A DNA stretch of 64,000 bases from Chelatococcus sp. HY11 (GTDB lineage: Bacteria; Pseudomonadota; Alphaproteobacteria; Rhizobiales; Beijerinckiaceae): the NCBI RefSeq assembly GCF_018398335.1, contig NZ_JAHBRX010000001.1:992001-1056000 (forward strand). The letters are read 5' to 3'. Each line of letters opens with the position of its first letter. Position 1 is the stretch's first letter. This document shows, piece after piece, positions 1 to 64,000 of this stretch. The notes under the pieces are model-generated. The model did no database searches and was not told the origin of the DNA. It saw only the letters and a program-made list of their open reading frames with translations. A program made the position numbers and the translations under genes.

Positions 1-681
1 GTTGGCAAAATGGAGAGCAGGGTCTTTTCGATCGCCGGATGCTGCCGGTTTATTCGCGTTAATTTGCAATAATATATTGAATTATATTGATTTTCTTAAA
101 AATGCGACAGCTGCCGGCGTGGCCCGGTTCGCCAGTTTCCACGGCAGCGACTGTAAGAGCGGCGGGTTGTTATTTAGCTGGCAACTTATTTTTCGCCTTG
201 AGATCAAGCGAAGCTCGAGGATATCCCGGCAGATTTAGCTCAGCGGCCGAAGGTACGGCAGCGCGGGTCCCCGGCGTCGCGCGGCGACGGGAAGGGGATC
301 TATGAACGGTGGGGGCCTTGGTCCTTCCCTGCTGGCCGCAACATGGCTATTGCCTGTCGCTCTTGGAAAGCCAAGCCGGGGAAACCCGGCCTGACAACGG
401 CCGCCGGGATAACGCGAACCGAGAGTGCGTTCTCGCAGCTGAATGTCGATTGGCTTAACCCGCGTCGCGCCCTCACGTTTCGCTGCGTCAGCGGGCGGGA
501 GGAGATGTTCGTCCGTGTGGTGAATGAGAGACCCCAATTCCCGGGATCAGGCCTGGTTTGATGAGGCGATAGGCAGTTCCTGACAAATTTATTCCCCGTT
601 ATCCATAAGCGTCCCTTTGGATTGCCATGGAACAAACAGTGAATTAATGAGAACAAATAGAAAACATAGAGGAGCAGGACG
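1..681. other. Non-coding or weakly coding leader region
   Basis: No convincing gene of normal size is visible here. Positions 60-110 are AT-rich against a GC-rich background and include an inverted repeat, AATATA-N6-TATATT, at 71-88. At 362-390 two small hairpins lie side by side: CTTGG-AAAG-CCAAG (362-375) and GCCGGG-GAAA-CCCGGC (375-390), the second capped by a GNRA tetraloop. A 30-codon reading frame at 302-394, starting ATG nine bases after a GGGAAGGGG stretch, runs through these hairpins. It may be a small peptide or chance. I recognise no known RNA family. Confidence 0.4.
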
Positions 682-783
682 ATGGTTCAGTGGTTCTTCG
701 GTCGGGTGATCGAACTCGCCTCTCTCGGTCTCTTCGTCGGCATGATCGGCGTTTGGGCAAGCGCTCTGGGTCTGCCCGCCTGA
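682..783 (+). CDS. Small hydrophobic membrane protein, 33 residues
   Basis: An ATG frame of 33 codons preceded by a strong Shine-Dalgarno sequence, GAGGAG at 669-674, seven bases before the start. The peptide begins MVQWFFGRVIELAS and residues about 10-30 form one hydrophobic segment, long enough for a single membrane span with a short arginine-bearing N-terminus. No family is recognised. Such short single-span proteins often act as subunits or modulators of membrane complexes, but nothing in the neighbourhood says which. A GC-rich hairpin follows the stop at about 798-820. The good ribosome site and clean hydrophobic profile argue for a real gene; length alone cannot exclude chance. Confidence 0.55.
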   Translation: MVQWFFGRVIELASLGLFVGMIGVWASALGLPA

Positions 784-1099
784 TGTCTCTGCGGATCGCC
801 GCGCGGTTTCGCGCGACGGCTTCGCAGAAGTTGCCTCGCTGCCGGCAGAGAGCTTTCGGAACAGGAGTTGCGGTTGCGCTGCCACGCCAGAGACCGCATC
901 TCACCAGATATCGTAATGGACAGATAAGCTTGTTGGCGCGATGTTAGGCGCGGCCCAACAGGCAGGGGGCGTGATCGGCGCCTTCCGGATCGATCCGGCT
1001 TTCGCCATGGGATGACTGGCGAGAGTTCAGGTGAGTTTGCCGTCGCCCTTCTGCGCTCGGGTCTCAAAGCCGTTTGCTAAAAAGCACGGGGGCAAGACA
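784..1099. other. Intergenic region before ggt
   Basis: About 316 bases between the 33-residue gene and the gamma-glutamyltransferase start. A hairpin-forming stretch at about 798-820 (GCGCG-GTTT-CGCGC core) could end the upstream transcript, but no T-run follows it. An in-frame upstream ATG for ggt exists at 1031, but it would put a 23-residue polar extension in front of the signal peptide. Nothing else is recognised. Confidence 0.4.
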
Positions 1100-2884
1100 A
1101 TGAGCCGGTTTTCATCTTGGCGCGCATCTTTTGTCCGGACATGCGGTGCGGCCGTGATTGGCGCGTCGCTGGTAGCGACCGTCGCATCATCTGATGTCGA
1201 GGCTCAGGCTCTCGCGCCCGCGCCAGAAGGCGCGACCAAACGCACGGGTCGTGTTCTCGGCGAGGCGCGCGAATTCATGGTCGCCGCCGCCAATCCGCTG
1301 GCAGCGGAGGCCGGACGCGAGATACTGCGCGCCGGGGGCAGCGCGGTGGACGCTGCGATCGCGGTGCAGCTTGTCCTCAATCTGGCCGAGCCGCAGAGCT
1401 CCGGCCTCGGTGGCGGCGCCTTCATGCTGCACTGGGATGCGGCAAAGCGTGCGCTCGTGACCCTTGATGGTCGCGAAACGGCGCCCGCATCCGTGACGCC
1501 GGAGCTCTTCCTGACGGCGGACGGCAACGCGATGCCTTTCATGGAGGCTGTTGTCGGCGGCCGTTCGGTCGGTGTGCCCGGCACGCCGCGCCTGCTGGAG
1601 GCGGCCCACAAGCGCTGGGGACGATTGCCCTGGGCGCGCCTGTTCGAGCCGGCGATCCGGCTGGCGGAGGATGGCTTCGCGATTTCTCCACGGCTCAACG
1701 GGTTGCTGGGCCAGGAGCAGGCGTTACGTGCCGACGCGCGGGCGCGGGTGTATTTCTACGCGGAGGACGGAAATCCGAAAGCGGTGGGCGCCCTGCTGAA
1801 AAGCCCCGCGTTGGCCGCAACCCTGCGGGTGTTGGCGCGGGACGGCATGGATGCCTTCTATTCCGGGCCCATCGCGGAGGACATCGTCGCCAGCGTGGGC
1901 GGCCACGCGAAAAACCCCGGCGGCATGACATTGGCCGACCTCAAGGCCTATGCGATCGCGGAGCGCCCGGCGATCTGCCAACCCTATCGTGTCTATACGG
2001 TCTGCGGCATGGGGCCGCCCAGTTCCGGCGGCATCGCGATCGCGCAGATGCTCGCGACGCTTGAGAAGCAGAATCTCGCACGGATAGGGCAGGGCGCCGA
2101 GGCCGTGCACTGGATCGCGGAGGCCGGCCGGCTCGCCTATGCCGATCGGGCCCAGTATCTCGGCGATCCGGATTTTCTGGCCGTCCCGGTGCGCGGGCTC
2201 CTCGATGCGGACTATCTGCGTGACCGGGGAGCGCTGATGCGGCCTGATCGGTCCATGGGCCGGGCAACGGCGGGGGAGCCGCCCTTCGCTCGCCGGTCGC
2301 ACTTGTTCGCACCGTCCGAGGGCATCGAGAACGGCACCAGCCATATTTCCGTCGTCGACGCGGATGGGAACGCGGTGTCGATGACGACCACCATCGAGAG
2401 CGGCTTTGGCGCGCGCATCATGACGGCGAGCGGGTTCCTCCTGAATAACGAGCTCACCGACTTCAACTTCGCGCCGAGCGAGGGGGGGAAGCCGGTCGCC
2501 AACCGGGTCGAGCCCGGCAAGCGGCCGCGCAGCTCGATGGCGCCGACCATCGTCTTTGACGCATTCGACAGGCTTTACGTGGTCACCGGGTCGCCTGGCG
2601 GCAGCCAGATCATCAATTTCGTCGCGAAGACGCTCGTCGCCATTCTCGACTGGAAGCTTGACCCGCAGGTTGCGGTGGATTGGCCGAATATCGGCAGCCG
2701 CAACGGACCGACGGAGCTGGAGGCGGGCACAGAGGCCGAGGCCTGGAAGGCGCCGTTGGAGGCGCTTGGCCATCAGGTCGCCGTCATGCCGATGACATCG
2801 GGAACCCAGGCGATTGTCCTGACGCCGTCCGGCTTTCTGGGCGGGGCCGACAGCCGGCGCGAGGGCGTTGCGATCGGTGATTGA
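1100..2884 (+). CDS. ggt: Gamma-glutamyltransferase (exported)
   Basis: Periplasmic enzyme of the N-terminal nucleophile hydrolase superfamily. It transfers or hydrolyses the gamma-glutamyl group of glutathione, a step in glutathione salvage. The 594-residue precursor starts with a signal peptide (about residues 1-35, hydrophobic core near GAAVIGASLVATVASS). It autocleaves into a large and a small subunit; the motif GTSHISVVD places the new N-terminal threonine nucleophile at Thr413. The glycine-rich SPGGSQIINFV loop and GFLLNNELTDF match the family. I chose ATG 1100, behind a GGGGG stretch, over ATG 1031, because it puts the signal peptide at the very N-terminus. Convergent with the GGDEF gene 44 bases downstream. 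Confidence 0.93.
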   Translation: MSRFSSWRASFVRTCGAAVIGASLVATVASSDVEAQALAPAPEGATKRTGRVLGEAREFMVAAANPLAAEAGREILRAGGSAVDAAIAVQLVLNLAEPQSSGLGGGAFMLHWDAAKRALVTLDGRETAPASVTPELFLTADGNAMPFMEAVVGGRSVGVPGTPRLLEAAHKRWGRLPWARLFEPAIRLAEDGFAISPRLNGLLGQEQALRADARARVYFYAEDGNPKAVGALLKSPALAATLRVLARDGMDAFYSGPIAEDIVASVGGHAKNPGGMTLADLKAYAIAERPAICQPYRVYTVCGMGPPSSGGIAIAQMLATLEKQNLARIGQGAEAVHWIAEAGRLAYADRAQYLGDPDFLAVPVRGLLDADYLRDRGALMRPDRSMGRATAGEPPFARRSHLFAPSEGIENGTSHISVVDADGNAVSMTTTIESGFGARIMTASGFLLNNELTDFNFAPSEGGKPVANRVEPGKRPRSSMAPTIVFDAFDRLYVVTGSPGGSQIINFVAKTLVAILDWKLDPQVAVDWPNIGSRNGPTELEAGTEAEAWKAPLEALGHQVAVMPMTSGTQAIVLTPSGFLGGADSRREGVAIGD

Positions 2885-2928
2885 GCTGCCCGATCGTGGT
2901 TCCGGCGACCCGCGAAAACGATATGTCT

Positions 2929-4188
2929 CTACCGCCTGGGTTCTGATGAGCTTCCATTGGCGGATTGGTGAAGGGAACCGTTGCGGCCGCGACTCGGGAA
3001 GATCGCGATATTGCTGCCACTGAGGGGCGGAGGAGGCAGTGGGTCGCCGTCCTGCGTCACCCGGTTCCGCCCCTCGTTCTTGGAGCGATAGAGCGCCTTG
3101 TCGGCGGCGGACAGAAGCTCTTCCGCGTCATAGCCGTGGGTTCCGGATGAAGCGACGCCGGCACTGACGGTCACTCCGCGACCGTCACAGGATTGCCGGA
3201 CGGCTTCGAAGAAGGAGCTCCTGATTCTGTCCGCGACGAGGTGCGCGTCATTGACGCTCGCGCCGGGTAGCAAGGCGGTGAATTCCTCGCCGCCCATGCG
3301 GAACAGCATGTCACTCGACCTGAGATAGCGGCTGGCGATCTGGCTGAACTGCACGAGGATCGCATCGCCCATCGCATGGCCGAATGTGTCGTTGACGGAC
3401 TTGAAGTGATCGAGGTCAAAAGCGATGACCGCGATCGGCTCATGCGCCGCCGCATGCCGGCGCAAGACCTGCAGACCACGCAGCTCGAAGCCGCGCCGGT
3501 TGAGAGCTTCCGTTAACGGATCGACCAGTGCCTCGCGCCGATGTTCGAAGCTGAGCTTCTCCTTCATGATGGCGGTGGCGATGAAAGCCATGCCGAGCAT
3601 GAAGATGAGGGTCTCGAAGGCAAGAACCATGTTCCAATTCCAGGCGGTCAGGAAACCGCTGTCGGGAAGAGGCAGGTTCGGCGCGTCGATGGCTCGGATG
3701 ATGAAAATCGCTGCATGGACGCAGAGCAAAACGACACCCGGCACGCGAGACGCCAGTTCACCGCGCCCCCGCCACAGCTCCATGGCGGTGGCGAAGGAAT
3801 AGGCGGCGATGACGCCCGAAACGAGCATGACCCTGAGTGCCAGGGTTTCCAGGAATGTCGGTATCAGGCAGACGCCAAGCCAGATGACGGTGCCAAGGGA
3901 AAAGCCGGCCCATTGCATCGGGCGCCCATCGAAGGCGCGCGCGCCCTGCCAGGCCGCGCCATAACCTAAGAGGATAAGGCTGTTTCCGGTGATGATTCGC
4001 GCGGCATCGGGCATGAGCTCATGGGTCGCGAGGACAGCGACGCCGAAGCCGACCAGAAAGTAGCAGCCTCCCCACAGGGCGAGCGGGCGCCGGTCACGGT
4101 GTTGCAGCGCCGAGAAGCTGAGCCACGCGCCAGCAACGATGGTGATGAAAACCACCACGACGAACAGGGTCCGTACATCGAGCATCAT
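2929..4188 (-). CDS. Membrane-bound diguanylate cyclase (GGDEF domain)
   Basis: Probable synthase of the second messenger cyclic di-GMP. The first 210 residues hold about seven hydrophobic helices, beginning with DVRTLFVVVVFITIVAGAW, and form an unassigned sensory membrane region. The C-terminal catalytic domain (about 220-385) has the active-site signature GGEEF (299-303) and, five residues before it, RSSD, which fits the RxxD product-inhibition site. Both suggest an active, feedback-controlled enzyme. There is no EAL domain. The start is ambiguous: GTG 4206, ATG 4188 or ATG 4185; I use 4188 because the hydrophobic segment then lies at the N-terminus. The C-terminal about 40 residues are proline- and serine-rich and look disordered. 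Confidence 0.88.
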   Translation of the reverse strand: MMLDVRTLFVVVVFITIVAGAWLSFSALQHRDRRPLALWGGCYFLVGFGVAVLATHELMPDAARIITGNSLILLGYGAAWQGARAFDGRPMQWAGFSLGTVIWLGVCLIPTFLETLALRVMLVSGVIAAYSFATAMELWRGRGELASRVPGVVLLCVHAAIFIIRAIDAPNLPLPDSGFLTAWNWNMVLAFETLIFMLGMAFIATAIMKEKLSFEHRREALVDPLTEALNRRGFELRGLQVLRRHAAAHEPIAVIAFDLDHFKSVNDTFGHAMGDAILVQFSQIASRYLRSSDMLFRMGGEEFTALLPGASVNDAHLVADRIRSSFFEAVRQSCDGRGVTVSAGVASSGTHGYDAEELLSAADKALYRSKNEGRNRVTQDGDPLPPPPLSGSNIAIFPSRGRNGSLHQSANGSSSEPRR

Positions 4189-4357
4189 GAGGCGGCCAAC
4201 CTTCACTCCCTCGGCCTACCGGCGAGGCTGTCTCATCGAGGCTGCCCTCAGCACCCGCGATAGCAACCTTCAATCCTGTTGCTTGTAGCGCGCGCGGTAT
4301 GCCGCGCAAGGGGGAGGCGATGCAACGGCTGGCGGCGTCGCATCCCGCTCCATGAAA

Positions 4358-4380
4358 ATGGCCGGGACAAGCCCGGCCAT
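4358..4380 (-). terminator. Rho-independent terminator of nrdJ
   Basis: Inverted repeat ATGGCCGGG / CCCGGCCAT with a five-base loop, 32 bases after the nrdJ stop. Read on the minus strand it is followed by TTTTC, as expected for an intrinsic terminator. Confidence 0.75.
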
Positions 4381-4411
4381 GAGTGTCAGAAATGGACGAT
4401 GAGGATAGGAC

Positions 4412-8185
<3,774 letters not shown>

Positions 8186-8503
8186 GGATGTGATCCCTTT
8201 GGCGGTCGCCCGCCATCGCTAAATATGGGGGGTGGCCCGCCATGTACCAAGCTTGAACGCTACGGAGAGGGGCACCGGGGGATGCTTCATCCGCACCCTT
8301 ACCTTGCGTAAGAAACCGCAAGGGAAGGCCGCGTCCAAACCGCGGCACCGACTGGGCCCGGGGGACATTCAGACACGCAGCAGCCCACGCTGTTTCGCAA
8401 CACCGCTTGCCGCTGAACACATTTGTGAAACTTATTCTGAGGTGCGTCAGCAGAAACGCAGCTGACGAAGCATGGCTGGAAGTTAGTGCGATCCTGCCCT
8501 GTG

Positions 8504-8551
8504 CGTCAATATCTAGGGGGTTCAAGTTTTTTGACGCGCAATCTCTAGAGC
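8504..8551 (-). promoter_or_regulatory. Paired NrdR boxes upstream of nrdJ
   Basis: Two 16-base sites, 8504-8519 and 8536-8551, read on the plus strand with cores CAATATCTAG and CAATCTCTAG, lie exactly 32 bp apart (three helical turns). The known NrdR consensus is acaCwAtATaTwGtgt, and sites usually occur as pairs about 31-32 bp apart. On the minus strand site one reads CTAGATATTG, differing from the ten-base consensus core at one position. The position upstream of a ribonucleotide reductase gene makes the assignment strong. The distance to the nrdJ start (over 300 bases) implies a long leader. Confidence 0.8.
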
Positions 8552-9012
8552 CGTTGTTGCGCCTTACCGTCGTTTCAGCACCACTAGAATAAACGTGCCT
8601 GATGGTAATGGGAAACAAGGCTTTTCCCCATTCCTGGGGATACCGGCCACAGTGTCACCATTTGTTCACCACAATCGAATTTTCCACCTCCATCCCCATG
8701 GGGTGAAGGCGGCGCTCTACATTTAGTGGTGTTTTGGCGATTCTGGCTCGACGCTGTGGAGATCCTATGGCAGCGCACTTCCGCGAATCGCTGCCGGGCG
8801 TCGCGAGGGACTTGACGGGCGTCGGCTTGGCGGATGCGTCGGTGGGGAGCGCAGACGGGTGTTCCGCCATAACCCGGGAATGCGCCTCTTAACGCACTTG
8901 TTTGGTCTCGCATGTGGGGGAGACAGTCTGTCAGACTGGACAAGCATCACCACGGGGGCCATAACCTCGGCGACGATCGTCGGCTCGGACCCGGCCTTTG
9001 GGATATGTGGTG
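8552..9012. other. Intergenic region between nrdJ and the NDUFA12 gene
   Basis: A divergent gap that must hold promoters for both neighbours. It contains an odd-centred perfect palindrome, CAGTCTG-T-CAGACTG, at 8924-8938, about 75 bases before the NDUFA12 start, which could be an operator or a hairpin. A 41-codon ATG frame at 8767-8892 has a GGAG five bases upstream, but its composition looks like chance. No RNA gene is recognised. Confidence 0.4.
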
Positions 9013-9417
9013 ATGAAAGACTTTCTCCTGCGCGTCTTTACCTGGTGGAACAAGCAGACGTTCGGAACGCAGTTCTGGACGTGGCGGTTTGGCGAACGGG
9101 TCGGTCAGGACGAGTTCGGCAACACCTACTATCGCACGAAGGGTGGCGCCAAGGATCCGGCGCTTGGTTTTGAGCGCCGCTGGGTTGTGTATGCCGGCTA
9201 CGCCGAGGCCTCGGCCATTCCATCGGGCTGGCATGGGTGGATGCACCACACGACCGACGTCCCACCCACCCAGGACGGTTACCAGCCCAAGGAGTGGCAG
9301 CGGCCTCACCGCGAGAACATGACGGGCACACCTGACGCGTATCGCCCGGCCGGTTCCACACTCGCGGAAGGTCGCCGCCCGCAGGCGACCGGCGACTACA
9401 GCGCCTGGACCCCTTGA
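9013..9417 (+). CDS. NDUFA12 / 17.2 kDa family subunit of NADH:ubiquinone oxidoreductase
   Basis: A 134-residue accessory subunit of respiratory complex I, homologous to mitochondrial NDUFA12 (B17.2); such supernumerary subunits occur in alphaproteobacteria. The family signature is clear: MKDFLLRVFTWWNKQTFGT at the N-terminus, then DEFGNTYYR, RRWVVYAG and HGWMHHTTDVPP. It sits at the membrane-matrix side of the complex in the known structures. The start at ATG 9013 matches where family members begin; TTG 8998 and two GTG codons lie just upstream in frame. It is encoded away from the nuo operon, as is usual. The C-terminal 30 residues are proline- and arginine-rich. Confidence 0.92.
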   Translation: MKDFLLRVFTWWNKQTFGTQFWTWRFGERVGQDEFGNTYYRTKGGAKDPALGFERRWVVYAGYAEASAIPSGWHGWMHHTTDVPPTQDGYQPKEWQRPHRENMTGTPDAYRPAGSTLAEGRRPQATGDYSAWTP

Positions 9418-9522
9418 TCTCGGACCCCTCGATCTTGGACCCCTCGATCTCTTGGTTGCCTTTGCCTCGGGAACTGCTGCCCTAGCCACGATCGCGCGGT
9501 GGGCCGCTGCGAGCCCCGCGCC

Positions 9523-10098
9523 ATGCCGGTAATCTGGGGCAGTCAGGCGCCAGTCCGGCGCGTCGACGTGAGGGAGTTCGCGCGCCTGGAGGAGGCGCTC
9601 GCAGCGGACGCCTCCGCATGGCTGTTGCCGCGATCGCAAGACGCAGATGCGCGCGCCTGGAACCATCGCATCCGAACAATCAGAGGCATGACCGGGCTTT
9701 TTAACGGTTCGGCCTATTTCGCCTGCACATTAGGCCCGCATGTCGCGGGGGTTGCTATCATCAACAGCCGGCATGCGGAGTACCTTTACCTGGAGCTCTT
9801 GCTCACGCATCCCGGCCAGCAGGGCGCGGGATCGCTTCTGATCGAGCATATCGTGAACGATTGGGCGCGGCCGGTCACCGAAGTCAGGTTGGCGACGCTG
9901 GTCCGGGCAAGAGATTTCTATCTGCGTCTGGGCTTTTTGCCGCTGCAGGAGAATCAGATGCGTCTCGATCTGCGCGGAAGCCCCCAGTGGGAACAAGCCG
10001 GCGGCCGATGGCGCCTCAAGGCCTATGCCCATCTAGCGAACTTCGCGACATGGAGCGACGAGACATCGCCGCTTCCGCCGAAGGCACCGCCTCCCTAG
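9523..10098 (+). CDS. GNAT-family N-acetyltransferase (tandem paralogue 1)
   Basis: A 191-residue member of the GNAT acyl-CoA transferase fold. The acetyl-CoA loop is HPGQQGAGSLLIEH (about residues 96-109), and the motif B region is ARDFYLRLGF. The substrate is unknown. It is clearly a paralogue of the gene at 10205-10741: both have HPGQQGAGS, LGF, and end with a shared GRWR-AY element. Aligning the two N-termini (QAPVRRVDVREF against RPPIRPIGQSEF) supports ATG 9523 over the upstream GTG 9499, since the lead-in is then the same length. No clear Shine-Dalgarno is seen. The C-terminus is extended and proline-rich. Confidence 0.75.
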   Translation: MPVIWGSQAPVRRVDVREFARLEEALAADASAWLLPRSQDADARAWNHRIRTIRGMTGLFNGSAYFACTLGPHVAGVAIINSRHAEYLYLELLLTHPGQQGAGSLLIEHIVNDWARPVTEVRLATLVRARDFYLRLGFLPLQENQMRLDLRGSPQWEQAGGRWRLKAYAHLANFATWSDETSPLPPKAPPP

Positions 10099-10204
10099 CG
10101 GGCAGCGATGGCAATCCGTTTTCCATGGATTGCCTGTTATATCTACGATCCATCAGGCTAGTTTCCATGGCGCGCGGCTGCCGCGGATGGAATGGTGATC
10201 CCCA

Positions 10205-10741
10205 ATGACGCAGAGATGGCTCGCGCGACCGCCGATCCGGCCGATCGGCCAAAGTGAATTTCATCGGCTGCGCGCGGCATTTCGCCATGAGATCGGGCTT
10301 TGGCGCTGTCAGGGCGATGAAAACGATCCCCACATCAAAGTGTGGAATTACCGCATCGGCTCGACACGGTTCCTGACCCATATTGGATTGGGCGACGTTC
10401 ACTTCGGTTATTTCTTCGGCGAGAGCATGGTGGGCCTTATCTCCATCACCCTGTCGGCCGATATCGGCACTGTCGAGACTTTGATGAGCCATCCTGGACA
10501 ACAGGGTGCCGGCTCGATGCTGATCGAGCACGCCGTGAACGCTTTGCCCAGCATCCGGATGCTGAAATTGGTGAGCCTGGACGAAAGCCGAGGATTCTAT
10601 GAGCGCCTCGGCTTCGTGCGCGCCGGTCGCGCCATGGAGCTCGACGTGACGAGGAGTGATGCCTGGCAAAGGGTGGACGGCCGGTGGCGCATCGCGGCCT
10701 ATGTCAACCTTCGTGGCTATCTGGCACCTGGACGATTGTGA
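10205..10741 (+). CDS. GNAT-family N-acetyltransferase (tandem paralogue 2)
   Basis: A 178-residue GNAT-fold protein with HPGQQGAGSMLIEHAVN as the acetyl-CoA binding loop and ESRGFYERLGF as motif B. It resembles the preceding gene along its whole length. The pair lies between the NDUFA12 and DUF2155 genes on the same strand, with a gap of about 106 bases between the two. The region before the predicted active core, with HIKVWNYRIGSTRFLTHIGLGDVHFGYFFGE, is shared in outline (AWNHRIRTIRGMTGLFNGSAYF in paralogue 1) and probably forms the substrate pocket. No substrate can be named. Confidence 0.78.
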   Translation: MTQRWLARPPIRPIGQSEFHRLRAAFRHEIGLWRCQGDENDPHIKVWNYRIGSTRFLTHIGLGDVHFGYFFGESMVGLISITLSADIGTVETLMSHPGQQGAGSMLIEHAVNALPSIRMLKLVSLDESRGFYERLGFVRAGRAMELDVTRSDAWQRVDGRWRIAAYVNLRGYLAPGRL

Positions 10742-10842
10742 CATGGCCCGAATTCGCGTCGCGGGGGTGTCGCAAGGGACGCCGGAGGGTGTATGCAGTC
10801 ACGTCGGCTTCCCTCCTGATTGAGCTGCGATAAGATAGAACA

Positions 10843-11319
10843 ATGAATTCCAAGCTTCTGCCCGCTCTTGCCTTGGCGATGACCTGTCTTGTTGGGGCCA
10901 GCCATGGTGCCAAGGCGGATCGAATCAAAAATCCCGTCGCGGTTTTCTCGGGCCTGGACAAGATCACGGGTCGCATCGTCTCTTTCGAAGCGGCCGTTGA
11001 CGAGACCGTTCAATTCGGTGCCCTGCAGCTCACGCCGCGCGCCTGCTATACCCGGCCGGCCACCGAGACGCCCAACACCACGGCGTTCGTGATCGTGGAT
11101 GAGGTGACGACGGCCAGCAATGAGCGCCGCCGTCTGTTTTCAGGCTGGATGTATGCGGCAAGCCCGGGCCTGCACGGCATCGAACATGCCGTCTACGATA
11201 TCTGGCTGACCGATTGCAAAGGCGGGACGGAGGTCATCGTCGAGCCCAAGGACGGAAGCGGTGACACCGCGCCGCCCGAGGTTCCTCCTTCGCAACGTCC
11301 CGCACCCACCCGTCGCTGA
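10843..11319 (+). CDS. DUF2155 family exported protein
   Basis: A 158-residue alphaproteobacterial protein of unknown function. An N-terminal signal peptide, MNSKLLPALALAMTCLVGASHGAKA, is followed by the DUF2155 domain: AVFSGLDKITGRI, FGALQLTPRACYTRPATETPNTTAFV, RLFSGWMYAASPGLHGIEHAVYDIWLTDC. Two conserved cysteines, in RACYT and LTDCKGG, could form a disulfide in the periplasm. The C-terminal 20 residues are proline-rich. In related genomes it usually lies close to the NDUFA12 gene and aat, as here. It ends three bases from the convergent aat stop. The family was named from conservation only, so no role can be given. Confidence 0.88.
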   Translation: MNSKLLPALALAMTCLVGASHGAKADRIKNPVAVFSGLDKITGRIVSFEAAVDETVQFGALQLTPRACYTRPATETPNTTAFVIVDEVTTASNERRRLFSGWMYAASPGLHGIEHAVYDIWLTDCKGGTEVIVEPKDGSGDTAPPEVPPSQRPAPTRR

Positions 11320-11322
11320 TAC

Positions 11323-11991
11323 TCACGCCGGTAAAGCCAGTTCCGCCAGCGCTTCAGCTCCACTGACGTCAAGTCCGGGCGGCCAGCTCCACCATTCGCC
11401 CTGCAGTTCGAGCGCGGCTTCGAGCTCCGTCATATAGGCCTTGCGTGGAACGGCGAGCGCGCCGAAGCGAGCGAGATGAGCCGTCACAAACTGGGTGTCG
11501 AGCAATGTGTAGCCGCCGCGTCTGAGGCGCGCGACGAGATGCACCAGGGCGACCTTCGAGCTGTCGCGCTCGCGGTGAAACATGCTCTCGCCGAAAAAGG
11601 CGGCGCCCAGCGAGACGCCGTAGAGACCACCGACGAGGCGGCCAGCGTCGCGAACCTCGACGGTATGGCAATAGCCCAGGTCGAATAGCTCGCCATAAAG
11701 CGCGCGGATGCGGCCGTTTATCCAGGTTTCCTCGCGACCATCATCCGGCGCCGCGCAGCCGGCGATCACCGCGTCGAAATCCTGGTCGACGGTGATCTCG
11801 AAACGGTCCGAAGCGACCGTGCGCGCCAAGCGCTGGGGGACGTGGAAGCCGTCGAGGGGAATGATGCCTCGTTCCTTCGGCTCGACCCAGAACAGGCCTG
11901 GGTCGTCGGCGTTTTCGGCCATTGGAAACAGCCCGCTCGCATAGGCCCTGAGCAGGATCTCCGGCGTGATTTCGACCGATGACCGATTCAT
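11323..11991 (-). CDS. aat: Leucyl/phenylalanyl-tRNA--protein transferase
   Basis: Cytoplasmic enzyme of the bacterial N-end rule pathway. It moves Leu or Phe from aminoacyl-tRNA to the N-terminal Arg or Lys of target proteins, marking them for ClpS and ClpAP. The 222-residue protein shows the family signatures: [73 protein letters not shown] and [17 protein letters not shown] chose ATG 11991, beginning [11 protein letters not shown], preceded by an AGGGCGG stretch; a 24-residue longer form from 12063 lacks family support. It lies downstream of accC on the same strand but is separated by an inverted repeat at 12073-12098. Confidence 0.94.
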
Positions 11992-12072
11992 CACCGCCCT
12001 ATACCGAGACGGGAGGGGATGGAACATCATCGCCCCATCTCCCGATATTGATAATAAAATCAATCAGATATA

Positions 12073-12098
12073 GCGATATGCTGATCTGATGATATCGC
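12073..12098. repeat. Inverted repeat between accC and aat
   Basis: Perfect seven-base arms, GCGATAT and ATATCGC, separated by 12 bases, directly after the accC stop and about 80 bases before the aat start. The flank toward aat (12040-12070) is AT-rich and may carry a promoter. The repeat could be an attenuating hairpin, a terminator without a T-run, or a protein site. Confidence 0.45.
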
Positions 12099-12106
12099 AT
12101 TTCGCG

Positions 12107-13486
12107 TTAAATGGAGGACATTATTTCGTCGACGCCGCCGTCATCGAGGAAATGCTCCAGCCAGTGGATATCATAGATGCCGTTCTGGATATCCTGGTTG
12201 CGCACGAGGGTCCGGAAAAGTGGCAGGGTGGTCTCGATGCCATCCACCACGAATTCGTCGAGCGCGCGCCGCAGCCGCATCAGGCATTCCGTTCGTGTGC
12301 GGCCATGAACGATCAGCTTGCCGACGAGTGAATCGTAGTGCGGCGGGATGCGGTAGCCCTGGTAGACGGCCGAATCGACACGCACGCCAAGGCCACCCGG
12401 CGGGTGGAAATAGGTGATGGTGCCCGGCGACGGCCGGAAGGTGGCCGGATGCTCGGCATTGATCCGGCACTCGACCGCATGGCCCTCGATCTGAACGTCC
12501 TTCTGCGAGATCGAAAGCGGATTGCCGGCCGCGATGCGGATCTGCTCGTTGACCAGATCGATCCCGGTGATCATTTCAGTGACCGGGTGCTCGACCTGGA
12601 TGCGCGTGTTCATTTCGATGAAATAAAACTCGCCGTTCTCATAGAGGAATTCGACCGTACCCGCGCCGAGATAGCCGAGTTTCTGCATAGCCTTGGCGAC
12701 CGTGTCGCCGATGCGCTCGCGCTCAGAATGGTTGAGCGCGGGTGAGGGCCCTTCCTCCCACACCTTCTGATGGCGGCGCTGCAACGAGCAGTCGCGCTCG
12801 CCGAGATGGATGGCGTTGCCCTTGCCGTCGCCGAGCACCTGTATCTCGATGTGGCGGGGCTTCTCGAGATATTTCTCGATATAAACAGCGTCGTCACCGA
12901 AGGCGGCACGGGCTTCCGCGCGCGCGGTGGCGAGCGCGTGATGCAACTCGTCGGCCGAGCGCGCCACCTTCATGCCGCGTCCACCGCCGCCGGCCGCCGC
13001 CTTGATGAGCACGGGATAGCCGATATCGGCCGCCACCCGCGTCGCTTCCTCGGCGTCGGTGATGCCACCGTCCGAACCCGGAACGCAAGGGATGCCGAGG
13101 CTGCGCGCCGTGCGCTTGGCTTCGATCTTGTCGCCCATCAGGCGGATGTGCTCTGCCTTGGGGCCGATGAAGGTGATGCCGTGATCGCTGAGCACCTCGG
13201 CGAAATGGGCGTTCTCCGAGAGAAAGCCATATCCGGGGTGGATGGCATCCGCGCCCGTGATCTCGCAGGCCGCGATCAACGAGGGAATATTCAGATAGCT
13301 CTCGCGCGCAGCCGGCGGGCCGATGCAGACGCTCTCGTCGGCAAGCCGCACGTGCATGGCATCCGCATCCGCCGTGGAGTGCACGGCAACCGTCGCAATG
13401 CCGAGTTCCTTGCACGCCCTCAAGATGCGAAGCGCGATTTCCCCGCGATTGGCGATGAGGATCTTGTCAAACATCGGCATCGTCAT
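12107..13486 (-). CDS. accC: Biotin carboxylase subunit of acetyl-CoA carboxylase
   Basis: ATP-grasp enzyme that carboxylates the biotin carried by AccB, the first half-reaction of malonyl-CoA synthesis for fatty acids. The 459-residue length is typical. It starts [20 protein letters not shown]; the glycine-rich ATP loop is [12 protein letters not shown], and [41 protein letters not shown] and [11 protein letters not shown] are the expected biotin carboxylase blocks. The ATG overlaps the accB TGA as ATGA, a sign of translational coupling; an alternative in-frame ATG at 13474 gives MFDKIL as start. It forms an operon with accB and aroQ. Confidence 0.97.
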
Positions 13487-13953
13487 TCGATCACGAGAAG
13501 AGGCTCGCCGTATTCCACCGGCTGCCCGTCCTCGACCAGAATGGCCGTCACGACGCCCGCGCGCGGCGCGACGATATCGTTGAAGGTCTTCATGGCCTCG
13601 ACGAGCAGGAGCTTGTCGCCCTTCTCGACGCGTGTGCCGATATCGATGAACGGCTTGGCGTCCGGTGACGGGCGGAGATAGGCGGTGCCGACCATCGGCG
13701 AGGTGACGCTGCCGGGGTGGTGCGCATCCGGCTTGGCCGGTGCAGAGATCGCGGCGGGGACGGGCGCGGCCGGGGCAACGGGCGCTGCAACAGGCACATG
13801 CACCGCCGTCGTCACGTTGCGCGCCACACGAATGCGCAGATCTCCCTTCTCGACTTCGATCTCGGTGAGATCCGTCTCGGAAATCAGGCGTGCCAGCTCG
13901 TGTACGAGTTCAGGATCGATCGGGCTTTGCTTGGCCGTTGGCAGTTTCGTCAT
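13483..13953 (-). CDS. accB: Biotin carboxyl carrier protein of acetyl-CoA carboxylase
   Basis: Carries the biotin that shuttles carboxyl groups between AccC and the AccAD transferase. The 156-residue protein has an N-terminal dimerisation region (1-45), an alanine-proline-rich flexible linker (about 50-80) and a C-terminal biotinyl domain. The biotinylation motif is VEAMKTFN with Lys122; the Thr-Phe after the lysine, in place of the more common Met-Met or Met-Asn, is frequent in this bacterial group. Its ATG overlaps the aroQ stop and its own TGA overlaps the accC start, so the three genes are tightly coupled. Confidence 0.96.
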
Positions 13954-14444
13954 TGAGAGGTTCCGGTAGCCTTGGCGGCAGTCTTGGGGGCCTTCATGCT
14001 GTCGCGCTTCTCAAGGATCGGCACGAGCGCGTCAAAGGCCAGATCGTAGCTCGCTGCGCCGAAGCCGCAGATGACCCCGATCGCGACTGCTGCGATGGTG
14101 GAGTGATGGCGAAATTCCTCACGCGCATGCACATTCGAGAGATGCACTTCGATGGCGAGGGCGTCGACGCTTTTGATCGCGTCGCGCAAGGCGATGGAGG
14201 TATGGGTATAGGCGGCCGCGTTGAGAATGATACCTGCGCCGGCGAGCCCTGCTTCCTGAATGAAGGTGACGAGGTCGCCTTCGCTATTGCTCTGGCGGAA
14301 GGTCAGTGCGACGTCACCACGAGCGGCCGCGCGATCACGCAGGCGCTGCTCGATATCGGCCAGGGTCAAGCTGCCATAGGTTTCCGGCTCGCGCCGTCCC
14401 AGCAGGTTGAGGTTGGGGCCGTTGATGACATGAATTGCGACCAT
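13950..14444 (-). CDS. aroQ: 3-dehydroquinate dehydratase, type II
   Basis: Dodecameric shikimate pathway enzyme converting 3-dehydroquinate to 3-dehydroshikimate by anti elimination. The 164-residue protein shows the signature [20 protein letters not shown] with the catalytic tyrosine, then [33 protein letters not shown] with the active-site Asn-Ala-Ala-Ala-Tyr region, and [17 protein letters not shown]. The C-terminus (about 148-164, [13 protein letters not shown]) is a short extension. First gene of the aroQ-accB-accC operon; the link of shikimate and fatty acid genes in one operon is common in alphaproteobacteria. About 266 bases separate it from the DsbA-like gene behind; nothing else is recognised there. 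Confidence 0.95.
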
Positions 14445-14710
14445 ATCCGCCCGAAGGTTGCGCCAAAACGAAAACGGGATCTTGGCTGATTGAGTTCAGT
14501 GGCAAGAGTGGCCCGATGGCAAGAGAACTTGATGGCTGCAATCAAACTGCCAACAGAATTCCCGAGCCATGACCGTGCTCTGCCGTTCCATCGCAAGGGC
14601 GCGTCTTAGCGCGAACCGCGTTCGAGGGGAAGAGCACGCGCTTCATCGACGATCGTCCCGGCGGGCCGGGCTCGCCGATGAAGCGCCGTCGCATGGCTTG
14701 ATGCCGGGGG

Positions 14711-15496
14711 TCAGGAACAGGTGGTACGCCCGCACTGACGGACAGAGGCGATGGCCTGTTTCAGCGGATCATGACCAACCGCGCCGAAGACCACATCCTT
14801 GCCGAGCACGAAAGCCGGCGTCCCCGTCAGCGAGAGCCTGTCCCCGAGGGCGAGCGTCTCTCTGACTTCCGCCTTGAGCGCGTCGGACGTCGCATCCTTT
14901 TCGAGGCGTGAGAGGTCGAGCCCCATTTCCTTCGCGACCGCGACAGCCCGCTCCTTGCCGACCAGGCCCTTCGAACTCATCAGTCGGGTGTGATAGTCGA
15001 AGAACTTCTCGCCGGGGAGTTGATGTTGGGCGGCGCGCGCGTAGAGCGCCGCATCCAGCGATTCAGGGCGAAGGATCGGGAAATCCTTGAGGATCACGCG
15101 CAGCTTCGGGTCCTGTTTCACAAGCGCGGTGACGTCGTCGAGCGCTCGCTTGCAGTAGCCGCAGTTGTAGTCGAAAAACTCGACGAGGGTGACGTCGCCC
15201 TTCGGGTTGCCGACGACGATATTGCCCTCGGCGTCATAGAGCGCGGCCATCTCCGCGGCCACGGCATCTTCCTGTGCCTTGCGCTGGCTTTCCTGCTGGC
15301 GTTTCTCTAGCTCGACCATGGCCTCCTGAAGCACCTCGGGATTGCGCAGGAGATAGTCGCGCACGACCTGCTCGATGGCCGTCTTCTCCGTGACCGACAG
15401 TTCCGCGGCCGCGGCTGGCGCCTGGACAAGCGACGGGGTAGCGATGAGCGCCAAAACGGCGAGAATTGCGGCGCGCGAAAGGAACGAAAAGCGCAT
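14711..15496 (-). CDS. DsbA/ScsC-like periplasmic thiol-disulfide oxidoreductase
   Basis: A 261-residue exported thioredoxin-fold protein. The signal peptide is MRFSFLSRAAILAVLALIA through about AAAAE (residue 33). A helical, glutamine-rich N-terminal region (about 40-85, VELEKRQQESQRKAQED) probably drives oligomerisation, as in ScsC/Com1-type proteins. The thioredoxin domain follows, with active site FDYNCGYCKRA (CGYC) and the cis-proline loop LTGTPAFVLG. Two further cysteines sit at the C-terminus (RQCGRTTCS), perhaps a structural disulfide. It likely forms or shuffles disulfides in periplasmic proteins. Start at 15496 gives the cleaner signal peptide than 15517. It lies 52 bases downstream of the M48 protease on the same strand, so the two may share a transcript. 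Confidence 0.88.
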   Translation of the reverse strand: MRFSFLSRAAILAVLALIATPSLVQAPAAAAELSVTEKTAIEQVVRDYLLRNPEVLQEAMVELEKRQQESQRKAQEDAVAAEMAALYDAEGNIVVGNPKGDVTLVEFFDYNCGYCKRALDDVTALVKQDPKLRVILKDFPILRPESLDAALYARAAQHQLPGEKFFDYHTRLMSSKGLVGKERAVAVAKEMGLDLSRLEKDATSDALKAEVRETLALGDRLSLTGTPAFVLGKDVVFGAVGHDPLKQAIASVRQCGRTTCS

Positions 15497-15548
15497 GCAC
15501 GATATCCAATCTGTCAAAAGCGTTCACACCCTGTGCGCCCGGATTGTG

Positions 15549-17024
15549 TCACTTACCCGGCGGCCGCTCCGGTTGATAGGCTAAAATGTCGTCGGCGCGC
15601 AGCCAAGCCGGCGAATTGGGCTTGAGCTTCGCCTTCGCGCGAGTTGCCTGCGTGGCGGCCTGATCCCACTCGCCTCTGGCGAAATAGTATTGGCTCGCCG
15701 AAAGCTCGGCCATGCCGATGTCACCCTTGCGGGCATAGGCTGTCGACAGATCGCGGAATGCATCGGCAAGCTCGGGCTCGCGCTGGGTTGCATTCGAGAG
15801 CTCACGGATGGCCTGGTCGATGGTGCCCGGGTCGCCGGAGGCAACCATCGCTCGACCGAGCATGGCGCGAATCAGCGATGAGGACGGGGCGAGAGCAACG
15901 GCCTGCCGCAACGGCGCAATCGCCTCCCGCGCCCTACCGCTCTCCAGCAGGGCTTGGCCCTTCATCTCCCAGAAATAGGGATTTTTCGGCTGCTCGCGCA
16001 GAAGCTCGTCCATCAGGGTCACCGCCTGGCTGGAGCGGGCGGTCTTGTAAGCCAGGATCGCGCGAGCATAGCGGGCCGCCACCGACCGGTCGCTGGGAGG
16101 ATAGCGGCGCATCACCGTTTCCGGCCGTTCGGTGAAGCCCGACAGCTTGGCGCGCATCAGTTCGTGCCTGGCGACGAGTGATGCTGAATCCTTCGTGTTG
16201 TAGGCGGGGCTTTTGGTAGCCAACTGCTCAAGCGCTGACATCCGCTCTTGGGGCAGGGGGTGGCTGAGCACATAAGGGTCCAGACCGGATGTGCGGAACA
16301 GGGCATTGTCCCCCATCCGCTTCATCGTATCGAGCAGGCCCTTGGCCGACTGCCCGGTGGCGGTGAGATAGCGGACGGCAGCCTGATCCGCGGCCTGTTC
16401 CTCTGAGCGCTGGTAGGAGAGCAGATTGCGCCGGACAAGTTCCTGCGAACCCGCCAGCACGCCGCCTGCGCCGATGCCACCCTGGCCGACGCGCCCGCCG
16501 CCGGAGCCGACCATCGCGCCCGCGCCTGCCAACATGCCGACGACTGAGAGGATCTTGGCATTGGCGATCTGCTGGTGCAGGCGCGCCAGATGCCCGCCGG
16601 CGATATGTCCGCTTTCGTGGGCGAGCACGCCGATGATCTCATTCGGCGTGCGCGAATCGATCAGTGCCCCGGTATTGACGAAGATCTTTTGCCCATTGGC
16701 GACGAAGGCGTTGAAAGTGGGATTCTGGATCAGAATGACCTTCACCGCGCTGACACGAATGCCCGCCGCTTTCAGGACCGGCGTGGCGTAATCCATCAGG
16801 AGCTTCTCGATCTCCGCATCGCGCACGATCATCGGGCTACGCTCGCCGCTCTGGGCCTTGGCGGCGGTGGGGACCAGAACCATGGCAGCGCAACTGACGC
16901 CCGCCACCATGCCACGGGTGATGGCAGCAGCCGCACTAAGCGGAGCCAGAAGACGCTTGGGAAAACGGAAAGATCGGGAGAAACGCATGCTGATGGAACG
17001 CACTCTTTCTTTCATCAGGTCCAT
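15549..17024 (-). CDS. M48 family metalloprotease with TPR region (BepA-like)
   Basis: Probable periplasmic zinc protease that watches over outer membrane protein assembly, by analogy with BepA. The 491-residue precursor has a hydrophobic signal stretch (GMVAGVSCAAMVLVPTAAKA, about 38-57), the zinc motif HESGH (136-140), a glycine-rich segment (about 165-195), a third-ligand region EEQAADQAAVRYL, and a C-terminal half of about 200 residues built of TPR-like helices, e.g. NPYFWEMKGQALLESGRAREA. The start is uncertain: 17024, 17015 and 16988 are all possible ATGs without clear Shine-Dalgarno, and all keep the signal peptide. The DsbA-like gene follows, suggesting a shared envelope-quality role. 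Confidence 0.9.
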   Translation of the reverse strand: MDLMKERVRSISMRFSRSFRFPKRLLAPLSAAAAITRGMVAGVSCAAMVLVPTAAKAQSGERSPMIVRDAEIEKLLMDYATPVLKAAGIRVSAVKVILIQNPTFNAFVANGQKIFVNTGALIDSRTPNEIIGVLAHESGHIAGGHLARLHQQIANAKILSVVGMLAGAGAMVGSGGGRVGQGGIGAGGVLAGSQELVRRNLLSYQRSEEQAADQAAVRYLTATGQSAKGLLDTMKRMGDNALFRTSGLDPYVLSHPLPQERMSALEQLATKSPAYNTKDSASLVARHELMRAKLSGFTERPETVMRRYPPSDRSVAARYARAILAYKTARSSQAVTLMDELLREQPKNPYFWEMKGQALLESGRAREAIAPLRQAVALAPSSSLIRAMLGRAMVASGDPGTIDQAIRELSNATQREPELADAFRDLSTAYARKGDIGMAELSASQYYFARGEWDQAATQATRAKAKLKPNSPAWLRADDILAYQPERPPGK

Positions 17025-17139
17025 GATTGCACGTCAGGATCACGCGACGTCATGCTATCGGGACAAATTGTAGAAATTCAGTCAAATCAGAAAGGCGTCA
17101 TCGCGATTGACGCTCGTTTCGTCCGAGGTTCCTTTTATC

Positions 17140-18339
17140 ATGACCAAGCCCGTGTCATCCGCTTCCTCCGATCAGTTCGGTCCTCGTCTCGCCGCGCGGA
17201 TGGCCAACGTAGCGCCGTTCCTGGCGATGGACGTCCTGTCCGCAGCCAAAACCAAGGAACGCGCGGGAGACAGCGTGATCCACATGGAGATCGGCGAGCC
17301 CACAGCAGCGGCTCCCCGCCTCGCGCGGGAGGCTGCCCAGGCCGCGCTTGCTCTCGGTCGTATCGGCTATACCGAGGCTTTGGGCCTGCCGAGCCTGCGC
17401 GCGGCGATCGCCGGCCATTACCGTCGTCTCTATGGGCGCAGCCTGGCGCCTGAGCGCATCGCGGTGACGACAGGGTCCTCGGGAGGATTCGTACTGGCGT
17501 TCCTCGCGCTCTTTGAACCAGGCGCGAGGGTCGCGATCGCCTCGCCGGGCTACCCCGCCTATCGCAACATCCTGCTCGCGCTGGGCCTTGAGCCCGTGCC
17601 GGTTGCCGCCGATGCCTCATCCGGCTGGGTCATGCAGGCCGAGACGCTGCGCAGCATCCATGCGCAGGCGCCGCTCGCGGGCGTCCTGACCATGAGCCCG
17701 GGAAACCCGACCGGCACCCTGATGGGCCGCGACGCCCTTGAAGCGGTCGGGCGAACCTGCCGGGAGCTGGGGCTCTGGTTCATCTCCGATGAGATCTATC
17801 ACGGCCTCACCTACGAGACGCCGGCTGAAACGGCGCTTGCCTTCGACGACGACGCCATCATCGTCAATTCCTTCTCCAAGTATTTTTGCATGACGGGCTG
17901 GCGCGTCGGCTGGCTGGTGGTGCCGGAACGGATCGTTCGTCCCATCGAGCGGCTCGCGCAGAATCTCTTCATTTCCCCGCCTTATCTCAGCCAGGTCGCT
18001 GCTGAAGCGTCCTTTGGCGCGGACGAGGAGCTTGAGGCGACCAAGGCAGGCTATGCCGCCAACCGCGCGTTGCTGCTCGGCGAACTGCCGCGAATCGGCC
18101 TCGACCGGCTCGCGCCGGCGGACGGGGCCTTCTACATCTATGCCGACATCTCGCGGTTCACGAACGATTCCATGGACTTCTGCCGACGCCTCCTTGTTGA
18201 GACGGGCGTGGCGGCGACACCAGGGCTCGATTTCGATCAAGACCAGGGCCATCGCTATCTCAGGCTGTCCTTCGCGGGATCTGAAGCTGATTGCCGGGGC
18301 ACTGTCGAGCGGCTTCGCAATTGGTTGCCGCATATTTGA
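17140..18339 (+). CDS. PLP-dependent aminotransferase, class I/II
   Basis: A 399-residue fold-type I aminotransferase of the aspartate-aminotransferase-like group. Marks are the early Arg/Gly region MEIGEPTAAAP, the cofactor loop TTGSSGGF, the Asn-Pro-Thr-Gly motif SPGNPTGTLM, the Asp-Glu-Ile-Tyr motif SDEIYHGLTYE, and the Schiff-base lysine in NSFSKYFCMTGWRVGW. Family relatives act on aromatic, branched or aspartate-type amino acids; the exact substrate cannot be read from sequence. I start it at ATG 17140 (MTKPVSSASSD) rather than the 11-residue longer TTG form at 17107. It is a single gene, divergent from the M48 protease. Confidence 0.9.
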   Translation: MTKPVSSASSDQFGPRLAARMANVAPFLAMDVLSAAKTKERAGDSVIHMEIGEPTAAAPRLAREAAQAALALGRIGYTEALGLPSLRAAIAGHYRRLYGRSLAPERIAVTTGSSGGFVLAFLALFEPGARVAIASPGYPAYRNILLALGLEPVPVAADASSGWVMQAETLRSIHAQAPLAGVLTMSPGNPTGTLMGRDALEAVGRTCRELGLWFISDEIYHGLTYETPAETALAFDDDAIIVNSFSKYFCMTGWRVGWLVVPERIVRPIERLAQNLFISPPYLSQVAAEASFGADEELEATKAGYAANRALLLGELPRIGLDRLAPADGAFYIYADISRFTNDSMDFCRRLLVETGVAATPGLDFDQDQGHRYLRLSFAGSEADCRGTVERLRNWLPHI

Positions 18340-18537
18340 AAACGTATCGACACTCACATGCGAGCTCGTATTTGGCGTGTTAGTTCTATTCCGCTGAAAT
18401 ACCTGGAATAATAATCTAATTATTTTTTGTTATATTTTTACCCGCGCGCATTGCATGAAGTCAGGCGTAAATAACATTATTTTCAACAAATATTTATGCA
18501 ATTGGAAGGCATTGTTTTATTTCATTAAGAGTTTTTC
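18340..18537. other. AT-rich gap before the autotransporter-like gene
   Basis: A strikingly AT-rich stretch in a GC-rich window. It contains the inverted repeat AATAAT-CTA-ATTATT (18410-18424) running into a T-run, which could end the aminotransferase transcript, and several AT-only stretches suitable for a promoter. The shift in composition relative to both flanks suggests acquired DNA or a silenced promoter region. Confidence 0.5.
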
Positions 18538-20031
18538 ATGGCGGATTTTCTATCGGCGGTTGGCGGAGCGCTTCTTGCTGCCTGGTCTCAAACGCCTGTC
18601 GGAGCGGGTGTCACTGCCCTGTTTCAACCACAGAATGTTACGATTAACCAGACTATTGAGCGAACAACGCGCGGTGTTGAAACTCAAAATGTAACCCCCC
18701 TCCCAGCGGGGCCGATCGATTGCGAGAGCAATCTTAAGCCCGGTTGGACAAGCGACGGCTCACACAAGGGCCTTCCTCTGCCCTCGTCATGCCTGACCAC
18801 ATCTTCCGGTGAAACGCCAAAGGCCCCGTTGGTCGAGGCCAATGCCGGCGCAGGCGAGGAGAGCAAGAGCACCGAGCCGCAGCAACCGGAGGGAGGGAAC
18901 AACGCGGAACACCAAGGCGACGGGAAACACAAGGGCGATGGGGAGCACAAGGGCGAAGTGCCCAAGCCCCAGGGCGAAACGCAGAAGCGTGAGAACAGCG
19001 CCGAAAAGCCTTCGGCTTCTGCCAGCGATACGACCAAGGGCGATGCGGGCTACAATCGCATCTCACCGTCGCGGAGCGACGTGGCGCGGATGGCACTCGC
19101 GGCGCAACGCTTCAGCCGGGGGCTCATTGCGCAGCATCAATTGAACGCCGACGGCGGAACTGTGGCTGATGACAAGGCATCGGCGGGTGGTCCTGACGGG
19201 ACGCTGTGGATGTCCCCGGTCGTTGGTCTGGGGCGTATCACCGCGACACGTGGTGGAAGGCTGCGCTACGACAGCAGGGGCGTCTTCGTGGGAGTTGACC
19301 GGACGTATGGCAATCTTCTTGTCGGCGGTATGGTTGGTCATCTTTCGACAAGCGGCCGGAGCGCGAACGGGAGGATCGATCATGACGGCTTCCAGGCGGC
19401 GCTCTATGGCCGTGTGGACCTCGGGTCATTCGTGTTGCGCGGCGATATCGGAGGATCCTTCAACTCCTATGCTTTGAGCGAGCGATCCCTCGCGGCTATG
19501 TCACGGCGCGACATGCAACGGTTCAGCGCCGCTGGCTACGGCTTCTCGGGGGGGGCCTTCGCCGGCTATGTGACGCAGATGGCCGGGATACGTGTGATCC
19601 CGGAGATCGGTCTGGAATTCGATCGGACGACGTTGTCTGGAATGCGCGGCGCGGCAGCCAGCGCTCGTCCCGATCTGGCCGGCGCCGTGACAGTCAACAA
19701 CCTCCGTGGTCTAGTCGGTGGGCGCATGGAAATGCCCTTGCCGTTCAAGAAAGCCGATGGCGTGAACGTCAAGCTGAAGGCTTACTGGGCAAGGGATCTG
19801 GTCGCCGACAGTCCCGCATCCGCCATCGTGTTCCCGGCGGTCTTCAACCAGATGGCCGCGGACCAGAAAGCCACGGGCGCGCGCAGACGCTCGCCTGACG
19901 CGGCGATCCTGGGGGCCGAAATCGAGGGCCGGATCGGGAAAAACACCACACTCAGCGCAAGTTACGTCACCGAACGACGTGGCGCGGAGACTAGTCACGC
20001 TGTGCTGGCGGGCTTGCGCGTCAACTGGTGA
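18538..20031 (+). CDS. Autotransporter-like outer membrane beta-barrel protein
   Basis: A 497-residue protein. Residues about 215-497 look like an autotransporter beta-domain: alternating amphipathic strands, e.g. RYDSRGVFVGVDRTYGNLLVGGMVGH and DGFQAALYGRVDLGSFVLRG, ending in the aromatic residue of LRVNW, as outer membrane barrels do. Residues about 65-190 form a low-complexity passenger rich in Glu, Lys, Gly and Pro, with a short charged repeat (GDGKHKGDGEHKG). Two cysteines flank the passenger start (Cys62 and Cys84 region). There is no convincing cleavable signal peptide: the N-terminus MADFLSAVGGALLAAWSQ is only mildly hydrophobic. The true start may be elsewhere, or export may be unusual. 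The upstream DNA is AT-rich. Function unknown; adhesion is one possibility. Confidence 0.75.
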   Translation: MADFLSAVGGALLAAWSQTPVGAGVTALFQPQNVTINQTIERTTRGVETQNVTPLPAGPIDCESNLKPGWTSDGSHKGLPLPSSCLTTSSGETPKAPLVEANAGAGEESKSTEPQQPEGGNNAEHQGDGKHKGDGEHKGEVPKPQGETQKRENSAEKPSASASDTTKGDAGYNRISPSRSDVARMALAAQRFSRGLIAQHQLNADGGTVADDKASAGGPDGTLWMSPVVGLGRITATRGGRLRYDSRGVFVGVDRTYGNLLVGGMVGHLSTSGRSANGRIDHDGFQAALYGRVDLGSFVLRGDIGGSFNSYALSERSLAAMSRRDMQRFSAAGYGFSGGAFAGYVTQMAGIRVIPEIGLEFDRTTLSGMRGAAASARPDLAGAVTVNNLRGLVGGRMEMPLPFKKADGVNVKLKAYWARDLVADSPASAIVFPAVFNQMAADQKATGARRRSPDAAILGAEIEGRIGKNTTLSASYVTERRGAETSHAVLAGLRVNW

Positions 20032-20069
20032 TCCTTTTCCGGGCATTCTGGATGCCTGGCAAGGTTCCC

Positions 20070-20103
20070 ACGGGAGGCGGCCTGTCACATGGCAGCCTCC
20101 CGT
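20070..20103 (+). terminator. Possible terminator after the autotransporter-like gene
   Basis: Inverted repeat ACGGGAGGC / GCCTCCCGT with a 16-base loop, 39 bases past the stop. No strong T-run follows, so it may be only a transcript-stabilising hairpin. Confidence 0.5.
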
Positions 20104-20226
20104 TCATCGCAGATCGCATCCCTGTTCAATCTGTTATAGACAACTGGCCTCGTGGCTTGCTCCCGTCTCGTTTCCAGGACGCTGAATGCCGGCCCTGACG
20201 GCAGAGGGAACAAGCCAGGGATCACC

Positions 20227-21717
20227 ATGAACATCGCTCCGCCTCAGCCCCAACACGGCAGGCTCACCCATGCTGAGGTCGTGTCGATCATTCTGGGCGT
20301 GATCCTGGCGATGTTCCTGGCCGCTCTCGATCAGACAATCGTCGCGACAGCCTTGCCGACCATCGGCCACGCCCTCGGCGACGTCGTCCATCTGCCTTGG
20401 GTGGTGACGGCCTATCTGCTCGCCGCAACGGCCGTGACGCCGCTTTACGGCAAATTCAGCGATGTTTACGGCCGACGCATTACACTGCTTGTGGGCATCG
20501 GTATTTTCATCGTCGGTTCCGTGCTCTGCGCGCTCGCCCCGACAATGCTCACGCTGATCGTCGGCCGGTTCATTCAAGGGCTTGGCGGCGGCGGGCTTAT
20601 CGCGCTCGCCCAGACGATCATAGGCGATATTACCTCGCCAAAGGAGCGCGCCCGCTATCAGTCCTTCATCGCTTCGGTGTTCCTGTCCGCGAGCGTGCTG
20701 GGCCCGCTGCTCGGCGGCTTCTTCGCCGACAAGCTGCACTGGTCCCTGATTTTCTGGATCAATCTCCCGCTCGGGCTTCTCGCCTTCCTGATGACCTATC
20801 GCCTGCTGCGCAAGCTGCCTCGGCATGAGCGCAAGCATCGCATCGATGTGCTGGGCGGGATCATTCTGCTTGCCGCCACGGTTTCGTTGATGTTGCTGCT
20901 GAATTGGGGCGGTATCAACTATCCCTGGCTTTCCATCGAGATCATCGGGCTCGCGGTCGTTTCCGTCCTCGCCTGGATCGGCTTCGTCGCCCGTCTGCAT
21001 GCCGCGCCGGAGCCCTTCCTGCCGCTATCGCTGCTCAAGAACCAGGTCGTTCGCACCGGCAATATCTCGACCGGATTTTCGATGGGTGCCTTCATCGGAC
21101 TATCCATCTACCTGCCGATCTACCTGCAGACCGTCTATCGCTTCAGCGCGGGCGCGAGCGGTGTGGCCCTGATACCGCTCATGGCGGGAACAGTGTGCGG
21201 AGCATTCATCTCCGGCATTCTGATGCCGCGGGTCCGGCACTACAAGCGCCTTCCGGTGGTGGGCTTGTCGATCTCGACGATCGGCCTGATCATCCTGGCG
21301 ATCCATCCGGAGCCCCTCCCACTCCTGGCTCTGGAAGCCATTTTCATCGTCATCAGCATGTCGCTGGGCACATCGCTGCCGGTGACGACCATATCTATTC
21401 AGAACGCCGTGCCCTTGCACCAACTCGGGATGACGATGGCGTTGATGAATTTCGCGCGGCAGTTGGGCGGCGCGGTTGCCGTCGCCATCTTCGGGGCCAT
21501 TGTGCTCGGGCTGCTGTCGCACAGCGGTGAAGGCCTGAGCCACGAAAACCTCTCGGCTGCCTTCTCGGCCAGCACGGTGGATTTCGCGCCGACATTCCGG
21601 TGGGTTTTCATTGCGGCCGCTATTTGGTTCGGCATTGCCCTGTGCGCCCTGATCCGCATGGAGGAGCGCCCCCTGCGCAGCACGATCGGCGAGGCACCAC
21701 CCGCAGCGATGGAGTAG
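20227..21717 (+). CDS. MFS multidrug exporter, DHA2 (EmrB/QacA) type
   Basis: A 496-residue inner membrane proton antiporter with about 14 hydrophobic segments, the size and topology of the DHA2 drug:H+ antiporter family. Helix 1 carries the family motif LDQTIVATALPTIG, the loop between helices 2 and 3 has motif A GKFSDVYGRR, helix 4 region has RFIQGLGGGG, and helix 5 motif C appears as ASVLGPLLGGFFAD. The substrate is unknown. The start at 20227 (MNIAPPQPQHG) follows a GGGAACAAGCCAGGGATC leader and matches family lengths; a 25-residue longer form would start with a polar tail. No EmrA-type partner or regulator gene adjoins it. Confidence 0.92.
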   Translation: MNIAPPQPQHGRLTHAEVVSIILGVILAMFLAALDQTIVATALPTIGHALGDVVHLPWVVTAYLLAATAVTPLYGKFSDVYGRRITLLVGIGIFIVGSVLCALAPTMLTLIVGRFIQGLGGGGLIALAQTIIGDITSPKERARYQSFIASVFLSASVLGPLLGGFFADKLHWSLIFWINLPLGLLAFLMTYRLLRKLPRHERKHRIDVLGGIILLAATVSLMLLLNWGGINYPWLSIEIIGLAVVSVLAWIGFVARLHAAPEPFLPLSLLKNQVVRTGNISTGFSMGAFIGLSIYLPIYLQTVYRFSAGASGVALIPLMAGTVCGAFISGILMPRVRHYKRLPVVGLSISTIGLIILAIHPEPLPLLALEAIFIVISMSLGTSLPVTTISIQNAVPLHQLGMTMALMNFARQLGGAVAVAIFGAIVLGLLSHSGEGLSHENLSAAFSASTVDFAPTFRWVFIAAAIWFGIALCALIRMEERPLRSTIGEAPPAAME

Positions 21718-21737
21718 GGGGCCAAAGTTCCACGCGG

Positions 21738-21775
21738 CAACAAAAAAGGGCGGTCGAACCGCCCTTTTTTTGTTG
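21738..21775. terminator. Bidirectional intrinsic terminator between the MFS gene and rne
   Basis: A 7-bp GC stem, GGGCGGT-CGA-ACCGCCC, flanked by A-run and T-run and by CAAC/GTTG, so it works on both strands. It closes the exporter gene on the plus strand and rne on the minus strand. Confidence 0.9.
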
Positions 21776-21834
21776 TCCTACACCCGGCACGGCTCCCCGA
21801 ACTGTTTCGGAGAGCCCGCAACGGTCGGAGCGTA

Positions 21835-24777
21835 CTAACCGCCGGTAATGGTGGCTTTAGCCCTTGACCACCAGCCCGTGCGCTTGGGACGATCTTTAGC
21901 TGGCGCGGATGCCTGCGCAGGCTCCACCTCGGGTGCTTGGGCGGCCTGTTCATCCGACGCGGCGGCAGGCTCGGCTTCTTGCGCGTCCGAAGCATCGGCG
22001 CTTGCCCCAGCCTTTGCCTTCGACGTCTTTGCCCGAGCCGTCGTCGCGGTCTTGCGCGGCGCACGGGTCGATTTTTTCTTTGCAGGCGTTGCGTCCTTCT
22101 CGGTGGACGCCGCTTCAAGAGCCGTCTCTTCGCCAGAAGCGGTTTCCGTTTCCGGGGCAGCCGCGACAGCATCTTGCGCCACAGAGGGTTCCTTCGTCGC
22201 CGCTGCCTTGCGACGGCGAGGCTTTGGCTTCGCCGTGGGCGCGGACTCAACTGTCGGCTCGGCCTCGTCAGCCGGGGCGACCGCCGGCGCAGCCGTCGCC
22301 TCGGCCTTCGCGGCCTTGGTGGAACGGCGGCGCTTCGGCTTGGTCGAGGGCTCGGCGGAAGGGGCCTCCGCGACGGTCGCCGGTTCCTCGTCCACTAGGG
22401 CCTCCACCGCCTCAGGAGCAGCGTCGGCTACCGCTTCAACCGGGGCGAGGATGTCGTCTGCGATCGGCGTGGCATCGTTGGCGGCCGCAATCGCCGGCAC
22501 CTCGCCCTGAACTTCCTCGGCCGCGATAGCGTCGGAAGTGTCCTCGGCGTCGGCCTCATCTCCGGACGAATCCTGGTCGGCTGTTTCAGCGTGGAAGCCG
22601 TTCGCGGATTCGCCACGATTATCTCCGCCGCGACCGCCGCGCCGCCGCCGCCTGCGCCGTCTGCGCCGGCCACCTTCATCGCCATTGCCGCCTTCAGCTT
22701 CGCGGCGCTGGCCATCCGGATGCCGTCCGGCGGCTGAACCGCTCTGGGCCGCTTCAGCTTCAACTGGCTTGTCCTCGTCCCCGGAGGTCTCCTCGTCGCC
22801 TTCATCCTCGGCGGCAGGCTCGTCCTCCTCCTCTTCAGGAATGATGGTGTCGACCTGCACGCGGGCCGGGAACATCGAGGGTTCGGGCTTGACCGCGAGC
22901 TCGCCGCGCTCCAGCGCAAAATGCGTCGCGCCAACGAAGCTTTCATCGGCGACGACGGTAATCGTCACGCCGAAGCGCATCTCCAGATCACGCAGATGGC
23001 CGCGCTTCTGATTGAGGATATAGAGCGCGACCGTCGCGGGCGTCTTGATGGTGACGTTATGCGTGGCGCTCTTCAGCAGCGTCTCCTCGACGGAGCGCAG
23101 GATATGGAGAGCGATGGAGGGCGTTGCACGCACGAAGCCGGAGCCGGCGCAATGCGGGCAGGGGACGGAAGAGCTCTCCAGGACGCCTGTGCGGATGCGC
23201 TGGCGTGACATCTCCATGAGGCCAAAGGCCGAAATGCGCCCGACCTGAATGCGCGCGCGGTCGTCCTTGAGGCAATCCTTCAGCTTCTTCTCGACAGCGC
23301 GATTGTTGCGCTTTTCTTCCATGTCGATGAAGTCGATGACGATGAGCCCAGCCAGATCACGCAGGCGCAGCTGCCGGGAAATTTCCTCGGCCGCCTCGAG
23401 ATTGGTCTTGAGCGCGGTGTCCTCGATATTGTGCTCGCGCGTCGAACGCCCCGAGTTCACATCGATGGAAACGAGCGCCTCGGTCGGGTTGATGACGATG
23501 TAGCCGCCGGACTTGAGCGTCACCTGGTTCGAGAACATCGCGTCGAGCTGGGACTCGACACCGTTGCGCACGAAGATCGGGAGGGTCTCACGATAAGGCT
23601 GGACCGCCTTCGCATGGCTCGGCATGAGCATGCGCATGAAATCCTTGGCCTCGCGGTAGCCGTCCTCGCCGGACACGTGAACTTCATCGATGTCCTTGTT
23701 GTAAAGGTCGCGGATGGCACGCTTGATCAGCGAGCCTTCCTCATAGACGAGGGCGGGGGCGGTCGACTTCAGGGTCAGCTCGCGCACGCTCTCCCAGAGG
23801 CGCAGGAGATATTCGAAGTCGCGCTTGATCTCGGCCTTGGTACGCAGGGCGCCGGCGGTCCGCAGGATGATCCCCATCCCATCAGGAACCTCGAGCTCCT
23901 GGGCCATTTCCTTCAGGCGCTTGCGATCGGCCGTATTGGTGATCTTGCGCGAAATGCCGCCGCCACGAGCGGTATTGGGCATCAGCACGGAATAGCGACC
24001 GGCGAGCGAGAGATAGGTGGTCAACGCGGCGCCCTTGTTGCCGCGCTCTTCCTTGACGACCTGAACCAGCAGCACCTGGCGACGCTTGATCACTTCCTGG
24101 ATCTTGTACTGGCGGCGCAGGGGGCGCTGGCGGCGGTCCGGCAGTTCCTCGGAGGCATCGGCCGATCCGCCGACCTGCTCGACGACGTCGTCCTCATGGG
24201 CGGCGTCGTCGCCATCGCTGTCGCCGTCCTCGTCGGACGTGGCGTCGGAGGTTTCGCCCTTGGCTTCGGCGACCGAGTGATCACCGTCCTGCCGGCTCTC
24301 GTCCGCTGCGGCCTCGGCGGTTGATGGGGCGGATGTCGCGGCCGCGTCCTCGGCGGCCGTTTCGTCACCACTGTCCGCGGGGACGGCGGCGGCGCTGCTC
24401 ACCGTCTCGTCGTCATTGCGGCGTCGTTCGCGTCCCCGCGAGCTGCGACGGCTGGCGGCGCGCTCCTCGTCACGCTCGGCATCGCGCTCGGCCTGGGCCT
24501 CTTCCTCGATCAGGGCCTGCCGATCGGCGACCGGTATCTGGTAGTAGTCCGGGTGGATTTCGCTGAAGGCCAGGAAGCCGTGCCGGTTGCCGCCATATTC
24601 GATGAAGGCGGCCTGGAGCGAGGGCTCCACGCGCGTGACCTTGGCGAGATAGATGTTACCACGCAGCTGCCTGCGGTTGGCCGACTCGAAATCGAACTCT
24701 TCAACCTTGTTTCCGCGAACCACGACCACCCGGGTCTCTTCCGGGTGGGCCGCATCGATAAGCATTTTGTTGGCCAT
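21835..24777 (-). CDS. rne: Ribonuclease E
   Basis: Endoribonuclease that starts mRNA decay and processes rRNA and tRNA, and scaffolds the degradosome. The 980-residue protein starts MANKMLIDAAHPEETRVVVV. The S1 domain (about 35-120 and 215-290) is split by a long acidic low-complexity insertion (about 95-210), typical of alphaproteobacterial RNase E. The catalytic magnesium region is ALVSIDVNSGRS and LIVIDFIDMEE, and the zinc-link is PCPHCAGSGF. After about residue 610 comes a disordered C-terminal half: acidic, then an arginine-glycine RNA-binding run, then Ala/Pro/Lys-rich repeats, ending TGWWSRAKATITGG. The 760-base gap upstream leaves room for a long 5' leader of the kind used for autoregulation in this family. 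Confidence 0.96.
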   Translation of the reverse strand: MANKMLIDAAHPEETRVVVVRGNKVEEFDFESANRRQLRGNIYLAKVTRVEPSLQAAFIEYGGNRHGFLAFSEIHPDYYQIPVADRQALIEEEAQAERDAERDEERAASRRSSRGRERRRNDDETVSSAAAVPADSGDETAAEDAAATSAPSTAEAAADESRQDGDHSVAEAKGETSDATSDEDGDSDGDDAAHEDDVVEQVGGSADASEELPDRRQRPLRRQYKIQEVIKRRQVLLVQVVKEERGNKGAALTTYLSLAGRYSVLMPNTARGGGISRKITNTADRKRLKEMAQELEVPDGMGIILRTAGALRTKAEIKRDFEYLLRLWESVRELTLKSTAPALVYEEGSLIKRAIRDLYNKDIDEVHVSGEDGYREAKDFMRMLMPSHAKAVQPYRETLPIFVRNGVESQLDAMFSNQVTLKSGGYIVINPTEALVSIDVNSGRSTREHNIEDTALKTNLEAAEEISRQLRLRDLAGLIVIDFIDMEEKRNNRAVEKKLKDCLKDDRARIQVGRISAFGLMEMSRQRIRTGVLESSSVPCPHCAGSGFVRATPSIALHILRSVEETLLKSATHNVTIKTPATVALYILNQKRGHLRDLEMRFGVTITVVADESFVGATHFALERGELAVKPEPSMFPARVQVDTIIPEEEEDEPAAEDEGDEETSGDEDKPVEAEAAQSGSAAGRHPDGQRREAEGGNGDEGGRRRRRRRRRRGGRGGDNRGESANGFHAETADQDSSGDEADAEDTSDAIAAEEVQGEVPAIAAANDATPIADDILAPVEAVADAAPEAVEALVDEEPATVAEAPSAEPSTKPKRRRSTKAAKAEATAAPAVAPADEAEPTVESAPTAKPKPRRRKAAATKEPSVAQDAVAAAPETETASGEETALEAASTEKDATPAKKKSTRAPRKTATTARAKTSKAKAGASADASDAQEAEPAAASDEQAAQAPEVEPAQASAPAKDRPKRTGWWSRAKATITGG

Positions 24778-25539
24778 TGTTAACTCTCGTATGGGCGGCC
24801 GTCGCGCGGAGAGTCATGGGCCTGGACGTCTTGATGCTGAAGGCCATGGCGCCGCTGTCGAGCGACGGCCTGCCAATCCGGAACAATCTGCCAGTCCAAC
24901 CCGCCGGGGAGGCGGGGACACGCGAAAGCACGCTGACGCGCCGGGGGAGGCCGGCGCCAGATGGATGTGAAAGGTGGGATGCACAACGGGCTAGGTGACG
25001 ACGGCAGGCGGAAAACGCGGACGGGTGCGCAAACCCCGCCGCCGTGTCTGTGACGGCCAGCGTTGCTGCGAGGCGTGCCCGGTCCGGTGAGCTGCCCATA
25101 TCCTCCAAGCCTTTAACTCATCAGGCCCGCGAACGCCGTGACCGGCGTCCGCGAGAGGCTACGGGTGCGCCGCAGCCATTATTTCAATTCCATGCCGAGG
25201 TACCCGACGCTCAGGCGCGGGCCATGACGGGCCCAGTCGCTTTGCTTGTCTGGCAGCCGCCGCGCGGGTGCGTGAAGCCGCCGCGCGTACACCGGAATGG
25301 AGACATGATTTCATTACAGATGCATAGCCGCCTTTGGCAAGCGTCATCCACAAGGTGATATGCGTGCAACGCTGTTTCCAAACCGTCAACGAGCCTGAAT
25401 GATTGATTAACCATCAGTGACGTATGCCTTACATAGTGGGGCGGATCAGAAGCTTCGCGTGTGCCGGCCAACTGAAGCGATCACGGGGGATCGATCGAGG
25501 CCAGTACGGGTGATGGAGCGTGAATGATACGGATGCCTT
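24778..25539. other. Divergent intergenic region rne-amiC
   Basis: A 762-base gap holding the promoters of rne (minus) and amiC (plus). Near amiC, TGAA-N7-TTAACC at 25396-25412 resembles a CtrA site (TTAA-N7-TTAA) with one mismatch. No convincing small gene or known RNA was found; the rne-proximal part is GC-rich and probably transcribed as its leader. Confidence 0.4.
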
Positions 25540-26847
25540 GTGTACACGACGACTGAAATCCAGAGACGCCTCGTGCGTTTTGCCGTGGCCGGGGTGCTGC
25601 TGCTGCCCCTATGGGGCTTTCCCGTTGGCGCGGGCGCAACCGACGGGCGGACCGGCGACGCGGCTTCCCGTCAGGCCAGCATGGTCAGGGCCACCGCGGT
25701 CGCCATCGATGCGCGCAAGGATACCGCGCGGCTGACGTTCACGCTGACCGCGGGCGTGGAGGCGAAAGCGTTCCTTCTGGAGCGGCCGGACCGGGTCATC
25801 GTCGACTTGCCGGAAGTCAATTTCCAGTTACCCAAGAATGCCGGGCGCCCACCCGCCGGAAAGGGACATTTCATTGGCTCGTTTCGATTCGGCCTGTTCG
25901 CGCCGGAGCGCTCGCGCGTGGTCATTGACCTGCGTGAGCCCGCCCTCGTCGGCCGGGTCGAGACCGTCCGGACCGCGACTGGCGCGGAACTCGTCATCGA
26001 GCTGAACAAGGCAACCCGCGGCGCCTATCGCAAGGCCGCGCTTCGGCCGATGGTCGATTCAGGCGACGGCTTGCCGGGGCAGCAACCGGATACGCCAAAA
26101 GCGGTGACCCACGGCCCCAAGAACGAAGCGCTGCCGCTGGTGGTGATCGATCCCGGCCATGGCGGCATCGACCCTGGCGCCCAGACAGGCGACGGTGTCC
26201 TGGAAAAGGATGTGGTCTTCGCCTTCGCCCAGCGCCTGCGGGACATGCTCGAGGCGAGCGGCCGCTATCGCGTGATGATGACGCGCACGACCGATACCTT
26301 CATCGCGCTTGGCGCTCGCACGCGCGTGGCGCGGCAGGCCGGTGCCGATCTCTTCATCTCGATCCACGCCGACACGTTGGGCTCGGGTGGCGGGGTGCGT
26401 GGCGCCACCATTTATACGGGGTCCGATCTCGCCACCGATCTTGAATCCGCCCGCCTCGCCGACAAGGAAAACTTGGCCGACCAGATCGCTGGCGTCGAGG
26501 CGGCGGAAGACCCCGATGAGATCGTGGGGATTCTCGCCGATCTCACGAAGCGGGAAACACGGACCTTCTCGAACTCATTTGCCGGAAATGTGATCGACAG
26601 CTTCAAGGGCACGGTTCTTCTGAACAAGAACCCGCACCGGTCGGCAGGATTTCGTGTCCTCAAGGCCCCGGATGTGCCTTCAGTCCTTGTGGAACTTGGT
26701 TATCTCTCAAGTGCTAAGGATGCCGCGCTCCTCGTTTCGGACGAGTGGCAGAAGAATGCCGCCAATGCGTTGAATGAGGCCATCAGTCGCTATTTTTCTC
26801 AGCGCTCGCCCACGGAAAAAGCGGGCGGTGTCGCCTTTTCTCCATAG
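25540..26847 (+). CDS. amiC: N-acetylmuramoyl-L-alanine amidase (AmiC type)
   Basis: Periplasmic zinc amidase that cuts the peptide from the glycan in septal peptidoglycan so daughter cells can part. The 435-residue precursor begins with a GTG start and an export signal, QRRLVRFAVAGVLLLPLWG, whose paired arginines hint at Tat export as for E. coli AmiC. An AMIN domain (about 48-160) targets the septum. The amidase_3 domain (about 198-425) has zinc ligands His207 (IDPGHGG), Glu222 (LEKDV) and His276 (SIHAD), and catalytic Glu385 (VELGYLS). A helical insertion near 300-340 fits the autoinhibitory element of EnvC-activated amidases. PBP1a follows after 159 bases on the same strand. Confidence 0.93.
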   Translation: MYTTTEIQRRLVRFAVAGVLLLPLWGFPVGAGATDGRTGDAASRQASMVRATAVAIDARKDTARLTFTLTAGVEAKAFLLERPDRVIVDLPEVNFQLPKNAGRPPAGKGHFIGSFRFGLFAPERSRVVIDLREPALVGRVETVRTATGAELVIELNKATRGAYRKAALRPMVDSGDGLPGQQPDTPKAVTHGPKNEALPLVVIDPGHGGIDPGAQTGDGVLEKDVVFAFAQRLRDMLEASGRYRVMMTRTTDTFIALGARTRVARQAGADLFISIHADTLGSGGGVRGATIYTGSDLATDLESARLADKENLADQIAGVEAAEDPDEIVGILADLTKRETRTFSNSFAGNVIDSFKGTVLLNKNPHRSAGFRVLKAPDVPSVLVELGYLSSAKDAALLVSDEWQKNAANALNEAISRYFSQRSPTEKAGGVAFSP

Positions 26848-27006
26848 TTGTCGGTGATGTACCCGGGTACACACGGGCTGCGCTGGCACTGTTGCCTCAC
26901 CTTATGGTAGAAGTAACCGTTTGAGGGCTGGCGGGATGACCGATCGACAGGGTGTTGGGAGGGGCTCGTTTTCTTGCCCTCCCGGCGTCGGCTTTGGACC
27001 AATTGT

Positions 27007-29451
27007 ATGCGACTGATTCTGCGCTTTATCGGCTTTGCGTTCACGGCGGGCGCTATCCTGTTCCTGATTGGTGCCGGCGTGGTTGGCTACGTCTTCCACC
27101 ATTATTCCCAGGACCTGCCCGACTACACGCAGCTTGCGGACTATGAGCCCATGGTGACGACCCGCGTCCACGCGGGCGACGGCGCCATTCTGGCCGAGTA
27201 CTCGCGCGAGCGGCGGCTGTTCCTGCCGATGCAAGCCATTCCTCCGCTCGTGGTCGCGGCTTTTCTCTCCGCCGAGGACAAAAACTTTTACAAGCACGGC
27301 GGCGTCGATCCGGAGGGCGTGGCCCGCGCCGCGATCAACAACCTGCGCAGCGGTGGTCGCCGCCAGCAGGGCGCCTCGACGATCACCCAGCAGGTGGCGA
27401 AGAACTTCCTGCTCACCAACGAGCAGACCTACGAGCGCAAGATCAAGGAATTGATCCTTTCACTGCGTATGGAGTCGGTCTATTCGAAGGATCGCATTCT
27501 CGAGCTTTATCTCAACGAGATCTATCTCGGCACGGCGGGCGGGGGCCCTGGCAACTACGGCGTGGCCGCTGCCGCTCTCAACTATTTCGGCAAGTCCGTC
27601 AACGAGTTGACCCTGCCCGAGGTGGCTTATCTCGCGGCGCTTCCCAAGGCACCCACGAATTACCACCCCTTCCGGCAACGTGAGGCGGCGATCGAGCGTC
27701 GCAACTGGGTGATCGACCGCATGGTCGAGAATGGCTACGTATCACGGGCTGACGGCGACAAGGCCAAGGCGTCGCCGCTCGGCGTGTCGCCTCGTTCGCT
27801 TCCGGAAAGCTCGGCGGTCGCAGGCTTCTTCACCGAGGAGGTCCGTCGCGAGCTTGCCGAGCGCTACGGCGAGAAGGAGCTCTACGAGGGCGGCCTTTCC
27901 GTTCGTACGACGCTTGACCCCACCATGCAGGTGATGGCGCGCAAAGCCCTTGTCGATGGTCTCGTCCGCTATGACGAGTCCCATGGCTGGCGGGGGGCGC
28001 AACAGAAGATCGACCTGTCGCAGGGGGAATGGGGCGCGGCACTTGCCCAGATCAAGGCTTACGGTGACGTGAAGCCGTGGCAGCTCGCGGTCGTCCTGTC
28101 CTCCGACGCGCAGAAGGCGACGATCGGTCTGCAGCCGGTCCGTGAGCCGTCCGGCGCGATTCACGCCGAACGGCAGACCGGGACCATTGGGGTCGACGGT
28201 ATCCGCTGGACACGCAAGGGCCGCGTCAACGCCGCCCTGCAGCCGGGCGATGTGATCTATGCCGAGCCTATCGATGGCAAGAGCGGCCAGTTCCGTTTAA
28301 GGCAGATTCCGGAGATCGGGGGCTCGCTGGTCGCGATGGACCCCAACACCGGTCGTGTCTTCGCGATGGTGGGTGGCTTCTCCTTCGACCAGAGTGAGTT
28401 CAACCGCGCCACACAGGCCTGGCGCCAGCCCGGCTCTTCCTTCAAGCCCTTCGTTTATGCGACGGCCCTCGACAACGGCTATACGCCGTCGAGCATCGTC
28501 GTGGATGGAGCGTTTGAACTCGACCAGGGCCCAGGCCTCGGCATGTGGCGCCCGGAAAACTACAACAGGAAATTCGCGGGTCCGCGCACGCTGCGCTACG
28601 GCATCGAGCAGTCGAAGAACCTGATGACCGTAAGGCTGGCGCACGATGTCGGCATGCCTCTCGTGTCTGAATATGCCAAGCGTTTCGGCGTTTACGACGA
28701 CATGCCGCAGCTCCTCTCCATGTCGCTCGGCGCCGGCGAGACCACCGTGCTGCGCATGACGACAGCCTATTCGATGTTCGTGAACGGTGGCCGGCGCATC
28801 AAGCCGACCCTGATCGACCGGATCCAGGATCGCTGGGGCAAGACCGTTTATCGGCACGACGAGCGTCAATGCGTGAATTGCAACGCCGACTCCTGGTCCG
28901 ACCAGCGCGAGCCGACTTTGGTCGACAAGCGTGAACAGGTCCTCGATCCGCTGACGGCCTACCAGATCGTGTCGATCCTCGAAGGCGTCGTCCAGCGTGG
29001 CACGGCAACCGTCGTGAAGAGCGTCGGTAAGCCACTCGCCGGCAAGACCGGAACGAGCAATGACGCCAAGGATGTGTGGTTCGTCGGCTTTTCGCCCGAT
29101 CTTGCTGTCGGTGTGTTCCTTGGCTACGACAAGCCCCGCTCGCTCGGCGGGCGGGTCTCCGCCGGCGCGCTGGCCGCTCCGATTTTCCGTGACTTCATGA
29201 GCATGGCCCTGAAGGACAAGCCGGCGACCCCCTTCCGTGTCCCGCCGGGAATCAAGCTCATTCAGGTCGACGCTCATTCGGGACTGCGGAGTTCCGGCAG
29301 TGGCAAGGGAACGATCCTCGAAGCCTTCAAGCCGGGTACCGCGCCGCCGGATGGCGTTGCCATGGCCGCCGGTGGTGGGGCCACGGGCGCTGTGAATGCC
29401 GATAGCGCAGGGCGGGGCGGTGTCGGTGCCGGCACTGGCGGATTGTACTGA
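27007..29451 (+). CDS. mrcA: Penicillin-binding protein 1A (bifunctional peptidoglycan synthase)
   Basis: Inner membrane enzyme with glycan polymerase and transpeptidase activity. The 814-residue protein has one N-terminal membrane helix (about 5-31), a GT51 glycosyltransferase domain (about 55-225) with SAEDKNFYKHGG (catalytic Glu90) and QQGASTITQQVAKNF, an interdomain region (about 290-440) and a transpeptidase domain with the nucleophile in PGSSFKPF (Ser477, Lys480) and KTGTSNDAKD (Lys680). The tail is glycine-rich. I start at ATG 27007 (MRLILRFIGFAFT), which places the membrane helix as in the family. It follows amiC and may be co-expressed with it for septal and side-wall growth. Confidence 0.94.
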   Translation: MRLILRFIGFAFTAGAILFLIGAGVVGYVFHHYSQDLPDYTQLADYEPMVTTRVHAGDGAILAEYSRERRLFLPMQAIPPLVVAAFLSAEDKNFYKHGGVDPEGVARAAINNLRSGGRRQQGASTITQQVAKNFLLTNEQTYERKIKELILSLRMESVYSKDRILELYLNEIYLGTAGGGPGNYGVAAAALNYFGKSVNELTLPEVAYLAALPKAPTNYHPFRQREAAIERRNWVIDRMVENGYVSRADGDKAKASPLGVSPRSLPESSAVAGFFTEEVRRELAERYGEKELYEGGLSVRTTLDPTMQVMARKALVDGLVRYDESHGWRGAQQKIDLSQGEWGAALAQIKAYGDVKPWQLAVVLSSDAQKATIGLQPVREPSGAIHAERQTGTIGVDGIRWTRKGRVNAALQPGDVIYAEPIDGKSGQFRLRQIPEIGGSLVAMDPNTGRVFAMVGGFSFDQSEFNRATQAWRQPGSSFKPFVYATALDNGYTPSSIVVDGAFELDQGPGLGMWRPENYNRKFAGPRTLRYGIEQSKNLMTVRLAHDVGMPLVSEYAKRFGVYDDMPQLLSMSLGAGETTVLRMTTAYSMFVNGGRRIKPTLIDRIQDRWGKTVYRHDERQCVNCNADSWSDQREPTLVDKREQVLDPLTAYQIVSILEGVVQRGTATVVKSVGKPLAGKTGTSNDAKDVWFVGFSPDLAVGVFLGYDKPRSLGGRVSAGALAAPIFRDFMSMALKDKPATPFRVPPGIKLIQVDAHSGLRSSGSGKGTILEAFKPGTAPPDGVAMAAGGGATGAVNADSAGRGGVGAGTGGLY

Positions 29452-29605
29452 CGTAGCCGACCCTTCCGCCTTCAATGATGCCCCATTGGCCCTTCGTGGG
29501 GTCGAGGGGCGGTCGGACGGGCACGGCCGCGGTTTAAAGAAGACCTTCGCAGCATTGGCATGTCGGCGCGGTTTACAGTCGGCGGCCCGATGCTCTATGA
29601 GCACA

Positions 29606-29662
29606 GGGTCGCGCATGCGACTAATCATACACGTTGGGTCGCGCATGCGGCTGATCATTCAC
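29606..29662. repeat. Tandem direct repeat (30-bp period) just upstream of prfB
   Basis: Two 27-base copies, 29606-29632 and 29636-29662, differ at three positions. Each begins GGGTCGCGCATGCG, which contains the palindrome CGCATGCG. The 30-bp period is close to three helical turns, so both would present the same DNA face. The second copy ends 17 bases before the prfB start, so the repeat lies in the promoter or the mRNA leader. Confidence 0.7.
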
Positions 29663-29679
29663 AGAGACATTTGGTAGCC

Positions 29680-30808
29680 ATGCGAGCCGAGATCGAAGCT
29701 CTCGTCGAAACCACCAAGCAGTCCGTGGGACTGCTGAGGAGGCATCTTTGACTGGGATGCTGCCACAAAACGCCTGGAAGAGCTGAACGCTCTATCTGAG
29801 GATCCGAATTTCTGGAACGACGGCGAAGCCGCGCAGAAGATGATGCGCGAGCGCACGGAGCTTGAGGACCGCTTGTCGGCGATCGCCCGCATCGAGCGCG
29901 AACTCGATGACGCCATCACCCTCATTGAACTGGGGGAGATGGAGGATGACGCGACCGTCATCGCGGAAGGTGAGGCCACTATTAAGGCGTTGCAGGCTGA
30001 AACCGCCCGGCGCCAGGTCGAGACCTTGCTGTCGGGCGAGGCCGACCAGAACGACACCTATGTGGAAATCCACTCCGGTGCCGGCGGCACCGAGAGCCAG
30101 GACTGGGCGCGCATGCTCATGCGCATGTATGCCCGCTGGGGTGAGCGCAAGGGTTACAAGGTCGAGCTCATCGAAGAGACCGATGGCGAAGAGGCGGGGA
30201 TCAAGTCCGCGACCCTGCTCGTCAAGGGGCATAACGCCTATGGCTGGCTGAAGACGGAATCGGGCGTCCATCGGCTCGTCCGCATCTCGCCCTTCGACTC
30301 GAATGCCCGGCGCCATACGAGCTTCGCCTCGGCCTGGGTCTATCCGATGATCGACGACCGTATCGAGATCGATATCAAGGAATCGGATTGCCGGATCGAC
30401 ACCTATCGTTCGTCGGGTGCCGGTGGTCAGCACGTCAACACGACTGATTCAGCGGTCCGCATCACCCATATCCCCACGGGGATCGTCGCGGCCTGCCAGA
30501 ACGAACGGTCGCAGCACAAAAACCGCGCTACCGCGTGGAACATGCTTCGCGCGCGTCTCTACGAGCTCGAGCTGAAGAAGCGGGAGGAGGCGGCTTCCGC
30601 CGAAGCCGCTTCAAAAAGCGAGATCGGTTGGGGTCACCAAATTCGTTCCTACGTGCTGCAGCCCTATCAGCTCGTCAAGGATCTGCGCACGGGGGTAACG
30701 TCCGGCACGCCTCATGATGTGCTTGATGGAGAGCTTGACCCCTTTATAGAAGCCTCGCTCGCCGCGCGCATCTACGGCGCCGCGGACAAGGTCGAGGACA
30801 TCGACTGA
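29680..30808 (+). CDS. prfB: Peptide chain release factor 2, with programmed +1 frameshift
   Basis: Recognises UGA and UAA stop codons and triggers peptide release. The gene is joined from 29680-29748 and 29750-30808 by a +1 shift; the full product is 375 residues. The zero frame reads [23 protein letters not shown] then TGA; skipping one base continues [15 protein letters not shown]. The stop-recognition motif is SPF (203-205) in [12 protein letters not shown] and the hydrolysis motif GGQ (248-250) in [13 protein letters not shown]. The frame is intact on both sides, so this is regulation rather than mutation: low RF2 favours the shift and restores RF2. A caller that ignores the shift would begin the protein at 29840 and lose the N-terminal domain start. 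Confidence 0.96.
29737..29752 (+). promoter_or_regulatory. RF2 programmed frameshift site
   Basis: AGGAGG (29737-29742), three bases, then CTT TGA C. This is the classic prfB arrangement: an internal Shine-Dalgarno sequence three bases before the slippery CTT, and a UGA followed by C, a poor termination context. The ribosome slips forward one base on CTT. Confidence 0.95.
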
Positions 30809-30865
30809 TCAGGCCCTTCGCCCATCCCTGTCCGGCGATCCGTCGGGCAGGGGGCTGATATCTGC

Positions 30866-32143
30866 CTATTGAATCTCCGCCAGCAGATCCGCGGCACGCA
30901 GGAAGCGTGACGGGTTGATCGCCTCGCCCGCAATCCGCGTTTCATAATGCAGGTGGGGGCCCGTTGAGCGGCCGGTGCTGCCAACCCTGCCGATCTGCGT
31001 GTCCATCGTGACGGGGGTTCCCGGACGCACGTCGATTTCCGAAAGATGGGCGTAGCGCGTGACCACGCCGTTGCCGTGGTCGATCTCCACCATCTTGCCG
31101 TAGCCACCCGAGTAGTCCGCGACGGTTACCCGCCCTATCCCTGTCGGAAATACGGGCGTTCCTTCCGCTTGCGCGAAATCGATGCCGGAATGGAGGGCGA
31201 GCCCGCGCGTGAATGGGTCCGCGCGCACGCCGAAGCCACTTGTGATCGTGGAATCGAAGCCTGGTCGCCGCAAGGGCAGGCTGTCGACGGTGCGGCGCAG
31301 CCTATACAGCGTGGTCAGGTCGATCTGAGCGGTGACAGCGGACCGTGTGAAGGGATCCGTCCTCGCTTGGTCCAGGCCCAGGAGCGGTCCGCCTTGCGCC
31401 GATCGCTGACCGCCGCCGAGGAGGGTGTCTGCGTCAAGACCGATCTCGGATATCACGCCCTTCAATAGCGAGGAACTGCGTCGCGCATGCTCGCTAAGGC
31501 CTGTGAGCGTCGATAGATGGCGCCGGTCCATGGCGTCGGCGAAGCGCTTGGCGCGCAGGATGCGTTCGCCGAGCGAATATTTGTCGGATGAGAAATGCGC
31601 GGGCAGGCGTGGCGACCCAAGGTTGCCTGGAAGAACCTGAGGGGCAGACGGCTTTGATATGCTCACGCCGTTCGTGGGGGGAGTGCTGGGAGGCGTGAAG
31701 ACGCTGACGCCTGCCGCATCGCCGGCGACGATGGGACCACCAATAGGCATATTGGCCTGCCGGATCAGCGAATCGATCATGGCCTGACGATCCTCAAGCT
31801 GAACCTGGCGCTTGAGGAGCTCCATGATGCGCTCGTCGTAGATGTCCTGGTCGATCACCTGCTTGTCAGTGACTTCATCGAGACGCCCGCGAAAGTCGCG
31901 CAGACGGTCCTCATACTCGTAGCGCAGCTCTGCCTGGCGGGAGACCATCTTGCTGAGGAGCCCGTCGCGGAAGGCGAACGCCCAGGTTGCCGCCGCCGCC
32001 CAGGCCACTGCCAGCACGAAAGCCACAGCGAAGGCGAGGGCGACGGGACGGCCGATGAAGATGTAGTCGCGCTTCGTTTGCCCAGCGAAGACAAGCTCCC
32101 TGAACGGTTCGTCCCTTTCGAATAGGTCTTGCCTATCCGCCAT
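30866..32143 (-). CDS. M23 family metallopeptidase with coiled coil (EnvC/MepM-like)
   Basis: A 425-residue envelope protein. One membrane helix near the N-terminus (about 32-58, GRPVALAFAVAFVLAVAWAA) is followed by a predicted coiled coil (about 65-130, RQAELRYEYEDRLRDFRGRL, QVQLEDRQAMIDSLI), a proline-rich linker, and a C-terminal LytM domain (about 300-410). The zinc motif is present: HSGIDFA (HxxxD) and HLHYE (HxH), so it can be an active peptidoglycan endopeptidase rather than a degenerate activator. Start MADRQDLFER at 32143 is preferred to 32158. Such proteins open or remodel cross-links during growth or division. It is convergent with prfB and divergent from nothing; bcp lies upstream on the same strand. 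Confidence 0.9.
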   Translation of the reverse strand: MADRQDLFERDEPFRELVFAGQTKRDYIFIGRPVALAFAVAFVLAVAWAAAATWAFAFRDGLLSKMVSRQAELRYEYEDRLRDFRGRLDEVTDKQVIDQDIYDERIMELLKRQVQLEDRQAMIDSLIRQANMPIGGPIVAGDAAGVSVFTPPSTPPTNGVSISKPSAPQVLPGNLGSPRLPAHFSSDKYSLGERILRAKRFADAMDRRHLSTLTGLSEHARRSSSLLKGVISEIGLDADTLLGGGQRSAQGGPLLGLDQARTDPFTRSAVTAQIDLTTLYRLRRTVDSLPLRRPGFDSTITSGFGVRADPFTRGLALHSGIDFAQAEGTPVFPTGIGRVTVADYSGGYGKMVEIDHGNGVVTRYAHLSEIDVRPGTPVTMDTQIGRVGSTGRSTGPHLHYETRIAGEAINPSRFLRAADLLAEIQ

Positions 32144-32350
32144 GCCGATTCGTCCCATCTGTCACGGATATGGGGAAATTAATGGCATCGCGCGGTTAAA
32201 TCACCGTAAAAGGTTGTTATAAATATTCTATGCAACCAGTGGTATTTTTGGGTTTGGCTTCAGGCGACGTCTGGCGCCGAGATCATCGGATCAGCAGCGT
32301 CGTGACGGCCCGCTGGACCGGCTTTCCGATTTCGCGGGAGCACAGGCCGC

Positions 32351-32815
32351 CTAGAGGGCGCGAGCGGCGGCGAGCACATCTTCGGCGTGGCCCGGTACAC
32401 GCACCTTGCGCCAGATCTGCGCAATTCGGCCAGCCGCGTCGATGAGAAACGTCGCACGCTCAATACCCATGTAGGTGCGGCCATACATGCTCTTCTCGCC
32501 CCACACACCATAGGCTTCGATTGCCGATTTCTCGGGGTCGGCGGCAAGGGTGAGCGAGAGATCATGCTTGGCCTTGAACTTGTCATGGCTGGCGAGATCA
32601 TCGGCTGAGACGCCGATGATCTCTGTTCCAGCCGCCTCGAACTCGGCGCGTAATGCGTTGAAATCCATCGCTTCGCGGGTGCAGCCGCTGGTATCGTCCT
32701 TCGGGTAGAAATAAAGAACCACCTTTCGACCACGCAACGAGGCCAGAGAAACCCTTTTCCCCGCGCCGACAGAAAGATCGAATGCCGGCGCGACGGATCC
32801 GCTCGTAAGGGTCAT
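32351..32815 (-). CDS. bcp: Peroxiredoxin (thioredoxin-dependent thiol peroxidase, BCP type)
   Basis: A 154-residue cytoplasmic peroxidase reducing hydrogen peroxide and organic hydroperoxides. The signatures are PAFDLSVGAG, VVLYFYPKDDTSGCTREA with the peroxidatic cysteine (Cys45), and ATFLIDAAGRI. It is the only cysteine in the protein: the resolving cysteine five residues later in E. coli BCP is replaced by methionine (EAMDF). It therefore belongs to the one-cysteine type and must be reduced by a separate thiol partner. It precedes the AsmA-like gene divergently and follows the M23 peptidase's promoter side on the minus strand. Confidence 0.95.
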   Translation of the reverse strand: MTLTSGSVAPAFDLSVGAGKRVSLASLRGRKVVLYFYPKDDTSGCTREAMDFNALRAEFEAAGTEIIGVSADDLASHDKFKAKHDLSLTLAADPEKSAIEAYGVWGEKSMYGRTYMGIERATFLIDAAGRIAQIWRKVRVPGHAEDVLAAARAL

Positions 32816-33046
32816 GATGCCTTCCTTTCGTCAGATTGAGGCGATTTAGAGTGCCGAGGGGCGATGGTGTCCCGCGAATCCGGTAAACTTCCAGCGCGTT
32901 GACACGATCTGCCATCGGCATGTGCACAGGATCGGCTATAGTATCTGCGGGTGTCTGGCGCAGCTGAATTTATTGCCGCCGATCAGGGATCGCGGCGACT
33001 GAACTGGCGGTCGTGCCGAGAGATTCTCATACAGCAAGGAGCGGGA
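32816..33046. other. Intergenic region between bcp and the AsmA-like gene
   Basis: Divergent gap. A TTGACA hexamer at about 32900 and a TATAGT at about 32938 are present but not spaced as one promoter. Nothing else is recognised before the small frame at 33047. Confidence 0.3.
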
Positions 33047-33145
33047 ATGCCTTTTGGTCCGTCATCTCTTCGATCCCCGACCGTGGCGCAGGAGATGGAT
33101 GGCCTGAGGTTTTGTCCCTGTCGTGGCCGCTTGGCCGCTGATTGA
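33047..33145 (+). CDS. Possible small protein, 32 residues
   Basis: An ATG frame with a strong ribosome site, AAGGAG, eight bases before the start and ending 19 bases before the AsmA-like gene. The peptide, MPFGPSSLRSPTVAQEMDG followed by LRFCPCRGRLAAD, has a Cys-Pro-Cys pair but no membrane segment and no recognised family. It could be a leader peptide that couples translation to the downstream gene, or chance. Evidence is limited to the ribosome site. Confidence 0.3.
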   Translation: MPFGPSSLRSPTVAQEMDGLRFCPCRGRLAAD

Positions 33146-33164
33146 AAGCCGTTGCTGATTCGAT

Positions 33165-36100
33165 ATGGCAGCTCTTCGTAGATTGCGGCCCAGGCGGCGC
33201 ATCAAAAAGGTAACCAGGAAGCGACCGTCGCGCGTCCTGCGTGGCACGTTGTTTTGCTTGGTGAGCGGTGTCGCCATTCTCCTGTGCGTCGCGGCTCTTC
33301 GTATTCTGATCAGCCCCATCCTCATTGGCGACATCGCCAATCCGATTGCCGCGCATCTGGCGGAGCGGTTGGGACCTGGCTGGAAAGTCGATCTGGCGGA
33401 CACCGCCATCACCTATACGCGCCATGGTCCGACCCTGAGGGTGGACAGGATCGATGTGCGCGATCCGCGCGGCCTCAGCCTGCTGAAGGCACAGGAGGCC
33501 GAAATTGCTGTTTCTCCGTGGGCATTGCTGCGCGGTGAGATTATCCCGCGCTCGGTGGAACTAAGTGGTCTCGATCTTCGCCTCTTCGTAGCCCGAGACG
33601 GTGGCCTCGCCCTGACGGCCGGAGAAGCGGATCCGCCGGAGGTATCTCAACCGGAGCCGTCGGTGCAGGCCCGGCCAGACACGCCTGCCACCACCGGCTC
33701 GGTTCCCGACAGGACGACCCTGCCACTGGCCGTTGGAGCCGTTTCCTTCATCGACCTGGTGTCGGGGGGCGATTCGGCGATCGCCGGTGTCGAGCGGGTG
33801 CGTCTCTCCGGGGCCAGGCTGACACTGATCGATGATACGCGACGCCAGCGGATCAACTTCGATGACGTTTCGTTCAATGTCGCGCGTCCAGCGCCGGGCG
33901 AGCTGCATTTCGGCTTTGGCCTGACAGGCAGGAACGGCCCATGGCAGGTCACGGGCACGGTCATGGGCGCGGCTGCGGGAACGGAGCGGCGCGTGTCGAT
34001 GACCGTCGAAGACATGCCGGTCTCGGATCTGCTGTTGCTCAACGGCATTCGGACGCCGTTGGTCACGACTGACATGCCGCTCTCCGGCAAGCTCGATCTG
34101 ACAGTCGCCGCGAACGACACGCTCGCAGCCTTCGACGCGACCTTGAGCGGCGGACGCGGCGTGGTCGTGATGGATGACCCTGACCAGCCCCCAGTAACCG
34201 TGGACAGTTTTGCGGTCGCGTCGACGTGGGATGCCGCTGCCGGCGAGCTCGTCATTACCTCGGCCGACCTTCGCGCCGGGCCGTCGCGGTTCACGCTCGC
34301 GGGACGGCTGACCCCCGCCGAGGGCGATCAGCTCTGGCGCATGAATCTCTCGGGATCGGGCGCCGCGATCGAGAATCTGACGGACGGCCAGCCTCCCGTA
34401 CTGATCAACGACATCGCGCTCGCGATGACCGGAGCTGTCGGCGGGGGCGTGAATTTCGAACAAGTCCGCGTATCGGGGAAAGACTACGCCATCTCGCTCT
34501 CTGGCTCACTCGGTACGGTTGCCGATCAAGGGGGGCTTAATCTCGACATTTCGGTGCCGAAGGCCCCGGTGCGCTCGGTTCTGCGCTTCTGGCCAGCATT
34601 TGTCGCGGCTGACGTCAGGCGCTATCTCGTCGACAACCTGACCGAAGGCACTGTCGAGGGTATGGCTCTCCAGACGAAGCTGACGGGCGAGGAACTGGTC
34701 GCGTCGCGCAACAAGAAGCCAATTCCCGACGCCTCGGTTCACCTCGTGTTCGCGATCAATGACGGCACCTTGCTGCCTGCACAGGGATTGCCGCTTCTGA
34801 CTGGCATGTCGGTCACCGGCCTCGTCACCGGCCTGACGACGCGGATCGAGGTTGCCCAGGCGCAGGTCCAGCTTCCCGCCAACCGTTCGCTCAGCCTCGC
34901 CGATGGTGTCTTCGCCGTCGCCGATCATACGCCGCCAGTATTCTCGACGGTCGACTTCAGACTGCGCGGACCGGCCGACGGCCTCATTGCGCTCCTTGGC
35001 AGCGATGCGTTGAAGGGGACGGTGCAGATCGACATCGATCCCGCGAAGGTCCGCGGCCAGGCGGACATCAAGGTCTCCCTCGGGATTCCACTCGTCAAGG
35101 ACATGACAGCCGCCGATGTCAAGGCGACAGCCTCGGGCAACCTCACCAATCTTTCGGTGGATGGCATCAGCGGCAAGGAAAAGCTGGAAAACGCCTCCCT
35201 TGCGTTGAATGTCGATACGACCGCGCTCACGCTGAAGGGCACGGGGCAGATCTCCGGCCTTCCCGCGACAATCGACATGCGCCAACTCCTGCGCTCGAGT
35301 GCTGGTGAAGTGGCGATTTCGCTCGTCCTCGACGATGCGGCGCGCGCGCGCAAAGGCTTCGATCTGAAGAACAAGCTGCGTGGCCCGATCGGGGTTAAGC
35401 TCGTCAAGAGCTTCGATACGAAGGTGCCAACCTCCGTCGATGTCGATCTGGCGCGCGCTTCAATCGACGATCTGCTGCCCGGATGGCGCAAGGCCGCGGG
35501 CAAGCCGGGGCGCCTTTCCTTCGCACTCGTGGATGCCGATGGCTACGACTTGCGTGACATCGCGCTCGATGCGGGCGCTCTCGCCAGGGGCACGGCGAAG
35601 TTCACGGCGGATGGCGCGCTACGAGAGGCGAGCTTCTCGCAGGTGAAGCTGTCACCGGGTGATGATCTGCGTCTCGACGTGAGCCGCAATCGCAACGCCT
35701 ACCGTTTGGCGGTCCGGGGCAATGTGCTGGATGCGCGCCCCTTCCTCGCCACGTTGAGTGACGGCTCGAGCGGCGCCGGCGGAGCAGCCGCGGACATCGA
35801 CCTTGATCTCAGCGTCAACATACTCGCCGGCTACAACGACGAGGTCATTTCCAACGCGAACCTGAAGCTGGCTCGTCGCGGCAAGACGGTCTCCGACCTG
35901 GCTCTCAAGGGGCGGCTTGGCAGCGCGCCGATCAGCGGCCAGCTTGGCAACAAGGGCGCGATTTTCGTGGAGACCGGCAATGCTGGATCGGCACTGCGCT
36001 TTGCTGATCTCTACAAGCGAATGGCCGGTGGCGCCGCTCATCTCACGCTGTCAGGGGATGACCCGCAAAATGGCGACCTGACAATCTGGGATTTCAGCAT

Positions 36101-36578
36101 CCGTAACGATCAAGGCCTGCAGCGCATCATCGCGGAGACCCCCCAACAGGGGCGTCCCGGGGGTGTTGATCCCTCGGATATCAGCTTCACGAAGCTGAAG
36201 GTGAATTTCACGCGCGCGACCGGGCGCATCAATATCCGCGAGGGTGTGGTCTGGGGGCCGACCGTGGGCGTCAGTCTGGAGGGGCATCTCGACACGTCGC
36301 GTGACCGGCTCGATCTGTCTGGTACCTACGTGCCTGCCTATGCCTTGAATAATATCTTCAGCCAGCTGCCCATCGTCGGGCTGATCCTTGGTGGCGGGCA
36401 GTATGAGGGTCTGTTCGCGGTCAACTTCCGTGTCAGCGGCACGACCGCCAATCCTGTCATGTCGATCAACCCGTTATCGGCGATCGCACCGGGCATCTTC
36501 AGGAAGTTCTTCGACCTTGGCCGCGCTGACAGCGGTCGCGCCGAGATTGTTCCGCCCGGCTCGGTTCCTGAGCGCTGA
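33165..36578 (+). CDS. AsmA-like / DUF3971 family envelope protein (YhdP-like)
   Basis: A 1137-residue protein with a very basic N-terminus (RRLRPRRRIKKVTRKRPSR), one membrane helix (about 27-52, GTLFCLVSGVAILLCVAALRILI) and a very long periplasmic region of repeating beta strands, as in the AsmA-like proteins YhdP, TamB and AsmA. That group is known to form hydrophobic-groove bridges carrying phospholipid from inner to outer membrane. Here the strands run from about 75 to 1110 (e.g. VELSGLDLRLFVARDGGLALT, LKVNFTRATGRINIREGVVWG), ending in ARxxRxxxFDLGR-like helical tail. The order M23, bcp, AsmA-like, tyrS is familiar in related alphaproteobacteria. The exact lipid cargo is unknown. Confidence 0.85.
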   Translation: MAALRRLRPRRRIKKVTRKRPSRVLRGTLFCLVSGVAILLCVAALRILISPILIGDIANPIAAHLAERLGPGWKVDLADTAITYTRHGPTLRVDRIDVRDPRGLSLLKAQEAEIAVSPWALLRGEIIPRSVELSGLDLRLFVARDGGLALTAGEADPPEVSQPEPSVQARPDTPATTGSVPDRTTLPLAVGAVSFIDLVSGGDSAIAGVERVRLSGARLTLIDDTRRQRINFDDVSFNVARPAPGELHFGFGLTGRNGPWQVTGTVMGAAAGTERRVSMTVEDMPVSDLLLLNGIRTPLVTTDMPLSGKLDLTVAANDTLAAFDATLSGGRGVVVMDDPDQPPVTVDSFAVASTWDAAAGELVITSADLRAGPSRFTLAGRLTPAEGDQLWRMNLSGSGAAIENLTDGQPPVLINDIALAMTGAVGGGVNFEQVRVSGKDYAISLSGSLGTVADQGGLNLDISVPKAPVRSVLRFWPAFVAADVRRYLVDNLTEGTVEGMALQTKLTGEELVASRNKKPIPDASVHLVFAINDGTLLPAQGLPLLTGMSVTGLVTGLTTRIEVAQAQVQLPANRSLSLADGVFAVADHTPPVFSTVDFRLRGPADGLIALLGSDALKGTVQIDIDPAKVRGQADIKVSLGIPLVKDMTAADVKATASGNLTNLSVDGISGKEKLENASLALNVDTTALTLKGTGQISGLPATIDMRQLLRSSAGEVAISLVLDDAARARKGFDLKNKLRGPIGVKLVKSFDTKVPTSVDVDLARASIDDLLPGWRKAAGKPGRLSFALVDADGYDLRDIALDAGALARGTAKFTADGALREASFSQVKLSPGDDLRLDVSRNRNAYRLAVRGNVLDARPFLATLSDGSSGAGGAAADIDLDLSVNILAGYNDEVISNANLKLARRGKTVSDLALKGRLGSAPISGQLGNKGAIFVETGNAGSALRFADLYKRMAGGAAHLTLSGDDPQNGDLTIWDFSIRNDQGLQRIIAETPQQGRPGGVDPSDISFTKLKVNFTRATGRINIREGVVWGPTVGVSLEGHLDTSRDRLDLSGTYVPAYALNNIFSQLPIVGLILGGGQYEGLFAVNFRVSGTTANPVMSINPLSAIAPGIFRKFFDLGRADSGRAEIVPPGSVPER

Positions 36579-36719
36579 GGGCGCTCGTGGAAATTTCGGC
36601 GCCGGGCACGGGCAGTCATCGCCGACGTCCGCTCCCACCTGGACCGCACTCAAGCCATCGGAACCGATCACGCGGCGTCTGGGTCAGTCCACCCAGACTC
36701 CGTGTGGCCGCATGGCGGT

Positions 36720-37970
36720 TCAGGACTGCCGGAGCAGGACGTGCTTTTTGCGTCCAAGGGAGATCTTGATCACTCCGTCGCCGGTCAGATCCGCCGCCGT
36801 TAGAACCGCGCGTTCGTCGGTCACGGTTGTATCATTGATACGCAGGCCGCCGCCCTTGATCTGGCGGCGTGCCTCGCCGGTCGAGGCGACAAGCCCGGCG
36901 GTGACGGCGGCGTTCAGCACGCCGAGGCCCGCTGCAAGGCTTCCCGGCGGCAGATCGACGCTCGGCAGGGTATCAGCGAGCGCGCCCTCCTCGAAGGTCT
37001 TGCGCGCGGTCTCCGCCGCCGCCTCGGCGGCGGCGCGACCGTGGACGATGGCCGTGACCTCGGTCGCCAGGACCTTCTTCGCTTCATTGATCTCGTTGCC
37101 GCCGAGCGCCGCCAGCTTGGCGATCTCGTCCAGCGGGAGACGTGTGAAGATCTTCAGGAACTTGCCGACGTCGGCGTCTTCCGTGTTGCGGAAGTACTGC
37201 CAGAAATCATAGGCGCTGAAGAGATCGCCATTGAGCCACACGGCGCCCGAAGCCGACTTGCCCATTTTTTCGCCTGAGGCCTTGGTCAACAGGGGCGTTG
37301 TCAGGGCATAGAGCTGCGGGCCACCCATTCGATGGCTGAGATCGACACCGTTGATGATATTGCCCCACTGGTCCGACCCACCCATCTGCAAAACCGTGCC
37401 GTAGCGCCGGTTGAGCTCGGTAAAGTCGTAGCCCTGCATGATCATGTAGTTGAATTCAAGGAAGCTCAGCGATTGTTCGCGATCGAGACGGAGTTTGACC
37501 GAATCGAAGCTCAGCATGCGGTTGACCGAGAAATGCCGGCCGACGTCCCGCAGGAACTCCACATAGTTGAGCTTGAGCAGCCAGTCGGCGTTATTGACCA
37601 TGGTCGCCGGGTTGGAGCCACCGTAGTTCAGGATGTTCCCGTAGACCCGCTTGATGCTCTCGATATTGGTTTCGATCTGCTCCACGGTCAGAAGCTTGCG
37701 CTGATCGTCGCGGAACGAGGGGTCGCCCACCATGGAGGTGCCGCCGCCCATCAGGCTGATCGCCTGGTGGCCCGTTTCCTGCAGCCAATAGAGCATGGTG
37801 ACCGAGATAAGGTTGCCGATATGGATCGACGTCGCGGTTGCGTCATAGCCGACATAGCCGGAGATGCGGCCCTTGAGAGCAAGGGCGTCGAGCCCTTCCG
37901 GGTCCGAGATCTGGTGGATGAAGCCGCGTTCGTCGAGCGTGCGGAGAAAGTCGGAGCGGAAGCGGGTCAT
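36720..37970 (-). CDS. tyrS: Tyrosyl-tRNA synthetase
   Basis: Class Ic aminoacyl-tRNA synthetase charging tRNA-Tyr. The 416-residue protein carries the HIGH-type motif HIGN (50-53), the tyrosine pocket blocks [14 protein letters not shown] and [20 protein letters not shown], and the KMSKS motif as KMGKS (235-239). The C-terminal S4 RNA-binding domain (about 345-410, [15 protein letters not shown]) is present. I chose the start at 37970 ([17 protein letters not shown]), since it matches the family; a ten-residue extension to 38000 is possible. Convergent with the AsmA-like gene. Confidence 0.96.
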
Positions 37971-38105
37971 GAATTCTCGGGCTTTTATCAAGTGCGGCAT
38001 CGTCGGCCATCCGTAAGGATGACAGCGTGCCCTGTAGCAGGTTTTTTTTCGAATTTCATGGGGCGCGCGCCAATTGAGGGACGCGGATGCGCCCGGGAAT
38101 GAAAA

Positions 38106-38129
38106 CGCCCGGCTCGATAGGGCCGGGCG
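38106..38129 (-). terminator. Rho-independent terminator of the alpha/beta hydrolase gene
   Basis: Perfect stem CGCCCGGC / GCCGGGCG with an eight-base loop, 30 bases beyond the hydrolase stop; on the minus strand it is followed by TTTTC. Confidence 0.75.
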
Positions 38130-38158
38130 CTGAATTCAGTTCAGGATGATGGCCGGCC

Positions 38159-38818
38159 TCAGGCCGCGTTCTCCTGGACAGCGCCGAGACGCTTGTCGAG
38201 ATAGCCGTCGACCGTGGTCATCAATTCCTCGAGCTTGCCCTCGAAGAAATGGTTGGCGCCGTCGACGACCGCGTGCTCGATCTGAATGCCCTTCTGGGTC
38301 TTCACCTTCTCGATGACGCTGACGACCTCGCGCAGCGGCGCGACGCGATCCTGCGAGCCGTGGACGAAGAGGCCCGACGACGGGCAGGGCGCCAGAAAGC
38401 TGAAGTCATAGCGGTTCGCCATGGCCGCGATCGACAGGAAGCCCTCGATCTCGGGGCGACGCATCAGAAGCTGCATGCCAATCCAGGCGCCGAAGGAAAC
38501 GCCTGCGATCCAGCAGGTACGGGCTTCGGGATTGACTGACTGCGCCCAGTCAAGCGCTGCCGCCGCATCCGACAACTCGCCTTGGCCGTGATCAAACGCG
38601 CCCTGGCTGCGCCCCACGCCACGAAAATTGAAACGAAGAACGGAGAAGCCGCGATTCACATAAGTGTAATAGAGGCTGTACACGATCTGGTTATTCATCG
38701 TGCCGCCAAACTGGGGATGCGGGTGCAGCACGATGGCGATTGGCGCACCTTTCTCCTTGGCCGGATGATAGCGGCCTTCTATACGTCCGGCGGGTCCGGT
38801 GAAAATAACTTCAGGCAT
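38159..38818 (-). CDS. Alpha/beta hydrolase (dienelactone-hydrolase-like)
   Basis: A 219-residue cytoplasmic alpha/beta hydrolase of the COG2945-type group. It begins MPEVIFTGPAGRIEGRYHP; the oxyanion region is VLHPHPQFGGTMNN, followed by FNFRGVGRSQG. The nucleophile elbow is GVSFGAWIG (GxSxG), the acid lies in HGSQDRVAP, and the histidine in DGANHFFEGK. The natural substrate is unknown. ATG 38818 is preceded by GGAG; ATG 38833 is a close alternative. It diverges from the Fe-S assembly operon, and the shared 250-base region contains the Irr-type box, so it might respond to iron too. Confidence 0.86.
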   Translation of the reverse strand: MPEVIFTGPAGRIEGRYHPAKEKGAPIAIVLHPHPQFGGTMNNQIVYSLYYTYVNRGFSVLRFNFRGVGRSQGAFDHGQGELSDAAAALDWAQSVNPEARTCWIAGVSFGAWIGMQLLMRRPEIEGFLSIAAMANRYDFSFLAPCPSSGLFVHGSQDRVAPLREVVSVIEKVKTQKGIQIEHAVVDGANHFFEGKLEELMTTVDGYLDKRLGAVQENAA

Positions 38819-38917
38819 TGGCTCCGACACCATGGCCGTGAGAAGGCATGAGCTCAGCGAGGGACATAAAAGCTGACGTCCCTTGACTTCGTTTGCTGCA
38901 GCGCCATAAATCACGGT

Positions 38918-38932
38918 TAGAATTATTCTAAG
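38918..38932. promoter_or_regulatory. Irr box (iron control element) before the suf operon
   Basis: The palindrome TTAGAA-TTA-TTCTAA matches the alphaproteobacterial Irr/ICE consensus TTTAGAA-N3-TTCTAAA at all 12 inner positions; only the outermost pair differs. It lies 141 bases before the first cysteine desulfurase gene and 100 bases before the hydrolase. Irr is the heme-responsive iron regulator of this group, and suf operons are among its known targets. Confidence 0.8.
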
Positions 38933-38945
38933 GCCTACCGATGCG

Positions 38946-38964
38946 TGTATCTTGTTATGATACA
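38946..38964. promoter_or_regulatory. Second inverted repeat in the suf promoter region
   Basis: TGTATC-N7-GATACA, 13 bases after the Irr box toward the suf genes. It includes TATGAT, a good -10-like hexamer. It may be an operator overlapping the promoter; the protein that would bind it is not identified. Confidence 0.45.
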
Positions 38965-39072
38965 ACCGGACATCGGTAAGGCCGCCCACGCTTTCACGAG
39001 CGTATGTAGCACAACGAGGGGGGTTAAAGGCAAGACTTCCATGAAGTGGGCCCTTTTTCCCTGGAAACAAGC

Positions 39073-40260
39073 ATGACGGCGGGTCGAGTTTATCTGGATT
39101 ACAATGCGTCGGCGCCACTCCGTCCGGAGGTGGTGGAGGCGATGCTGCGTGTCCTCACCACGTCCGGCAATGGCTCCTCGGTCCACCGGGAAGGTCGCGC
39201 CGCGCGCGCCGCCATCGAGGAGGCGCGCGGCAAGGCCGCGGCTCTGGTAGGGGCCGAGGCCGCCAAGCTTGTTTTCACGAGCGGCGGCACCGAGGCGAAT
39301 GTGCTGGCCTTGTCTCCTCATGTGCGGGTCCGCGGTTTCGATGGGCGGAACAAGGATCTCCCGCTGGCCCGTTGCTTCGTCGGCGCAACGGAGCATCCGA
39401 GCATTCTCGCCGGCGGGCGATTTCCAGCGGAGGCCGTGGCTGTCGTACCGGTGGATGGCAACGGCGTCGTCGACATCGCCTGGCTGGAGGAACATCTCGA
39501 CGACAGCGCAGGCCGGCCTTTTGTGTCGCTGCAGATGGCCAATAACGAAACGGGCGTTCTGCAGCCGATCGGTGAGGTGGCGCAGCTCGTGCATGCCGCC
39601 GGCGGCATTCTGCATGTCGATGCGGTGCAGGCCGCAGGCAAGATGCCCATCGATTTCTCGACCCTCGGCGCCGACATGCTGAGTTTCTCGGCGCACAAGT
39701 TCGGCGGCCCGCAGGGCGCGGGCGCGCTGGTCTACAATCCGGGTATCGATCTCGGGCCCGCGCTCCTGCGTGGTGGCGGACAGGAAGAAGGCCATCGCGC
39801 CGGAACGGAGAATCTCGCGGCTATTGTCGGCTTCGGCGCCGCCGCGGCGATCGCATTTGGCGCGATTGATCACTATATGAACGCCATGGCCTTGATGCGC
39901 GACCGCGTCGAGCAGGATATGCGGAGTGTGTTGCCGGAGGTCGTCGTCTTCGGAGACGGGGTGGAGCGCCTTGCCAATACCTCGGCCTTCGCCATTCCTG
40001 GCGTCAAGGCGGAAACGCTGGTGATGGCCTTTGATCTCGCTGGCGTCGCGGTTTCGTCGGGGTCGGCCTGTTCGTCGGGGAAGGTGCGCCCCTCGCATGT
40101 TCTCGCCGCGATGGGCGTTGAACCTGATGTCGCGGAGGGGGCGGTGCGCATCAGTCTTGGCTGGGCGACCCGGGATGAAGACGTCGAACGGTTCGCGGCG
40201 GCTTTTGCCAGGGTCACGCGAAGCGTGTTGGCGCGTCGCCAAGGAGAGAGGGCGGCGTAG
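39073..40260 (+). CDS. Cysteine desulfurase, IscS/NifS type
   Basis: PLP enzyme that removes sulfur from cysteine as a persulfide. The 395-residue protein begins MTAGRVYLDYNASAPLRPEV; TSGGTEANVLAL and EHPSIL are family blocks, the cofactor lysine is Lys209 (SAHKFGGPQG) and the active cysteine Cys333 lies in SGSACSSGKVRPSHV, the long mobile loop of group I enzymes. It is the first gene of the suf operon, 82 bases before sufB; a second, group II, desulfurase (SufS) lies further down. ATG 39073 is preferred to 39046 because family members start MxxxVYLDYNA. Confidence 0.93.
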   Translation: MTAGRVYLDYNASAPLRPEVVEAMLRVLTTSGNGSSVHREGRAARAAIEEARGKAAALVGAEAAKLVFTSGGTEANVLALSPHVRVRGFDGRNKDLPLARCFVGATEHPSILAGGRFPAEAVAVVPVDGNGVVDIAWLEEHLDDSAGRPFVSLQMANNETGVLQPIGEVAQLVHAAGGILHVDAVQAAGKMPIDFSTLGADMLSFSAHKFGGPQGAGALVYNPGIDLGPALLRGGGQEEGHRAGTENLAAIVGFGAAAAIAFGAIDHYMNAMALMRDRVEQDMRSVLPEVVVFGDGVERLANTSAFAIPGVKAETLVMAFDLAGVAVSSGSACSSGKVRPSHVLAAMGVEPDVAEGAVRISLGWATRDEDVERFAAAFARVTRSVLARRQGERAA

Positions 40261-40342
40261 CGAGGTTGCCCGAGGGCGGGAAGACCCCGGGCTTACGATG
40301 ACGGGAAACCACGGCCCTTGAAGCCGTGAGAGGAGTTGAGCA

Positions 40343-41818
40343 ATGCCTGCAGTGCAGGAGACCGTCGAACGCGTTAAGGCGATCGACGTTGATCAATACA
40401 AATACGGTTTCGAGACCGAGGTCGAGATGGACCTGGCCCCCGTCGGCCTGTCCGAGGACATCGTCCGCCTGATCTCCGCCAAGAAAGGTGATCCTGAGTG
40501 GATGACCGAATGGCGGCTCGATGCCTATCGGCGTTGGCTCACCATGCGCGAACCGACCTGGTCGCGCGTGCAATATCCGCCCATCCCCTTCCAGGAACTC
40601 CACTACTACGCCGCGCCCAAGAAAAACGCGGCCCCGAAGTCGTTGGACGAGGTCGATCCCGAGATCCTCAAGACCTACGAGAAGCTCGGCATTCCGCTGC
40701 GGGAGCAGGAGATCCTCGCCGGTGTCGAGGGTGCCGGCTCGCGCGTCGCCGTCGATGCCGTCTTCGACTCGGTGTCGGTGGTCACAACCTTCAAAGAGGA
40801 GCTGAGGAAGGCAGGCGTCATCTTCTGCTCGATCTCGGAGGCCATCCGCGAGCATCCCGAACTGGTGCGCAAGTACCTGGGCTCGGTCGTGCCAGTGACG
40901 GATAATTTCTACGCCACGCTCAATTCAGCCGTCTTCACGGACGGCTCGTTCGTCTATGTGCCGGAGGGCGTGCGTTGCCCGATGGAGCTGTCCACCTATT
41001 TCCGCATCAATGAGCGCAACACGGGCCAGTTCGAGCGCACGCTGATCATCGCCGACAAGGGTTCCTATGTGAGCTATCTCGAGGGCTGCACGGCGCCGGC
41101 GCGCGACGAGAACCAGCTCCACGCGGCCGTGGTCGAGCTGATCGCCCTCGACGATGCCGAGATCAAGTACTCGACGGTGCAGAACTGGTTCCCCGGTGAT
41201 GCCGAGGGCAAGGGCGGCGTCTACAACTTCGTGACAAAGCGCGGCGATTGCCGGGGCGCGAATTCGAAGATTTCCTGGACGCAGGTGGAGACAGGCTCGG
41301 CCATCACCTGGAAATATCCGTCCTGCATCCTGCGCGGCGACAATTCGCGCGGAGAGTTCTACTCGATCGCCATTTCCAACGGCTATCAGCAGGTCGATTC
41401 CGGCACCAAGATGATCCATCTCGGCCGCAACACGACGAGCAAGGTGATCTCGAAGGGCATCGCCGCCGGCAAATCGGACAACACCTACCGTGGTCTCGTC
41501 TCGGCGCATCGCCGGGCGTCCGGTGCGCGGAACTTCACGAACTGCGACTCGCTGCTCATCGGCGATCAGTGCGGCGCACATACGGTGCCCTACATCGAAT
41601 CGAAGAACGCTAGCGCGGTCTTCGAGCATGAGGCAACCACCTCCAAGATCTCCGACGATCAGATGTTCTACTGCATGCAGCGCGGGCTCTCCGAGGAGGA
41701 GGCCATTGCCCTCATCGTCAATGGCTTCGTCAAGGACGTGCTGCAGCAACTGCCGATGGAATTCGCGGTCGAGGCGCAGAAGCTTATCTCGATCAGTCTG
41801 GAGGGGTCGGTCGGCTGA
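40343..41818 (+). CDS. sufB: Fe-S cluster assembly scaffold protein SufB
   Basis: Core scaffold of the SUF machine; with SufC and SufD it builds Fe-S clusters and passes them to apoproteins. The 491-residue protein starts at ATG 40343 after GAGAGGAG. The family blocks are [76 protein letters not shown], and the C-terminal part [13 protein letters not shown] with the conserved cysteine used in cluster assembly, and [27 protein letters not shown]. It is followed by a 148-base gap before sufC holding a small GCGGGC/GCCCGC hairpin at 41835-41857. Confidence 0.97.
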
Positions 41819-41966
41819 CGGATTTTGCCGCGTGGCGGGCGTCGACTGATAGCCCGCTCAGGCAAACAAAAGGCCCTTCACCTCTGTTTATCGTGAACAC
41901 TCCCTTCCGGTTCGGAGCGGCGCAAAGCGCCTTGAGACAGCCGGAAGCCAATGCGGGATTGGAAGA

Positions 41967-42716
41967 ATGCTTGAGATCAACAACCTGGTCGTCGACATCG
42001 AGGACAAGCGTATCCTCAACGGCCTGAGCCTGAAGGTGCACGACGGCGAGGTCGCCGCCATCATGGGTCCCAACGGGTCCGGCAAGTCCACGCTGTCCTA
42101 CGTCATCGCGGGCAAGGAGGACTACACGGTCCTCGATGGCGAGATCCTGCTCAACGGTGAGAATATCCTCGAGCTCGAACCGTCCGAACGAGCCGCCAAG
42201 GGCATCTTCCTGGCCTTCCAGTATCCGCTGGAAATTCCCGGCGTCGCCACCATGACCTTCCTGAAATCGGTGCTGAATGCGCAGCGCAAGGCCCGCGATG
42301 AAGAAGAGCTGACCACTCCTGATTTTATGCGACGCGTGAAAAAAGCTGCGGAAACTCTTGAGATCGATCAGGAAATGTTAAAGCGCGCACTCAATGTCGG
42401 CTTCTCCGGCGGTGAGAAGAAGCGCATGGAAATTCTCCAGATGGCGCTGCTTGAGCCGAGCTTCTGCATCCTGGACGAGACCGACTCAGGCCTCGACATC
42501 GACGCGCTGCGGATCGTCGCCGAAGGCGTCAATGCCCTGCGCGCTGAGGACCGCTCCTTCCTCGTCATCACCCACTATCAGCGCCTCCTGAACTACATCG
42601 TGCCCGATACGGTGCATGTCATGTCCAAGGGCAAGGTGGTGCGTTCGGGCGGCAAGGAGCTTGCCCTCGAACTCGAGGCCAACGGCTATGCCGACTACCG
42701 CGAACTGGCGGCGTGA
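41967..42716 (+). CDS. sufC: Fe-S assembly ATPase SufC
   Basis: Cytoplasmic ABC-type ATPase that powers conformational change of SufBD. The 249-residue protein has Walker [10 protein letters not shown] (Lys40), the Q-loop [11 protein letters not shown], the ABC signature [11 protein letters not shown], Walker [15 protein letters not shown] and the H-loop VITHYQR. There is no membrane domain, as expected for SufC. It is nine bases from sufD, so the two are surely co-translated. Confidence 0.97.
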
Positions 42717-42725
42717 GGGAAGGTC

Positions 42726-44045
42726 ATGTCAGTCATCACCCCCATCCGCACGCCGGCTGAGGCAGGCCTGATAGACCTCTACAAGGTCGTCAGGAACACT
42801 TTGCCGGGTACACACACCACACTGGAACACCGCGACGAGGCCTTCGCGCTGATTGAAGCGGCGGGTCTCCCGCATCGGCGTGTCGAAGAGTGGAAATACA
42901 CGGATCTGCGCAGCCTGGTGCAGGAAGCGCCACCACTGGCCGCGCGCCCGCAACTCGCGGAAACGGATCCCGCGATCGCCGGCAGCAAGGCCTTTGCCGC
43001 CGTCTCCGGCGCCCGCATCACCTTTGTCAACGGCCATCTCGTCACCACCGAATCGATTCCGGAGGGTGTAGAGATCACATCGCTGGCCGAGGCCCTGTCG
43101 AGCGGCCATCCGCTGCTCGCCACGATGGGCGGACCGGATGTCGCCCGGGACAACGCGGCCGTCGCGCTCAATTCGGCCTTCGTCGCCGACGGCGCGATCA
43201 TCAGCGTTTCTGATGGTGTGAAGCTCGACGCTCCGCTGGTGCTGCGTTTTATCAACGCGGGCTCGAAGGCTTTCGCGACTTCGCCACGCGTCGTTATCTC
43301 CGCCGGCGACGACACGGCCTTCACGCTCGTCGAAAGCCACGAGGGGCCGGCAGGCGTCGGCTATCATAGCAATAGCGTGGTCGAGATGGTCGCCGGTTCC
43401 TCGGTCGACATCACGCATATCCGGTTAAATGCCGAAGGTGATTGCGCGCTCGCGCTGTCGACCCTGATGGTGACCCTCGGCGCCGAGGCGAAGTTCACGT
43501 CGACCGGGGTCGTGGCCGGTGCGCATGTCTCGCGGCACCAGGTGTTTCTGGCCTTCGCCGGCAGGGACAGCGTGGCCACGATCGGTGGTGCGACAATGCT
43601 TGCGGGCAAGAGCCTTGCCGATACGACGCTGGTAGTGGATCATATAGTGCCCGGCTGCCAGAGCCGGGAGCTCTTCAAGACGGTAGTCGATGGCGAGGCC
43701 ACCGGTGTCTTCCAGGGCAAGATCATCGTTCGGCAACATGCGCAGAAGACGGATGGCCAGATGATGTCCGCGGCGCTCCTTCTCTCCGAAGGCGCTGCAA
43801 TGAATAACAAGCCAGAGTTGGAAATTTTCGCTGACGACGTGGTTTGCGCCCACGGCGCGACATGCGGGCAGCTCGACGACGAGCTGCTTTTCTATCTCAT
43901 GGCACGTGGCTTGCCACGGCCAGAAGCGGAAGCCCTTCTCGTGCAGGCTTTCCTGGGTGAGGCGCTGGAGCCCATCGCCCTGGACGACGTACGGGAAGAG
44001 CTGACGGACCTGGCGGCAAGCTGGCTTGCCGGACGCGCCGGATAG
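42726..44045 (+). CDS. sufD: Fe-S assembly protein SufD
   Basis: Partner of SufB in the SufBC2D complex, needed for iron delivery to the nascent cluster. The 439-residue protein shows the early block HRRVEEWKYTDLRSL, a central beta-helix region (about 130-380, e.g. VVEMVAGSSVDITHIRLN) and the conserved C-terminal stretch KIIVRQHAQKTDGQMMSAALLLSEGAAMNNKPELEIFADDVVCAHGATCGQLDDELLFYLMARGL in pieces, with the DDVVCAHGAT motif shared with SufB. A 114-base gap with a TTCCGG-TGAC-CCGGAA hairpin (44069-44084) separates it from sufS. Confidence 0.96.
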   Translation: MSVITPIRTPAEAGLIDLYKVVRNTLPGTHTTLEHRDEAFALIEAAGLPHRRVEEWKYTDLRSLVQEAPPLAARPQLAETDPAIAGSKAFAAVSGARITFVNGHLVTTESIPEGVEITSLAEALSSGHPLLATMGGPDVARDNAAVALNSAFVADGAIISVSDGVKLDAPLVLRFINAGSKAFATSPRVVISAGDDTAFTLVESHEGPAGVGYHSNSVVEMVAGSSVDITHIRLNAEGDCALALSTLMVTLGAEAKFTSTGVVAGAHVSRHQVFLAFAGRDSVATIGGATMLAGKSLADTTLVVDHIVPGCQSRELFKTVVDGEATGVFQGKIIVRQHAQKTDGQMMSAALLLSEGAAMNNKPELEIFADDVVCAHGATCGQLDDELLFYLMARGLPRPEAEALLVQAFLGEALEPIALDDVREELTDLAASWLAGRAG

Positions 44046-44159
44046 TTCCGGCTGGTACGCGGCCGCCCTTCCGGTGACCCGGAATGGGCTGCGGAGTGGG
44101 ACAGTGTTGTGCCACTCCGCACGGCGAGCCGCCTGAGCAAGGAAGATGAGGCGAAGGCC

Positions 44160-45407
44160 ATGAATATCGCCGTTGCCAACAATACCTACGATGTCGCGGC
44201 GATCCGTCGCGATTTTCCCATCCTCGCGACCGAGGTCCATGGCAGGCCGCTGATCTATCTCGACAGCGCCGCGTCGGCACAGAAGCCGCGTGCGGTGATC
44301 GATACGATGGTCAGCTGCATGGAAGGCGGCTACGCGAATGTGCACCGTGGCCTGCACTATCTCGCCAACGCTGCGACGGAGGCTTTCGAGGATGCGCGTG
44401 AGGCCGTCCGCGCCTTCGTTAACGCGGAAAGCACCGACGAGATCATCTTCACGCGCTCGGCGACGGAATCGATCAATCTCGTCGCCGCGAGCTTCGGGCG
44501 CCTTGCCAATATCGGCGCTGGCGACGAGATCGTCCTGTCGATCGCCGAGCACCATTCGAACATCGTGCCGTGGCATTTCTGGCGGGAACGTAACGGCGCC
44601 GTGCTCAAATGGGCTCCGGTCGACGACGATGGCAATTTCCTGATCGATGAATTCGAAAAGCTGCTGACTCCGCGCACCAAAATCGTCGCCATAACCCATA
44701 TGTCGAACGTGCTGGGCACGGTGATGCCGATCAAGGAGATCGTGCGGCTAGCCCATGCGCGTGGCATTCCGGTGATGGTGGATGGAAGCCAGGGTGCGGT
44801 TCACCTGCCGGTCGACGTGCGCGAGCTCGACGCGGATTTCTACGTCTTTACCGGTCACAAGGTTTATGGCCCGACCGGGATCGGCGTGCTTTACGGTAAG
44901 CGTGAATGGCTGGAGAAGCTGCCACCTTTCAACGGTGGCGGTGAAATGATCGAGGAAGTGACCCTCGATCGCGTCACCTATAACTCTCCGCCGCATCGGT
45001 TCGAGGCCGGCACACCGCCTATCGTTGAGGCGATCGGCCTCGGCGCCGCCGTGCGCTATATCGAGTCGATCGGACGCGGCGCCATTCTCAATCACGAAGA
45101 CCAGCTGCGAGACTACGCCCATAAAAAGCTCGCCGGCCTGAACTCGATCCGAATCATCGGCAAGGCGCAGTCCAAGGGCGCGATCGTATCCTTCGAGATG
45201 AAGGGCGCCCATGCCCATGACGTCGCCACGATCATCGACCGGTCGGGGATAGCGGTCCGCGCGGGCACCCATTGCGCCCAGCCGCTTCTCGCCCGTTTCG
45301 GCACCACATCGACCTGCAGGGCCTCGTTCGGCCTCTACAATACCATCGCGGAGATCGACGCCTTCGTTGAGGCGCTCAACAAGGCCGAGCATCTGTTCCT
45401 CGACTAG
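44160..45407 (+). CDS. sufS: Cysteine desulfurase SufS (group II)
   Basis: Sulfur donor for SufBCD. The 415-residue protein has YLDSAASAQKPRAVI, IIFTRSATESINLVA, EHHSNIVPWH, the PLP lysine Lys234 in TGHKVYGPTGIGVLYG, and in the C-terminal region Cys372 (THCAQP) and catalytic Cys386 (TCRASFGLYNT). The short cysteine loop is that of group II enzymes, which need a sulfur acceptor such as SufE or SufU; neither is seen in this window. I chose ATG 44160, preceded by GATGAGGCGAAGG, over GTG 44109. Confidence 0.96.
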   Translation: MNIAVANNTYDVAAIRRDFPILATEVHGRPLIYLDSAASAQKPRAVIDTMVSCMEGGYANVHRGLHYLANAATEAFEDAREAVRAFVNAESTDEIIFTRSATESINLVAASFGRLANIGAGDEIVLSIAEHHSNIVPWHFWRERNGAVLKWAPVDDDGNFLIDEFEKLLTPRTKIVAITHMSNVLGTVMPIKEIVRLAHARGIPVMVDGSQGAVHLPVDVRELDADFYVFTGHKVYGPTGIGVLYGKREWLEKLPPFNGGGEMIEEVTLDRVTYNSPPHRFEAGTPPIVEAIGLGAAVRYIESIGRGAILNHEDQLRDYAHKKLAGLNSIRIIGKAQSKGAIVSFEMKGAHAHDVATIIDRSGIAVRAGTHCAQPLLARFGTTSTCRASFGLYNTIAEIDAFVEALNKAEHLFLD

Positions 45408-45414
45408 CGGGGAG

Positions 45415-45436
45415 ATGCGCGGGGCACTCCGCGCAT
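45415..45436 (+). terminator. Hairpin after sufS
   Basis: Perfect eight-base stem ATGCGCGG / CCGCGCAT with a six-base loop, eight bases past the sufS stop. No T-run follows, so it may only reduce read-through into sufT. Confidence 0.5.
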
Positions 45437-45538
45437 TCGTTATCCGATTGAACAGGCGCGCCTAAGCGCCTACATCGGGATTGTGAAACGATAATCTTCG
45501 TCGATTCACAATGACCGTTGCCTGTAGAGGATGGACCG

Positions 45539-45931
45539 TTGACCCAGTCGCCCGCGTCGCCGATTGAGGAAGAAAAGCCCAATGCGCCGGCGGTCGCCGC
45601 GCCGTCGGCCTTGCCGGAGGAAGAGGTCGAGCGCCTGGGTGACGAGATCGTCGCCGCGCTCAAGACCGTCTATGATCCGGAAATTCCCGCCGATATCTAT
45701 GAGCTTGGCCTGATCTACAGGGTTGATATCGCCGACGACAGGCACATCACGATTGACATGACCCTGACAGCGCCTGGCTGCCCGGTGGCCGGCGAAATGC
45801 CCGGCTGGGTCGAGAATGCCGTTCTGGCCGTCGGTGGTATCCAGGGTGTCACCGTCAACATGGTCTTTGATCCGCCATGGGATCAGAGCCGAATGTCGGA
45901 TGAGGCACGCGTCGCGCTCGACATGTGGTAG
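45539..45931 (+). CDS. sufT: SUF system Fe-S maturation protein SufT (MIP18/DUF59 family)
   Basis: A 130-residue auxiliary Fe-S maturation factor. The DUF59 domain covers about residues 30-125 with IVAALKTVYDPEIPADIYELGLIYRV, the conserved cysteine in LTAPGCPVAGEMP, and VFDPPWDQSRMSDEAR. The N-terminal 30 residues are acidic and proline-rich. A TTG at 45539 is taken as start because AGAGGA lies at the right distance before it; TTG 45518 is in frame but poorly preceded. The VOC gene begins two bases after the stop. Confidence 0.92.
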   Translation: MTQSPASPIEEEKPNAPAVAAPSALPEEEVERLGDEIVAALKTVYDPEIPADIYELGLIYRVDIADDRHITIDMTLTAPGCPVAGEMPGWVENAVLAVGGIQGVTVNMVFDPPWDQSRMSDEARVALDMW

Positions 45932-45933
45932 CG

Positions 45934-46371
45934 ATGCCAGACAAGCCGAAGTCATACAAGCCGAGGCTCGGTCGCATTCTGGAGACCGCGCTTTATGTCG
46001 ATGACCTCGACCGCGCGGCGTGCTTTTACGGGGACGTGCTCGGTCTCGAGGCCTTGACCAGCGATACGCGTTTCTGCGCCTTCGATGTGGGAGGCGCGAA
46101 TGTGCTGCTGCTGTTCAAGCGCGGATCGACGCTCGATACCGTGACCTTGCCCGGCGGGACCATTCCTCCCCACGATGGCCATGGGCCGCTCCACATCGCC
46201 TTCGCCGTCACCACGGCCGATATGCAGATATGGGAGGAGCGCCTGGCCGCCGCCGGTATCCCGATCGAGGGGCGGACCGAATGGCCCAAGGGCGGCCATA
46301 GCATTTACCTGCGCGATCCTGACGGCCATCTCCTGGAACTCGCGACACCCGGCATCTGGGCGAGCTATTGA
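45934..46371 (+). CDS. VOC superfamily (glyoxalase/bleomycin-resistance-like) protein
   Basis: A 145-residue protein of one vicinal-oxygen-chelate domain built from two beta-alpha-beta-beta-beta repeats: ETALYVDDLDRAACFYGDVLGLEAL and HIAFAVTTADMQIWEERLAAAGIPI. Possible metal ligands are His88 of LHIAF and the glutamate of HLLELATPG near the C-terminus. The substrate is unknown. It starts two bases after sufT and lies before sufA, so it is inside the Fe-S assembly operon; a role in protecting or repairing cluster chemistry would be a guess. A GTG start at 45925 overlapping sufT is also possible. Confidence 0.85.
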   Translation: MPDKPKSYKPRLGRILETALYVDDLDRAACFYGDVLGLEALTSDTRFCAFDVGGANVLLLFKRGSTLDTVTLPGGTIPPHDGHGPLHIAFAVTTADMQIWEERLAAAGIPIEGRTEWPKGGHSIYLRDPDGHLLELATPGIWASY

Positions 46372-46468
46372 TACGCGCCCCCTCGACCTCGCCGGACAGA
46401 ATGCCTATCTTTATCCCTGACAGAGAGAATCCCAGGGCCTTGAACCCTGCGTGAGGAGTAATGATGCG

Positions 46469-46858
46469 ATGGGTGCACCTCGCCCGAAGCTGACCGTCAT
46501 GAGCTTGACAGACGCTGCTGCCACGCGCGTGAAGCATTTGATGGCCAAGGCCAATCCACCAGCTGTCGCCCTTCGTATCGGCGTCAAGAAGGGTGGCTGT
46601 GCCGGCATGGAATATACGATGGACTACGCCGATACGCTGAAGCCGGGCGAGGATGTCGTCGAGGACAAGGGTGTCACCATCGCCATCGATCCAAGCGCGG
46701 TGCTTTTCCTGCTCGGTACGACGATGGACTTCAAGACCGACAAGATGAGTTCCGGCTTTGTGTTCAACAATCCGAACGAGACGTCAGCCTGTGGCTGTGG
46801 CGAGTCCGTCGCCATAACGCCCGCGCGTCCCGAGGCCCTGGCCGGCGCCTTGAGCTAG
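46469..46858 (+). CDS. sufA: A-type Fe-S carrier protein (SufA/IscA)
   Basis: A 129-residue carrier that takes a cluster from SufBCD and passes it to target proteins. The three conserved cysteines are present: GGCAGMEY and CGCGES at the C-terminus. FLLGTTMDF and SSGFVFNNPN are family blocks. I begin it at ATG 46469 (MGAPRPKLTVMSLTD), with a GAGGAG stretch 13 bases before; GTG 46451 is in frame. About 97 bases after the VOC gene, likely the last Fe-S gene of the operon. Confidence 0.94.
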   Translation: MGAPRPKLTVMSLTDAAATRVKHLMAKANPPAVALRIGVKKGGCAGMEYTMDYADTLKPGEDVVEDKGVTIAIDPSAVLFLLGTTMDFKTDKMSSGFVFNNPNETSACGCGESVAITPARPEALAGALS

Positions 46859-46886
46859 GGCCTCTGGCGGGCAGGGGACGCAAGCC

Positions 46887-47243
46887 ATGGATGCGGCCGA
46901 TCTCGGCGACATCTTTCAGGCTTTTGGCCCGGTGCGGGTCAAGCGGATGTTCGGCGGTCAGGGGATCTATCGCGGCGATCTCATGTTCGCGCTTGAAGTC
47001 GACAGCACGCTTTTCCTGAAGGTGGACGACGGCAGCAAGCCCTTGTTTGAGGAGGCTGGCGCGTTGCCCTTTTCTTACAAGCGGCAGGACGGGCGCATCG
47101 TGGTGATGTCGTTCTGGAGCCTGCCCGATTCAGCGCTCGATGATCCAGCGGAGGCGGCTCGCTGGGCCGAGCTTGCCCTCGCAGCGGCGAAACGCTCTCA
47201 AGCCGCATCCCGCGGGCGTGGACGGGCGGGCAGGGGCTCCTGA
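46887..47243 (+). CDS. TfoX N-terminal domain protein
   Basis: A 118-residue protein consisting of the TfoX/Sxy N-terminal domain only: RVKRMFGGQGIYRGDLMFALEVD, LFLKVDD, LPFSYKRQDGRIVVMSFWSLPDSALDDPAE. The C-terminal tail is arginine-glycine-rich. The full TfoX of gamma-proteobacteria regulates natural competence, but stand-alone N-domain proteins in alphaproteobacteria have no established role. It begins 28 bases after sufA, so may ride on the suf transcript, and is followed by a good terminator. Confidence 0.85.
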   Translation: MDAADLGDIFQAFGPVRVKRMFGGQGIYRGDLMFALEVDSTLFLKVDDGSKPLFEEAGALPFSYKRQDGRIVVMSFWSLPDSALDDPAEAARWAELALAAAKRSQAASRGRGRAGRGS

Positions 47244-47304
47244 TCTCTTCGGCTGCGGCCTCGTGATGAGATCAAAGCGGCAGTGAGCATCCCATCGGAC
47301 AAAT

Positions 47305-47333
47305 AAGCCCCTGGATCAAACCGGGGGGCTTTG
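47305..47333 (+). terminator. Terminator after the TfoX-like gene
   Basis: AAGCCCC paired with GGGGCTT through a loop region TGGATCAAACCGG, followed by TTGTT. It closes the suf-tfoX unit 62 bases past the last stop, just before the convergent helicase gene. Confidence 0.7.
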
Positions 47334-47346
47334 TTCTGATGGTTTT

Positions 47347-48813
47347 TCAGTCGTCGGCTACTGTCGCTTTTTTCGGCAAGCGAACTTCCTGTAGGACGAA
47401 GGCCGGGACGTGGTCACCGAAGCCTACGAAGCTCGGTCCGTCATCATCATGGCGGCCCCGGCGTCCATCCCCACGCTCATACCGGCCCGAGGCGGGCTTC
47501 TCCGTGGTGGGCTTTGAATGGTGAGGGCGGGGCGGCGGGCTGTCAGCGGCTTTCGGGCTTTCGCCCTCGTGCCGACGTCCGCGTTCCTTGCCTCCGGTGG
47601 CACCGCTGTCGCGACCACGGCCGTCGCGGGACCGGCGATCCCTGCCGCGTCCCCCACGCCGGGGCTCTTCGTCCTCGGCGTTAGGATCGAGCGGATCGCC
47701 TTCCCAGGCGATAGGCTGGCCGGTCATGCTCTCGATCGCGGCCAAGGCCTTCGCATCAGCCGAGGTCACGATCATCGCGGTGTGCCCGGCACGACCGGCG
47801 CGGCCCGTGCGGCCGATGCGGTGGACATAATCCTCCGGATGATGGGGCACATCGAAGTTGAAGACGTGGCTGACATCGGGGATATCAAGGCCCCGCGCGG
47901 CCACGTCGCTCGCCACGAGCAACTGAACGTCGTTGCTGCGGAAGCGCTCAAGCGCCTGCGTCCGCGAGCGCTGGTCCATGTCACCATGAAGCGCCACGAC
48001 GCTGAAGCCATGGCGTTCGAGCGAGCGATGCACCACCGCGACGTCGCGCTTGCGGTTGCAAAAGATGATGGCATTCTTCAGGTCCACCGCACCGCGGATG
48101 AGGTTGCGCAGAACTTCGCGCTTGTCATGCTGTTCGCGGCCCGACGCCACGAGACGCTGCGTGATGGTACTCGCCGTCGAGGAGGCGCGGGCGACCTCCA
48201 ACTTCACCGGATTGTGCAGGAAGGTATCGACGAGCCGCTGGATTTCCGGCGGCATGGTGGCCGAAAAGAACAGCGTCTGGCGCGTGAACGGCACCATCCG
48301 GCAGATACGCTCGATATCCGGGATGAAGCCCATGTCGAGCATGCGGTCGGCTTCGTCGATGACGAGCACCTCGATGCCCGTGAGGAGAAGCTTACCACGC
48401 TCGAAATGATCGAGCAGGCGACCAGGGGTCGCGATCAGCACATCGACGCCACGCGTCAGCTTGGCATCCTGATCGCCGAAGGACACGCCACCGATGATCA
48501 GGGCCACATTGAGCTTATGATTCGCGCCGTATTTGATGAAGCTATCCTCCACCTGCGCGGCGAGTTCGCGCGTCGGTTCGAGGATGAGCGTGCGTGGCAT
48601 TCGCGCACGGGCTCGGCCGCTCTCCAGGAGCGTGAGCATGGGCAGCGTGAAGGCTGCCGTCTTGCCGGTGCCTGTCTGCGCGATACCGAGTACGTCCCGA
48701 CGCTGCAGGGCATGCGGGATCGCTTGTTCTTGGATAGGGGTAGGCTTCGTGTAACCAGCAGCAGCGACGGCTTGCTGCACCTTGTCACTGAGGCCAAGAT
48801 CAGAAAATGACAT
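47347..48813 (-). CDS. DEAD-box RNA helicase (RhlE type)
   Basis: A 488-residue ATP-dependent RNA helicase. Starts MSFSDLGLSDKVQQAV; Q motif TKPTPIQEQAIPHAL, motif I AQTGTGKT, Ia PTRELAAQ, GG, Ib TPGRLLDH, motif II DEAD in VIDEADRM, motif III SAT, then VASDVAARGLDIP and HRIGRTGRAG. The C-terminal 110 residues are arginine-, glycine- and aspartate-rich and disordered, for RNA binding. It fits the RhlE group, linked to ribosome assembly and cold growth. ATG 48813 is preferred; a 26-residue longer form has no family support. Confidence 0.94.
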   Translation of the reverse strand: MSFSDLGLSDKVQQAVAAAGYTKPTPIQEQAIPHALQRRDVLGIAQTGTGKTAAFTLPMLTLLESGRARARMPRTLILEPTRELAAQVEDSFIKYGANHKLNVALIIGGVSFGDQDAKLTRGVDVLIATPGRLLDHFERGKLLLTGIEVLVIDEADRMLDMGFIPDIERICRMVPFTRQTLFFSATMPPEIQRLVDTFLHNPVKLEVARASSTASTITQRLVASGREQHDKREVLRNLIRGAVDLKNAIIFCNRKRDVAVVHRSLERHGFSVVALHGDMDQRSRTQALERFRSNDVQLLVASDVAARGLDIPDVSHVFNFDVPHHPEDYVHRIGRTGRAGRAGHTAMIVTSADAKALAAIESMTGQPIAWEGDPLDPNAEDEEPRRGGRGRDRRSRDGRGRDSGATGGKERGRRHEGESPKAADSPPPRPHHSKPTTEKPASGRYERGDGRRGRHDDDGPSFVGFGDHVPAFVLQEVRLPKKATVADD

Positions 48814-49080
48814 CGTGGTCCGTATGTCGGGGCGCCCGCTCGCGCCAGGATGACACGTGGCTGAGGACGCGGCTGACGCCATCGTCCGCAAAGCTCAGTC
48901 CGACGATGGCATTCTGCGCGAACATAGGGAGATCGTGACCAAAGTCAACGGATGGCCTTGACAAATGAAAAGACAAATAGCGGGAAGCCCCTTCCGGACG
49001 CCGCCGCCACAGCTCGCACAGGGCAAAAAGCTGTTTTTCCCCCAGATTGTTGGCGACCGGCGAAGCCCGGCAATGATGCC

Positions 49081-51144
49081 TCAGATATCGAGTTCCGTCG
49101 CGAAGGCAGCACGCTCCTGGATGAAGGCGAAGCGCGCCTCGGGCTTGTTGCCCATCAGCCGCTCGACCACGTCGGAGGTCTCGGGCCGGTCCTCATGGGT
49201 GACCGAGACGCGCAGCAACATGCGCTTCTTCGGATCCATGGTGGTCTCCTTCAGCTGCGCCGGCATCATCTCACCGAGGCCCTTGAAGCGGCCGATCTCG
49301 ACCTTGCCCTTCCCCTTGAAGACTGTGCCCATCAGCTCCTGACGATGGGTGTCATCGCGGGCATAGACGGTCTTTCCGCCTTGCGACAGACGGTAGAGCG
49401 GCGGCACCGCGAGATAGAGATGCCCCTCATCGATCAGCCGCGGCGTCTGCCGCCAGAAGAAGGTGATGAGGAGCGAGGCGATATGGGCGCCGTCGACATC
49501 GGCATCCGTCATCACGATGATCTTCTCGTAGCGGAGGTCATCGTGCCGATAGTGCGAGCCGGATCCACAGCCGAGCGCGAGCAGGAGATCGGCGAGCTGC
49601 TGATTCTGGGCGAGCTTCTCGCGCCCCGCCGAAGCGACGTTCAGGATCTTGCCGCGCAGGGGAAGGATGGCCTGCGTCGCGCGGTTGCGCGCCTGCTTGG
49701 CGCTGCCGCCGGCCGAATCACCCTCGACAATGAACAGCTCGGAACCGGCCGCGCCCGCATTGCTGCAATCGGCGAGCTTGCCCGGCAGGCGCAGCTTGCG
49801 AGTGGCCGTCTTGCGGGCAACTTCCTTTTCCGCACGGCGGCGCAGTCGCTCCTCAGCCCGTTCGATCGCCCAGTCGAGCAGCTTCGTGGCCTGCTGTGGT
49901 GCTGCCGCGAGCCAATGATCGAAGGCATCCCGCACAGCGGTCTCGACAATGCGCGCGGCTTCCACGGTCGCGAGCTTGTCTTTCGTCTGCCCCTGAAATT
50001 CAGGCTCGCGAATGAACACCGACAGCATCGCAGCGCAACTCACCACCACATCATCAGCCGTCATCTGGGCGGCGCGCTTGGCCTGCCCGACGCGCTCGGC
50101 GTGGTCACGTAGGCCACGCAGCAGGGCCGCGCGCAGGCCGTTCTCGTGCGTGCCGCCGTCGCCTGTGGGGATCGTGTTGCAGTAGGATGAGATGAAGCCG
50201 TCATCCTGGCTCAGCCAGGCGACGGCCCATTCGAGGGAGCCATGTCCGCCTGGCTTGGTGATCTTGCCGGCGAAAATTTGGTCCGCGACGGTCTCCAGAC
50301 CGTCGATCTCGCGCGCGAGATAGTCCTTGAGGCCGCCGGGGAACCGGAAAACCGCTTCGGCGGGCACGTTCGTGAGATTGGCCACGAGGGACGGCGCGCA
50401 GGACCAGCGGATCTCGACGCCACCGAACAGGTAGGCCTTCGACCGCGCCATCTTGAAGAGGCGGCGGGGGTCAAAATGCGCCTGGGCGCCGAAGATCTGC
50501 GGGTCCGGCTTGAAGCGGATCGTGGTCCCACGCCGGTTGGCGACGGGCCCGACGGTTTCAAGGCCAGTCAGGGGCAGGCCCCGCGAGAAAACCTGGCGGT
50601 AGAGCGTCTTGCTGCGCGCGACCTCGACCTCGAGCCGTTCCGACAAGGCATTGACGACCGATATACCCACGCCGTGCAGGCCGCCTGAGGTCTCGTAGAC
50701 CTTGGAGTCGAATTTGCCGCCCGCGTGCAGCGTGGTCATGATCACTTCAAGGGCGGATTTCTCCGGAAATTTCGGATGCGGGTCGATCGGGATACCGCGG
50801 CCGTTGTCGGTGACGCGCAGCTCGCCGCTTTCCGTAAGCTCCACCTCGATAAAGGTGGCATGGCCCGCGACAGCCTCATCCATCGCGTTGTCGATCACCT
50901 CGGCGAAAAGGTGATGCAGCGCTTTGTCATCCGTGCCGCCGATATACATGCCAGGCCGGCGCCGCACCGGCTCCAGGCCCTCGAGAACCTCAATGGACGC
51001 CGCCGTATAACCGCCTTCGCCGGGGGTGAGGGCAGGGGACACGGCTGCTCCCTGGGGCAGGCCCGTCGCTTTCGGTTGCCTCGCGACGGTCTTGCGCTGC
51101 GCATTGCCGTCCCGACCGCCGAAAAGATCTGTTGGCTCTGCCAT
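49081..51144 (-). CDS. parE: DNA topoisomerase IV subunit B
   Basis: ATPase subunit of topoisomerase IV, which separates linked daughter chromosomes. The 687-residue protein has a short N-terminal tail, the GHKL ATPase domain with EVIDNAMDEAVAGHA, DNGRGIPID and the ATP lid SGGLHGVGISVVNAL, a transducer region, and the TOPRIM domain with LFIVEGDSAGGSAKQ, LPLRGKILNVASA and VMTDADVDGAHI. The length and ATP lid sequence favour ParE over GyrB. ATG 51144 starts MAEPTDLFGGRDG. The upstream region 51240-51301 is rich in repeats. The parC partner is not in the window. Confidence 0.93.
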   Translation of the reverse strand: MAEPTDLFGGRDGNAQRKTVARQPKATGLPQGAAVSPALTPGEGGYTAASIEVLEGLEPVRRRPGMYIGGTDDKALHHLFAEVIDNAMDEAVAGHATFIEVELTESGELRVTDNGRGIPIDPHPKFPEKSALEVIMTTLHAGGKFDSKVYETSGGLHGVGISVVNALSERLEVEVARSKTLYRQVFSRGLPLTGLETVGPVANRRGTTIRFKPDPQIFGAQAHFDPRRLFKMARSKAYLFGGVEIRWSCAPSLVANLTNVPAEAVFRFPGGLKDYLAREIDGLETVADQIFAGKITKPGGHGSLEWAVAWLSQDDGFISSYCNTIPTGDGGTHENGLRAALLRGLRDHAERVGQAKRAAQMTADDVVVSCAAMLSVFIREPEFQGQTKDKLATVEAARIVETAVRDAFDHWLAAAPQQATKLLDWAIERAEERLRRRAEKEVARKTATRKLRLPGKLADCSNAGAAGSELFIVEGDSAGGSAKQARNRATQAILPLRGKILNVASAGREKLAQNQQLADLLLALGCGSGSHYRHDDLRYEKIIVMTDADVDGAHIASLLITFFWRQTPRLIDEGHLYLAVPPLYRLSQGGKTVYARDDTHRQELMGTVFKGKGKVEIGRFKGLGEMMPAQLKETTMDPKKRMLLRVSVTHEDRPETSDVVERLMGNKPEARFAFIQERAAFATELDI

Positions 51145-51239
51145 TGTCGCTCTTTGCACTCCAGTTCGTCGAAAGGCCCAGGCTCGGGAATTGTCGCACA
51201 AGCCCGCGAGGGCCAGGGTGCGTCTAATCCGCTGCCTGA

Positions 51240-51301
51240 GACTTATCCACGGGACTTATCTGCCAGTTCTCATAGTCTTCAATGAGAACATACGGGAAAC
51301 A
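51240..51301. promoter_or_regulatory. Cluster of repeats upstream of parE
   Basis: A perfect eight-base inverted repeat, GTTCTCAT-N8-ATGAGAAC (51266-51289), sits about 120 bases before the parE start. Directly before it are two copies of GACTTATC 13 bp apart (51240-51247, 51253-51260); the first extends to TTATCCACG, one base from a DnaA box. GTTC-N7-CTTC and GAAC-N7-AAAC in the same stretch are each one base from the alphaproteobacterial LexA site (GTTC-N7-GTTC). A further repeat, GCGAATC / GATTCGC, lies at 51335-51361. Confidence 0.5.
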
Positions 51302-51637
51302 AACCAATTGGGGACCATCTGTCAAGCCGTCCCCGCGAATCTGGGGCTGCCTGTGATTCGCCTTTCTGCCACCTGCGGGCAAGCCGCTGCCTTCCAACGC
51401 ATCAAAAACGAGCGTCGCGCCATCGATGTGACGGAACGCACAGCAACAGCGGCGACTTGGCCGCATATTTCGAGGAGCGGACCTGAACAAATCGGGGGCA
51501 AAACCGCGATCGGGAAGGATTTGCGATGCCGCTGGCAGCTTCTGCGAGGATCTAGTCGGGTTTTGTAACAAAATCGTCAGAGTAGCATTGCGTTAACCGT
51601 GAACGCGCAGATTGGCACGATCAAGGAGGTCAAGACC

Positions 51638-51853
51638 GTGCTCTCGTTCGTCATGATGAATTCGACGCGCCATATCAGTAAGAGAACAGATCGGAATGGA
51701 TCGGCCGTGCGGGCGATCACGTGGTCCGATGATACCACTGGCGACATAAACTATCGGCCGGCTGTTCGCGAGTTCAGCACAGAGATCTTCGCGCTTCTGG
51801 CATGGCTTTCCGCCAGTGCCTGCGCTGCAACCGCGCTTTTGCTGTTCTTCTAG
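51638..51853 (+). CDS. Small tail-anchored membrane protein, 71 residues
   Basis: A GTG-initiated frame with an excellent Shine-Dalgarno, AAGGAGG, six bases upstream (51623-51629 region). The first 47 residues are polar, with MNSTRHISKRTDRNG and DDTTGDINYRPAVREF; the last 21, IFALLAWLSASACAATALLLFF in outline, form one hydrophobic helix reaching the very C-terminus. This is the layout of a tail-anchored inner membrane protein. No family is recognised. It stands alone between parE (divergent) and mgtC (convergent). An internal ATG at 51653 is possible, but the ribosome site favours the GTG. Confidence 0.6.
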   Translation: MLSFVMMNSTRHISKRTDRNGSAVRAITWSDDTTGDINYRPAVREFSTEIFALLAWLSASACAATALLLFF

Positions 51854-51950
51854 GGGCGTCATCAGAAAGCTGTGTCGGCGTCGTCGCTGCTGGATCACCA
51901 GTTGCTGGATGATGGGAATAGCGTTCCGGTGTCTTCAGCCGAGGCGCCAA

Positions 51951-52490
51951 TCATTCCTCTTTCCTGTCGGCGTTTCCGTTGTTTCCAGCGGCCGGCGGTC
52001 CCACGAAGTCATGCCGCCCGGCACGGCGCGGGGAGATCCGGCCCAAGACGCGCTCGACGGCGGCCTCGATCGGGCGCCCGGAGAGCAACAGCACCATCGC
52101 GACCGTGACAGCCGTGACGACCAGATGCCAATTGCCCAGCCCGCACACGATACCCGCGGCTGCGGTCACCCAGACGGACGCCGCGGTCGTCAATCCCTGG
52201 ACGGAGCCGGTTGCCCGATCATGAAGGATGGCACCGGCGCCGATGAAACCGATGCCTGTCAGCACGCCTTGTATGAGCCCTTGGACGACACGGCTGAGAG
52301 CGTCGGGCTGATCGCTGAGCGGCTCGAATTCGAGCGTACCGATCGTGACAAGGGCTGTCGCAAGTCCCACAAGGCCAAGCGTGCGCATGCCGGTCGGCTT
52401 GTTTTCAAGATCCCGGTTGAGACCGATGATCATGCCGATCAGGGTTGCCGCGCCAAGACGTAGGAACTGGTCGATGATGTCGGGGTGCAT
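51951..52490 (-). CDS. mgtC: MgtC/SapB family membrane protein
   Basis: A 179-residue inner membrane protein with about four helices: LGAATLIGMIIGLNRDL, GMRTLGLVGLATALVTIGTL, GVLTGIGFIGAGAILHD and GLTTAASVWVTAAAGIVCGLG-NWHLVVTAVTVAMVLLL. The conserved Arg/Asp loop and IGFIGAGAIL are family signatures. MgtC proteins help survival in low magnesium and inside host cells by acting on the F1F0 ATPase; the short alphaproteobacterial type lacks the C-terminal ACT-like domain, as here. ATG 52490 (MHPDIIDQF) is preferred to 52571. No magnesium-transporter gene adjoins it. Confidence 0.9.
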   Translation of the reverse strand: MHPDIIDQFLRLGAATLIGMIIGLNRDLENKPTGMRTLGLVGLATALVTIGTLEFEPLSDQPDALSRVVQGLIQGVLTGIGFIGAGAILHDRATGSVQGLTTAASVWVTAAAGIVCGLGNWHLVVTAVTVAMVLLLSGRPIEAAVERVLGRISPRRAGRHDFVGPPAAGNNGNADRKEE

Positions 52491-52580
52491 GGACGGCTCC
52501 GGGGGCTTCCACCACCTAAAGCGCGACCCTGCGGATTGTTCCTTGGTGGCGATGATTCCCACCGCCTCCAAGAAAATCCC

Positions 52581-53564
52581 CTATTCCTTGGCGCGAGCGA
52601 AGCGACCTGCCGCACGGGGATGCCCACGCGATCCAGCGAGGGCGTAGCGTGGCGGCTGATAGTGGTCCACGGCGGCGTGAGACCCTGGAAAATGGGTTTC
52701 GGCCAGATCCTGGCGCACAAAGAAGGCGTTGATCCCCATGAGATCGCAGCCCACGAGCGCCATCCCCTTCTCCCTCCCTATCTTGTCCAGAGAGAGCAAT
52801 GACGCACCAAAATAGCTTGAGCCTTCCCATGCGGAGTTAGGATCATACGCGACCTCGAACGCGACTTCCGGGGGGAAGCTCGCGTTGTATTCCAGGCAAG
52901 CAACACGGGACCGGAGCGCCATCGCGCGCCAGACGTGGGAGGTGTTCATATCGATATCGAGCGAAAGAAAATCGATCTCGCCTGACAGGCCGCAGCGGCT
53001 GACAACCTCGTCGACGGTTTCAGCCGTGATCGCTTCCTCGATCAGGATAAGTCGGCCGTCCGCCAGATAGTCGGCAAGCCTGTGCTTAATCGCTGCCACG
53101 GCCGCTGGATCACACTCCACCCAAGCGCCGCGCCAGCCGAGTTCAAGCAGAAGGCGGGTATTGTTTTCAGTACCATCGCCGACGCCAATCTCGAGGAAGC
53201 GCTTCTGACCGGAGCCAATCCGCTCAAAAATCGCTGAAAGGACAGCGTCCTCATAATTCTGTGAAAATGTGTTCGTCTTCGCGCCAAGGACAGGCCGCCC
53301 GGCACTGGCATTCACGATGTCTGTGGAGACCACGCGCATGAGACCGTTGAGATAAGCGAGCTCCGCGCAGGTCTTCTCCTGCAGAAAACGCTGCGCCTGC
53401 GCTTGCTCCACCTGTGCGGCGCTGTTCTGCGCGAGGGCTTCGAGAAGCCTCTCCAAACGCTCGACGCGCGCGCCGAGGTCCTTGAACTCGCTGCGTGTGG
53501 CGACATGATCGGCCGCACCCGCTCCCACGAGCCAACCGATTGAACGAAGAAGACGCTTCAGCAT
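52581..53564 (-). CDS. FkbM family methyltransferase-like protein with coiled coil
   Basis: A 327-residue protein. The N-terminus has a weakly hydrophobic stretch (LLRSIGWLVGAGAADH) and then a predicted coiled coil (about 22-70, EFKDLGARVERLERLLEALAQ, QVEQAQAQRFLQEK). The Rossmann methyltransferase domain follows, with motif I FLEIGVGDGTENNT near 120, the acid region VECDPAAVAAIKHRL, and DFLSLDIDMNTSHVWRA. Target is unknown; relatives methylate sugars or other small molecules. The long coiled coil ahead of the domain is unusual. It is 90 bases from mgtC on the same strand; no glycan gene cluster adjoins it. Confidence 0.75.
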   Translation of the reverse strand: MLKRLLRSIGWLVGAGAADHVATRSEFKDLGARVERLERLLEALAQNSAAQVEQAQAQRFLQEKTCAELAYLNGLMRVVSTDIVNASAGRPVLGAKTNTFSQNYEDAVLSAIFERIGSGQKRFLEIGVGDGTENNTRLLLELGWRGAWVECDPAAVAAIKHRLADYLADGRLILIEEAITAETVDEVVSRCGLSGEIDFLSLDIDMNTSHVWRAMALRSRVACLEYNASFPPEVAFEVAYDPNSAWEGSSYFGASLLSLDKIGREKGMALVGCDLMGINAFFVRQDLAETHFPGSHAAVDHYQPPRYALAGSRGHPRAAGRFARAKE

Positions 53565-53639
53565 GGTTCCTCCCGCTGGGAAGCGGCATAGACGCGGGCG
53601 ATGCCGAGGGTCAACCGCAAAGGCCGCGCTCAACGGAAA

Positions 53640-53663
53640 AAGGCCGGAGCGAACCCCGGCCTT
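53640..53663 (-). terminator. Rho-independent terminator of glnA
   Basis: Stem AAGGCCGG / CCGGCCTT with an eight-base loop, 49 bases beyond the glnA stop; on the minus strand a T-run (TTTTCC) follows. Confidence 0.8.
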
Positions 53664-53711
53664 CTGGCATCTGCGATGATGACGGGCTTTTCATCCCGCC
53701 ATCAACAGCGA

Positions 53712-55121
53712 TCAGACGCTGTAGTACATGTCGAACTCAACGGGATGCGGCGTGTGCTCGAAGCGGATCACGTCCTGCATCTTGAGCTCGATGTAAGAGT
53801 CGATGAAGTCGTCGCTGAAGACGCCGCCGGCCTTCAGGAACGCCCGATCCTTATCGAGATGGCCGAGCGCTTCACGCAGGCTTGCCGACACGGTCGGGAT
53901 CTTCTTCAGCTCACGCGGCGGCAGGTCGTAGAGATCCTTGTCCATGGCCGCGCCCGGATCGATCTTGTTGATGATGCCGTCAAGTCCGGCCATCAGCAGG
54001 GCCGCGAAGCCGAGATAAGGATTCGCCGTCGGATCGGGGAAGCGGATCTCGACGCGCTTGGCCTTCGGCGAAGCCGTCCACGGAATACGGCAGGACGCGG
54101 AGCGGTTGCGCGAGGAGTAGGCGAGCAGCACCGGCGCCTCGAAGCCCGGGACGAGACGCTTGTAGGAGTTCGTCGACGGGTTTGTGAAGGCGTTGATGGC
54201 CTTGGCGTGCTTGATGATGCCGCCGATGTACCACAGGCATTCCTGGCTGAGGTCGGCATATTTGTTGCCGGCGAAGACCGGCTTGCCATCCTTCCAGATC
54301 GACTGATGGACGTGCATGCCCGAGCCATTGTCGCCATAGACCGGCTTCGGCATGAAGGTCGCCGACTTGCCGTAGCTGTTGGCGACATTGTGGATGCAGT
54401 ATTTGTAGATCTGCATCTGGTCGCCCATGTGCGTCAGCGTGTCGAACTTCATGCCGAGTTCGTGCTGGGCGGAGGCCACCTCATGGTGGTGCTTCTCCAC
54501 CTTCACGCCCATGGAGGCCATGGCCGCGAGCATCTCGCCGCGCATGTCCTGGGCGCTGTCCAGAGGGGGAACCGGGAAGTAACCGCCCTTCACGGGAATG
54601 CGATGGCCCATGTTGCCACCTTCATATTCCGTGTCGCCGTTCGAGGGCAGCTCGGTGGCGTCCAGCTTGAAGCCGGTGTTGTAGGGCGTCGAAGAGAAGC
54701 GAACGTCGTCGAAGACAAAGAACTCGGCTTCCGGACCGACGAAGATCGTGTCGCCGATCTTCGTCGACTGCAGGAAGGCCTCGGCCTTCTTGGCGATGCC
54801 GCGCGGATCGCGGCCGTAGGATTCGCCAGTGGTCGGCTCGAGGATGTCGCAGACGATCGACAGCGTGGGGGCCGCGAAGAACGGGTCGAGCTGAGCCGTG
54901 GTCGGATCAGGCATCAGGAGCATGTCCGACTCGTTGATGGCCTTCCACCCGGCGATCGACGAGCCGTCGAACATCGTGCCTTCGGCGAAGATATCTTCGT
55001 CGATCATCGACACATCGAAAGTAACGTGCTGCCACTTGCCGCGCGGGTCGGTGAAGCGGAAATCGACGTACTTGATGTCCTGCTCTTTGATCGCCTTCAG
55101 CACATCCTGGGCGCTCTTCAT
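53712..55121 (-). CDS. glnA: Glutamine synthetase, type I
   Basis: Dodecameric enzyme that makes glutamine from glutamate, ammonia and ATP, the main nitrogen entry. The 469-residue length is that of GSI-beta. Marks are [33 protein letters not shown], the magnesium and ATP block [26 protein letters not shown] and the adenylylation loop DKDLYDLPP with Tyr398, the site modified by GlnE. ATG 55121 follows GAGGA at a good distance; an ATG at 55124 is adjacent. It lies 66 bases after glnB on the same strand, and both are probably controlled by NtrC. Confidence 0.97.
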
Positions 55122-55187
55122 CATTTGTTCCTCGTGTTGCACAAACGTCATTAACCCGCGCTCGCGGCGCTCGCAGGTTGTTTCAGA

Positions 55188-55851
<664 letters not shown>

Positions 55852-57363
55852 ATGTACGAGATTCTCACCAATGCCGCTGTGCGCGAGGCCGATCAGCGCA
55901 CGATTGCCGCAGGGGTTCCCGGCTGGGAGTTGATGGAGCGGGCAGGGCGCGCCGTCGCGCACCAGGCAGCCGAGCACCTGCCGGCTGGGCGACGGGTGGT
56001 CGTCGTCTGTGGCCCAGGCAACAACGGTGGTGACGGCTTCGTCGCCGCGCGGATTCTAGCCGAGGAGGGATATCGGGTCTCGCTTCATCTGCTCGGCTCA
56101 CGGAGTGCGCTCAGCGGTGATGCGGCCTGGGCGGCGGGTACCTGGAGCGGGGAGGTCAGCCCCCTTGCAGCGATGGATCTCGCGGGGGCAGCCCTCGTCA
56201 TCGATGCGCTGTTCGGGACCGGGCTTTCGCGTGATCTAGACGGGGAGTCCGCCATCGCCATCAGGGCGATCAACGCGTCGAAGGTCCGCGTGGTCTCGGC
56301 TGATATCCCATCCGGGATCGACGGCGATACCGGCGCGGTGCGCGGGGTCGCCGTCATGGCGCATGAGACGGTGACCTTCGCGCGGCGCAAGCCCGGCCAT
56401 CTCCTTCTGCCCGGCCGGCTGCACTGCGGATCGGTTACTGTCGCCGACATCGGCATCAGCGACGGGACCATCGCCGCGCTTGCCTCGCCCTATGCCGCGA
56501 ACGCGCCGGGGCTGTGGTTGCCTGCCTATCACCGGCCGGAGGCTGCCGGCCACAAATACGGGCGAGGCCATGCGATTGTCGTCTCCGGTGGCATTGCCAC
56601 AACCGGCGCGGCCCGGCTTGCCGCGCGGGCCGCGCTGCGTGTCGGGGCAGGGCTCGTCACCGTCGCCTCCCCCCCAGCGGCCCTCGCGGTCAACGCGGCC
56701 CATCTCACAGCGATCATGGTCAGGCCAGTCGAGGGTCCCAGCGGGCTCGAAACACTGCTGTCCGATGAGCGCCTCAATGCGCTGGCTATCGGGCCGGGGG
56801 CTGGCGTGGGTGAGGATACACGCGGGCTGGTAAGGGTCGCTGCGGAGGCGGGGCGGGCACTTGTCATCGATGCCGATGGGCTGACGAGCTTTGCTGTCGA
56901 CGGTTCGGCTGGCCTCGCCGCCTTGGCATCGCTCATCCATGCTAAAGCGAAGCCCACCGTGCTGACGCCACATGATGGCGAGTTTTCGCGTCTTTTCAAA
57001 GATGTACGAGAGATTTCCGAAGCTCCTTCAAAGCTTCAGCGCGCGGTCGCGGCAGCGCGCCATACCGGCGCCGTCATTGTCCTGAAGGGGGCCGATACGG
57101 TGATCGCGAGCCCTGACGGGCGGGCGGTCATCAACGACAACGGCACGCCCTGGCTGGCGACCGCGGGAACCGGTGACGTGCTCACCGGCTTCATCACCGG
57201 GCTTCTGGCGCAGGGCATGCCCGGCCGCGAGGCGGCCGCCGCCGGCGTCTGGTTGCACGGGGCCGCGGCTCGCGCCTTCGGTCCTGGCCTTATCGCGGAG
57301 GATCTGCCAGAGATTTTGCCCACTGTGCTCAAGCGGCTTCTCGATCCCAGCGGGCGAGCATAG
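55852..57363 (+). CDS. nnr: Bifunctional NAD(P)H-hydrate epimerase / ADP-dependent dehydratase
   Basis: Repairs NAD(P)HX, the damaged hydrated form of NAD(P)H. The 503-residue fusion has an N-terminal YjeF_N epimerase domain (about 1-215) with LTNAAVREADQRTI, CGPGNNGGDGFVAAR and DALFGTGLSRDL, and a C-terminal dehydratase domain (about 225-500) with KYGRGHAIVVSGG, KPTVLTPHDGEFSRL, VLKGADTVIA and the nucleotide loop TAGTGDVLTGFITGLLAQG. Both domains look complete. ATG 55849 and 55852 are adjacent; the latter is better placed after GAGGGG. It ends five bases from the convergent oxidase-like gene. Confidence 0.95.
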   Translation: MYEILTNAAVREADQRTIAAGVPGWELMERAGRAVAHQAAEHLPAGRRVVVVCGPGNNGGDGFVAARILAEEGYRVSLHLLGSRSALSGDAAWAAGTWSGEVSPLAAMDLAGAALVIDALFGTGLSRDLDGESAIAIRAINASKVRVVSADIPSGIDGDTGAVRGVAVMAHETVTFARRKPGHLLLPGRLHCGSVTVADIGISDGTIAALASPYAANAPGLWLPAYHRPEAAGHKYGRGHAIVVSGGIATTGAARLAARAALRVGAGLVTVASPPAALAVNAAHLTAIMVRPVEGPSGLETLLSDERLNALAIGPGAGVGEDTRGLVRVAAEAGRALVIDADGLTSFAVDGSAGLAALASLIHAKAKPTVLTPHDGEFSRLFKDVREISEAPSKLQRAVAAARHTGAVIVLKGADTVIASPDGRAVINDNGTPWLATAGTGDVLTGFITGLLAQGMPGREAAAAGVWLHGAAARAFGPGLIAEDLPEILPTVLKRLLDPSGRA

Positions 57364-57368
57364 AGGCG

Positions 57369-58853
57369 TCAGGTCACTTCGAACCACGTTGCCATGCCGC
57401 CGCCAAGACGATCGAGGATCGCGGAACTGATCATCCATTTACCGGCGCCTTCGGTGATGAAGGCGATACGCACGGTTCGCCCGGCCGGGACGGCGATGGT
57501 GTCCTGCCAATAGGGCTCCCAGCCGTCATCGAGGGCGTGCAGAAGGCGCGCCGCGTGGCCATGGAGGTGGAGTGCCTGGAGGAACTCGGTCTTGTTGACG
57601 AAGCTCAGCACGACGGGTTTGCCCTCTCCCGTCGAGAAGAGGGGCTTGCGGGCGTCGGTGAACGCGACGCCGTTGATCCGCCAGATCCGCGACACCTCGC
57701 TTGGGGTGGGCTGGCCGGCTGCGACGCCCCCCTCAAGCACAAGATCAGCGCGCAAAGCTGATGCGAGATCAATAGCTTCCGGAAGGCTGTTGCCGGGGAG
57801 CTTTATGTCGCCGGCCTTGACGTTAGGTGAGGGGGCTCCCTCGGTCTTGATGGTGAGAAGTGGCAAGCCCGGACCCAGCACGGCCACGATATTGCCCGAG
57901 ACTCCCGCTTCCGTGGCGCAACGCAGGATCAGGTCCGCGCGATTGCCGGGCAGTAGCGCGAGAGTATCGCGGGCTGGCGGGAAGGGCTCGGCGGGCTGGC
58001 CATCAAGGGCGATGACCTCGACCGCGAATTTCTCGAAGCGCAGGCTGATCGGGCGGGCATTGGAGGCATTGAGGAGGCGCAGGCGTATCCGCCCGCCGGG
58101 AGCGATCGCAAAAGTTTCCGGGGCGGCCTGGCTGTTTACGGTCAGCCAGTTGCCGAGCCGGCCGACCGACCCGACGTCTTCGACCCTGCCGAACCCAGGA
58201 CGGATCTGGTTGTCATCGCCCAGCGCCCAGTCGTCGAGCACGATCGCGAGATCGGCATCCACAGCCGGGGGCTCTTCCTCGTCAACCACGAGAACGCCGT
58301 AGAGGCCGCGCTCGGTCTGTTCGGCGGCGGTGGCCGGGACCATGGAGCGATACCAGTAGGTGCCGGCGTCGCGCGGCGTGAAGCGGATCTCGCGGTCCGC
58401 GCCGGGCGCGAGAGGCTCCTCCGTCAAGCCCCCGACGCCATCGAACCGGTTGGCCACGCGCAAGCCATGCCAGTGCAGGGTGATGGGTTGCGAAATCCCG
58501 TTCTCGAGCTTTATCGCGAGTTCCTGGCCCTTCCTGATCCGCAGGAGAGGACCGGGCGAAGTCTCCTCGAAGCACCACAACTTAGTCGCATCCCCCGACG
58601 GTTTCAGTTGCCAGGGCACCTCCTGTGCACGCAAGCGCCGCGCGTTGACCGCTTGGGCGACACCTGCGGGTTGCGTTGCTGGCGGTGGCGACACGGAACG
58701 GGAGGTTTCACCGGCATCCTCCGCGCGTGCCTCTGCCGTCCGCGCTAATATGGTCGCCGCCAGGCCTCCCTGGAGAATCCGCCGTCTGGTCAATCCCGCG
58801 GAGATGGACCGGAATCTGGTTGCGCGCGTCGATTCTGAAGAGTCTGCCGGCAT
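57369..58853 (-). CDS. Tat-exported multicopper-oxidase-like protein lacking most copper ligands
   Basis: A 494-residue protein with three cupredoxin domains of the multicopper oxidase family. The twin-arginine signal TRRRILQGGLAATIL (about 22-36) targets it folded to the periplasm. Of the four copper motifs only parts remain: HWHG (127-130) and HLHGH (429-433) are intact, but the HSH motif is YRSM (near 168-171), the type-1 histidine before HLHGH is Gln, and the C-terminal HCHxxxH region reads SSAILDR (476-482), so the type-1 cysteine and most trinuclear ligands are gone. It is therefore unlikely to be an oxidase and more like FtsP/SufI, a copper-free division protein. ATG 58853 is chosen because the Tat signal then begins the protein. 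Confidence 0.85.
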   Translation of the reverse strand: MPADSSESTRATRFRSISAGLTRRRILQGGLAATILARTAEARAEDAGETSRSVSPPPATQPAGVAQAVNARRLRAQEVPWQLKPSGDATKLWCFEETSPGPLLRIRKGQELAIKLENGISQPITLHWHGLRVANRFDGVGGLTEEPLAPGADREIRFTPRDAGTYWYRSMVPATAAEQTERGLYGVLVVDEEEPPAVDADLAIVLDDWALGDDNQIRPGFGRVEDVGSVGRLGNWLTVNSQAAPETFAIAPGGRIRLRLLNASNARPISLRFEKFAVEVIALDGQPAEPFPPARDTLALLPGNRADLILRCATEAGVSGNIVAVLGPGLPLLTIKTEGAPSPNVKAGDIKLPGNSLPEAIDLASALRADLVLEGGVAAGQPTPSEVSRIWRINGVAFTDARKPLFSTGEGKPVVLSFVNKTEFLQALHLHGHAARLLHALDDGWEPYWQDTIAVPAGRTVRIAFITEGAGKWMISSAILDRLGGGMATWFEVT

Positions 58854-59090
58854 CGGAGGGTTCCAAGGTTCACCCAGAGGGAATGCGCAACCATCTGGCA
58901 CAAAGATTGACGAACCGCTTGAGAATTTCAGTGTTTTTGCCGCTATGCCAGCCGTCTGACGGTCAGCGCGGGGCCTCGCAGGCGCGGCCGGCGTCCCTGA
59001 CCGACAAAGTGATGACATTTTTTTGCTGCAACGGGGCTTTGTCATGATATAGAGCCGCGTCCTGATGGGCAGGCATGCTGCGGGGCCCGC

Positions 59091-59175
59091 GCGGGCGTGG
59101 CGGAACTGGTAGACGCGCTGGATTTAGGTTCCAGTGACGAAAGTCGTGGGGGTTCGAGTCCCTTCGCCCGCACCA
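59091..59175 (+). tRNA. tRNA-Leu (anticodon UAG)
   Basis: An 85-base cloverleaf with 3' CCA encoded. Acceptor GCGGGCG pairs CGCCCGC; the D-loop carries TGGTAGACGCGC; the anticodon stem CTGGA/TCCAG encloses TTTAGGT with anticodon TAG; a variable arm (GACGAAAGTC) and the T-arm GGGTTCGAGTCCC follow. It reads CUA-type leucine codons. It lies between the oxidase-like gene and tig. Confidence 0.97.
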
Positions 59176-59252
59176 AAGCCACATCGCTCCCCGTATCATC
59201 GCCTATCCTGAGGGGCCATCAGAAGCACACGAATTTTCGAGAAGCTGTGACA

Positions 59253-60689
59253 ATGCAGGCGACGCAAACCCGGGCCGATGGTCTGAAACGCGAGTTCAAG
59301 GTGGTGGTTCCGGCCGCCGAGCTGGAGACCAAGCTGGCAGGCGAGCTGTCTGGCCTGAAGGACAGGGTCCGCATCAACGGCTTCCGTCCCGGCAAGGTCC
59401 CCATGGCCCATCTGCGCAAGCTGTATGGCCGCGCGGTCATGGCTGACGTTGTTCAGAACACCGTCAATGAAGCCAACCGCAAGATCATTGAGGACAACTC
59501 CCTCAAGCTTGCCAACGAGCCGAAGGTAACCCTCTCCGAGGACAAGGACGAGGTCGAGGCCATCATGGAGGCCAAGGGCGACCTGGCCTATACCGTGGCG
59601 CTCGAGATCCTGCCGGCCTTCCAGCTCAAGGACCTGTCCGACATCGCGATCACGCGCGAGACGGCCGAGGTGACGGACGCGGAAGTGGACGAGGCGCTGA
59701 CCCGCATGGCGCGCCAGAACCGTGCTTTCGTCGCCAAGCCCGAGGGCGAGGCCGCCGCGACGGGCGACCGCGTGACGATCGATTTCGTGGGCACCATCGA
59801 TGGCGAAGCCTTCGAGGGCGGCTCCAGCGAGGGCGTCCAGGTCGAGATCGGCTCGGGTGGTTTCATCCCGGGCTTCGAGGAGCAGCTGGTCGGCGCCAAG
59901 GCTGGCGATGACGTGACTGTGAGCGCGACCTTCCCCGAGGAGTATCCCGCCAAGCAGTTGGCCGGCAAGTCGGCGAGCTTCGCTGTGAAGGTGAAGGACG
60001 TGTCCTCCGCGGCCGAAGTGACGGTGGACGAGGACTTCGCGAAGGGTTTCGGCCTCGAGAGCCTCGACAAGCTCAAGGAAGCCGTTCGTTCCAGCATCGA
60101 GCGCGACTACACGGCCCAATCCCGCCGCAAGGTGAAGAAGGTGCTGCTCGACGCGCTTGACGCGAAGTATGATTTCGAGCTGCCGCCGAGCCTCGTCGAG
60201 CAGGAGTTCGACGGCGTGTGGCGTCAGGTCGAGAACGACATGAAGCAGACCGGCCGCACCTTCGCCGATGACGAGACGACCGAGGAAGAGGCGAAGGCGG
60301 AATATCAGCGCATCGCCGAGCGCCGCGTGCGCCTTGGCCTCGTGCTCGCCGAGATCGGCGAGCAGGCGGCGGTGAAGGTCGCCGACGACGAGGTCACGCA
60401 GGCTGTCGTCGAGCGCGCCCGTCAGTTCCCCGGCCAGGAAAAGCTGGTGTGGGACTACTACCGCAAGAACCCGCAGGCCCTCGCGGAAGTGCGCGCGCCG
60501 ATCTTCGAGGAGAAGGTCGTCGACCACATCCTGTCGCAGGTGTCCGTGACGGATAACGTCGTGTCTCGTGAGGCTCTTTTCGCCGATGAGGAGAGCGAAT
60601 CCGACGGCGATGAAGGCAAGGACGCGAAGGAGGAGGGCAAGGCCGCTCCGAAGAAGGCCTCGCGTGCCAAGAAGAAGGACGGCGCCTGA
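59253..60689 (+). CDS. tig: Trigger factor
   Basis: Ribosome-bound chaperone and peptidyl-prolyl isomerase that first meets nascent chains. The 478-residue protein has the ribosome-binding N-domain with [16 protein letters not shown] (about 48-63), the FKBP-type domain (about 165-245, [17 protein letters not shown]), and a helical C-domain, ending in a charged Glu/Lys-rich tail. ATG 59253 ([15 protein letters not shown]) is the family start. A longer in-frame reading begins at 59097, but its first residues ([13 protein letters not shown]) are only the translation of the tRNA-Leu gene and must be discarded. It precedes clpP, clpX and lon, a common order. Confidence 0.95.
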
Positions 60690-60868
60690 GCCGTCTGGCG
60701 CTTGCGGATCCCGTCCGGAAGCATATCTGGTGTTGGCCGGGGGCGAGCCGGCCAACCTGCGGTCGCCATTCGACAGGATGCGACCGCCCAAGGCGTGTGC
60801 CGCTCCCAACGACCATCTGTTAATGATCGCCATGGAATAATTCCGGTGATCAAGGAGACTGATCTGCC

Positions 60869-61492
60869 ATGCGGGATCCGTTTGAGGTCTACAACAACAC
60901 GCTCGTGCCGATGGTTGTCGAGCAATCGAACCGTGGTGAGCGCGCGTTCGATATCTACTCGCGGCTGCTGCGCGAGCGGATTATTTTCCTGACAGGCCCC
61001 GTCGAAGATTATTCAGCGTCGCTGATCGTCGCGCAGCTCCTGTTCCTTGAAGGCGACAATCCGAAGAAGGAAATCTCCTTCTACATCAATTCGCCGGGCG
61101 GTGTGGTGACGTCGGGACTGTCCATCTATGACACGATGCAGTTCATCCGCTGTCCCATTTCAACGCTCTGCGTCGGCCAAGCCGCGTCGATGGGGTCGCT
61201 GCTTCTAGCGGCGGGAGAGCCCGGACAGCGCTTCGCGCTGCCGAATGCTCGCATCATGGTGCATCAGCCGTCTGGTGGATTTCAGGGGCAAGCGACCGAT
61301 ATCCTGATCCATGCCCGCGAGATTGAAGCCCTGCGTCGGCGCCTCAATGAAATTTATGTGAAGCACACAGGCCGTGACATCGCCGCGATCGAGCAGGCGC
61401 TTGAGCGTGACAATTTCATGACCGCCGATGCCGCGCGGGAGTTCGGCTTGATCGATCAGGTCCAGGTGAAGCGCGCGGATTCGGATGCCTGA
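60869..61492 (+). CDS. clpP: ATP-dependent Clp protease proteolytic subunit
   Basis: The 207-residue serine peptidase forms the 14-subunit barrel to which ClpX or ClpA attach. The catalytic triad is Ser107 (GQAASMGS), His132 (MVHQPSGG) and Asp181 (ERDNFM). Other blocks are [22 protein letters not shown] and the tail GLIDQV. The start [19 protein letters not shown] lies after AGGAGA. It is followed by clpX after 239 bases. Confidence 0.97.
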
Positions 61493-61731
61493 TTTCGGCC
61501 ATGTGGCAGCCGTATGCGCTTTCGAAAGCTGTCATGTGGATATGCGGCAAGGTGTCCGTCTCCTATTGATCGCGCGGCGGCCTCATGTTTGCATGGGCTT
61601 TGGACCAGGTGCGGCCTGATCGATTTTGGTAGTGCAGCGATAGGGCATTACCTTTTTTTAGATCCGGGCCTATATGAATGCTTGATGACGCCGGTGTCCT
61701 GTGCCCCGGCGGTACAGAGTGGAGACGGACC

Positions 61732-62997
61732 ATGAGCAAGACAGGCGGTAGCGACTCCAAGAGCACGCTCTACTGCTCGTTCTGCGGCAAGAGCCAGCAC
61801 GAGGTCCGCAAACTGATCGCCGGACCGACGGTATTCATCTGCGATGAATGCGTCGAATTGTGCATGGACATCATCCGCGAGGAGTCAAAATCGTCGCTCG
61901 TGAAGTCCCGCGACGGCGTGCCGACCCCGAAGGAAATTCGCAAGGTCCTTGATGACTATGTCATCGATCAGGATCACGCCAAGAAGGTGCTCTCTGTCGC
62001 GGTGCACAACCACTACAAGCGGTTGGCGCATGCGACCAAGCACAACGACGTGGAGCTTGCCAAGTCGAACATCCTGCTCGTCGGCCCCACCGGTTCGGGA
62101 AAGACGCTGCTGGCGCAGACGCTGGCCAGGATCCTCGACGTGCCCTTCACCATGGCGGATGCGACGACGCTGACCGAGGCCGGCTATGTCGGTGAGGATG
62201 TCGAGAACATCATCCTGAAGCTTCTGCAGGCATCGGACTACAATGTCGAACGCGCCCAGCGCGGCATTGTCTATATCGACGAGATCGACAAGATCTCCCG
62301 CAAGTCCGACAATCCCTCCATTACTCGCGACGTTTCGGGTGAGGGCGTCCAGCAGGCGCTTTTGAAGATCATGGAAGGCACGGTCGCGAGCGTGCCCCCG
62401 CAGGGCGGACGCAAGCATCCTCAGCAGGAGTTCCTGCAGGTTGATACGACGAATATCCTCTTCATCTGCGGCGGTGCGTTCGCAGGTCTCGAGCGTATCA
62501 TCATGGGGCGCGGGAAGGGGACCTCGATCGGCTTCGGCGCGCATGTGCAGGCACCGGACGACCGGCGCACGGGCGAGGTATTCCGTGAGGTCGAGCCTGA
62601 GGATCTCTTGAAGTTCGGCCTTATCCCCGAGTTTGTCGGCCGCCTGCCGGTGATCGCCACCTTGGAGGATCTCGACGAGAACGCGCTCAAGCGCATTCTC
62701 CAGGAGCCGAAGAACGCCTTGGTGAAGCAGTACCAGCGCCTCTTCGACATGGAGGAGACAGAGCTCACCTTCCACGAGGATGCCCTGACGCTGATCGCGC
62801 GCAAGGCCATCGAGCGCAGGACGGGTGCGCGCGGTCTGCGCTCGATCATGGAAGGCATCCTGCTCGAAACCATGTACGAGCTTCCTGGCCTTGAAGGCGT
62901 AGAGCAGATCGTCATCGGTCCTGAAGTGATCGAGGGTAAGGCAAAGCCGCTGTTTATCTATGCCGACCGCGCCGCTGAGACGAGCGCCAGTGCGTAA
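61732..62997 (+). CDS. clpX: ATP-dependent Clp protease ATP-binding subunit ClpX
   Basis: AAA+ unfoldase that recognises tagged or native substrates and feeds them to ClpP. The 421-residue protein has an N-terminal zinc-binding domain with Cys15, Cys18, Cys37 and Cys40, Walker A GPTGSGKT (Lys124), Walker [11 protein letters not shown] (Glu184), the pore loop GYVGEDVEN, the IGF-type loop for ClpP and a C-terminal lid with [16 protein letters not shown] 61732 ([15 protein letters not shown]) follows GGAGACGG. A hairpin follows the stop at 63009-63037. Confidence 0.97.
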
Positions 62998-63008
62998 CGG
63001 CCTGAACA

Positions 63009-63037
63009 GGATCGCCCGGTGATCATCCGGGCGATCC
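63009..63037 (+). terminator. Hairpin terminator after clpX
   Basis: A perfect 11-base stem, GGATCGCCCGG / CCGGGCGATCC, with a seven-base loop, 12 bases past the clpX stop. There is no T-run, so termination may be partial or factor-assisted. Confidence 0.55.
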
Positions 63038-63536
63038 GGCCCATAAGCATGCGGATTTTGCCTCGCCCGTGATTTTCCCCAGCCAAGACATAGCTTGTCG
63101 CGTGCCGGTGACGCGTTTGGCGCGATCTGCCGGGAAGCGTGTGCCTTGCGGTCAGATCGGATATCCATTTCTGATGGACATTCGACCGGCTCTTGACGTT
63201 TATGATGGCAGGTAGGCGCGAGCAGCCGCCGACGGCGTTTTTGCGCGCAGACCTATCGGTACAAGACAAACGTAGCAATGGCTCGCCATTTGCTGCGCGG
63301 TAGGGTCTGCGTTTTGCGTGAATGCAATGAGTGTTCGACGTTACAAGCACTTAACTTGAAACGTCGCAGTCGGATAGCCACCTACTGAAGTGCGCGACAA
63401 TTCCGGCATGCTCATTGCGAGGTGATCGGATAGCGGGCTGGAAGCAGCCATTCTTATGGTGAGCGCTTCCAGCGGATCGTCCGGCGGTCAGCCCTTGAGG
63501 GGGATCGGCGGACGCAAAACGAAGGACAAGTGGGCG
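63038..63536 (+). other. clpX-lon intergenic region, possible heat-shock promoter
   Basis: About 500 bases without a gene. CTTGAAA at 63355-63361 followed after 16 bases by CCACCTAC (63378-63385) resembles a heat-shock sigma factor promoter (CTTGAAA with a CCCCAT-type -10), which would fit lon, but the second half is a weak match. Nothing else is recognised. Confidence 0.4.
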
Positions 63537-64000
63537 ATGACCACAGCGAAGCCCCGCCAGGCTGCAGTTCCAGGCACGGTCGGTACCTATCCCGTCCTGC
63601 CACTACGCGATATTGTCGTTTTCCCGCACATGATCGTGCCTTTGTTCGTTGGGCGTGAGAAATCCATTCGCGCGCTTGAGGAGGTCGTGAAGAGCGACCG
63701 GCACATCCTGCTCGCCACCCAGATGAACGCGGCTGACGACGATCCGGCCACGGACGCGATCTACACGATCGGCACCGTTGCGAGCGTGCTGCAGCTTCTT
63801 AAGCTGCCCGACGGCACTGTGAAGGTGCTCGTCGAGGGCACTGGTCGCGCCAAGATCAGCACCTACGGCCGCACGGACGATTATTACGAGGCCGAGGCCG
63901 AGGTGTTGGCCGAGACTGTCGGCAGCAAGGTCGAGACTGAGGCTCTGGCCCGTTCGGTGCTGGCCGAGTTCGAGAACTACGTGAAGCTCAACAAGAAGGT
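63537..64000 (+). CDS. lon: Lon protease, 5' part (runs off the window)
   Basis: The first 154 codons of the AAA+ serine protease Lon, which removes misfolded and regulatory proteins. The N-terminal LON domain is seen: TYPVLPLRDIVVFPHMIVPLFVGREKSIRALEEV, HILLATQMNAADDDP, IGTVASVLQLLKLPDGTVKVLVEG in pieces. ATG 63537 follows GAAGGACAAGTGG. The AAA+ and protease domains lie beyond the window. The frame is open to the end with no interruption. Confidence 0.95.
   Translation, partial: MTTAKPRQAAVPGTVGTYPVLPLRDIVVFPHMIVPLFVGREKSIRALEEVVKSDRHILLATQMNAADDDPATDAIYTIGTVASVLQLLKLPDGTVKVLVEGTGRAKISTYGRTDDYYEAEAEVLAETVGSKVETEALARSVLAEFENYVKLNKK

Follow-up and report, generated by a model that had tools for sequence, protein, structure and literature searches.

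The gene at positions 57369 to 58853 (minus strand) of the window, the whole 64,000-nucleotide stretch of Chelatococcus sp. HY11 DNA analysed here, encodes a protein that combines a modelled multicopper oxidase (MCO) fold with loss of the copper site. The loss extends through the whole family, which has a conserved genomic slot and forms a branch separate from that of FtsP, and the gene itself is under purifying selection. We think it probable that the family is an anciently copper-less, mainly vertically inherited pseudo-oxidase, exported by the Tat route to serve as a non-redox binding or scaffold protein in the periplasm.

An oxidase fold and its altered copper site

The initial annotation had placed this gene correctly as to position and strand, and the frame is open over 494 codons plus a stop. 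The 494-residue product is better supported than the 558-aa open reading frame that extends further upstream, because the ATG at 58853 is common to all four Chelatococcus sequences compared and single-base gaps lie just 5' of it in one of them. The closest titled record comes from Chelatococcus asaccharovorans (76%), and two genomes of the same genus are closer (86% and 84%). The host assembly (6.95 Mb, 6 contigs) carries two further MCO genes with HWHG and HCHxxxH, at C4:57343-57657 and C4:132714-133979 (the matches at C4 132714 and 133722 belong to a single ORF). The features of the gene, read from its motifs and from conservation counts, are as follows.

57369..58853, minus strand: gene of the copper-less, predicted MCO-fold protein, 494 aa plus stop, open frame
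58722..58853, minus strand: N-terminal region, residues 1-44, with a Tat-type motif TRRRIL (22-27) and then a hydrophobic stretch
58464..58475, minus strand: motif 1, HWHG, residues 127-130, both His retained
58341..58349, minus strand: motif 2, HxH replaced by RSM, residues 169-171
57555..57578, minus strand: motif 3, QALHLHGH (HxxHxHGH in MCOs), residues 426-433, with Gln in place of the type-1 His and HxHGH retained
57507..57530, minus strand: family-specific block DDGWEPYW, residues 442-449
57408..57428, minus strand: motif 4, HCHxxxH replaced by SSAILDR, residues 476-482

In a Pfam search the protein scores above the cut-offs of Cu-oxidase_3, Cu-oxidase_2 and Cu-oxidase. Structure prediction, which the initial annotation had suggested as a check, returned an MCO fold: the AlphaFold2 model, built from 48 sequences, has a mean pLDDT of 86.3 and a pTM of 0.84, with low confidence for residues 3-67, and the best 50 matches of both Foldseek and VIA-align are MCO-type structures. 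With VIA-align the MCO 6vow gives Z 50.6 (404 residues, 2.2 A), Lac15 (4f7k) 45.6, SufI (2uxv) 42.1 over 394 residues, and CueO about 41-44. A three-domain MCO fold is thus predicted with confidence, and the three cupredoxin domains of a catalytic MCO are found by Pfam, model and structural alignment alike. Among solved structures Lac15 is also the best sequence match (221 bits), with the same domain plan. The best NCBIfam matches, CopA and CueO, reach 126.7 and 112 bits, far under their cut-offs of 478.95 and 525; unlike those proteins, the window protein lacks the copper site.

With ligands assigned to the type-1, type-2 and type-3 sites as is standard for MCOs such as CueO, 7 of the 11 main copper ligands are gone. 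The exchanges described initially (HSH to RSM, the first His of motif 3 to Gln, HCHxxxH to SSAxxxR, with HWHG and HLHGH kept) were all confirmed. The accompanying statement that every type-1 ligand has been replaced holds for the three main ones, H>Q426, C>S477 and H>R482, but not for the axial Met487, which is retained, and the statement that most of the trinuclear ligands have been replaced went too far, since 4 of the 8 His remain, namely the type-2 pair H127 and H429 and one of the three His of each type-3 copper. Neither the His, Cys, His type-1 site nor the eight-His trinuclear centre of a catalytic MCO is intact. The protein is apparently exported by the Tat route, judging from its N-terminal pattern; the same type of pattern occurs in 122 of the 136 family rows with sufficient upstream sequence (one of the 137 is too short). 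The model, the Tat pattern and the selection and family-wide ligand data given below support the first proposal, by which the protein folds, carries an export signal and no longer transfers electrons as an MCO does.

Ligand loss and conserved residues in the family

Counts of ligand positions rest on a family set of 154 rows that was reduced to 137 distinct ones, among them the window protein, by removing rows of at least 97% identity; the host's own paralogues (L001, L003, L004), L177 and copies of the query (L002, L005, L117) were also left out of the counts. Family rows are all fetched MCO-like rows outside a list of non-family MCO matches, and since this list was drawn up after motifs and genomic place had been seen, the choice of the 137 rows was not a blind one. 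Two trees described below (SH-aLRT 91 and 90) serve as a check on the definition. Close orthologues keeping HCHxxxH and HSH, named at the outset as what would speak against an established loss, were sought and none was found: HCH occurs in 0/137 rows, and HxH at motif 2 and Cys at the type-1 position in 4/137 each. Alignment with relatives, likewise proposed at the outset, showed the substitutions to be conserved, Q426 in 120, R169 in 108 and R482 in 102 of the 137 rows, and among the retained His, H127 is present in 124, H429 and H431 in 126 each, and H129 in 96 (Q, Y, R or another residue takes its place in the other 41). Family rows retain between 1 and 6 of the 11 ligands (exactly 4 in 89/137). 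The loss is not a matter of chance, because all but two of the 76 distinct MCO rows from outside the family (74) have all 11 ligands; the exceptions are L126, with 10, and L171, a partial match. Copper loss as a general trait of alphaproteobacterial relatives was considered and rejected, the best-scoring relatives beyond the window's own family group being intact.

Ligand positions carry different residues in different branches. Four members (L034, L076, L081 and L203) retain the HxH of motif 2 but no type-1 site, as would be expected if the type-1 site had been the first to go. Three others (L195, L201 and L206, of group f1, presumably the GTDB family Beijerinckiaceae) have HWHG, RPS, (L/I/V)xMHVHG and HDDILEH, keep 6 of 11 ligands, and show an Asp pair in place of Cys-His. 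Both motif-1 His are lost in all 7 rows of groups f36 (which we take to be Bradyrhizobium) and f52, and the f52 rows have almost no copper ligand left; two slot occupants of the latter group, L263 (727-2169) and L307 (3851-5293), have DDGV for DDGW and share a long tree branch.

The initial claim that the changes are confined to ligand positions holds only in part, for the family also has a conserved block of its own, DDGWxPY, at residues 442-448. D442 and D443 are found in 137/137 rows, G444 and W445 in 134, P447 in 135 and Y448 in 126, and no more than 6% of non-family rows have the family residue at any one of the first four of these positions. All but two of the 154 family rows (152) match the pattern DD(G/E)(W/V/Y)xP, which none of 77 non-family MCO rows matches, nor does E. 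coli FtsP or CueO. Lac15 and the intact alphaproteobacterial MCOs differ from the family in this respect and in keeping the four copper motifs. F291 and P358 are likewise family-specific, and many non-ligand residues, D442 and D443 among them, are invariant across family rows.

The retained His bear on whether the protein could be a mononuclear metal protein, in which H127 and H429, with H129 and H431, would bind one Cu or Zn in a cavity flanked by R169, R482 and Q426; the window protein and its nearer kin in the family would then be mononuclear enzymes or carry a metal. The presence of H127, H429 and H431 in about 91-92% of rows may exceed what a purely structural remnant would require and leaves room for a metal, and in the window's own family group 105 of 120 rows have the type-2 pair and 87 all four His. 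The pair is found in only 10 of 17 rows from other family groups, however, H129 is the position replaced in 41 rows, and the f36 and f52 rows, none of which has a motif-1 His, preclude such binding as a function of the whole family. Since the set of lost ligands differs from branch to branch, a function common to all members is unlikely to depend on copper or on a single metal bound by the motif-1 His, and even for the window protein and its nearer kin we regard the metal-binding explanation as somewhat unlikely. What the family has in common is its fold, its signal and the DDGWxPY loop, and these features favour non-redox binding or scaffold work.

Genomic slot and relation to FtsP

In the window the gene order is glnA, glnB, nnrD, the MCO-like gene, tRNA-Leu, tig, clpP and clpX (the six protein neighbours were identified by Pfam domains). 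The nearest neighbours are the following.

55849..57363, plus strand: nnrD-like gene (YjeF_N and NAD(P)H-hydrate dehydratase domains), convergent with the MCO-like gene across a gap of 5 bp
59091..59175, plus strand: tRNA-Leu, between the MCO-like gene and tig
59253..60689, plus strand: tig (trigger factor), divergent neighbour past tRNA-Leu

An operon with tig or nnrD was rejected, the MCO-like gene being on the opposite strand to both. At least one of the six protein neighbours lies within the fetched flank at 77 of 80 titled loci. The family members L108, L109 and L110 have none of the six in their fetched flanks and have apparently moved.

Surveys anchored on tig covered further loci in hand-chosen genomes, 60 of the 116 with a tig match in the order (10 of the 60 stretches ended early at contig ends) and 20 of the 66 with one in the rest of the class. 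nnrD lies near tig at 34/60 and 17/20 of these loci, respectively, and an MCO-like gene is in the slot at 6/60 (groups f20, f36, f50 and f52) and at 0/20. Five of the six occupied slots have nnrD; L263 (f52) is without an nnrD match. At L262 an intact MCO lies farther off than the slot, and the intact alphaproteobacterial MCOs fetched with flanks are outside the nnrD-tig slot, in which they differ from the family. Occupied slots are known from the window's own family group and from these four other groups of the order, and in the slot of most other loci sampled none was found; follow-up stretches, chosen because their genomes had matches, brought more occupied slots, again from these four groups. 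When 76 selected loci are placed on a tree of GlnA+GlnB+NnrD, occupancy of the slot (41 loci) requires 4 changes and is confined to a 47-row branch (support 90), which also holds 6 unoccupied loci, from f16, f35 and a single row each of f36 and f50. In the trees the slot label also covers L108-L110, which are elsewhere, and members whose slot is presumed. The simplest reading is one insertion followed by a few losses, with modest inner supports.

The 63 family rows in a 98-row tree lie on one side of a branch with SH-aLRT 91; support for the family branch is 90 in an 86-row tree made without the ligand and DDGW columns and 72 when FtsP, CueO and the host's own paralogues are added, all three values coming from 'quick' searches with SH-aLRT only and lying below the 95% star. 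One further copper-less MCO, L177 (3992-5401, minus strand; f23), lies outside the slot; it has the motifs HFFG, LAPM, QPIHIHGH and HSLVAER, is without the DDGW block, and, once the columns of the ligands and of the block are omitted, a branch with support 83 sets it apart together with the family.

The comparison with FtsP/SufI of gamma-proteobacteria made in the initial annotation is apt as an analogy: both proteins have the MCO fold without a copper site, a Tat-type signal (in the window protein TRRRIL at 22-27) and a few remaining His of the centre. It does not extend to descent. E. coli FtsP pairs with CueO (99, starred), a constrained clade of the family with FtsP is rejected (p-AU 8.08e-05; the long FtsP branch weakens this test, yet does not undo it), and the window protein scores 70.3 bits against the cut-off of 581 of the NCBIfam FtsP model NF008135, below the equivalog level. 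FtsP also differs in its genomic place and, in E. coli, in having no DDGWxP pattern. Orthology with FtsP was rejected on the score and the tree test, and the copper loss of the window family is separate from that of FtsP.

These data weigh on the proposal that the window protein would act, by analogy with FtsP in E. coli, as a scaffold of the division septum, which is a special case of the preferred reading and overlaps it in probability. According to one report, SufI retains two His of the centre, copper was not seen, and a role as a septal-ring scaffold is favoured (PMC2661564); shared fold, signal type and lost copper site would agree with such a role. Set against this are the non-orthology just described, neighbours (nnrD, tRNA-Leu, tig) that are not division genes, and a slot in which no such gene turned up in most related families sampled, so that a division function seems quite improbable to us.

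Selection and possible function

By the NG86 method the window gene has a dN/dS of 0.143, 0.139 and 0.147 in comparisons with its three nearest congeners, for which nnrD gives 0.10 and tig 0.05-0.09; in comparison with C. albus, which is more distant, it is 0.28, and 0.27 for nnrD. Purifying selection acts on the gene within the genus. A recent decay was rejected, dN/dS being about 0.14 and HCH absent throughout, and a decaying gene kept by chance is an extremely unlikely explanation: ligands do differ between branches, and six empty slots within a mostly occupied clade suggest that the gene can be lost, but the low dN/dS, the many invariant non-ligand residues and the retention of slot neighbours at nearly all titled loci stand against it.

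Taken together, these observations are best accommodated by the pseudo-oxidase favoured above. Copper would have been lost long ago from an MCO-fold protein that has since passed mainly by vertical inheritance; the folded protein would leave the cytoplasm by the Tat route, as its signal pattern suggests, and carry out non-redox binding or scaffold work in the periplasm. The conserved DDGWxPY loop of domain 3 may be its contact site, and the leftover His, Arg and Gln of the old centre would form the lining of a polar cavity that serves structure or binds a small ligand. A bolder version, which we put forward tentatively and consider unlikely, is that the trinuclear cavity has been rebuilt as a mononuclear or anion site (H127, H429, H431, usually H129, R169, Q426 and R482), with the DDGWxPY loop in its service.

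Copper-less proteins of MCO fold are known in few places, FtsP and the insect MCORP among them, and the window family seems to add another that is separate in its phylogeny. In open-access literature, none of the matches listed concerned the family by title or abstract start, and the same was true of a search for Methylobacterium with MCO, transposon and twin-arginine; one for Rhodopseudomonas Tn-seq with MCO gave no match, and in the one paper matched by a guessed locus tag the tag belongs to another gene, for a RelA/SpoT enzyme. The insect protein, described in one report as MCO-like, as missing many copper ligands and as essential for the insect (PMC4203857), resembles the window family in this description and differs in being an animal protein.

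The family is widespread in a group that includes methylotrophic and plant-associated genera. It sets a trap for annotation, the window protein standing well above three Pfam multicopper oxidase cut-offs with its catalytic site gone, and the graded family members, with 1 to 6 of 11 ligands, offer a natural series for asking why an oxidase fold outlives its redox chemistry. If the cavity has indeed been rebuilt, an O2-reducing enzyme would have turned, in one part of the order only, into a protein that binds a ligand in the periplasm or into an enzyme other than an oxidase.
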